Shown piece by piece: positions 1-37,376 of a DNA stretch of 37,376 nucleotides (positions within the stretch are counted from its first letter, which is position 1; each line of letters begins with the position of its first letter). Made by a program: the position numbers and the translations under genes. Location of the stretch: positions 1 through 37,376 of the forward strand of contig CANLZY010000042.1 in the NCBI GenBank assembly GCA_947495685.1. The letters are read 5' to 3'. A model generated the notes under the pieces. The model was not told where the DNA came from. It saw only the letters and a program-made list of their open reading frames with translations, and made no database searches. Origin of the DNA: an uncultured Tropicimonas sp. (GTDB lineage Bacteria > Pseudomonadota > Alphaproteobacteria > Rhodobacterales > Rhodobacteraceae).

Positions 1-385
1 TTGATGCGCCTGATCGACACGCAGTTCCTTGAAACCCCGTTCTATGGCGTTCGGCAAATGACATGGCACCTGCGCAATGAGGAGCAATTGGTGAATGAGA
101 AACCTATCCGCCGTTTGATGCGCTTGATGGGGCTCATGCCGATCCGCTGCCCGGCAGTGTCTTGCGCAGCAATGCACGAGAGGGAACCAGAAGCCCAACA
201 CCCGCAAGCCCGCCAAGGGGCACAGGATTTACCCCTGTTTGCTGCGCGGCTTGCAGGTGGTTCGACCGAACCAGGTCTGGGCGGCGGACATCACCTACCT
301 GCCAATGCGACGCGGGTTCCTCTACCTGGTCGCCATCATGGACTGGTACACCCGCAAGGTCTTGGCCTGGCGCATTTCCAACACG
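1..385 (+). pseudogene. IS3-family transposase OrfB remnant, frameshifted and truncated
   Basis: This is part of an integrase-like (rve, DDE) transposase of the IS3 family. It starts before the window edge. Frame 1 gives the OrfB N-terminal part with the phrases YGVRQM and RRLMRLMGLMPI. After an insertion at about 145-185 the protein resumes in frame 2 with the expected continuation QKPNT, LLRGL, RPNQVWAADITYLPMRRGF and AIMDWYTRKVLAWRISNT. The first catalytic Asp is in ADITYLP. Homology stops at RISNT (385), so the second Asp and the Glu are missing and no active enzyme can be made. The frame change is explained by the hairpin insertion at 151-184 (net about +40 bases, taking I-Y-Q-K as the native reading from family knowledge). 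Immediately downstream lie another hairpin copy and an IS5-family remnant in the opposite direction. Confidence 0.88.
151..184 (+). repeat. Short hairpin insertion element, copy 1 (in IS3 orfB)
   Basis: A 34-base unit starting with the box CCGGCAG (151-157) and ending with GAGAGGG (178-184). Between them lies an imperfect hairpin: GTG (157-159) pairs with CAC (175-177), TTGC (162-165) with GCAA (169-172), loop GCA. It interrupts the IS3 orfB reading frame between the codons for MPI and QKPNT and shifts the frame by +1. It closely resembles the copies at 508-541, 388-420 and 13428-13457. No coding role is apparent. Confidence 0.8.
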
Positions 386-387
386 CC

Positions 388-420
388 CCCTCTCGGCGAC
401 GCTTTGCATCGCCTGCCGGG
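388..420 (-). repeat. Short hairpin insertion element, copy 2 (IS3/IS5 junction)
   Basis: Read on the minus strand, the unit has the box CCGGCAG, then stem GGCGATGC, loop AAA, stem GCGTCGCC (one T-G mismatch), then GAGAGGG. On the plus strand it runs from CCCTCTC at 388 to CCGGG at 420. It sits exactly where IS3 homology ends (385) and just before IS5 homology begins (about 436). It may therefore mark the recombination point that joined the two remnants. Confidence 0.78.
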
Positions 421-435
421 CAGTGATTGGCATCG

Positions 436-1005
436 GCCCTGCGCCCCGTGCGTGCGGGCCTGCCATCCGCCACCGCCGAGGACCTTGATCCCGGTCCTGT
501 CCGTTGACCGGCAGGGTCTTGCAATGCAATGCCCGGGAGGGGGCCAGCAAGTTCAGTGGGCCATCTGCGCCGCGATAGGGAATCTGGACGGCCCGGGTCT
601 TCTGCCTCCTGCATAGGGTGGAAAAATCCGGAACGGGCCAGTCCAGCCCCGCAAGCCGGAGCAGACTGGCGACCATCCCGGCGGTCTGGCGCAGGGGGAG
701 CTTCAGGAGACCCTTGATCGAAAGGCAGACTTGGATGGCGGCATCAGAGAAGACCGGTGGCCGTCCGGGGCGCCCCTCTCGCGGCGCCAGCCAAGCCATA
801 TCCTTGTCGACCCAGATCAGCAGCGAACCGCGCTTCTTGAATGACGCCCTCGCCAGTGGGCTCGAACCAATGGCGCCTCAGTGGCTCGATAGCTGGACCC
901 GTTCGTCGTGCGGTAGCGCGCGGCAGGTGGTTTGCTCATGCAGAGCGTCAAACGGCATGGATTCGCAAAGTGACTCCTCTACAGATCGAATTCTGCAACA
1001 ACGCC
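436..1005 (-). pseudogene. IS5-family transposase remnant
   Basis: The N-terminal part of an IS5-family DDE transposase, read on the minus strand. From about 830 it reads KKRGSLLIW, DKDMAWLAPREGRPGRPPVF, LPLRQTAGMVASLLRLAGLD and VPDFSTLCRRQK, then PYRGADGPLNLL. There the frame is broken by the hairpin insertion at 508-541. It resumes in another frame with the expected TGIKVLGGGGWQARTHGAQG, so the catalytic first Asp of the VDSTG motif lies right at the insertion. Everything after about 436 is missing. Upstream an ATG at about 959 opens MPFDALHEQTT, which runs into a stop (codon after SSH) before the conserved part. The segment around 965-1005 (TGCAGAATTCGATCTG on the minus strand) looks like the outer end of the element, from memory of similar ISs. 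The gene is dead. Confidence 0.82.
508..541 (+). repeat. Short hairpin insertion element, copy 3 (in the IS5 transposase)
   Basis: A 34-base unit with box CCGGCAG (508-514) and 3' box GGGAGGG (535-541). The hairpin pairs GGG with CCC and TTGCA with TGCAA around a single A. It has the same length as the 151-184 copy, and differences in the stem are compensated: GTG/CAC there is GGG/CCC here. It splits the IS5 transposase between NLL and the TGIKVLG motif (net about +40 bases). It lies antisense to the transposase gene, whereas copy 1 lies sense to its host gene. Confidence 0.8.
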
Positions 1006-1347
1006 GTTGGCCTGTCTCATCGTCGAAGAGGCAGATGTGAACTCTCCGCCCCGTTGTTTGGCCCGCGACCGGTTTTCTGTCGGGCGCAAGCGCCAGTCGC
1101 CTGGAAAGCTGCGCCGTAGGAGCGAAGCAAATCAGTGACGATGGCCTCCGGTGAACTTCAGTGCCGCATGGCTTTCTTCGTGGGTTTCAAACCGCTATCT
1201 GCTCGTTCGGAATGTTTGCGAAGCTCTGAGGAACTTCGCCTTCGGGATTGGTCGCACGTCAAAGGTGGTGTCGTTCACCATTCATCGGGACGGACCACTC
1301 TTCTCCGCCAACCGGAGTCCCTCATCCGACTCGCACAACATGATCCG
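1006..1347. other. Stretch without a supported gene
   Basis: No reading frame here has family features. The open frames on the plus strand read through the antisense of the neighbouring DUF1127 and anSME genes and look like shadows. The base composition is more even than in the IS remnants. I see no RNA gene or repeat. Confidence 0.5.
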
Positions 1348-1563
1348 TCACGATGGCAAGTCTGCAACGAATTGCGAGATCTGTTTGCGTCTAAGCCCGC
1401 GCTTTGCCAATTCCGCATCGGAGAGATTAAGGAGTTTGTGAGCCATTGCAGCCTGATGGCGGGCACGTTGGAAAATCATCAAATAAACCAGAACTGCACG
1501 AAATGGCGCGAGAAGCGCCTCACTCCGGATGGTTGGTCTGTGGAATGCGGAAATAGCAGACAT
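1348..1563 (-). CDS. Small DUF1127 (YjiS-like) protein
   Basis: A 71-residue basic protein. The C-terminal part, LLNLSDAELAKRGLRRKQI, matches the family pattern of a short helix followed by LSDxELxxxGLxRxxI, typical of DUF1127 proteins, which are abundant small alphaproteobacterial proteins; some are linked to RNA turnover or phosphate and stress regulation. I chose the ATG at 1563 because AGGG lies about 8 bases upstream and the conserved domain fits this length; the frame is open further upstream to 1728 but without family features. It lies downstream of the broken anSME gene on the same strand, about 220 bases away. Its role in this locus cannot be inferred. Confidence 0.7.
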   Translation of the reverse strand: MSAISAFHRPTIRSEALLAPFRAVLVYLMIFQRARHQAAMAHKLLNLSDAELAKRGLRRKQISQFVADLPS

Positions 1564-1780
1564 AAGGACACCCTGTCGATTAGTCGTCCTCCCCTTCATT
1601 ACGAGTATGACATCGCCACTGTTTGCGCTACCATCTTCTTTGCATGGCACAACTGCGCCTGCCAAATAGCATCCTTGAAACAAAAAGGATCTTTCCGGGG
1701 CCGTTCGGGGAATGCCGCCTGCAACCACCGCCCGGATGAGGTCAAACCATTAGAGATTCGCCCGACCTCAAAGTGTTGCG

Positions 1781-3028
1781 TTACTTCTGACAGCGGGCTT
1801 TGGGGTGTTTTCGCGCCGCGTCAGTGGTCGCGCGACCCGTCGAGACTGGCCGCGCCCTGTCGAGTAGCCTCTCTTCGGCGTGGAGGAAGTACACGGTTTA
1901 GCTCTCGCAGAAATAGTGGTGCCGGGGTTCACCGTTCCGGGCCTTTGCGATGCGGTGTCTCGGGCAGCCGCCGTTGCAGGCAAAGCGATAGTCGCAGGCC
2001 TTGCATTGCTCTGTCAGGCTAGTCGCCTTTGCCTGCTTGAAGCGCTCGGTCCAGAGCATGTCGCGCATCGGTGTTTCTGTGATCCGGCCAATGCTGGATT
2101 CTGGATAGACATAATGATCGCAGGAAATGAGGCTACCGTCATGTTCCAGCGCCAGGCTGTCGCCGCAGGTTTCGGCGAACACGCACAGCCCGCTGACCCA
2201 ATTGCCCAGCATCACGTCAAAATGCTGGACAAAAACCTCGCCGATATCGTTTCGAAGCCAGGTGTCGAAAACGTCGCAGAGGAACTTGCCATAGGCACGC
2301 GGACTGACACTCCACTCCGTCACGCTATTGCTCGGGTCCATATCGACCCGTGGTACGCCTGTCAGACCGTCGGCCCCGTTGCGCTCCACGAGCGGAATGA
2401 ACTGCATGAAGTCGATGTCTAACCCCTCGAGGAGGCGATAAACCTTCTTGCCCTTGCCGCCATTTACGCGGTGCACTGTTGTCAGCGAATTATGCTCAAC
2501 CTCATGCCGCTGCGGGATCTCGAGGCCGCGCATGACCTTGTCGAAGGTCGGCTGTCCTTGGTGGTCGATCCTGCAGGGTTCATGGACTTTCTTGGGCCCG
2601 TCGGTGCTGATGCCGATCAGGAATTCGTTGCCATGAAGGAACGCGCCCCAATCGTCGTCCAGCAACATGCCGTTGGTCTCGAAGGAATTGGTGATCTTGG
2701 AATCCGCAGGAGCACACTTGGCCTGCAGATCCACGATCTTCCGCAAGTAGTCCACGCCAAGCATCGTCGGTTCACCGGCCTGCCAAGCGAAATGGATTTC
2801 CGGCAACCCTGCCTTGAGCGAGGTGTTCATGACCTGTCGGATATAGCTTTCCAACACCTCATCTGACTTTCGAAACTTCCGCGATGAGGGGTAAAGATTA
2901 TCCGTTTCAGTGTATTAGCAGCTTTTGCAGTCAATGTTGCATCGCGACCCGATAGGTTTCGTCATGATGCTGAACGGTCGCGGTTGGGGCACGGGAGGGC
3001 TCTCTTGCTCAATGGTGGTTTTCGGCAC
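1781..3028 (-). pseudogene. Anaerobic sulfatase-maturating enzyme (radical SAM), broken by two in-frame TAA codons
   Basis: anSME enzymes use S-adenosylmethionine and Fe-S clusters to oxidise the active-site Cys or Ser of sulfatases to formylglycine. The frame reads RPFSIMTKPIGSRCNIDCKSC, with the radical SAM CxxxCxxC motif at about residues 30, 34 and 37. Later come AWQAGEPTMLG, the SPASM-type cysteines (CGDSLALEHDGSLISCDHYVYPE, then CKACDYRFACNGGCPRHR) and HYFCES. A TAA (2915-2917) directly follows the third cluster Cys, where the family has an aromatic residue (CYY/CFY). A second TAA (1898-1900) follows HYFCES, where the family has Tyr (ESYxxFFLHAE). After it the same frame continues TVYFLHAEERLLDRAR to a natural stop at 1781. 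No indel is needed to read the whole domain of about 415 residues. The start is uncertain; I used a GTG at 3028, and the frame is open to 3172. Neighbouring sulfatases carry the Cys-type motif this enzyme would modify. Confidence 0.85.
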
Positions 3029-3246
3029 AGGGTGATCTGGCGAGGCAACGAAACCTTCGCCCCGCTTACCCAAGCGGCCGAAGCCCGCAAGCCGCAGGGC
3101 TGACGCTTCGGTTTCCTCCAGCCCCCTCCTTGCCGCACGCCGGCTGCGACACCGGCGCGTGTGTTCCCGCACGATGTGCAGATCCCTACGACACGAGCCG
3201 GGTATGCCCGCATAGGCCCAGCCTTCCGCCGGGGCAATGACTCCCC

Positions 3247-3306
3247 TTGACAGAATCCCCGAAATCGCGCATCAATTGGCAATATCCCAATAATGGGATA
3301 TATAAT
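3247..3306 (+). promoter_or_regulatory. Probable promoter and operator of the IclR-type gene
   Basis: A perfect inverted repeat, ATATCCCA (3282-3289) and TGGGATAT (3294-3301) with a 4-base spacer, overlaps a TATAAT at 3301-3306. A second small palindrome, CCAAATTTGG (3308-3317), follows at once and repeats the TTGGGA half-site. TTGGCA at 3276-3281 could be the -35 (19-base spacing); TTGACA at 3247-3252 is too far from TATAAT. IclR-family proteins often bind such palindromes next to their own gene, so autoregulation is likely, but this is inference. Confidence 0.6.
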
Positions 3307-3318
3307 GCCAAATTTGGG

Positions 3319-4134
3319 ATGGAAATGGATCCGACGGGACGCACTCTGCAAGTTTTGGAATTCATCATGGCCGCGGGACCGGGGCCGGTGAAACAAGTCG
3401 ACATTGCGCGACACTGCGGACTGTCGACCTCAACACTGAACCGGATCGTCAGGTCTCTGTCCGATTGGGGCTACTTGTTCCTCACAAGCGAGAAGCACTG
3501 TGTTCGCAACTTCCGGCTCGAACGGAACGTTCCGATGTCGCAGACCTACCTGGCCAAGCTCGACAGCACGATGAGAGGCCTCTCCTCCCGGCTTGGCGTT
3601 TCGGCTGAGGTGATTGTGGTCGCCGGCCACGAACTCCTGTGGCACTCCAAGACCGACCACCCGGACCACAACGTGCTCATCCGCGCCAGCGTTGGTTTTC
3701 GCCGCTCACTATACGCGCTGGACGCTCTGTCGCAGCTGTATCTGAGCCGGCTGACCTGGGACGAAGTGCAGGCCCATTTCTTCACCGACGGCTTCTATGA
3801 GCCTCTTCGAAATACCGGACAGCCAACACGTTGGCTTCCGGAAACGACGGTCCGGGAAACGTTAGACCGCGTGCGTTCCGAAGTATTTGCCGCCGATTCC
3901 GAAGGAAATCACGTTGGAATTCGCAGATGTGCAACAGTGGTTGAAGACCCGAATGGCAGATTCCTGCATTTGCTGGCTTTGGCCGAACCTGAAGACAATT
4001 CGACCAGCGAGATCGACAAGTATCGAGACGCTTTGCTGACGGTGCGCGCGGAACTGTCCGAACTTGGATACGCCGAGAGCAGCGCCAATCGTCTTGTCCC
4101 GAAACACCACGCCTTGCCGCTTCGAGGAGGATAA
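3319..4134 (+). CDS. IclR-family transcriptional regulator
   Basis: About 271 residues from the ATG at 3319. The N-terminal winged helix-turn-helix reads GRTLQVLEFI, VKQVDIARHCGLSTSTLNRIVRSL and WGYL, as in IclR proteins. The rest is the effector-binding domain, with SAEVIVVAGHELLWHSKT, LIRASVGFRRSLYALDALSQLYLS and a late section on HVGIRRCATVVEDPNGRFLHLLALAEPEDN. An in-frame TTG at 3247 would add 24 residues but would place the start upstream of the palindromic operator and TATAAT, so I prefer 3319; the leader would then be very short. It stands just before tctB, tctA, tctC and two sulfatase genes in the same direction, so it probably controls them in response to the imported substrate or a breakdown product. 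The ligand is unknown. Confidence 0.85.
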   Translation: MEMDPTGRTLQVLEFIMAAGPGPVKQVDIARHCGLSTSTLNRIVRSLSDWGYLFLTSEKHCVRNFRLERNVPMSQTYLAKLDSTMRGLSSRLGVSAEVIVVAGHELLWHSKTDHPDHNVLIRASVGFRRSLYALDALSQLYLSRLTWDEVQAHFFTDGFYEPLRNTGQPTRWLPETTVRETLDRVRSEVFAADSEGNHVGIRRCATVVEDPNGRFLHLLALAEPEDNSTSEIDKYRDALLTVRAELSELGYAESSANRLVPKHHALPLRGG

Positions 4135-4167
4135 AGAAGCGTCGGTCAGAACAATTAGGGAGGAACC

Positions 4168-4212
4168 ATGACATATCTGAAAATACCGGCCCTCAGGCAG
4201 GCAGGTGATTGA
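4168..4212 (+). CDS. Possible 14-codon leader peptide before tctB
   Basis: An ATG at 4168 has a strong ribosome-binding site (AGGGAGGAACC directly upstream). It opens MTYLKIPALRQAGD, and its TGA at 4210-4212 abuts the tctB ATG at 4213. The arrangement would couple translation of the short peptide to tctB. It could also be a gene remnant. I know no family for it. Confidence 0.45.
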   Translation: MTYLKIPALRQAGD

Positions 4213-4680
4213 ATGACCTGGAGAAGCCTGAACAGCATAATGTCTGTTATTCTGATAATAGGCGGTCTGTGCTATGCTTTGAACTTGAACCATAGTGCGT
4301 CGCAGGCAATCTACTTTTCGTCTGGTGGCGTTGGACCCACCTATTTTCCCAACATCCTTACGGCGCTGCTCATAGTGTTGTGCGTGGTTACCCTGTACAA
4401 TAATTTCCGCGACAAGAGTCCGGAGAACACCGAGACAATCACCACACACAATCTCTGGTACATTGTCGCCACGTTTCTCCTCGTCATTGCTTTCGTGGCG
4501 AGTTGGCAGCTGCTTGGTTACTTCTATCTGAACGCATTCATTCTGATAACCGTCTTGCTGACGATCTACAGAATGGACTTCGGCCTGCCAAACAGCCTGA
4601 TTGTTGCCGCGGTGACGTCGGCTTTCACAACGGGATTTCTTTATGTTCTGTTCGGAAAGATTCTGACTATTTCCTTTTAG
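4213..4680 (+). CDS. tctB: Tripartite tricarboxylate transporter, small membrane subunit TctB
   Basis: A 155-residue membrane protein with four hydrophobic segments: about residues 8-24, 45-62, 84-104 with 108-122, and 130-150. Size and order (B-A-C with an extracytoplasmic binding protein) are typical of the small subunit of the Na+-dependent TTT family. An early motif, SSGGVGPTYFP, matches the family's usual G-x-G-P-x-x-FP turn. In the complex it pairs with TctA in the inner membrane and receives substrate from TctC. The start directly follows the stop of a short leader reading frame. Substrates of the family are citrate, other carboxylates and related organic acids; here a sulfated acid is plausible given the adjacent sulfatases. 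Confidence 0.85.
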   Translation: MTWRSLNSIMSVILIIGGLCYALNLNHSASQAIYFSSGGVGPTYFPNILTALLIVLCVVTLYNNFRDKSPENTETITTHNLWYIVATFLLVIAFVASWQLLGYFYLNAFILITVLLTIYRMDFGLPNSLIVAAVTSAFTTGFLYVLFGKILTISF

Positions 4681-4693
4681 AGGTGGAAAGAAA

Positions 4694-6217
4694 ATGGAAA
4701 CTCTCGGCCACGATCTGCAGAACCTGTTCACGATAACCAACCTGCTGTGCATTCTGCTCGGCACATTGGTAGGGATGGTGTTTGGCGCCCTTCCGGGGCT
4801 CGGCACGGTCATCGCCGTGGCTCTCTTGCTGCCCGTTACATTCACCCTTCCGCCCCTTGCCGGGATCCTGATGTTGCTCGCGACATACCAGGCGGGCGAA
4901 TATGGTGGCTCGATATCTGCTATTCTTCTTGGTGTGCCCGGAACCCCTCAGGCGGCCGCAACCGTCATTGACGGGCATGCAATGGCAATGAACGACTCCC
5001 CCGGGAAAGCCCTGAGCTACTCCCTTCTGTCCTCCAGCATTGGCGGCATCTTTGGGGGTATGGTTCTCATCTTTGTTTCTGTCCCTCTGGCCGAGTTCGC
5101 TCTCAACTTCGGCAGCCCCGAGTACTTTCTGTTGGGCGTTATCGGTCTGATGGCGGTGGGCCTGCTGAGCGGGCGCGACAAAGTCAAGAGCCTGATCTCA
5201 GTTGTTCTGGGCCTGATGGCCGGAACAGTCGGCGTCGATACACTGACCGGGGTCAACCGCGCGACCTTCAACCAACCAGAACTTATGGATGGAATAAACC
5301 TCGTCGCATTTCTGGTTGGGATGTTCGCGATTTCCGAGCTGTTCTTGATGATCAGCAAGGGGCTGAACATCAGCTATGTCGCAGACTATTCGAAACTGAA
5401 GACCGGCCTTACGTTCCGCGAAATAAAGAACATCATCCGGCCGACGACAATCGGGTCGTTGATTGGCGCCGGGACAGGAATCCTGCCCGGAATCGGCGGC
5501 GGCGCATCTTGCTGGTTTGCCTACGCAGCCGTCAGCAAGTCGTCCAAGAACCCCGAAAGCTTTGGCAAGGGGTGCGCCGAAGGCATTGCCGCCCCGGAAT
5601 CGTCCAATAATGCATCTGCGGGTGGTGCCCTTGTTCCGTTTCTTGCACTCGGCATTCCGGGCTCGGCCGCCATCGCGATCATTATGGGTGCATTCATCAT
5701 GCACGGAATTCAGCCGGGACCGAATGTGTTCACGGCCGAGCGCGACCTGGTATACGGGATCTTCTACGGATTCATCCTGACAACGGTGGCCATGTACCTG
5801 ATTGGCCGCATGTTGACGCCGGTCTTCGCGAGAGTACTCGTGGTGCCGAATTCCTTCCTGGTCTCGATTGTGATGGTGCTTTGCCTGATCGGGATTTACG
5901 CGTCAAAAAGCGCGTTCTTTGACCTGTGGCTGGCACTCGGCATCGGTGTGACCTTTTACTTTCTCAAGAGACTGCAATACTCGGTTTCTTCCGTGATCAT
6001 CGCCTATGTGCTCGCGCCGATTATCGAAGAGAATTTCCGGCGGTCTCTGACGCTTTCAAATGGAAACTACGGTGTTTTCTTTGAAAGTATCTATTCCATA
6101 GCCTTGGTCCTGATGATTGTAGGTGCCATCTCGGCAAGCGTTTACGGGGACTACAAGAAGAGAAACAATCGCGCGAATTCCACAGATACGGATGAACGCA
6201 TTGACGCCAAGAACTGA
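4694..6217 (+). CDS. tctA: Tripartite tricarboxylate transporter, large membrane subunit TctA
   Basis: 507 residues, the usual size for TctA, with about 11-12 membrane segments. Family signatures are visible: GALPGLGTVIAVALLLPVTF near residues 32-51, YQAGEYGGSISAILLGVPGTP (about 65-85) and its inverted partner GAGTGILPGIGGGASCWFAY, followed by GCAEGIAAPESSNNASAGGALVPFLALGIPGSAA. These two repeated G/P-rich loops are the transport core. The start has a good ribosome site (GAGGTGGAAAG) 14 bases after tctB. It forms the permease with TctB and depends on the binding protein encoded downstream. Confidence 0.93.
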   Translation: METLGHDLQNLFTITNLLCILLGTLVGMVFGALPGLGTVIAVALLLPVTFTLPPLAGILMLLATYQAGEYGGSISAILLGVPGTPQAAATVIDGHAMAMNDSPGKALSYSLLSSSIGGIFGGMVLIFVSVPLAEFALNFGSPEYFLLGVIGLMAVGLLSGRDKVKSLISVVLGLMAGTVGVDTLTGVNRATFNQPELMDGINLVAFLVGMFAISELFLMISKGLNISYVADYSKLKTGLTFREIKNIIRPTTIGSLIGAGTGILPGIGGGASCWFAYAAVSKSSKNPESFGKGCAEGIAAPESSNNASAGGALVPFLALGIPGSAAIAIIMGAFIMHGIQPGPNVFTAERDLVYGIFYGFILTTVAMYLIGRMLTPVFARVLVVPNSFLVSIVMVLCLIGIYASKSAFFDLWLALGIGVTFYFLKRLQYSVSSVIIAYVLAPIIEENFRRSLTLSNGNYGVFFESIYSIALVLMIVGAISASVYGDYKKRNNRANSTDTDERIDAKN

Positions 6218-6352
6218 ATGGCGACGGAGGAGGAGCAAAGTAGCTGAAATGTGATTGGCTGCTTCTGAATGAACCATGGATGCGCGCCCTGCCTCCAAAA
6301 TGACGACAAACCGGGCGTGCAATGGCGATAGATCTAAAGGGAGATCAACTAA

Positions 6353-7336
6353 ATGCTGACATTTCTGACAAAAGCCGCTGTGGCAGGCTTGGCGGTTGCC
6401 TCAATTGGCCTGGCAACAAATCCGTCGATGGCAAATGCCGAGGGTTATCCCGAAAAGCCGATCACCTGGATCGTGCCTGATGGTGCGGGCGGCGGTCTGG
6501 ATTCCATCGTGCGGACCATCTATCCGTATGTTGCGAAGAACCTGCCGAATGACGCGACCTTCGTTTTGAAGAACCTCCCCGGCGCGACGCAGACAATCGC
6601 CGTTTCTGCCGTGTATAATGCCGAGCCGGACGGTTACACGATCGGTCAGGCCTCCGTTGCACCGCTGACGATCATGCCCCATCTCGGCAAGACCAGCTAT
6701 GCGGGATACGAGGACTTCGAACTGATCGCGAACGTGTTCGACGCCGCCCACTACATCGTCGTGCCTGGCGACTCGCCTTTCGGATCGCTTGAGGACCTGC
6801 TGACGCATGCCAAGGAGAACCCCGGAAAGGTTCGCGTCGGTGTCGATGGGGTGTTCAACGTCCAGCACCTGCCGCTGTTGAACCTGGAACTCTCCGCCGA
6901 AGTCGATCTGAACGAGATCACCTACAAGAGCAGCGCCGAGACCAAGAAGGCAATTCTGGGTGGTGAAATCGAAGCTGGCATCATGCCATCGCATATCATC
7001 ATTTCAGAGTATGAAGCCGGCACCCTCAAGCCGATCGTCGATGTGATGGAAGTGAAGCCGGACTACTTCGCCGATATTCCGTCCCTGAAAGATCTTGGCT
7101 ACACGCCGAGCCAGCTCTTTGTGGGCGTCATCGCGCCGAAGGGAACACCCCAGGAAATCCTGGACGTCCTGTCCGCCGCCGTCGATGCCGCGCTCCAGGA
7201 TCCCGAGTTGCTCGAAGCCCTGGCCAAGCGGAAGATCATGGTCAACTACAATGACTCCGAGGCCTACCTGGCCCGGATGCAGGAACTTGACGTCGTGAAC
7301 AAAGGGGTCCTGAAGGACCTTGGCGTGCTGAAGTAA
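6353..7336 (+). CDS. tctC: Tripartite tricarboxylate transporter, periplasmic binding protein TctC
   Basis: 327 residues. It begins with a Sec signal peptide (about residues 1-29, ending SMANA), then YPEKPITWIVPDGAGGGLDSIVRT, the N-terminal signature of the Bug/TctC binding proteins. Later family features are NLPGATQTIAVSAVYNAEPDGYTIG, GKVRVGVDG, VGVIAPKGTPQEILDVLSAAVDAAL and a C-terminal NKGVLKDLG. It captures the substrate in the periplasm for TctAB. AAGGGAGAT lies 7 bases before the ATG. It is separated from tctA by about 135 bases without a gene and is followed by a long hairpin (7351-7402). The asparagine and aspartate usually contacting carboxylates cannot be judged without an alignment. 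Confidence 0.92.
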   Translation: MLTFLTKAAVAGLAVASIGLATNPSMANAEGYPEKPITWIVPDGAGGGLDSIVRTIYPYVAKNLPNDATFVLKNLPGATQTIAVSAVYNAEPDGYTIGQASVAPLTIMPHLGKTSYAGYEDFELIANVFDAAHYIVVPGDSPFGSLEDLLTHAKENPGKVRVGVDGVFNVQHLPLLNLELSAEVDLNEITYKSSAETKKAILGGEIEAGIMPSHIIISEYEAGTLKPIVDVMEVKPDYFADIPSLKDLGYTPSQLFVGVIAPKGTPQEILDVLSAAVDAALQDPELLEALAKRKIMVNYNDSEAYLARMQELDVVNKGVLKDLGVLK

Positions 7337-7350
7337 GCGCAAGAGAGATC

Positions 7351-7402
7351 ATTGGCCCGGTCTTCGAGGGTCAAACGGCCGGAGAAATCTGACCGGGCCA
7401 AT
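7351..7402 (+). terminator. Long inverted repeat after tctC (attenuator or mRNA-stabilising hairpin)
   Basis: A perfect 12-base inverted repeat, ATTGGCCCGGTC (7351-7362) and GACCGGGCCAAT (7391-7402), with a 28-base loop. No run of T follows, so it is a poor Rho-independent terminator. Such structures after binding-protein genes commonly protect the upstream mRNA, letting the binding protein be made in excess over downstream enzymes. Confidence 0.55.
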
Positions 7403-7518
7403 GGAACATCCGACACACCAGGGAATGGCCTGGGGGAGCATCAGAAGCCTTCCCGGTCCTCTGGAAGAGAAGAATCTTTTGGCTGATCCCAAGAGACGGC
7501 TTTGAGGGTATCGAACTC

Positions 7519-8940
7519 ATGAGAGACCAGAACAAACCCAATATCTTGTGGATTTGCACCGACCAGCAACGCTTTGATACGCTTCGGAGCAACGGCAACG
7601 ACTATATCGACACACCAAATCTGGACAGGCTGCTGAAGACTGGGGTCTCCTTCGATCGGACCTATTGTCAGGCCCCGGTCTGCACTCCGAGCAGGGCCAG
7701 CTTTCTGACTGGTCGCTACCCCCGCACGACGGGCACGACCCGAAATGGCAACGACTACTTCCCGGACGACGAGATACTTGTTCCGCATATCCTTTCCCAG
7801 CATGGCTACACATGTGGGTTGATCGGGAAACTTCATCTTTCAGCGGCGGATGGACGGACGGAAGTCCTCCCCAAACATCATGGCTATGACATGGTCAAAT
7901 GGAGCCATGGGCCAAGGGACGGGTGGGGCGATGACAATGCCTATCAGGTCTGGTTGAAATCGCAGGGCAAATCCTGGGATGTCGATTACCACGGCGAGGA
8001 AGGCGGCATCGAGTCGAAGTACCACCAGACGACTTGGTGTGCGAATGAAGCAATCGACTTCATGGCGACGCATAACGACACCCCCTGGATGCTCAGCATC
8101 AACATCTTCGACCCGCATCATCCCTTTGATCCGCCAAAAGAATTCAAGGAGAAATACCCCGCCGAGAAGATACCTCTGCCCAAATGGAGAGAGGGGGAGT
8201 TGGCCAACAAGCCCTTGGTCCAGCAGGACGATTATGAAAACGGCGGGCAAAGTGGGCTCGGCCCGAGCTGCAAGACGCTGAGTGATCTGGAAATCCGGGA
8301 ATATGTTTCGGACTACTACGCGATGATCGACCAGATCGACAAACAGGTCGGACGGATCATCGACTATCTCGACGGAAGCGGGCTGCGTGAGAATACGATC
8401 GTCATCTTCCACAGTGATCACGGCGAAATGCTCGGGGATCACGGACAGATCCTGAAGGGCGGTCATTTCTATGAGGAACTGGTGCATGTTCCACTGATCT
8501 TCTCCTGCCCGGCGCGCCTGAAAGAAGATCTTCGCAGCCAGGCTCTGGTTGAACTGGTGGATCTTGCGCCCACGATCCTGGATCTTGCCGGCGTCGAGGT
8601 TCCGGATCGAATGCAGGGTAGCAGTCTGGCCGCGATCCTTGAGGGCAAGGCCGAACCGGATCAGCACAAGGACTCGGTCTATTGCGAGTACTACAACTCC
8701 CTGCCAGCCGCCCATAAGGGTGTGTTCGCGACCATGTATTTCGACGGACGCTACAAGCTGAACGTCTTCCATGGGCAGGAAATCGGCGAGTTGTACGACC
8801 TCGAAACGGATCCGGACGAGTTCGACAACAAATGGTCCGATCCGGATTTCCAATCGATCAAATGCGACCTGATCCTCGCGAACTTCGCGCAGAGCGTTGC
8901 GACCGTGGATCCGGTTCCGGGAATCGTCGGCAATTTCTAG
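7519..8940 (+). CDS. Cytoplasmic-type sulfatase (alkaline-phosphatase superfamily), first copy
   Basis: 473 residues, hydrolysing a sulfate ester. The N-terminus, NKPNILWICTDQQRFD, places the metal ligands D15 and Q16. The activation motif is C-T-P-S-R with C55 as the residue to be converted to formylglycine and R59 stabilising it. GKLH gives K104 and H106, and SDHGEMLGDHG gives D300 and H301 of the second metal-binding part. There is no signal peptide, so it works in the cytoplasm, unlike the arylsulfatase at 31194-32786. The start has GAGGG about 10 bases upstream. It lies between tctC and a second sulfatase in the same direction, fitting cleavage of an imported sulfated acid. It needs a formylglycine-generating enzyme; the anSME of this locus is broken. 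Confidence 0.92.
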   Translation: MRDQNKPNILWICTDQQRFDTLRSNGNDYIDTPNLDRLLKTGVSFDRTYCQAPVCTPSRASFLTGRYPRTTGTTRNGNDYFPDDEILVPHILSQHGYTCGLIGKLHLSAADGRTEVLPKHHGYDMVKWSHGPRDGWGDDNAYQVWLKSQGKSWDVDYHGEEGGIESKYHQTTWCANEAIDFMATHNDTPWMLSINIFDPHHPFDPPKEFKEKYPAEKIPLPKWREGELANKPLVQQDDYENGGQSGLGPSCKTLSDLEIREYVSDYYAMIDQIDKQVGRIIDYLDGSGLRENTIVIFHSDHGEMLGDHGQILKGGHFYEELVHVPLIFSCPARLKEDLRSQALVELVDLAPTILDLAGVEVPDRMQGSSLAAILEGKAEPDQHKDSVYCEYYNSLPAAHKGVFATMYFDGRYKLNVFHGQEIGELYDLETDPDEFDNKWSDPDFQSIKCDLILANFAQSVATVDPVPGIVGNF

Positions 8941-8996
8941 TTTCCAACCGCGACATCGCGCGGCCCTCCGGCGGCGCGGTAAGAGGATACCCTATC

Positions 8997-10508
8997 ATGA
9001 ACGACCGCCCCAACATCGTCTTCATCATCACCGACCAGCAGCGATACGACACGATCGCCGCATTGGGCTTCGATCACATGATCACGCCCAATCTCGACAG
9101 GCTCGCCGGAAACGGCGTGGCCTTCGAGAAGATGTACATCCCGGCGCCCTCCTGCGCGCCCTCCCGCGCCGCACTCTTTTCGGCGACCTATCCGCATACC
9201 AATGGTGTGTTCCGCAATGACGAGGAATGGTCTTATTGCTGGGTGAAGGATCTCGCCGAGGCCGGCTATCACACCGTGAATATCGGCAAGATGCATACCT
9301 GGCCGGTGGAAGGAGCCTTCGGCTTCCACGAGCGGCATGTCACCGAGAACAAGGATCGCGACCATGACGATCTGCCCTTCTTTCTCGACAACTGGGACAA
9401 GGGCTATTTCGTGCGCGGCAAGGAGAAACCCTCCCGCGTCACCCAACGCAAACGCCAGGGCTACGAGGACTTGCTCGGCGCCTGGGTCTGGGAAGACGAG
9501 GCGATCCTGCACCCGGATGTCTTCGTGCCGCAGATGGCGAAATGGTGGCTGGAGCGCTACCCGGGCGACGAGCCCTTCTTCCTGCAGATTGGCATTCCGG
9601 GGCCGCACCCGCCCTATGACCCGACACAGGAATACCTGGACATGTACCAGGACCGCGACCTGCCCGAGCCGATCCCGGCCGACGATATCGACGAACAGCC
9701 CTCCGCCTATCAAAAGCTTCGCCAGCATCATCTGGACGACGATGCCGACGGGATCGTCCACCTGAAGAACCCCACGCCCGAACAGGCAAAGCGGCAGCGG
9801 CTGCACTATTATGCCAATGTATCGCTGATCGATGACCAGGTCGGCCAGATCCTCGACACGCTGGATCGGCGCGGTATCCTGGAAGATACGGTGGTGATCT
9901 TCACCTCCGATCATGGCGACAGCCTGACCGATCACGGCCATTCGCAGAAATGGAACATGTACGAGAGCACCGTGCACGTGCCCGCCATCGTCGCCTGGCC
10001 CGGCCAGATCGAGGGCGGCAAGCGGGTGGCGGAGTTGGTCAACCTGTTCGATTTCGGCCCAACGATCCTGGAACTCGCCGGGGTGCCGGTGCCAGACTGG
10101 ATGGAGGCTCAGACCCTTCTGCCACTTATGAAGGGCGAGGCGCAGGAGCGTCCGCGCGTCTTCTGCGAGCATTCCAACGACGCGCTGCTGGAAGGCACCC
10201 GCATGGTCACGATGGTGCGCGAGGGCGACCTAAAGCTGGTGCATTTCGTGGACAGCGAGGAGGGCCAGCTTTTCAACCTCGCCGCCGACCCGCAGGAGCT
10301 GGACAACCTCTGGGACGATCCCGCTCATTCGGAAACGAAGCGCCGCCTGATCGACGAGATCCTGAAATGGCGCACCGAAAGCGGCATCCGGGCACAGGGC
10401 TACCCGCTCGCCTGCATCCGCGGCGCGCTGTCGATGATGTCTCCTCCCGGACGCCCGGCCCGCGGTCAGCACCGCACGGGCTCGCGCGGACCGCGTCCCT
10501 GGTGTTAG
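8997..10508 (+). CDS. Cytoplasmic-type sulfatase, second copy
   Basis: 503 residues from the ATG at 8997, which has AAGAGGA just upstream; an in-frame start at 8832 would overlap the previous gene and adds no conserved sequence. RPNIVFIITDQQRYD carries D13 and Q14. The activation motif is C-A-P-S-R with C53 and R57. GKMH gives K98 and H100, and SDHGDSLTDHG gives D305 and H306. There is no signal peptide. The protein is only distantly alike to the sulfatase 56 bases upstream (same fold and motifs, different middle part), so the pair probably acts on different positions or substrates. The last 25 residues (after ALSMM) are proline-, arginine- and glycine-rich and look unlike a sulfatase end, so the natural C-terminus may have been altered. 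Confidence 0.9.
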   Translation: MNDRPNIVFIITDQQRYDTIAALGFDHMITPNLDRLAGNGVAFEKMYIPAPSCAPSRAALFSATYPHTNGVFRNDEEWSYCWVKDLAEAGYHTVNIGKMHTWPVEGAFGFHERHVTENKDRDHDDLPFFLDNWDKGYFVRGKEKPSRVTQRKRQGYEDLLGAWVWEDEAILHPDVFVPQMAKWWLERYPGDEPFFLQIGIPGPHPPYDPTQEYLDMYQDRDLPEPIPADDIDEQPSAYQKLRQHHLDDDADGIVHLKNPTPEQAKRQRLHYYANVSLIDDQVGQILDTLDRRGILEDTVVIFTSDHGDSLTDHGHSQKWNMYESTVHVPAIVAWPGQIEGGKRVAELVNLFDFGPTILELAGVPVPDWMEAQTLLPLMKGEAQERPRVFCEHSNDALLEGTRMVTMVREGDLKLVHFVDSEEGQLFNLAADPQELDNLWDDPAHSETKRRLIDEILKWRTESGIRAQGYPLACIRGALSMMSPPGRPARGQHRTGSRGPRPWC

Positions 10509-10757
10509 GGAAGCCACCGCCTGTCAGCGGGGCCGTGGTCAGAGAACGTCTGTTTCTACTGAGCCCCAAGGTCCTGCGCAAAGGCTGAGAATGACGGCAA
10601 CCCGTCCCTGGGTGAGGCGGGTCGCGGCCATTTTCTGGCGCGACAGGTCCCGATCCGGAGCTGACGTTTTCGGCTCCAGGGGCAGGTCTGTTGCCGAACG
10701 AACGGTCCAATCGGGGTGGTCTCACCCAAATCGCAATCTTTGCCAGTTAGCCAGACA
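10509..10757. other. Gap between second sulfatase and SulP gene
   Basis: No gene is supported here. At 10620-10635 there is a 16-base sequence, GGTCGCGGCCATTTTC, that recurs exactly at 19841-19856 in another intergenic region. The rest has no clear promoter or terminator. It may be a decayed intergenic repeat. Confidence 0.4.
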
Positions 10758-12563
10758 ATGCCGAACAAACACCAACTGATCGCGAATTTCAGCCCGCGCC
10801 GCCCATGGTTCAGCCTGGTCAACCGCGAGACCATGCGTGCCGATGCCCTCGCCGGGTTGACCAATGCAGCAATTGTCCTGCCGCAAGGTGTGGCATTTGC
10901 CGTCATTGCTGGCCTGCCTCCGGAATACGGGCTCTATACCGCCATGATCACGCCGGTGATCGCTGCGATATGGGGGACATCCATGATCATGGTGTCGGGC
11001 CCGACGACAGCGATCTCGGCGGTCATGTTCGCGACGCTCGCCGAACTGGCCCCCCCCGGCACGCCTGTCTACATCCAATTCGCATTGACCCTGACAATCA
11101 TTGCCGGGCTGTTTCAGTTGGTGGCCGGCGTCTTCCGGCTGGGCGGATTGATCTCGTTCATCTCGCATTCCGTCATGGTAGGGTTCACCGCGGCGGCTGC
11201 GCTCCTGATCGGGGCGTCCCAGCTCGGCGGGGCACTCGGCATAAGCGTCGAAAGCGGCGGAGGCGTCATTGAACGCATCGCGCGTGTCGTCGAGCATTGG
11301 GAAGGCTTCCATCCGCTCGCATTGCTTCTCGCCGCGTCCTCACTGGCAACCATCGTGATCACCCAGAAACTCAGCCGGCAGATCCCGGCCTATCTGATGG
11401 CGCTGTTGGTCGGCGTGGCGGTCGGGGAAATCACCGGTGCCCGCGACGCCGGCATCGAGATGTTCGAGAAGCTTCCCTCGCTGGTTCCCAGCTTTGGCGC
11501 GCCGTCCGTGGCATTGTCGGATCTGCCCAACCTCCTTCCCGGCGCGGTGTCAGTCGGCTTCGTGGGGCTTCTTGAAGCGATCAGCATCGGTCGGGCCTTC
11601 GCCATGCGACGGCGCGAGCGATACGATGCCAATCAGGAAATCATCGGGCAGGGCCTCTCCAACGTGGTCGCAGGGTTCTTCCAGGCCTATGCCGGCTCCG
11701 GATCGTTCACCCGATCGGCAATGAACGCCGAATCCGGTGCCCGGACACCCCTGTCCGCGGTCTTTGCCGCCGGGTGGCTGCTCGCGCTTTTGGTCGTCGT
11801 GGCGCCGTTCGTCGACCATATTCCGAAGCCGGCAATGGCCGGGATCATCGTTTACGTCGCGTGGCGGCTGATCAGTTTCGGTGAAATTCGCCACATCGTT
11901 CGCAGCAGCCGTAGTGAAACGCTGATTCTCATCCTGACCTTTCTCGCCGGCACGACGACCGAGCTTGAAAACGCGATCTTCGTCGGTGTCATCGCCTCGC
12001 TGGCCGTGTTCCTCTACCGTAGCTCTCACCCGCACATAGCCGTGCTCGCCCCGATCGCGCGTCACGGGCATCGGCAATTGCGGGGTGCCTTGTTCCACGA
12101 ACTCAAGCAATGCCCACAAGTGTGCATCCTCAGGCTGGATGGACCACTGTTTTTCGGTTCGGTCGATCACGTGGAGAGCGAATTCCGCCGGTTCGAGACA
12201 TTGTTTCCGAACCAGCGCGTCAAGATTCTCGTGCTGAAGGGACTGGGGAAAATAGATCTTTCCGGGGTCGGCCTTCTAGCCGAGGAAATCGCCAAGGCCC
12301 GGAAAGCCGGCGGCGACTATCACCTTGTCGTTCCATTCAAAGAGACGGCGGATGCACTGGACCGGATGAACCTTTTCGAGGCCTTTGAAAAGACCAATCT
12401 GCACCCGAACAAGAGTGAGGCGATCCAGGCGGCGACGGATCAAGTCGACGACGAAGTCTGTCGAAACTGCACGATCCGGGCTTTCATCGAATGCGGTGGA
12501 AAACCGGCGCCATCGGGCGTAGCGCCGAAGAAGGACGCACCAGTTCGTGAGGGGTCGTGGTGA
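10758..12563 (+). CDS. SulP-family anion (sulfate) transporter with STAS domain
   Basis: About 601 residues. The membrane part begins MRADALAGLTNAAIVLPQGVAFAVIAGLPPEYGLYTAMITP, the SulP signature, with about 12-14 segments, and includes ISFISHSVMVGFTAAAALLIG and GFFQAYAGSGSFTRSAMN. The C-terminal STAS domain (about residues 445-560) reads VCILRLDGPLFFGSVDHVE and KILVLKGLGKIDLSGVGLL. SulP proteins move sulfate, bicarbonate or dicarboxylates. Next to two cytoplasmic sulfatases it may dispose of, or exchange, the sulfate they release. A cysteine-containing tail (VCRNCTIRAFIECGG) follows the STAS domain; its meaning is unclear. The start at 10758 has a weak ribosome site and a GTG at 10716 is possible. 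An IS21-family element lies about 130 bases downstream. Confidence 0.88.
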   Translation: MPNKHQLIANFSPRRPWFSLVNRETMRADALAGLTNAAIVLPQGVAFAVIAGLPPEYGLYTAMITPVIAAIWGTSMIMVSGPTTAISAVMFATLAELAPPGTPVYIQFALTLTIIAGLFQLVAGVFRLGGLISFISHSVMVGFTAAAALLIGASQLGGALGISVESGGGVIERIARVVEHWEGFHPLALLLAASSLATIVITQKLSRQIPAYLMALLVGVAVGEITGARDAGIEMFEKLPSLVPSFGAPSVALSDLPNLLPGAVSVGFVGLLEAISIGRAFAMRRRERYDANQEIIGQGLSNVVAGFFQAYAGSGSFTRSAMNAESGARTPLSAVFAAGWLLALLVVVAPFVDHIPKPAMAGIIVYVAWRLISFGEIRHIVRSSRSETLILILTFLAGTTTELENAIFVGVIASLAVFLYRSSHPHIAVLAPIARHGHRQLRGALFHELKQCPQVCILRLDGPLFFGSVDHVESEFRRFETLFPNQRVKILVLKGLGKIDLSGVGLLAEEIAKARKAGGDYHLVVPFKETADALDRMNLFEAFEKTNLHPNKSEAIQAATDQVDDEVCRNCTIRAFIECGGKPAPSGVAPKKDAPVREGSW

Positions 12564-13184
12564 TCGTGTGATTTCGAACACGAGCGAAGATGGTGTCAGC
12601 CAAGTTCGACCGACTTGATTGATGGCGTTGATGCCCCCTTTGACGACACAAACAAAACCAATTGGCACTGTTCCAATTGCGATCATCGGGCTGATGTCAA
12701 TCCCGGAGTAAAATGGGTTAGTGGACCGGTGGAATAGTCCCCAACGGCTGGTGTCTGGCAGGCGCCTTGGCGCGTGTGCCCCCACATGGCTGACGCGCGT
12801 CAAGGGGCACTGGCCGAAGGCCAGTTTGGGTTGTCTGGGTGTTCGAGAGAGCAGGTTTTGGCTTTGCGGCTCTGGCGGAGCCGGTAGCTTTCGCCGTTCA
12901 TTTCCAGGATGTGGACGTGGTGGGTCAGACGGTCGAGTATGGCGCCAGTTAGGCGCTCCGACCCGAAGACCTCGGTCCATTCGTCGAAGGGCAGGTTCGA
13001 GGTGATGACGATCGAGCCGCGCTCGTGGCGCTGCGAGATGATCTCGAAGAGCAATTCGGCACCGGTCTTTGATAGCGGCACGAAGCCGAGTTCGTCGATG
13101 ATCAGCAGGTCCTGACTGGCGAGGGTCTTCTGAAGGCGCTGGAGCCGGCGCTCGTCGACCGCCTCGACGAGTTCGTGGAGTGAG

Positions 13185-13212
13185 CCAATGGAACGCCATT
13201 GGTCCGAGAGAC
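13185..13212 (+). repeat. Hairpin insertion in istB, related architecture (copy 4, weaker)
   Basis: A perfect hairpin, CCAATGG (13185-13191), loop AACG, CCATTGG (13196-13202), followed by TCCGAGAGAC. The 3' box resembles the CGAGAG box of the better copies, but the CCGGCAG box is absent. It adds about 39 bases in frame to istB between the FTTAAA and HELVEA motifs, judged against the family sequence. Confidence 0.55.
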
Positions 13213-13427
13213 ATTGGCGAACGGCCGCGGCGGTGGTGAACCGGACCTTCAGGCCTTTCTGACAGGCCGCCAGCCCGAGACCCAGGGCAATGTGGGGCTT
13301 GCCGGTGCCGCTCGGTCCCAGTGCGATGACGTTCTCACGGCGATCGACGAACTCGCAGCGGGCGAGTTCCATGGTCAGGATCTTGTTCAGTGACGCAATG
13401 GCCTTGAAGTCGAAGCTGTCCGGTTGC

Positions 13428-13457
13428 CCGGCAGGGCATGCCCGCATGCCCGAGAGG
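13428..13457 (+). repeat. Short hairpin insertion element, copy 5 (in istB)
   Basis: The box CCGGCAG (13428-13434) leads into a perfect 8-base stem, GGGCATGC (13434-13441) and GCATGCCC (13444-13451) with a 2-base loop, followed by GAGAGG. The boxes match the copies at 151, 388 and 508, about 13 kb away in a different IS family, while the stem sequence is different. It shifts the istB frame between the codons for ATKS and DSFDFKAI (net about +37 bases). It lies antisense to istB. Confidence 0.8.
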
Positions 13458-13675
13458 AGGGCTTTTGGTGGCCGGGAACTTCGCAGCCTTGATGCGGCGT
13501 TCGATCATCCGCCGCTCCCGCTCGATCAGCTCCAGTTCGCAGAGCCGCAGCAGATATTGCGCGTGATCCTTGCCCTCGGCCGCACATTGCCGGGCCAGCT
13601 TGGCGTCTTTGCTGTTGAAGGTCGGTAGGCGGGGCTTCTTGAGATGGTGCTGGAGCAGCACCTGCGGGGTCTCCG

Positions 13676-15219
13676 TCATGCAACCGGCCCCGGCATCAAG
13701 CTCATGTAGCTGGCGGGCTTCGTGGTCTCGACCCGGGCGCGGGGCAGGCAGGGATAGATGTCCAGATCGAGCCGCGGTGGGCGCCGTTCGACCCGGCACA
13801 GGACAAGGTGCTTGACCGCGTCGTAGCCGATCGCCCCGAGAACCAGCGCCTCGCGCACGGCACCGTGGACATGATCCATCTCGAAGGTCTCCAGCAGCCG
13901 CAGGACCTGCACATATTCCCGCTTGCCCTTCTTTCCCATTCGCGCCTCGAGCAGCCGATGCAGCGTGGCGAACGCGTCCGGCAGGTCCCAACCCTGTAGA
14001 GGTGCAGCCTGATCCAGAGCACCTACCTTCTGCTCCAGAAGCGGCAGGAAGTGCATCGGATCGAACACCATATCGGCCTTCTCACAGGATCGGCGGTGCC
14101 GTGCGATTACCTCGGCGCCACAGCCGATGACCACCTCATGGACATAGCCACGAACCTGCACCTCGTGGTGAGCGTAGGCCACCGGAACCGAGTAATCGTT
14201 GTTGCGATAGCGCACCATGGAGATCGACGTGGCCCGTGTGCTGACCTTTTCCCAGGCGTCATAGGGCGTGGGCGGCAACACCATCAGCGCGTCCAGATCC
14301 CGCATCAGGCGCTCGCCGATCGGCTCGCTGTGGCCGCGCACGATATCGTCCTGGCGTTTCAGGCACTGTTTTTCCAGCCAGGCGTTAAGGTCATCGAAGC
14401 TGCCAAACCGGGGAGCGGGCACAAGGAAATTCCGCCGCCCACAGCCGATCACGCCCTCCACGTTGCCCTTGTCATTCCCCTTGCCCGGCCGACCGAACCT
14501 GTCATCAAACAGGTAATGCGACTGCAACTCGGCAAAGGTTCTGGTCCGGTTCCGTTTGCCGTCGCCGCAGATCTTCGCCACCGCGAGCGTGGTATTGTCA
14601 TACAGAATCGACAGGGGCACGCCGCCAAAGAACCCGAAGGCGTCATTGTGCCCATCGCAAAAAGGCTTCCGTTGTCTCGGCAGGGTAGGCTTTGATGAAG
14701 AAGGCGTCCGAGTGCGGCAGAGCCATCGCGGAATAGTGCAGCTTGCATTCAACGCCGCCGATCACGCCAAGCGCCTCGCCGAAATCCACCTGTGCGTGAC
14801 CCGGCGCATGCGACAGCGGCACGAACACCTCGCGGCTCCGGCGTTTCTTCTCCCGCACGTAGTCGGTCACGATGGTGATCCCGCCGGTGAACCCGTGCTG
14901 GTCCCGCAGCCGTTCAAAGACCCGCTTAGCGGTATGCCGTTGCTTCTTCAGGCGGCCTTTGTCGTCCTCCAGGATCTGGTCGATGACCGGAACGAAGGGG
15001 GCGAGCTTCGGTCGAGCCGGCGGTTTCGACCGTCGATAGCCGGGTGGCACCGAGTGCTTCAGGATCTTTGCAACCGTTCTCGGGCGAAACGGTCCCCCGG
15101 ACCGTTTCTTCTTCCCTCGAACTCCGATCGATCGCGAACACCCGAGCCGCTTCGCTCTTGCTCATCCCTTCGACATGGCACGCCCGGCGCACCCGGTTGC
15201 AAAGTTCCACAGAATACAT
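13676..15219 (-). pseudogene. istA: IstA-like transposase of the IS21 element, frameshifted twice
   Basis: IstA is the DDE transposase of IS21. It starts MYSVELCNRVRRACHVEGMSKSEAARVFAIDR (helix-turn-helix) at 15219. A hairpin insertion at 15078-15123 then shifts the frame, which resumes TVAKILKHSVPPGYRRSKP. It reads on through REVFVPLSHAPGHAQVDFGEA (first catalytic Asp region) to YPAETTEAF. There an extra T in a T-run near 14664 shifts the frame again. The rest, FCDGHNDAFGFFGGVPLSILYDNTTLAV, GRPGKGNDKGNVEG and the C-terminal part to SYMSLMPGPVA, is intact in the third frame. The T-run shift could be a sequencing error, but the 46-base interruption is not. The stop overlaps the istB start. Confidence 0.88.
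15078..15123 (-). repeat. Hairpin insertion in istA, related architecture (copy 6, weaker)
   Basis: Read with istA on the minus strand, it has a purine-rich lead (GTTCGAGGGAAGAA), then a perfect 10-base stem GAAACGGTCC, loop GGG, GGACCGTTTC, then GCCCGAGA. The segment after the stem resembles the 3' box CCGAGAGG of the main copies; the CCGGCAG box is absent. It separates the conserved codons for AIDR from TVAKILKHSV (net about +43 bases) and breaks the frame. Confidence 0.58.
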
Positions 15220-15439
15220 CTCCCGCCCTCAGCTCGTTCGCCTCGGGCCCAAGATGCGGACTTTTGCTCCGCGACGGTCAGATCACCCCACCGTTTCCGC
15301 TGTCCATTTTGTCTCCGGGATTCACAAAGCGCGCCATTTGCAACACCGCCAGCGCGCTGCATAATCCAACCGACTTGATGAGCCGAATACTCGCGCACTT
15401 CAGCCCGGTCTTGCTGCCAAAAACCCTGACGACGGACAG

Positions 15440-16147
15440 TTAGACCTTGCGCCGAAGCGAGCGGAGCCCGGCAAGGCCACCGAATGCGCCAAACATCAGC
15501 CATGCCGCAGCGGGCAGTGGCACAGCGGCCGTGGAAACCGTGTAGAAGGCCACGTCGTCCAGCTCGCCGATTCCGGAGCCATCAGCATTGAACGTCAGCG
15601 TTGCGCTCGTGGCGGTCGCGTCCGTATCGATGATACCCAGGAACTTGAAGCCGCAAAGGGTGCAGCCGGTCGGATCGCCGATGCCAGGCGTATTGAAGAC
15701 GCTGCCACCGGCAAAGTTGAGCATCGCATCGGTGGAAAAAAACTCGAAGTCATCGCTGGAGATGATTTTCAGCGAGAACGCGTTTGCAGCGGCGAAATCG
15801 AAGGAGACGACGTCGAAAAAGCCCAGTTCATCGACATCCGCCCCGCCATCGTCGCTGACGCCAAGAGTATTGAAGCCGGACGATCCGCCGATGTCGTTCA
15901 CAGCGAGTTCAAACCCCGGATCGCTGCTCAACGAATACGTTATTCCATCAAGGACGGTACCGTTCGGAAGCAAATCTCCGTAGGTGAGCGCCTCGAAGTC
16001 CTGCACCACCGGTGTCACTGTTCCCAAGCTGGCAAGAGCGGCGTTGAACAGGGCCTCGTCGGTGTATCCAATCGGCGCTGCGGCGGCAGGCAGACATGCG
16101 GCGCCCAGAACCAGAGCGGCGCATGGCCCGGTGAAATATCCGGTCAT
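15440..16147 (-). CDS. Exported protein with VPLPA-CTERM sorting signal
   Basis: 235 residues, with a signal peptide (MTGYFTGPCAALVLGAACLPAAAA), an acidic Gly/Asp/Ser-rich middle, and a C-terminal sorting signal VPLPAAAWLMFGAFGGLAGLRSLRRKV made of the VPLPA motif, a hydrophobic segment and a basic end. By family knowledge, such signals are recognised by an exosortase (XrtD type) in Rhodobacterales that processes proteins bound for the surface or the extracellular matrix. The exosortase gene is not in this window. The ATG at 16147 has GGAGGG just upstream; an earlier ATG at 16171 is less likely. A CxxC (CTLCG) lies near residue 170. The gene directly follows the right end of the IS21 element. 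Confidence 0.85.
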   Translation of the reverse strand: MTGYFTGPCAALVLGAACLPAAAAPIGYTDEALFNAALASLGTVTPVVQDFEALTYGDLLPNGTVLDGITYSLSSDPGFELAVNDIGGSSGFNTLGVSDDGGADVDELGFFDVVSFDFAAANAFSLKIISSDDFEFFSTDAMLNFAGGSVFNTPGIGDPTGCTLCGFKFLGIIDTDATATSATLTFNADGSGIGELDDVAFYTVSTAAVPLPAAAWLMFGAFGGLAGLRSLRRKV

Positions 16148-16310
16148 TTCTTTCCCTCCAAAGTTTAACATATTCCTAACAGGGATTGTGTTCCGTGTAC
16201 ACCGATTCTTGCTCAGAGGTGTGCGGTTGTGGAATTATATGTGTGCATTTACAGACGAATAGGTCATTCTGTTGCGAGGATGGAAACGATGCGCCGGGGG
16301 ACACCGCAGC

Positions 16311-17090
16311 ATGACAGATACGAAAACAGTGGAGGCGTCACCGCGACCTGAAATTGCCGAGCTGGACCGGAGCGATCTTCTGTATGCGCTCGATATGGGC
16401 TGGAAGGATTTCCGAAAGGCCCCCGGCATCGGCCTCGTGTTCAGCGGCGTTTACGTGCTGGGCGGTCTGTTGCTGATGTTCATCTCCGGGGGCTTCGTGA
16501 TGCAGACCCTGATCCTCGCGCTCGGCTTTCCGATCATTGCTCCCTTCGCGGCTGTTGGCCTGTACGAAACCAGCCGCCGCATAGAAGAGAACCGCCCACT
16601 GGACCTGTACCAGATCTTCGGCGTCGTCTGGCGCGAGAAGGATCGGCAGATTCCCTGGGTCGGCGCCATCATCGTCTTCTATTTTCTGTTCTACAGTTTC
16701 CTGGCCCACATGCTGTTCGCGCTCTTCATGGGGCTCAGCGTGATGACCAACATCTCTTCGTCGCTGGACGTGTTCCTGACGCCCAACGGATTGACGATGA
16801 TCGCGGTGGAACTGCTTGTTGGCGGTGTGCTCGCCTTCGTGCTGTTCGGCCTGACGGTGTTCAGTCTGCCGCTGCTGGTCGACAAGGAAATCGACTTCAT
16901 GACCGCGATGTTGCTCAGCTTCGAGGCGGTGCGCGAGAACATCGGTGTGATGTTGCTCTGGGCCCTGATTATCGCGGTCTACATCATCCTGGCGATGCTG
17001 CCCGCCTTTCTTGGCCTGTTCGTGGCGCTGCCGGTTCTGGGCCATGCGACGTGGCACCTCTATCGGCGCGCCCTGATCCACCCGGAGTGA
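16311..17090 (+). CDS. DUF2189 family membrane protein
   Basis: 259 residues with about six transmembrane segments after a soluble N-terminus (RPEIAELDRSDLLYALDMGWKDFRKAPGIGLVFSG). The phrases DLLYAL, GWKDFRKAP and LGFPIIAPFAAVGLYETSRR are typical of DUF2189 proteins, integral membrane proteins of unknown function in Proteobacteria. The ATG at 16311 leaves the conserved region complete; upstream in-frame starts add nothing recognisable. It is divergent from the VPLPA-CTERM gene, with about 160 bases between them, and has no obvious functional partner here. Confidence 0.78.
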   Translation: MTDTKTVEASPRPEIAELDRSDLLYALDMGWKDFRKAPGIGLVFSGVYVLGGLLLMFISGGFVMQTLILALGFPIIAPFAAVGLYETSRRIEENRPLDLYQIFGVVWREKDRQIPWVGAIIVFYFLFYSFLAHMLFALFMGLSVMTNISSSLDVFLTPNGLTMIAVELLVGGVLAFVLFGLTVFSLPLLVDKEIDFMTAMLLSFEAVRENIGVMLLWALIIAVYIILAMLPAFLGLFVALPVLGHATWHLYRRALIHPE

Positions 17091-17396
17091 ATACCCGGCC
17101 AACACCAACGTGTCCCTGTGCCAGTGCCTGAACCAACGTGACTGCGTTGCTCGTCTGGTTCAACTGCCGACACGATGCATCAACCCGGTGAAACCGGGCA
17201 CCGTTGACGTGAATGCTGGCAAGGACGCTACCCGCCAAGGGGGAGCGGGTGAGACATGCATGGAAGTGATCAAGGCTGTTGAAGCGCCTGGCTGGCGAGC
17301 GCCGCGCACCCTCATTGGTGTCGGTCAGACCGCACAACGGAAATCGGGCGAAGCTTGACCGCTCCGCCCGTCGTATCTTGCCCTGATCGTCAGGTA
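17091..17396. other. Gap without a supported gene
   Basis: Lies between the convergent DUF2189 and bactofilin genes. Small hairpins are present (for example CCCGGTGAAACCGGG near 17190), but no T-run marks a clear terminator. No gene or RNA could be recognised. Confidence 0.4.
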
Positions 17397-17891
17397 TCAA
17401 CCCTCGGTGGGGGCGCCGCCGGTTTTCCGGTTGCCGCCGGTGCTCAGCGGATCGTCCTGCCGCTGCACCGAGCCCTCGAAGTGGGCACCGCTCTCTATGG
17501 CGATGGTCTTGTGAATGATGTCTCCCTCGACCTTGGCGGTAGAGGTCAGGCGGACCTTCAGCCCGCGCACGCGGCCCACGATGCGCCCGTTGATCACCAC
17601 GTCGTCGGCAACGCATTCGCCCCGGATGGTGGCGTTCTCGCCGATGGTCAGCAGGTGAGCCCGGATGTCGCCTTCGACGGTGCCTTCGACCTGAATATCG
17701 CCGGTCGTCTTCAGGTTGCCGGTGATCGTCAGGTCCGACGACAGGACAGAGGCGGGGGGCTTGGCCTTTGGCGCAACCGGCTTGGCGTCCATCGCCGGCA
17801 TGCTGCCCGGCTTCTTTGCGGCCTCGGGTGCCTTGGAGGTTTCAGGGTCTTTGGCCGGGCCAGGCTCGTTGATTCGGCTCTTAGAAAACAT
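17397..17891 (-). CDS. Bactofilin
   Basis: 164 residues. A proline/alanine/lysine-rich N-terminal tail (about 1-50) precedes a polymer-forming domain with the repeated turns SSDLTITGNLKTTGDIQVEGTVEGDIRA, TIGENATIRGECVADDVVINGRIVGRVRG and VEGDIIHKTIAIESGAHFEGSV. This is the right-handed beta-helix pattern of bactofilins, cytoskeletal scaffolds that position cell-wall enzymes. Its start overlaps the end of the M23 peptidase gene by 11 bases, so the two are co-translated. Pairing of a bactofilin with an M23 peptidase is a common and functionally linked arrangement (cell-shape modules). Confidence 0.92.
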   Translation of the reverse strand: MFSKSRINEPGPAKDPETSKAPEAAKKPGSMPAMDAKPVAPKAKPPASVLSSDLTITGNLKTTGDIQVEGTVEGDIRAHLLTIGENATIRGECVADDVVINGRIVGRVRGLKVRLTSTAKVEGDIIHKTIAIESGAHFEGSVQRQDDPLSTGGNRKTGGAPTEG

Positions 17892-19251
17892 CTTTGGCTG
17901 CCTTGATAAAGTTCATCGGGTTTGTGGGTTTACCGTTCACCCGAACCTCATAGTGCAGGTGGGTGCCGGTTGACCGTCCGGTATTGCCCATATCACCGAT
18001 CCGCTGGCCTTTCGAGACCCTTTGGCCCTCTTTCACGCGAAGGCGCGACATGTGCCCGTACCAGGTTTCGATCCCGAACTCGTGCCGGACCTTGACCATC
18101 CGACCAAAGCCGGAATGCCACCCGGCCGTGATCACGACGCCGTCGGCAGTCGAATAGATCGGTGTGCCGTGGCTGGCTGCAAAGTCGGTGCCGTTGTGCA
18201 TGCGGCCCCAACGCGGGCCAAAGCCGCTGGTGAACCGGAACGAACTTTTCAGCGGCATGGCAAACGGCGCCTTGTCCGCGGCGATCCGGTAAAGGTTCAT
18301 CCGGTCAAGCCCCTTGAGCAGGGTGTTCGCGCGGGCTTCGTCGGCCGATGGTTCCATGCCCTTGGTGGAAAACGACATCGGAGTCAGAGGGCCGCCCTGG
18401 CCGGAATAGCCGCGCTTGACGGCGTCCAGCAGGCGCTCCGGCGGCAGGCCGGCCGAGGTGAACATCTTTTCCAGAGGTTGCACCGAAACCGTCAGGGCCT
18501 CTTCGAGTTGGGTGAAGATCTTGTCGTTGCGGTCGAGAATCAGATCCCGCTCAAAGGCAATCGCCTCGGCTTCGTCCAGGGCCAGTTCGGCTTCGCTGGC
18601 CATATGGTCCCGCTCGGCTGCGGTCTTTTCCAAGGCGTCGTTCAGGAATGCCAGCGTCGCGTCGACATCGTCCAGAGAGTTGCGCTCTCCCTCGGCTTCG
18701 GCGCGGCCTTCCAGCACCGCAACGACCTCTTCCTTTTCGTCAATCGCGGCATCGCGGTCCGACATCGTGTTGCGCAGGGTCGACTGGATGACCCGGATGC
18801 CCGTTTCCAGCTCGCGTCGGCGGTCTTCGGAGGCCAGCAGCTTCGACTGCATCGAAGAGACCTGCGTCAGAGCGGCGTTGAAACGCTCGTGCGCGGTCAG
18901 GGCTTCGGCATCGGCCGCTTCGCGGGCCTCGGACAGGCTGTTCAGGCGCTCTTCGTAGAGCGACTGGTCGCGTCGCGCCTGTTCCCGAATGTTGCCGGCG
19001 CCAATCGATTCCATCAGCAGGACGGAGGAGGCGATGATCGCCCAGGAGATTGTTGCCGCGGAGCCCAGGACAACCAATGCTTGGGTGCCTGGACGGAGCC
19101 TTATGAACCGGGTCTTGCTGTCAGAGCGCAGGAAAAGCCTCTGCTCCGGAAACCAACGCTCAAGAAAACTGTGAATTCGATCATTTAGTCGTGTACGCAA
19201 AGCCCGCCCTCGTCCCCTGGAACACTTTGTTGTTTTTGCACTGTCGGTCAT
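17881..19251 (-). CDS. M23-family peptidoglycan endopeptidase with membrane anchor and coiled coil
   Basis: 456 residues from the ATG at 19251; longer frames reach 19524 without family features. A basic N-terminal part is followed by one membrane segment (ALVVLGSAATISWAIIASSVLL), then a long coiled coil (about 95-310, rich in Glu, Ala and Arg) and the LytM/M23 domain. Zinc and catalytic residues are visible: H352 and D356 in HNGTD, H400 in YGHM, and H431 and H433 in THLHYEVRVNG. It cuts peptide cross-links in the periplasm. The downstream bactofilin overlaps it, and the pair probably shapes the cell or its envelope locally. Confidence 0.9.
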   Translation of the reverse strand: MTDSAKTTKCSRGRGRALRTRLNDRIHSFLERWFPEQRLFLRSDSKTRFIRLRPGTQALVVLGSAATISWAIIASSVLLMESIGAGNIREQARRDQSLYEERLNSLSEAREAADAEALTAHERFNAALTQVSSMQSKLLASEDRRRELETGIRVIQSTLRNTMSDRDAAIDEKEEVVAVLEGRAEAEGERNSLDDVDATLAFLNDALEKTAAERDHMASEAELALDEAEAIAFERDLILDRNDKIFTQLEEALTVSVQPLEKMFTSAGLPPERLLDAVKRGYSGQGGPLTPMSFSTKGMEPSADEARANTLLKGLDRMNLYRIAADKAPFAMPLKSSFRFTSGFGPRWGRMHNGTDFAASHGTPIYSTADGVVITAGWHSGFGRMVKVRHEFGIETWYGHMSRLRVKEGQRVSKGQRIGDMGNTGRSTGTHLHYEVRVNGKPTNPMNFIKAAKDVF

Positions 19252-19932
19252 CCCCAACCGAAAATGCGTCTCACTCGGGAGTAGGGTGCACACCGGTCCG
19301 GCGCAAGAATTTTGGGCTATTTCCGGCATTTGGTCGCGGATTCTGACCAAAACAGGCGAAAACTTGCCTATTGCGCGGACCCATCCGAAGATCTGTCCTG
19401 TTGGGAGAGGTGACAGATTTGTCCGTGATCCGATGCTTGTCGGGGCCAGGTCATGCGGTCGGCAAGGCGATAACCTGCCACGCACGGTCAATCGGACTGT
19501 GACGGCAAAATCAGCCCGCAACATGCTCTTTCAAGACGTGCGGCTACTCCTCCTTGGGTCGGATTTGTCACCAGGTGGCGTGTCTACAGCCTCCGAGCAA
19601 GGTGCGCAGGGCGCCAACACCTTTTCGATCTGTTCCAAATCGTGGATGACAAGACCACCGAAAGTGGGGACCTGATCCGCGAGAGACAGGCACAGATCTC
19701 GCGTGGTACTTGCGGGTTCCGACGCGTTGAGCGACGCTGCTCCGCCGCGACTTGCCAGCCTTGCCGGCGTTCGGCTCCCTGGTTGTTGGGCGCAGCGGCT
19801 TTCAGCGGGAACGGTCAGATCATCCGTTCTGGTGGTCGCTGGTCGCGGCCATTTTCCATAGGGCGGTTGAGGTCTGGCTGCCTTGGCTCACGGTACCGCG
19901 AAGCGCTTCGCGAGTCGGATGGTTGGCGTCGC
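19252..19932. other. Gap upstream of the M23 gene
   Basis: No gene is supported. It should contain the promoter of the M23-bactofilin pair. The 16-base sequence at 19841-19856 is identical to one at 10620-10635. I see no RNA gene. Confidence 0.4.
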
Positions 19933-19970
19933 GAAAACGAAAACGCCCCGCAACCGAAGTTACGGGGCGT
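19933..19970 (-). terminator. Rho-independent terminator of the FadL-type gene
   Basis: On the minus strand ACGCCCCG pairs with CGGGGCGT (19943-19950 with 19963-19970). An inner AAC/GTT pair closes a four-base loop, followed by TTTTCGTTTT. It lies about 55 bases after the stop of the outer-membrane protein gene. Confidence 0.85.
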
Positions 19971-20025
19971 CGTCTGATATCTTGGGCTGGCCCGCTCCCG
20001 TGCAGGGAGCGATGGCCGATTGCGA

Positions 20026-21291
20026 TCAGAATTCGTAGCCGATGCGCAGCCCGATGGACAACGCGTGGTTGTCGGTGAAATCGGCGCGGGCCACGTCGGG
20101 TGTGCCGGTTTCGGGATGGGCGTCGCCAAGCCAGGTATAACGTGCGCCGCCCGAGATCTTGATGTCGCCCATGTCATAGGACGCGCCAAGCGCAACGGCC
20201 CACAGGCCGTTCGTCGGCGCCAGCGGCGAGACCAGTTTCTCGGTTTCGGCTTCGTAGCTGACAGCCAGCGAGCCCGACCACTGATCGGTGAAACGACGAC
20301 CGACACCGATCTGGTACGTGGTGGTGTCCTCCAACTCCACCAAACCGCTGCCGGTGGTGTTCATGAAGTTTTTCGGGTCGATGCGGAACTCGCTCCAGTC
20401 CACCCAGCGAATGGAGCCAAAGACCAGCGTGTCTTCGGCAACGCCAGACTGGAAGTCGAGAACCAGCGATTGGGGCGTCTTGACCTCGGTCGTGGATTCT
20501 CCATCGTACGGATTGACCGAAATCAGGCCGTAGACAGGATGGTTGACCAGAACGTTCGGCCCTGCCTCCTTGGTCTTCATTTCGTGCGTGATGTCGGAGT
20601 TGTAGGTCAGCGAGACGCGCAGCGCGATATCCGGAATCTCGTAGGCAGCGCCAATCACATAGCCAAGGGCGGTGTCACGCTCCAGTTCGACGTTGTAGCC
20701 ATTGGCCGTTCCCAGGGCTTCGCCAACGGGCGGCGGAGCCACCGATCCGATGATGGCGTTCATGCCTTCGGTCGGGCCATAGGCGGTACCGCTGAGATTG
20801 ATATCGCCCTCGGCGGTCTGGATGCGGATACCACCGTGAGCGCTCCAGCGCTCGGTGAACTTGTAGCGCAACAGGGCCGTGATGGCGTTGGTTTCAGCCA
20901 GCGCGCTGGTGCCGCCCAGTTCGCTTGAATCCGGGTCGCCAGAATACGACACGTCGGCGCCGTAGGGTTGGTCGAAGATCAGCGCCCCCGACAGCTGGTC
21001 GGTGAACTGCATCTTGAGCGCCGCGCCGACATTCCAGAAACTGTTGCCCACGTCATTGTAGGCAATGCCCGCGGGAACATCATACCCGATCGCGGCAAAC
21101 CGATCGTCGCCAAACCCCTTGCCGCTCAGGTCCGGCATTGTGTTGGCAAAGGACAGCTCAAGATAATTGCCGGTCTCGCCACCTTTTTCGAACAAGGCGT
21201 TGATAGGCTGTCCGGTTCGGTCAAGTCCGCCAGCGACGGCTCCCCCAGCCGTCATGGCGATGACCGAGATACTGGTCACTAGCGTCTTCAT
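20026..21291 (-). CDS. FadL-family outer-membrane transport protein
   Basis: 421 residues. A signal peptide (MKTLVTSISVIAMTAGGAVA) is followed by GGLDRTGQPINALFEKGG, the N-terminal hatch-type region, and then alternating beta-strands ending in a terminal aromatic residue (IGLRIGYEF), as in OMPP1/FadL/TodX porins. Segments such as ALKMQFTDQLSGALIFDQPYGADVSY and TALLRYKFTERWSAHGGIRIQ are typical of the family. It allows long-chain fatty acids or other hydrophobic compounds through the outer membrane. It has its own downstream terminator and lies 170 bases after the DMT transporter gene on the same strand. Confidence 0.88.
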   Translation of the reverse strand: MKTLVTSISVIAMTAGGAVAGGLDRTGQPINALFEKGGETGNYLELSFANTMPDLSGKGFGDDRFAAIGYDVPAGIAYNDVGNSFWNVGAALKMQFTDQLSGALIFDQPYGADVSYSGDPDSSELGGTSALAETNAITALLRYKFTERWSAHGGIRIQTAEGDINLSGTAYGPTEGMNAIIGSVAPPPVGEALGTANGYNVELERDTALGYVIGAAYEIPDIALRVSLTYNSDITHEMKTKEAGPNVLVNHPVYGLISVNPYDGESTTEVKTPQSLVLDFQSGVAEDTLVFGSIRWVDWSEFRIDPKNFMNTTGSGLVELEDTTTYQIGVGRRFTDQWSGSLAVSYEAETEKLVSPLAPTNGLWAVALGASYDMGDIKISGGARYTWLGDAHPETGTPDVARADFTDNHALSIGLRIGYEF

Positions 21292-21461
21292 TTCTGTTCT
21301 CTTCCCTCGTCGGAGTAGTTGGCGGCGTGCCCGTCACACCGCGTTTTTTGTATTTTGTGGCTCGGACCCTAGAGATTCGTTTCTGCGCAGGTCAATTTTT
21401 ACGCTGGGTCACAACCGTGGGTCACGGGGGCTGCGACAATCGGATCACGATTTTCGTTGCG

Positions 21462-22349
21462 TCACTTTGGCAGCGAGAGCGGGACCTTGCTGGCGCCGCG
21501 CAGATTCAGCCAGTTTGCGACCAGAATCACGAGCGCCCCCAGAATGACGATCGCATCGAGGGATTCGCCATAGAAAAGCAGTCCGATGGTTGCCAGAACC
21601 GGCAGGCGCAGGAAATCCATCGGCATCACCATCGCCGCAGGTGCGAGCGACAACGCTGTCGACAGGCAGAAATGAGCAGCAAGCCCGGTGGCGCCGATCA
21701 ACGCCAGCCAGGGCAGTGCATTCATGGTGGGCACGGCGATGTCGCCATCGATGCCCGCACAGACCAGCCCCATGATCGCCTGCATGAGGGTCAGCCAGAA
21801 CATGATGCAGGTGATGGTCTCGGTTCGGGTCAATCGGCGGGTCAGCAGGGCAGACAAGGCGAACCCGATGGCCGAGGCCGCAGCGGCGATCATGGGTGGT
21901 GTTATGCCACCGATCTGCGGTCGTACGACGATCAGGACGCCGGCAAAACCGACGAGGGCGGCGAGCGCCCGGATCGGGGTCAATCGTTCGCCAAGAACAA
22001 ACGGCGCAAGCAGCGCCACCCAGATCGGCGAGGTGAATTCCAGCGAGATAACCTGTGCCAGCGGGATCAGGGCCAAGGCATAGAACCACAGGTTCTGCCC
22101 CGTGAAATGGCAAATGTTCCGCACCAGCTGCAGACCCAGATTATGGGTTGTGACCTGTTTCAATGCCCCCGTTGCGCCGCCCACGATCAACACGATGCAG
22201 AAGCTGACAATCGAGCGGTAGAGCATGATCTCGAACGTGTCGTGATCAAGCGACACCGCCCGACCCGCAACCGCCATCAGCGAAAAGGAAGAGATCGCAC
22301 CAACCATCCAGAACGCGGCGCGCAGCGGTTGAGCCTGTGGTTGGGTCAT
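21462..22349 (-). CDS. DMT-superfamily (EamA) transporter
   Basis: 295 residues with ten hydrophobic segments in two EamA repeats. The first covers about residues 10-145 (SFSLMAVAGRAVS, YRSIVSFCIVLIVGG, NLWFYALALIPLAQVISLEFTSPIWVALLAPFVLGERL). The second covers about 150-285 (IGFALSALLTRRLTRTETITCIMFW, AMVMPMDFLRLPVLATIGLLFYGE). Such proteins export metabolites or amino acids; the substrate is not evident. The ATG at 22349 lies 25 bases after the GT8 gene; a longer start would overlap that gene. It is the last gene of the guaA-ABM-GT8-DMT series. Confidence 0.85.
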   Translation of the reverse strand: MTQPQAQPLRAAFWMVGAISSFSLMAVAGRAVSLDHDTFEIMLYRSIVSFCIVLIVGGATGALKQVTTHNLGLQLVRNICHFTGQNLWFYALALIPLAQVISLEFTSPIWVALLAPFVLGERLTPIRALAALVGFAGVLIVVRPQIGGITPPMIAAAASAIGFALSALLTRRLTRTETITCIMFWLTLMQAIMGLVCAGIDGDIAVPTMNALPWLALIGATGLAAHFCLSTALSLAPAAMVMPMDFLRLPVLATIGLLFYGESLDAIVILGALVILVANWLNLRGASKVPLSLPK

Positions 22350-22374
22350 CGAGCGGTTCTCGTCACCGGAATTG

Positions 22375-23313
22375 TCACGGCCAGAGCGCCCGACCGAGGA
22401 CTGTTTCGCAGGCGGCGCGTTCAACCTGGAATTCGGCCCAGTACCGGGTCCGCAAGCGGCGTTCCAGCGGTTTGGTCAACAGGTGCAACTTGAACGGGGG
22501 GCTGGAAGCCTGCCAGGGCTTTTCAAAGCCGGTATAATGGATGATCGCGGGGTCCTCGCGGCTGTCCCGGAACCAGTCTCGCAAGTCGGCCGGGACATAG
22601 GAACTGGCGGTGCGCGGATTGCCCCAGCCGGAATTCCACGTCGGATCGAGCGTCAGCGTGCTGTCGCGGAACACCATGTTCAGCCAGTCCTGATCGCGCG
22701 AGGTGTACTTGGCCGTGGCTTCGATATCCATCATCCGGTCGGCCAACCCACTGGCATGGATCTGGTCGAGGTCCAGAAGCATGACGCCGGAATTGAAGTA
22801 TTGCCGCATGTCGAGGTTATCGAGCCGTTGCCCGCGTCGCAGGGTCTTTTCGCCAGCCTTGCGGGCGGCGGAGGCGCGTGAGTGGGCGTGGCGCTCCAGG
22901 ATCACCCGAACACCGGGGGCGAGCGCCGCGCCGATGCATTTTCCCTGCAAGTCAGTCTGCCACAGCGGTGTCAGATCGTGGCGGGCCAGCGCATCGCCGT
23001 CCAGATAGATGACGCGCCCAGTATGGAGTTGCGGCATCAGCAGGCGTGACCGGGCGGCTAGTGGCAGGCGCCCTCGGGGCAGGTGGTGCCAGACCGACAG
23101 GTCGACTTCGCGCAGCGACAGGTCTGCCTGCGGAAAGGCGGCCTGCAATGCTGAAACGTCGGCAGCGATCTTTTCGCCGTCAAATGTCGGGTGCAGGGTG
23201 ACGCGGACAGGTCCGGCAATGCGCGAGAGCACGGAATGTAGCGAGACAAGCGTACAGGGCGCAAAGGTGTCGTCGAAGAAATAGACGACATGCGGCGTCT
23301 CCGGCAGGGTCAT
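22375..23313 (-). CDS. Glycosyltransferase family 8 protein
   Basis: 312 residues. The metal-binding DxD motif is D105-G-D107 in VIYLDGDALARHDLTPLW. NSGVMLLDL, DQDWLNMVF and the late IIHYTGFEKPW are further GT8 signatures of UDP-sugar-dependent retaining transferases, as in lipopolysaccharide galactosyl- or glucosyltransferases. There is no signal peptide. Its start overlaps the ABM gene stop by four bases (ATGA), so it is translated with that gene. The acceptor is unknown; an envelope or capsule sugar is likely. Confidence 0.88.
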   Translation of the reverse strand: MTLPETPHVVYFFDDTFAPCTLVSLHSVLSRIAGPVRVTLHPTFDGEKIAADVSALQAAFPQADLSLREVDLSVWHHLPRGRLPLAARSRLLMPQLHTGRVIYLDGDALARHDLTPLWQTDLQGKCIGAALAPGVRVILERHAHSRASAARKAGEKTLRRGQRLDNLDMRQYFNSGVMLLDLDQIHASGLADRMMDIEATAKYTSRDQDWLNMVFRDSTLTLDPTWNSGWGNPRTASSYVPADLRDWFRDSREDPAIIHYTGFEKPWQASSPPFKLHLLTKPLERRLRTRYWAEFQVERAACETVLGRALWP

Positions 23314-23581
23314 TCCGACGTGTCCTCGACCTCTACATGCGGCGGCAACCCGGCGTCGCCCCGGCCCCAGTCCCAGGCCAACGTGCGGGCCTGGTGGGCC
23401 TCAAAGGCGGCACGATCCGTGAAACGTTCCGACACGATGAAGCGGCCGGGGATTGTGGGATGCGCAACAACCTCGAACCGCTGGCAGCCGGGTTCGGCGC
23501 GGGACAAGCGAATATGCTCCGGCAGCGCGGCGGTAATCTGCTCCAACCGGTCGGCAGGTACGTCGATATGGCCGGTCAGGA

Positions 23582-23591
<10 letters not shown>
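23310..23591 (-). CDS. Antibiotic biosynthesis monooxygenase (ABM) domain protein
   Basis: 93 residues, of the size and pattern of the ferredoxin-like ABM/quinol-monooxygenase fold: [39 protein letters not shown], then [21 protein letters not shown]. These small dimeric proteins often oxidise aromatic or quinone substrates or detoxify reactive compounds. It overlaps guaA by about ten bases upstream and the GT8 gene by four downstream. Confidence 0.82.
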
Positions 23592-25144
<1,553 letters not shown>

Positions 25145-25632
25145 GTTGACTGACTAGGGCGGGTGCGCCGTGGGTGCAAGAGTTGAGAGCGGGGAGGGGC
25201 TATCCGCCCGCAGCAATCCCCCGAGGATATTGTCGAGAGAAGAAGATGGGCCGGATCGCGGGGCATTGCGAATGGCTAGCTCGTCCAAGGCAAAGACATG
25301 CGCGCCCGTATTGGTGCGGCAGGCTTGCGGGACTGGTGCAGCGCACAAGCTTAAAGGGCAGGGGCGGTGTGTTGGAGCAAGACCGTCTGTCACAGATGGC
25401 GGGGCGGATCGATCCGACAAGGGCACGCAATCGCCAGGTCGGGATATGAACCCACGTCATTAGGGTGTTGTGCGCAATTGCATGGGCTGCGGGCAAGACA
25501 TGTTTACAGGAGCACAACGGTGGTTTGCGTCGCCGGGATGTCGCTTTTCCCCCCAAGGTGCCGCAAACCGAGGCCGCTTGGCGGGCTTTGATGCGATACA
25601 CCCAACAGAACCTTGATGGCGGGGAATGCAAC
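25145..25632. other. Gap between guaA and the MttB-family gene
   Basis: About 490 bases between divergent genes that must hold both promoters. An open frame in phase with the downstream gene begins at 25465, but its 56 residues have no family features. I could not recognise a tRNA, riboswitch or repeat. Confidence 0.45.
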
Positions 25633-27171
25633 ATGGTGGATTCGGCGACACAACGGCGCACACGAGGCGGTGGCGGGGCGGCCCGGCGGGCGGAACGGAC
25701 GGCGATTCGAATCGAGAGCGCGCGATATATCGAACGAAACATCCCGAATCTCGACATGCTTTCGGACGAAGCGCTTGATCTGATCGAGTACAATGCCGAA
25801 ACGGTGCTTGAAGAGATCGGTGTCGCCTTTGTCGACAACCCTGTCGCCTTGCAACGCTGGCGCGACGTCGGGGCCTCTGTCACGGAAGAGCGGGTTCGCA
25901 TTCCGCGTGGACTTGCCCGCAAGCTGTGCGCGACTGCGCCGTCCAGATTCACGCAGCATGCTCGCAACCCTGAGCGGTCGGTGGAGATTGGTGGGCGCAA
26001 CCTTGTGCTGGCACCGGTCTATGGACCGCCCTTCGTTCGGGACGTCCATGGTGGTCGGCGCTATGCCACGATCGAAGATTTCCGGAACTTCGTGAAGCTC
26101 GGCTACATGTCGAAATGGCTGCATCATTCTGGTGGCACGGTCTGCGAACCGACCGATGTCGCGGTGAACAAGCGGCACCTCGACATGCTGCACGCCCACA
26201 TGACCCTGTCCGACAAGCCCTTCATGGGATCTGTAACCGAGTCAAGCCGGGCACGAGATTCGGTCGAGATGTGCGAAATCCTGTTCGGCGGTCTGAACGA
26301 CCGAACGGTGATGACGTCGCTGATCAACATCAACTCGCCGTTGACCTTCGATTCGACGATGATGGGAGCGTTGGAGGTTTATGCTGCGGCGAACCAGGCC
26401 TGTATCATCTCGCCCTTTATCGTCGGGGGCGCGATGGCGCCGGTGTCGATTGTCGGGACGCTGACGCAGGTTCTGGCCGAGGTTCTTGCCGGGGTTGCCT
26501 ATTCCCAGATGATCCGGCCGGGAGCCCCGGTGATCATGGGGGCCTTCGTGACCTCGATCGACATGAATTCCGGTGCGCCGACCTTTGGCACGCCGGAGGC
26601 CTCGCAGATCACCTATGGGGCGGGCCAACTGGCGCGTCGCCTTGGGCTACCGTACCGGTCGGCGGGGGCGTTCAACGGGTCCAAGTTGCCAGACGCCCAG
26701 GCGGCCTATGAAACCGCGAACTCGTTGAACGCTGGCTTGCTGTCTGGCGTTAATTTCATGTTGCATTCCTGTGGCTGGCTCGAAGGCGGACTCGTCTCGT
26801 CCTTCGAGAAATTCGTCATGGATGCCGATCAATTGGGAATTCTGCATCGGCTGGCCGAAGGCGTGCAGATCGACGAGGAGGCCCAGGCGATGGATGCAAT
26901 CCGCGAAGTCGGACCGGGCGGCCACTACCTCGGTTGCGAGCACACACAGCGGAATTTCAAGAAAGCGTTCTGGCGCACGGACTTGCTCGACTACAAACCG
27001 TTCGAGACATGGTCCGAGGACGGTGCGCGCGATACCGTCGCGTTGGCAGCCGCGCGGGTCGAGAAGATGCTGTCGGAGTACCGGGAACCGGTGCTGGACC
27101 CGGCGATACGGGAAGCGCTGGATGCCTTTGTGGCCGAACGGAAGGCCGCGGAAGCAGACGCATTCGTCTGA
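25633..27171 (+). CDS. Trimethylamine/glycine-betaine methyltransferase family protein (MttB-like, without pyrrolysine)
   Basis: 512 residues. A family core is visible: GRRYATIEDFRNFVKLGYMSKWLHHSGGTVCEPTDV, VMTSLININSPLTFDSTMMGALEVYAAANQACIISPFIVGGAMAPVSIVGTLTQVLAE and later LHSCGWLEGGLVSSFEKFVMDADQLG. True MttB carries a pyrrolysine encoded by an in-frame TAG; this gene has none, so it belongs to the wider group whose studied members demethylate glycine betaine, proline betaine, carnitine or related quaternary amines to a corrinoid protein. No corrinoid protein gene is adjacent. The ATG at 25633 has GCGGGGA upstream. Roseobacters carry many such genes. Confidence 0.88.
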   Translation: MVDSATQRRTRGGGGAARRAERTAIRIESARYIERNIPNLDMLSDEALDLIEYNAETVLEEIGVAFVDNPVALQRWRDVGASVTEERVRIPRGLARKLCATAPSRFTQHARNPERSVEIGGRNLVLAPVYGPPFVRDVHGGRRYATIEDFRNFVKLGYMSKWLHHSGGTVCEPTDVAVNKRHLDMLHAHMTLSDKPFMGSVTESSRARDSVEMCEILFGGLNDRTVMTSLININSPLTFDSTMMGALEVYAAANQACIISPFIVGGAMAPVSIVGTLTQVLAEVLAGVAYSQMIRPGAPVIMGAFVTSIDMNSGAPTFGTPEASQITYGAGQLARRLGLPYRSAGAFNGSKLPDAQAAYETANSLNAGLLSGVNFMLHSCGWLEGGLVSSFEKFVMDADQLGILHRLAEGVQIDEEAQAMDAIREVGPGGHYLGCEHTQRNFKKAFWRTDLLDYKPFETWSEDGARDTVALAAARVEKMLSEYREPVLDPAIREALDAFVAERKAAEADAFV

Positions 27172-27326
27172 GTGTGAACAGGCGGTAACCGGACCGCTTG
27201 CCGAGGTCATTCTGGTGTATCGTCGCCCGGCGGACCAGCAAGAGACAGGCGGCAAAGCGACGGTCGATTGTCAGGTTGGGCACGACGCGCCGGCTCCCTT
27301 CCGGGAACCGGTCGCCTTGCGGCCGA

Positions 27327-27623
27327 TCAGGCGGCGACAGGGCCACGCGCCACCAATGCGCGCGCTTCGGCCATGAGCGCGATCAGGATGTCCACATGTC
27401 GGGACGGAGAATAGGCCGCATCGTGGGTGCGGCGGCTGTACTCCAGTTCGGCCTCCAGATCCATCAGGCGTCGCACGGCGCTCTCGGGGGCTGGAATGCT
27501 CTCGCCACGGGTCAGCCGGCGCAGGTCGCGTTTGCGGTTGTAGTTGGCCATTCCAAAACGGGCCGCACGTATCAGAAGCTGCGGGCGGCGCAGACGAGTC
27601 AGGGCTTGGGTGAAATCGGTCAT
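27327..27623 (-). CDS. DUF6477 family protein
   Basis: 98 basic residues: MTDFTQALTRLRRPQLLIRAARFG, YNRKRDLRRLT and a helix-rich end. To my recollection this is the DUF6477 family, small Rhodobacterales proteins of unknown function. It is divergent from the DUF6456 gene, sharing a promoter region of about 210 bases, and this head-to-head pair recurs in the group. Confidence 0.72.
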   Translation of the reverse strand: MTDFTQALTRLRRPQLLIRAARFGMANYNRKRDLRRLTRGESIPAPESAVRRLMDLEAELEYSRRTHDAAYSPSRHVDILIALMAEARALVARGPVAA

Positions 27624-27833
27624 GTCAGGTCTCCATGAATGTGGCGAAACCGTGGCACAACTTTGACGTGTGTTGCGATTCTGTGGATAATACCGCGCGC
27701 ATCGCTCAGAATTGTTTGCGAATTTTCAACAATTCTGTCCACAGGTTCTGAAATTAACCTGTGGGTAACCAATTCCCAGCTACGACGGGAATACGCTGGA
27801 GGGCAGGTAGACAGGAGACGTCAAGGGGGCATC

Positions 27834-28982
27834 ATGACCAGCCAATTCACAGAAGACCGCCAGGGCGATGTGCCCGGATGGGTTCCGCAGGCTGCGATGC
27901 ACTACCTTCGGCATACCGAGCAGGGGCTTTCCATACGGGAGGTCGCACGGGCTGAAGGCTGTCACGCCTCGACGATCCTGCGCCGCATTCGGCGCTTTGA
28001 ACAACGGCGGGACGATCCGCTGGTGGACGAGGCGTTGGCCCATCTAGGCAGGGAACATTTCAGGACCAGGCAAGATCACCGCCAGGGACCTGAGGAGACC
28101 GCCCAGATGACTGCACATTTCACGCCAGCCGATGCGCCGAACAGAACGGTTTGTGATGACGCGACCGTCAATCGCGAGGCCAGGCGTATCCTGCGTCGGC
28201 TCGCAGAAGCCAATGCCGTTCTCGCGGTAGCGCCAGACATGGAAAAAGCCGCCGTTCTGCGGGATATGCCGGACGGACGGACGACCCGCACCGCGGTGGT
28301 CGACCGTCAGATTGCTCAGGCCTTCGCGCTGAAGGAGTGGATCACCTGCAAGAGCGCCGGACGTGTGGCCAGCTATGTGATTACCGCCGCCGGCCGCTCT
28401 GCCCTTAAACGTCTCCTGAGCGAGGATATGGCCGGGGCACAAGGTTTTGCCGAGGCACCGATGCCTTTCGGGGATCAGCATCGCGAGTGGGGTCACAAGG
28501 TCGTTCTGGACGAGTCCGAATCTCGTCCGCGCCGGGTCCGCTACAACATGGCCGAAAGCCCGATCGTGGCGCTGGCCCGCCGCCGTGAAAAGGACGGAAC
28601 CCGGTTCCTTGAACCGGAAATGGTGGCAGCGGCAGAACGTCTGCGCGAGGATTTCGAACTGGCCCAGATGGGACCGCGGGTCGCCCAGAACTGGGAGCGG
28701 TTCCTGACGGCCGGTACTCGCGGCGGCTTTGGCGGCGGCGGCGGCCCGGCCTCGGGGCCGGAGGCAGCGCGCGACCGCGTCGCCAAGGCGCTGCGCGAAC
28801 TTGGGCCGGGGTTGGGCGACATGGTCCTGCGGTGCTGCTGTTTTCTGGAAGGGCTTGAGGCCACGGAAAAGCGGATGGGTTGGTCGGCGCGGTCCGGCAA
28901 GATCGTGCTGCGGATCGCTCTGGCTCGCCTGATGCGGCACTATGAAGAAGAATACGGGCCCGGCCGCGGCATGATCGGCTGA
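27834..28982 (+). CDS. DUF6456 domain protein with N-terminal helix-turn-helix
   Basis: 382 residues from the ATG at 27834 (AAGGGGG upstream). The N-terminal part, YLRHTEQGLSIREVARAEGCHASTILRRIRRFE (about residues 23-55), reads like a helix-turn-helix. The middle holds a winged-helix-like section (AFALKEWITCKSAGRVASYVITAAGRSALKRLL) and the C-terminal DUF6456 domain (ESPIVALARRREKDGTRFLEPEMVAAAERLREDFELAQMGPRV, ending GKIVLRIALARLMRHYEE). It is probably a DNA-binding regulator; the target is unknown. A stem with a T-rich tail follows at 29044. Confidence 0.78.
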   Translation: MTSQFTEDRQGDVPGWVPQAAMHYLRHTEQGLSIREVARAEGCHASTILRRIRRFEQRRDDPLVDEALAHLGREHFRTRQDHRQGPEETAQMTAHFTPADAPNRTVCDDATVNREARRILRRLAEANAVLAVAPDMEKAAVLRDMPDGRTTRTAVVDRQIAQAFALKEWITCKSAGRVASYVITAAGRSALKRLLSEDMAGAQGFAEAPMPFGDQHREWGHKVVLDESESRPRRVRYNMAESPIVALARRREKDGTRFLEPEMVAAAERLREDFELAQMGPRVAQNWERFLTAGTRGGFGGGGGPASGPEAARDRVAKALRELGPGLGDMVLRCCCFLEGLEATEKRMGWSARSGKIVLRIALARLMRHYEEEYGPGRGMIG

Positions 28983-29043
28983 CGCCGCTCGCGGTGGACG
29001 ATCACGTTTGGATGACGCCGCGCCGAGGTTCGTTCGGGAAATC

Positions 29044-29078
29044 AGGGCAGGGCCGCAGGGCGCTGCCCTTTCCATTTG
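29044..29078 (+). terminator. Probable Rho-independent terminator after the DUF6456 gene
   Basis: AGGGCAG (29044-29050) pairs with CTGCCCT (29063-29069), followed by TTTCCATTT. It lies about 60 bases after the DUF6456 stop on the plus strand. Confidence 0.6.
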
Positions 29079-29082
29079 AGTG

Positions 29083-29109
29083 TTCCCTGGATCTTGAAGA
29101 TCCAGGAAA
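29083..29109. repeat. Near-perfect 13-base inverted repeat between convergent genes
   Basis: TTCCCTGGATCTT and AAGATCCAGGAAA face each other around one base, with a single mismatch. It lies between the convergent DUF6456 and DUF3604 genes. There is no T-run, so termination is doubtful; it could be a protein-binding palindrome or cruciform. From it to 29394 I see no gene. Confidence 0.6.
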
Positions 29110-29394
29110 CGACGCCCGGTCCGGTGGGGCGATGTAACCGGTAGAATGCCGGACCAGCGCTCCACCTTCCTTGTAGCGTTCGGACGCTCGCCCCCTTGCC
29201 GAGGGCAAAACTGCTCCACCGGTTCGCAAGCGGCGCATCTCCGGCTCGGATGTCTTTTGCGGTCTGGGTTCAGGGCATTGCAGTTGAACCCACGCAGCCG
29301 GCGCGTCCCTCACACTTGATCAGGATGGACGCCATACCGTCTCAAACGGGGGGAGGGTGCGCAGACCGACCGCGCCCGGCAATTCGCCGATCGC

Positions 29395-31191
29395 TCAGTT
29401 CGCCGGACTGTACCAGATCGGTGAGCCCCAGGCGCGTTCCTGAATGGTGGCCGGGACATCCTCCAACAGCGGCAGGCCCTCGCGCACAGCGTCATAGGTG
29501 GACCACCGTGGCGTCGGAATCTCCAGGGCGCGAGCGTAGTAGAAGGCGTTGGATTGTGGGTCGAAATCCGCGTCGGTCCACGCTCCGATCAGCATCGGCG
29601 CGCCGATGTCGTTGGTGAACTTCGCGGTCGCAAGGTCCACGGTGTTGCCAATTGCGGGCAATTTCCCAGTCGCGGTGTCGATCTCTCGATCCCCGGACCA
29701 GGCAACATCGATGATCCGTTCGTTGAGGTCGCCGTTCGCGTCGGCCCAGCCCTTGACGATCTGCACCCGGTCGAGGTTGGCGCCATCCGGATCCTTCTCG
29801 GCCATCACGGTGAAGGTTGGCGGTGTCGGATTCGCCGGCAGATCGGATCCCATGTGAGCGCCGAGGAGATAGCCCTGTTCGACCATTTCGACGGGATCCG
29901 TCGTCGCCGCCAATTCCACACCGCCGAACATGCGCACCTTGAGCCGCGGGCCGGAGGTGGCGAAGGTCTCGCGGCGCTTCATGGCGTCCCAGATCGCGGC
30001 ACGGGTGTTCTCGGTGGCCCAGACACCCCCAAGGGACCCGATGGAGAGGTCCTTGCCGTCGATCCAGCCCAGAACATCGCCAGTCCGGCGTCGTTCCACG
30101 GTGCCATCCTCGGGACCATGCGCCCCGTCGAACTGGTCTTCGGCCACCTGCGACATCAGCCCGTTATGGTTGTCGGTTCCCCCCATGAAACCCAGCTTGA
30201 ACGGGTTCACGCCAAGTGCCTGTTCCGCCTGAAGGCCCGCCTTCAGCCCGCCACGCACGAAGTCGCGTTGGTGAAAGATGCGGCCGGAGTTCTTCTGGAT
30301 CGAGTCCGCGTTTTCGAAATTGGAGAACTCGTCCGCGGCCCAGAACTTGCGGTGTACCTCCGAGTTTCCCTTGACCTGCATCATCTCCACCAGTGGCTCG
30401 AAGTGTTGGCGTGTCCGGGCATATGCAAGGTCGATCGGCTCGCCAAAGCTGTCGGTATCGGGGAACATCCGCCCTTTGGAGGCATTGGAATTGTGCGGAA
30501 TCGCCAGCAGGTGACGGCCATCGGCCTCCTGTCCGTGCATCCAATCCCAGAGCCGCTCTTCCTGGTTGATCTCGATATAGCTCGGGACCGTGTCGGGCAC
30601 GTTGTGGTCACGAAAGATTACATTTCGGTGCAGGTTCGCGCCATTGGGCGCACCCGACCATTCGAACCCGATCAGCGCGGTGAAATTGCCGGGGTCGTTG
30701 TGCTCCTCGGCAGCGTCGATGATGATCTGCCAGGCGCTCTTGGTCGTTGCGGGACCGGCATAGAACGACGGGTGCTGCGGGGTTGTGCTGCGGTTGGACG
30801 AAACCACGTATTTGAAGAACCAGCTCTGGCGGTCTTCGATGTCGGTCAGCGTGCGCAGGGTCTCCAGATCTTCGTTGTCATGCCCGGGCGCGTCGTCGTA
30901 CATCGTCGAATACATCTCGCCGATGTACTCGGAGTGATCGGTCACGGTGGCGAAATCCAGCGGTCGACGGTGCTGCATCACGGTGCCGTCGGGCAGAGTG
31001 ACCGGAGCCCCCTTTGCAAAGCTCAGCGCATCGGACGGCATCAGCCGTGTGCCGCCGATATAGGCGTCCAGCGACAGCGCGGTGTGCATATGGGTTTCAC
31101 CAAAATAGGCGTTGCGCAACGGGTTGGGATCGGCCGAGGCAAGCGGGGCAATCCAGATCAGGGCAATGGCGGTGGCGGAAAGCTTGTTCAT
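29395..31191 (-). CDS. Exported DUF3604 protein, first copy
   Basis: 598 residues with a signal peptide (MNKLSATAIALIWIAPLASA). DUF3604 proteins have a PHP-like metal-dependent hydrolase look. YFGETHMHTALS gives H34 and H36, ATVTDHSEY gives D85 and H86, and later IPHNSNASKGRMF and GFMGGTDNHNG add further metal-binding residues. The end, IPTPRWSTYDAVREG followed by PIWYSPAN, closely parallels the copy at 32808-34730. The reaction is not known. It starts two bases after the arylsulfatase stop, so the two are translated together. It is the last gene of the operon. Confidence 0.88.
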   Translation of the reverse strand: MNKLSATAIALIWIAPLASADPNPLRNAYFGETHMHTALSLDAYIGGTRLMPSDALSFAKGAPVTLPDGTVMQHRRPLDFATVTDHSEYIGEMYSTMYDDAPGHDNEDLETLRTLTDIEDRQSWFFKYVVSSNRSTTPQHPSFYAGPATTKSAWQIIIDAAEEHNDPGNFTALIGFEWSGAPNGANLHRNVIFRDHNVPDTVPSYIEINQEERLWDWMHGQEADGRHLLAIPHNSNASKGRMFPDTDSFGEPIDLAYARTRQHFEPLVEMMQVKGNSEVHRKFWAADEFSNFENADSIQKNSGRIFHQRDFVRGGLKAGLQAEQALGVNPFKLGFMGGTDNHNGLMSQVAEDQFDGAHGPEDGTVERRRTGDVLGWIDGKDLSIGSLGGVWATENTRAAIWDAMKRRETFATSGPRLKVRMFGGVELAATTDPVEMVEQGYLLGAHMGSDLPANPTPPTFTVMAEKDPDGANLDRVQIVKGWADANGDLNERIIDVAWSGDREIDTATGKLPAIGNTVDLATAKFTNDIGAPMLIGAWTDADFDPQSNAFYYARALEIPTPRWSTYDAVREGLPLLEDVPATIQERAWGSPIWYSPAN

Positions 31192-31193
31192 GA

Positions 31194-32786
31194 TCAGAGT
31201 CCCAGATCCTTTGGCGGAAACGCCTTGAATGTTGCAGCGTGGGCTTTGAGTTCGGCGCCCAGAGAGGCCGTCCAGGCGTTCATGCGATGACCGACGGGGT
31301 ATTCTTCCTTCGGATCAATGTAGAGATTGAACAGCCATGGCGCGAGTCCCGTAGGGACGACGGTGGCCATGTCGATGTAGAGGAACTTTTCCTGCGCCAG
31401 CGAGACCAGCAGGTGGGCCTTGTATTCGCGCATGCGCATCGCGGCGAGTTGCGCGCCCAGCCAGTTGTAAACCTGCTCACGCTTGCTTTCGCCATCGTCC
31501 ATCAACAGGAACGAGGATTGGTCGATCCCGTCGAAATAGCTGGTGTCCGGCAGAACATCGGGTGTTACACCAGCCAGCGCCAGAGACGTATTGAACAGGT
31601 CCATCAGATCGAAAAGCCCGTCAGACACACGGCCCGGTGCGATCATGCCTTTCCAATAGGCGATGCCTGGAACCCGGACGCCGCCTTCCCAAGTCGTGCC
31701 CTTGGCGCCGCGAAACGGCGTGTAACCGCTGTCGGGCCAGCTATCCATCTGGGGGCCGTTGTCAGAGGTGACAAAGACAAAGGTATTTTCCAGTTCGCCC
31801 ACCGCGTCCAACTTGGCCACGATGTCGCCGATATAGGCGTCCACCTCGACCATGTTGTCCCGATAGGGGAATTTCGAAGCGCTGGTGCCCTTGAACTCCT
31901 CTGACGGGAAATTGTCGGCGTGCACCTTCATGAAGGAGTGGCTAATAAGGAACGGCTTGTCTCCCGTCGCCAGTTCCTCGATCCGCGTCAACGTGTAGTC
32001 GCGAAGCTTTCGATCGCCCTCGGCCATGTCCTGCAAGCTGTCGATGGTCTCCACCGTTTCGGTGGTGCCGTCCTTCAGCCCATAGATCAGGTCGTTGTTG
32101 GAGCCGATCGCATGATAGCGTTCCAGCTTGTCCGGATCGAGTGCCAGGTCGGGAAACCGCATCTGGTAGACGTCCTGAGTGTATTCCTTTTGCGCCTTGT
32201 AGAACCCGTAGAATTCGTCAAACCCGACGTCGTGCGGGCGCATGCCTTCGGTTTCGCCGATGTGCCACTTGCCGACCAGCATGGTGTGATACCCGGCGTC
32301 CGACAGCAGGCCGGCCACGCTCAACTCGCCCTCCCACGGGTTAACCGTGATGGTGTCGCCAGCCAGGATCGGCCGGATCAAGCCGGTGCGCGCGGGCAGG
32401 CGTCCGGTATAGATCGCCGCTCGGGTCGGCGTGCAGGTGTATTGCGAATAGGTCGACGTCAGCTTCAACCCCTCGGCGGCAAGCTGGTCCATGTTGGGCG
32501 TTGCCGCGCCGATCATCCCGCCGCCGCCAAAGGCGCCAGGATCGCCGTAGCCCATGTCATCGACGATGAAGATCACGATGTTCGGTCGCTGGCCGGTCGC
32601 ATCGACGAACGCGTCGAGCTTTTCTGCGGCGGCCGCATCCTGCTCGGGCCGCGGAATCGCGGGTTGCATGTTGACGGCTGTCGCGACGGCCCGGCTCAGC
32701 GTCGAGGCCGGTTTGGGAAGGTCCTGGGCGCCAACGGCGGAGGCCATGGTCAGGAGGCTGGCCGCAACGGCGGTGGAGGTCTTCAT
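31194..32786 (-). CDS. Exported arylsulfatase
   Basis: 530 residues from the ATG at 32786 (AAGGA nine bases upstream); a GTG six codons earlier is less likely. The signal peptide is MKTSTAVAASLLTMASAVGA, so it acts in the periplasm. Metal ligands D76 and D77 are in VDDMGYGD. The activation motif is C-T-P-T-R with C118 and R122, the Thr replacing the usual Ser. GKWH gives K173 and H175, and TSDNGPQ carries the late Asp-Asn pair. It differs from the two cytoplasmic sulfatases in location and sequence. It is sandwiched between two DUF3604 genes with gaps of 21 and 2 bases. It needs formylglycine formation before export. Confidence 0.92.
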   Translation of the reverse strand: MKTSTAVAASLLTMASAVGAQDLPKPASTLSRAVATAVNMQPAIPRPEQDAAAAEKLDAFVDATGQRPNIVIFIVDDMGYGDPGAFGGGGMIGAATPNMDQLAAEGLKLTSTYSQYTCTPTRAAIYTGRLPARTGLIRPILAGDTITVNPWEGELSVAGLLSDAGYHTMLVGKWHIGETEGMRPHDVGFDEFYGFYKAQKEYTQDVYQMRFPDLALDPDKLERYHAIGSNNDLIYGLKDGTTETVETIDSLQDMAEGDRKLRDYTLTRIEELATGDKPFLISHSFMKVHADNFPSEEFKGTSASKFPYRDNMVEVDAYIGDIVAKLDAVGELENTFVFVTSDNGPQMDSWPDSGYTPFRGAKGTTWEGGVRVPGIAYWKGMIAPGRVSDGLFDLMDLFNTSLALAGVTPDVLPDTSYFDGIDQSSFLLMDDGESKREQVYNWLGAQLAAMRMREYKAHLLVSLAQEKFLYIDMATVVPTGLAPWLFNLYIDPKEEYPVGHRMNAWTASLGAELKAHAATFKAFPPKDLGL

Positions 32787-32807
32787 GAGGTCACATCCTT
32801 TCACGGC

Positions 32808-34730
32808 TCACATGTCCGGTGCGTACCAGATCGGCGAGGAATAGGCCCGCTCCTGGACGATCATCGGGACATCATTCGGCAGGTCGAGGTTGAATTTCAC
32901 CGCGTCATAGGCGGTCCATCGCGGTGTCGGGATCTCGATCACCCGGGCATAGTAGAAGGCCTTGAGCGCTGGGTCGAAGTCGGGGTCCTGCCAGACCGTG
33001 CCCAGCTCCGAGGCGCCGATGGTGTTGGTCCAGGCCGGAAGGCTCAGGTCTACCGTGTTTCCGACGGCGGGCAGCGTGCCATCCGCGCCGGGGAGGCGCT
33101 CGTCCGACCAGGCAACATCGTAGACCTTTTCGCGGGGCGTTCCGTCGGCGTCGAGCCAACCCTTGACGATCTGCACCCGGTCCAGGTTGGCGCCCTGCGG
33201 GTCGCGCAACGCAAAGACAAGGAACGACGGCGCGCCCTTGCCGGGGTGCAGGTCCGCGCCCATGGGCACGCCCTTGGTGTAGCCCACCAGCGCCAGATCC
33301 CGTCGGTTGGCATCGGCCGCGTCGAACTCCCATCCGCCAAAAAAGCGCAGACGGATACGCGTGCCGGTCGTTGCATAGACCTCGCGCCGTTCCATCGCGT
33401 CGAAGATCGCGCCACGGCTGTTCTGCGTCGCCCAGACGGCGGTCAGGCCAGAGGTGATGTAGCTCCAGGAAGAGTATTCGACGCCAAGTTCCTCGTTCCG
33501 TTTCGACAGGTGGTTGGCGCGGTGTTCGTTCGGCTCATAGGCGGTGAACTTGCCGAAGAAGTTGTCGTTGTCCGGGGTGGACAGACCGGTATGGGCATCA
33601 CCCGCGCCCACCAGGCCGAACTTGAACGGGTTGGTGCCCAGGTCGGTTTCCAGTTGCAGCCCGCGTTGAAGGCCTGACCGCACGTACTCGCCGGGCAGCA
33701 TCTCGGGCGTCTTGGCCTCGGAGATATCCAGGTTGCCCCAGTCCCAGGTCTCGAAATCGGCAAATTCGTCATCTGGCGACAGCAGCGGATGCGCTTCGCC
33801 GTCGCCCTTGATCTGGGTTGCCTCGTACAGGCGTTCCCATGTGTTGCGTTGCTCGACGTACTGCGCGTCAAAGGCCTCGCCATCGGCAAAGTCGTCCTGC
33901 AGCGCGAACATCATGCCGTTGCTGAGGTTGCCGTTGTGGGGGATCGCAGTCACATCCCCTCCGGTATTGGCTTCGTAGGCCTCCAGCCATTTCCACAGGT
34001 CTTTCGGGTCGGGGCTGCCGATGGGCGGAGTGGTGGTATAGGGAACGATCTGCCCGGCGCGCTCTGGCCCGTCGCGGAAAATCACGTTGCGGTGCAGGTT
34101 GTTGCCCCTGACCAGCGACGTCCACTCGTAGGCGATAAAGGTGGTAAACCGTCCGGGGTCGTTGAACTCTTCGGCCGCCTGCATGATGTCGTCCCAGACC
34201 CGCTTGTAGGCCGGGTTCCCGGGTTGATAATTCAGCGCCTCCGACAACTCGCCCTGCGAAAACTGGCGGACCAGTTCCTGGGCGGCCGTCTGCGCATCCT
34301 GCCCACCGGCCTTGAACGCCTCGTGGAACATCTTGCCATCAGGGTCTGCCATGACATTCGGCGTGCCGGCGATCATGTCGGTGATCGCTCCCATGCCGTC
34401 CGAATGGTCGGTGATCATGAAAAAATCGAAGGGCGTGCGCAGCTTTACCGGCTGCCCGGTGTTGGAGGTGATCTGTTCGCCACGTGCGAACCGGTAGGCA
34501 TCGCGTGGCAACAGGGTCGTGCCACCGCCGCCCGCATCGCCGGACAGGCCGGTGTGGACATGGGTGTCGCCGAAAAAGACGTCCTCGGGGAAGGCCCGGT
34601 CAGCATAAGGCGAATAGGGGCGTTCGGGAAAGACGGCGGGCAGCCCGTCCATGTCGATTGCATCCTGTGCGACCGAAAGGCTGGCCGCCGATGCGAAGGC
34701 AACAGTCAGAAAGAGTGTCGATTTGCGCAT
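32808..34730 (-). CDS. Exported DUF3604 protein, second copy
   Basis: 640 residues with a signal peptide (MRKSTLFLTVAFASAASLSVAQ). FFGDTHVHTGLSGDAGGGGT gives H57 and H59, FFMITDHSD gives D108 and H109, and AIPHNGNLSNGMMF and GLVGAGDAHTGLS correspond to the later metal-site motifs. It ends IPTPRWTAYDAVKF, VQERAYSSPIWYAPDM. It is clearly paralogous to the 29395 copy, with the sulfatase between them. It is the third gene of the operon, 30 bases after the unknown exported protein. Confidence 0.88.
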   Translation of the reverse strand: MRKSTLFLTVAFASAASLSVAQDAIDMDGLPAVFPERPYSPYADRAFPEDVFFGDTHVHTGLSGDAGGGGTTLLPRDAYRFARGEQITSNTGQPVKLRTPFDFFMITDHSDGMGAITDMIAGTPNVMADPDGKMFHEAFKAGGQDAQTAAQELVRQFSQGELSEALNYQPGNPAYKRVWDDIMQAAEEFNDPGRFTTFIAYEWTSLVRGNNLHRNVIFRDGPERAGQIVPYTTTPPIGSPDPKDLWKWLEAYEANTGGDVTAIPHNGNLSNGMMFALQDDFADGEAFDAQYVEQRNTWERLYEATQIKGDGEAHPLLSPDDEFADFETWDWGNLDISEAKTPEMLPGEYVRSGLQRGLQLETDLGTNPFKFGLVGAGDAHTGLSTPDNDNFFGKFTAYEPNEHRANHLSKRNEELGVEYSSWSYITSGLTAVWATQNSRGAIFDAMERREVYATTGTRIRLRFFGGWEFDAADANRRDLALVGYTKGVPMGADLHPGKGAPSFLVFALRDPQGANLDRVQIVKGWLDADGTPREKVYDVAWSDERLPGADGTLPAVGNTVDLSLPAWTNTIGASELGTVWQDPDFDPALKAFYYARVIEIPTPRWTAYDAVKFNLDLPNDVPMIVQERAYSSPIWYAPDM

Positions 34731-34760
34731 GACGCGGCCTTTCGTTGAGAGTTCGTCGAT

Positions 34761-35321
34761 CTAGGCAGGCAGAAGCGATTTTGCGGTCAGCCCGAAGGTG
34801 TCTTCTGCGGTGCCGTTCCCTTGGGTGAAATCATGTTCATAGCTGAACGGCCATTTCATCGGGATGCCGCCGGGTTTGGTCAGTTTCGACGGCTTCGCGC
34901 CATGGGGCAGGGATGCGAAGTCGTTGGCGGACAGATCGTAGCCAATGTTCATCTGGGACACGTCGACCGACCAGCCATGCTCAAGCGACACTTTCACGAT
35001 GGATTGCTGCGTCGAAACGGTCGTATCGGAAATATCGGACGCCGCGGACGGGCTGTCGGTCGAATCGGGCAGGGTAGGCTGGGTGACGTTCTGAATGCCG
35101 CCCAACTTGAACGGATGCGCGGCACGCAACTGCGACAGCGATCCATGGGTGTTCGGCAGGTCGCGACAGCCGGTGATCTGGTATCGATGAAGCAGGAAGG
35201 ACATGATCGACGCGGTTGGATCGTTGGCTGCCGAATCGAACGATTGGCCGCCGCCCTGGGCCTGTGCCACCAGCGGAAGGCCAACGAAGGCCCACATCCC
35301 AAACGTCCGAACGGCGTGCAT
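34761..35321 (-). CDS. Unknown exported protein
   Basis: 186 residues. The first 22 (MHAVRTFGMWAFVGLPLVAQAQ) look like a signal peptide. The rest has GGGQSFDSAANDPTASIMSFLLHRYQI, a single C-R-D-L, and SIVKVSLEHGWSVDVSQMNIGYDLSANDFASLPHG. I recognise no family. The start overlaps the stop of the SphA-like gene (TGATG), so it is translated with it. The position between an outer-membrane protein and DUF3604/sulfatase genes suggests a periplasmic part of the same process. Confidence 0.72.
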   Translation of the reverse strand: MHAVRTFGMWAFVGLPLVAQAQGGGQSFDSAANDPTASIMSFLLHRYQITGCRDLPNTHGSLSQLRAAHPFKLGGIQNVTQPTLPDSTDSPSAASDISDTTVSTQQSIVKVSLEHGWSVDVSQMNIGYDLSANDFASLPHGAKPSKLTKPGGIPMKWPFSYEHDFTQGNGTAEDTFGLTAKSLLPA

Positions 35322-36298
35322 CAAAACGCAAACCCGACAGTGACCCAAGCCTTGTTGCTCTCGAACCGGCGCCGGGCGCCGCTCTCCACAATGTACTTTG
35401 CCTTCAGGTTCATTGGCACCTTTCCTACCGTGGTTGACCACGTCCAGATCGGTCCGATCCCATATACCTCGGCCTGAAGCGACTTTGCATTCAGGGCGTC
35501 CTTGGTGCCTTCTGCGCCCGATCCGCTGTCATCGTCCAACTGCCGATAGGCGTAGCCGGTCAGGCCGACCGCCATCTTGTTCTTGAAGTGCTGCATGACG
35601 GTTCCCTCGAAATGCGCCTCCGGGGCGGTCTGATAATCGGTTGCGTCGTTTTTGGCGCTGAAGGTCACGCCCATGGCGCCCGAAAGTTCCAACCCACGGG
35701 CTGGATCGAACCAGGTCACCGAATAGGTCGGGTCAAAGGCGAGTCGATTCTTGCCGGTGCTCAGAACGTCGATCTTGCGGTCGTCGACGTCGACTGTCGC
35801 GGTGCTGTATTCGCCGGTTGGCAGGAAAAACTGCAACGCCAGGGTCGAATGCAGGTTGCCCTGGTTCCAGCCAAGGATCGGGGAAACGGTGATATCGCTG
35901 AAGGAAACCTGGCTGTCGGACAGGTTGCCGGACAACCCGGAAATCACTTCGCCCTCAAGGTCCATGTCCGACCAAACGTAGGGAATGTTGATGTTGAAGC
36001 CGAGGCGCGCGCCGCCAATCGATCCGTCGAACACCTGCGTCGCGTTGAGTTTGTACAGCGTGACGGTCAGGTCGGGATTCGCCACCACGGCACCGCCCAT
36101 CGACAGGCTGGGCGCCGAGCCACTGAAATGCACGAAATCGTTGTTGATATAGGTGCCGGTCGGCGGAAGGATTCCCGCCATGCTGTCCCGGCTGCCAAGC
36201 AGATAGGTTTCTAGCCCGCCTTCGACGGCCAGCGCTGGCGTGGCGCCCAACAGGACAAGGCTGACTACAGCGCTTGGGGGAAATTGTTTCAAAACCAA
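35321..36298 (-). CDS. SphA-like / phenol-MetA-family outer-membrane protein
   Basis: 325 residues. A signal peptide (ending TPALA) is followed by VEGGLETYLLGSRDSMAGILPPTGTYINNDFVHFSG, a signature of the SphA/PF13557 (MetA-pathway of phenol degradation) beta-barrel group, and alternating strands to a terminal aromatic (VTVGFAF). Strand pairs such as GARLGFNINIPYVWSDMDLEG and HSTLALQFFLPTGEYS are visible. Members are thought to take up aromatic or lipid-like compounds. It is the first gene of the sulfatase/DUF3604 operon and so probably admits its substrate. Confidence 0.83.
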   Translation of the reverse strand: MVLKQFPPSAVVSLVLLGATPALAVEGGLETYLLGSRDSMAGILPPTGTYINNDFVHFSGSAPSLSMGGAVVANPDLTVTLYKLNATQVFDGSIGGARLGFNINIPYVWSDMDLEGEVISGLSGNLSDSQVSFSDITVSPILGWNQGNLHSTLALQFFLPTGEYSTATVDVDDRKIDVLSTGKNRLAFDPTYSVTWFDPARGLELSGAMGVTFSAKNDATDYQTAPEAHFEGTVMQHFKNKMAVGLTGYAYRQLDDDSGSGAEGTKDALNAKSLQAEVYGIGPIWTWSTTVGKVPMNLKAKYIVESGARRRFESNKAWVTVGFAF

Positions 36299-37012
36299 TG
36301 TCTCCGGGTCTCAAGCCGCAAGAAAACCAACGATTCGAATACGTCATCCGCCGACGTTGACACATCTATTGAACAAAAAGTCGCGATTGGATGGGCTTTG
36401 TCAAAGGAAAACACATTGCCATTGGGTTCTGTCGCGTTGTTTGCTGGGGCGGCAGCGGCTCGGCTTCTCGGAGGTGCTCGAACCGGCGATAGTCTTGTTT
36501 TTCGTGATCTGTTGGTTGCGTCGGCGCCGGCAGGAACGAAACAAGCCCCGGCACTTTCGTGTCGGGGCCCATGTTATCTGGCGTTTCTTGCAACGGGCAG
36601 GCTGATGGCACCCAGTGGCAGATTGTCGAATGCGCCGACTCGTCCGATCTCAGAACGGAATAACTGAACGATTGGCCGAACTGTATGTGTGAGTGGGCAA
36701 TCGATAGATCCCTTTTTTTCTTGACGGCGAACAACCAGACCGAAGTAATCCCGGAAAACCTCCGGAAGTTTGGGCCCGTTTTTCCGGTGTCTTGGGTGTG
36801 CAGCGGAACTCTTGTCCCGGCTACGTCGTCGTCCATTTCGCATTTTTGGTTGTAGCGGCAGTGACGGTCTTTGCTGCACTGTTGGACATCCTTGGATTGG
36901 GCACTTCCTACAGCTTTGCACGATGAACCGTCCCTTGGTCCGGAAGAATGTGGCCGGAGGCGTTAAGCTGGAAAGCCGGAGTGATCGAGGACAACATCAT
37001 CACGGCTGGCAT
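36299..37012. other. Gap upstream of the SphA operon
   Basis: It holds the operon promoter near 36300-36400 (not resolved to boxes). No gene is supported; the open frames lack family features. A GC-rich hairpin lies at 36545-36568. Confidence 0.45.
36545..36568 (-). terminator. Possible terminator on the minus strand
   Basis: GCCCCGGCAC and GTGTCGGGGC pair over ten bases with one mismatch and a TTTC loop. On the minus strand TTGTTTCG follows. It may have ended the transcript of the ATPase gene whose remnant lies at 37013-37228, but it is about 440 bases away. Confidence 0.4.
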
Positions 37013-37228
37013 CTATTTGTCAAACCTGACGCGCATGCGGCGCGCGCGTTCTTTGAAGGCGCGTTCGCCTCCTTCGAGAATGTCGCATACCGCTTCCCGA
37101 ATCCCCGAGTTTTCCAGACCGCCGCCTCGATACGTTATTTCTGGAAGCCCACCCGACGAGTACACTCCAGCCTCGGCCACTATGATCTGGTCTGCGTCCG
37201 TGTTGACTACCAGGTTTGCGTTGTGCAT
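37013..37228 (-). pseudogene. C-terminal remnant of an AAA-type (TrlF/SMC-like) ATPase
   Basis: 71 residues: HNANLVVNTDADQIIVAEAG, GLPEITYRGGGLENSGIREAV and CDILEGGERAFKERARRMRVRF. The pattern THNANLxVNxDADQ after Walker B, then GGLENxxIRxxVCxILEGGExAFxxRxRR, is what I know from the C-terminus of large TrlF-type ATPases (PHP plus AAA domains), some found in defence or mobile regions. The apparent ATG is probably part of the junction: the Thr expected before HNANL is missing, and an IS3-family end begins within a few bases (about 37231). The first part of the gene lies beyond the IS or is lost. Confidence 0.6.
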
Positions 37229-37230
37229 CG

Positions 37231-37376
37231 GTAATCACCCCCGAAAGTGAGGGGATGCGGAAGTAGAATTTTCTCGGCAGGATGATCGAGGAGATTCCGA
37301 TGAAGAAATCACGTTTCAACGAGGCCCAGATTATGGGCGTCCTGCGTCAGGCAGAGGGAGGCGTCCCTGTGGCTGA
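37231..37376 (+). mobile_element. Left end of an IS3-family insertion sequence (continues past the window)
   Basis: The terminus appears to be near GTAATCACCCCCGAAAG (37231), a C-rich end like those of the IS407/IS51 group. It is followed 69 bases later by the start of orfA. The other end is outside the window, so the inverted repeat cannot be checked. Confidence 0.6.
37300..37376 (+). CDS. IS3-family OrfA (helix-turn-helix transposase subunit), partial
   Basis: It starts MKKSRFNEAQIMGVLRQAEGGVPVA, the N-terminal motif of OrfA proteins (MKRSRFTEEQI type) that bind the IS ends and join OrfB by frameshift. GAGGAGAT lies just upstream of the ATG. It is cut by the window edge. The orfB remnant at position 1 is of a similar IS type and the same direction. 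Confidence 0.85.
   Translation, partial: MKKSRFNEAQIMGVLRQAEGGVPVA

What the first reader, a model, noticed from the sequence alone, without database searches (positions are those of the whole stretch)
151..541. Family of short hairpin insertions with fixed flanks and variable stems, found in transposase genes
Copies at 151-184, 388-420 (reverse) and 508-541, with a fourth at 13428-13457, share an identical 7-base box CCGGCAG on one side and a box near CGAGAGGG on the other. Between them is a hairpin whose sequence differs each time but stays paired: GTG/CAC against GGG/CCC in two 34-base copies, a perfect 8-base stem in the istB copy, and a different 8-base stem in the junction copy. Conserved flanks with compensated stems point to selection or a mechanism acting on the folded form, not to chance. 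Two copies interrupt the coding frame of different IS families (IS3, IS5) by about 40 bases each, at codons where the family sequence is well known. No fitting copy was seen outside the IS sequences of this window. It could be a tiny mobile element moved in trans, for example by a single-strand (Y1/REP-type) transposase, or a mechanism that marks or disables ISs. I know no described element with this form.
Basis: partly seen in the sequence, partly recalled or inferred. Interest (0 to 1): 0.88.

Follow-up and report, generated by a model that had tools for sequence, protein, structure and literature searches.

The report
Tiny mobile hairpins riding transposase genes
The four hairpins are copies of an apparently undescribed, roughly 40-base mobile element, common in Rhodobacterales bacteria, that keeps its fold while its stem sequence changes, often sits inside the genes of other jumping DNA, and is multiplied when those jump.

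Summary
Confirmed and widened. The four window copies belong to a family of about 38-46 bp elements, C-RYTGCCCGGCAG-[stem-loop]-YGAGAGGG-R. A covariance model gives 60 matches in this genome and matches in 128 of 292 genomes of the order. Pairing is kept by double changes: 67 cells against 23 shuffled. Empty sites show true insertion without target duplication; the closest pair, 98.8% identical, differs there by exactly 42 bp. Insertion favours a site near RTC. Copies are often in transposase genes: Pfam supports this at 16 of 30 own loci scanned against 0 of 10 hand-picked control sites. ISs multiplied after receiving inserts: one IS3 with five inserts has five near-identical copies, yet its transposase is also truncated, so it probably moved in trans. 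A resident Y1/RAYT transposase is not required: 38 of 394 genomes have one, and 5 of 8 genomes with ten or more copies lack it. Translational bypass is unlikely: both orientations occur. It works like a REP but is no member of the GTAG or CGTC families. The mobilising enzyme is unknown.

The parts
145..185 (+). Copy 1, 41 bp, inside an IS3-family orfB remnant; stem-loop TGTCTTGCGCAGCAATGCA
   Evidence: Model match 146-185; absent from IS3 homologues L173, L174 and L175, which read GATC-T-ACCAG there
387..425 (-). Copy 2, 39 bp, stem-loop GCGATGCAAAGCGTCGC; its right end is the joint between IS5 and IS3 remnants
   Evidence: Model match 387-424; the same copy lies inside IS5 in L258
502..542 (+). 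Copy 3, 41 bp, inside an IS5-family transposase remnant; right box decayed to CGGGAGGG
   Evidence: Model match 503-542; empty in L176 and L178 (GTCC-ACCAG), filled at the same site in L023, L011 and L177
13422..13459 (+). Copy 4, about 38 bp, inside the istB gene of an IS21-type element; stem GGCATGC/GCATGCC; left end has one extra G
   Evidence: Model match 13423-13459; empty in L179 and L180, both annotated istB
1..386 (+). IS3-family orfB remnant that hosts copy 1
   Evidence: 71-75% identical to the 15 listed plasmid hits, most annotated IS3 transposase
386..1009 (-). IS5-family remnant that hosts copies 2 and 3
   Evidence: 95.5% identical to L258 over 626 bp; homologues annotated IS5
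12800..13680 (-). istB (IS21 helper ATPase) broken by copy 4
   Evidence: Open frames; 70-71% identical to annotated istB
13676..15050 (-). istA (IS21 transposase) remnant in two frames next to istB
   Evidence: Open frames 13676-14752 and 14643-15050; named by position: istA is annotated beside the istB homologues

Best explanation
A family of very small non-autonomous palindromic mobile elements, REP-like in build and, so far as seen, almost confined to Rhodobacterales. Shown: near-fixed boxes, a stem of free sequence that stays paired, insertion after a short site near RTC without target duplication, many copies per genome, frequent residence in transposase genes and other dispensable DNA, and secondary multiplication as passengers of IS copies. 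Inferred: broken IS copies are moved in trans; the element is handled as a folded single strand by an enzyme acting in trans that reads the two boxes and the hairpin shape; some events lose or fuse the DNA next to an element. Not known: the enzyme, and why IS genes are hit so often.
For: Family: 60 own matches at E<=0.01; 128 of 292 genomes and 62 of 113 genera of the order at E<=1e-4; strict pattern in 168 of 394 family genomes, its backward control in 33 (hand count), so some single hits are chance. Fold: 94.1% of cells paired against 67.9% shuffled; 67 double-change cells against 23.1 shuffled (0 of 500) and at most 22 in slid versions; 8 of 9 pairs change on both sides, a count that 23 of 500 shuffles also reach. 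Insertion: empty homologues for IS3, IS5, IS21 and IS30. In the IS30 case the empty relative is 98.8% identical over the matched pieces and exactly 42 bp are added, nothing lost, nothing duplicated. Target: bases -4 to -1 before RYTG are A 40, T 39, C 51 and C 51 of 64; the last C counts as element in the IS30 case. Hosts: transposase-type Pfam domains (HTH_21 and HTH_Tnp counted in) at 16 of 30 own loci, one of them under its cut-off, and at 16 of 30 loci elsewhere, plus 2 integrases; 0 of 10 control sites. Passenger spread: G425 and G569.
Against: No enzyme was found, so 'mobile' rests on filled and empty sites and copy number, not on observed movement. Joints in the other pairs (relatives about 70-94% identical) show 0-4 changed or lost target bases, so precision is shown in one near-identical pair only. 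Single copies are not unusually stable hairpins. 14 of 30 own loci and 9 of 30 other loci gave no transposase or other hit that settles the host, for the one or two segments scanned, and 3 of 30 lay beside non-mobile genes. The transposase bias may be partly survival.
Confidence: 0.8

Rival explanations
1. A REP family moved by a RAYT or other Y1 (HUH) transposase, as with GTAG REPs.
For: Works alike: hairpin with a bulged T at a fixed place in many stems, a short target 5' of the insertion and no duplication. PMC8266576 (passages read) describes a stem bulge and a 5' tetranucleotide for TnpAREP.
Against: PF01797 in 38 of 394 genomes; 20 of these 38 have strict-pattern hits against 148 of the other 356 (hand count). 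Of the eight genomes with ten or more hits, five have no Y1 match and two of the other three only partial matches. The single Y1 gene of this genome has no element within its 3.35 kb locus. No GTAG tag.
Confidence: 0.12
2. A system that targets transposase genes and disables ISs by inserting hairpins.
For: Strong bias to transposase genes of many families (IS3, IS5, IS6-type, IS21, IS30, IS66, IS110, IS1182, Mutator, by Pfam, annotation or eye), up to five inserts in one IS.
Against: Inserts also in or beside integrase genes, in an RHS-type gene and next to Usp and DUF2853 genes. ISs with inserts multiplied afterwards. Survival only in dispensable DNA explains part of the bias.
Confidence: 0.08
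3. Intron-like or byp-like inserts that are skipped at translation or removed from RNA, leaving the transposase functional.
For: Cutting three inserts from own IS5 copy L258 leaves one open frame with a 268-codon transposase. Synonymous changes are in excess against three copies sharing inserts (dN/dS 0.45, 0.36, 0.23; no stops).
Against: The three comparisons share one sequence, so P 0.0002-0.014 overstates. The multiplied IS3 of G425 has also lost the region after NAAV at its fifth insert, and the IS5 frame of G569 is not restored in the three copies tested. Orientation to the gene is mixed: of 20 sites where I could read the coding strand, 9 run with it and 11 against.
Confidence: 0.04
4. 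A MITE or solo end of a DDE transposon.
For: Small, multi-copy, inverted arms.
Against: Arms vary freely while the outer boxes are not inverted repeats of each other; no target duplication in the 42-bp IS30 case; of 23 left-box sites in fetched regions 21 are the small element, intact or decayed, and none is the end of something larger.
Confidence: 0.05

Closest known systems
CGTC-tagged REPs of alphaproteobacteria (PMC3733652: abstract, passages and two sections read)
   Same: 20-40 bp class, 8-9 bp stems, alphaproteobacterial, reported as lacking a dedicated transposase, some copies inside genes.
   Different: No CGTC tag; long boxes on both sides (CCGGCAG and CGAGAGGG); copies often in transposase genes instead of between genes; stems vary widely within one genome.
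GTAG REPs and REPtrons with RAYT (PMC8266576: passages read)
   Same: Hairpin with a short 5' tag and, in some, a bulged stem.
   Different: Tag is RYTG plus CCGGCAG, not GTAG; no resident RAYT needed; often inside genes.
RUP of Streptococcus pneumoniae (PMC2229807: passages read)
   Same: Small non-autonomous element reported in regions with ISs and inserted into more than six IS families.
   Different: RUP is 107 bp with transposon-type ends, TA targets and a proposed IS630 helper; this element is 38-46 bp, shows no duplication and has no known helper.
IS200/IS605 single-strand transposition (recalled; its guide model is mentioned in PMC8266576)
   Same: Insertion just 3' of a short target, hairpins, no duplication.
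   Different: No transposase gene, one main hairpin, target only a bias, joints not always exact.
Rickettsia palindromic elements (named in PMC3733652 and PMC2229807)
   Same: Palindromes inserted inside protein genes of alphaproteobacteria.
   Different: The RPE described in PMC2229807 is 105-146 bp and, as recalled, kept in frame in working genes; here lengths are mostly not multiples of three and most host genes seen are broken.

Membership tests
GTAG REP / REPtron | GTAG tetranucleotide at the 5' foot | tested here: not met
   Box is RYTGCCCGGCAG in the copies aligned (the search patterns fixed CCGGCAG, so its invariance is partly by selection)
GTAG REP / REPtron | Resident RAYT (Y1) transposase | tested here: not met
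   PF01797 in 38 of 394 genomes; absent from G067, G262, G250, G342, G002, G222, G320
GTAG REP / REPtron | Short palindrome acted on as single strand | tested here: inconclusive
   Palindrome and bulged T shown; single-strand handling not testable
GTAG REP / REPtron | Mainly extragenic | tested here: not met
   Transposase-type Pfam at 16 of 30 own and 16 of 30 other loci
CGTC REP | CGTC tag and AT at the stem foot | tested here: not met
   Alignments
MITE | Terminal inverted repeats with target duplication | tested here: not met
   IS30 pair: 42 bp added, no duplication
IS200/IS605-type element | Fixed short target left at the 5' end, no duplication | tested here: inconclusive
   Left-flank bias near RTC, not a strict site; no duplication
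IS200/IS605-type element | Encodes or is paired with a Y1 transposase | tested here: not met
   No gene in the element
Rfam RNA families | Match at gathering score | tested here: not met
   0 matches in the window
byp-like bypassed insert | Host gene functional despite the insert | tested here: inconclusive
   L258 open after cutting; G425 and G569 copies broken otherwise
Integron attC site | Core sites GTTRRRY/RYYYAAC (recalled) and IntI | not tested
   No integron search was run; the boxes do not resemble the recalled core sites

The most novel reading that the evidence does not exclude
A separate class of shape-read mobile element: a gene-free hairpin of about 40 bases whose stem sequence is free, inserted as single-stranded DNA by a host enzyme of a family not yet tied to transposition. 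Paired double changes could arise because one arm is rebuilt from the other during movement.
Probability: 0.35. Interest if true: 0.8.

Novelty: new variant of a known kind. Interest (0 to 1): 0.6.

Why it matters
It adds a large REP-like family, not described in the papers I could search, in an abundant bacterial order, with filled and empty sites good enough to define its ends. It makes an open question testable: what moves the alphaproteobacterial palindromes that have no dedicated transposase. It also points to a tiny element spreading by riding broken insertion sequences that are themselves moved in trans, and it accounts for some broken transposase genes in Roseobacter genomes.

Tried and rejected
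Y1 transposase near or in the genomes: no clear association. Y2 transposase (PF04986): 7 of 10 element-rich and 0 of 10 element-free genomes, but absent from rich G262, G222 and G320, and perhaps only a mark of IS load. Reverse transcriptase (PF00078): 3 of 10 and 2 of 10. Larger autonomous version: of 23 left-box sites in 20 fetched regions, 21 are the small element, several decayed and one (L265) internally deleted; 2 (L259, L261) are not elements. Phage origin: 27 viral stretches match, 11 passed the pairing filter and I count 10 of these as real. Of those whose titles were shown I find nine convincing by eye: seven Rhodobacterales by name, one Rhodospirillales MAG (L083) and one unplaced alphaproteobacterial MAG (L055); a few others that passed (such as L039, L042, L097) look like chance. 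Translational bypass: considered seriously and mostly rejected (see rivals). Rfam: nothing in the window. Paper searches for a description: (open-licence papers only).

Full report
OBSERVATION. The four hairpins are real: a covariance model built from 30 copies matches the window contig at 146-185, 387-424, 503-542 and 13423-13459 and nowhere else on it, and gives 60 matches in the genome at E<=0.01 (one is partial, several helped to build the model, and its E-values are rough). The plain pattern gives 22 hits and none when read backwards.

ANATOMY. From 75 copies kept for a stem score of at least five (64 distinct left flanks) the element reads C-RYTG-CCCGGCAG-stem-loop-stem-YGAGAGGG-R, about 38 to 46 bp. 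Two subtypes are common: a plain stem of 7-9 pairs, and a stem with one extra base, mostly T, at a fixed place in the 3' arm. All 34 distinct 35-base matches listed for ten genomes, taken without a pairing filter, give 94.1% paired cells (67.9% shuffled), 67 cells with changes on both sides (23.1 shuffled, 0 of 500 reach it) and at most 22 such cells in structures slid by 1-3 columns. Eight of nine pairs change on both sides, but 23 of 500 shuffles also reach eight. The boxes did not vary, yet the pattern that drew the copies fixed them. Selected on the boxes alone, 12 distinct 16-base cores and 11 distinct 20-base cores pair at 95% and 94% against 41% for shuffled cores. One copy alone is not an unusually stable DNA fold.

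INSERTION. IS3: homologues from Roseivivax and Leisingera lack the 41 bp of copy 1. A Leisingera IS3 carries another copy at another site of the same gene. IS5: three own-genome copies and one Leisingera plasmid copy are filled at the same site, while a sister IS copy of the same Leisingera strain is empty there. IS21 istB: two empty homologues. IS30: a 98.8% identical relative, annotated as IS30 transposase, lacks exactly 42 bp; nothing is lost or duplicated. A Phaeobacter IS3 with three inserts aligns with two empty relatives; 0-3 target bases differ at those joints. The left side of the target is biased to about RTC; the right side is not. The target of the IS30 case reads ATT, so the site is a preference.

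WHERE. Transposase-type Pfam domains were found at 16 of 30 own loci (one to four segments per locus; L257 is under its cut-off) and at 16 of 30 loci of other genomes (one segment each, 30 of the 44 copies listed), where 2 more were integrases, 3 other genes (one, AAA_31, under its cut-off) and 9 without hit. Ten own-genome control sites that I picked by hand, not by a random draw, gave 0; 7 of them had some other Pfam domain. Several loci without hit are IS by nucleotide homology or by eye. Three plasmid loci annotated 'hypothetical' or 'none' at the match proved to lie in IS30 and IS3 sequence on both sides and in IS481 sequence on the right side. The gene table of the plasmid collection leaves out pseudogenes, so 'none' there says little.

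AFTER INSERTION. In G425 one IS3 occurs in five copies (L269-L273) that each hold all five inserts and are 99.4-99.8% identical over about 1.28 kb; two truncated copies (L268, L290) hold four, and one fragment (L274) two. A 259-bp probe finds 8 places at 100% (one of them over 150 bp only) and three more at 82, 79 and 76%. Of these three, one carries several inserts, one two inserts plus a stop and a frame change, and one a stop, so I saw no intact relative there. With the inserts cut out, the frame of the five-insert copy ends two residues after NAAV, where the last insert stands at the edge of a deletion; by comparison with the family (recalled) this removes the last catalytic residue. These copies therefore probably moved by a transposase supplied in trans; the helper was not found. 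In G569 an IS5 with three inserts occurs in seven copies 98.9-99.9% identical, and cutting does not restore the frame in the three tested. Own IS5 copy L258 is the opposite case: with three inserts cut it reads through, and dN/dS against copies sharing inserts is 0.23-0.45 (not independent). I read this as recent death or gene exchange, not as proof of function.

JUNCTIONS. In several own loci homology stops within about two bases of an element's end: the window copy at 387 (IS5 on one side, IS3 on the other), L022 against L012, L011 against L024, and L018. Recombination between copies, or deletions started at the hairpin, would both do this.

MOVER. Y1 transposases occur in 38 of 394 genomes and are absent from five of the eight genomes with ten or more strict hits. 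Y2 transposases occur in 7 of 10 rich and 0 of 10 element-free genomes, reverse transcriptases in 3 and 2. G262, G222 and G320 lack all three. So none of these is required as a resident gene, though a lost or visiting enzyme is not excluded. The single-strand handling that I propose is inference from hairpin, target and lack of duplication.

KNOWN KINDS. It works like REPs and IS200/IS605-type hairpins; it is not a member of the GTAG or CGTC REP families by tag, place and transposase. RUP is the best precedent for a small element that collects in ISs (PMC2229807, passages). I found no description of this family in the searches, which cover open-licence papers only and of which I saw listings, apart from the four papers of which I read parts (PMC3733652, PMC12306157, PMC2229807, PMC8266576).

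Noticed in passing
G425:C1 (L268-L273, L290): IS3 copies with five hairpin inserts and a C-terminal deletion multiplied to five near-identical copies plus truncated ones: a natural non-autonomous IS.
   Followed up: partly
L177, L278-L285: The same IS5 with the same three inserts on a Leisingera sp. M527 plasmid and in several copies in the chromosome of G569.
   Followed up: partly
L012/L022, L011/L024, L018:1599, window 386: Homology between IS copies breaks within about two bases of element ends, so elements often mark rearrangement joints.
   Followed up: partly
G067:C53:11428-12021: An element (11873-11907) lies inside a Y2-type transposase match with no stop in its open frame of 426 aa, so at least one insert seems to be kept in frame.
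   Followed up: no
G089:C121 (L186): An element lies about 565 bp from a Y1 transposase gene; the only such neighbourhood I noticed.
   Followed up: no
L170:1073-1107 and 1166-1200: Two shorter copies with 14-base cores and different left boxes (GACG, ACGC) 93 bp apart: possibly a subfamily.
   Followed up: no
L210:1495-1536: In this copy, whose core starts with TG, the 5' box itself folds into a second hairpin (CACTGC/GCAGTG).
   Followed up: no
L163/L030: One copy sits in an RHS-repeat type gene (by eye), a rare non-IS gene host.
   Followed up: no
window 7519-10508 and 29395-34730: Several sulfatase-like and related genes, some beside transporter genes (by eye from the reading frames).
   Followed up: no
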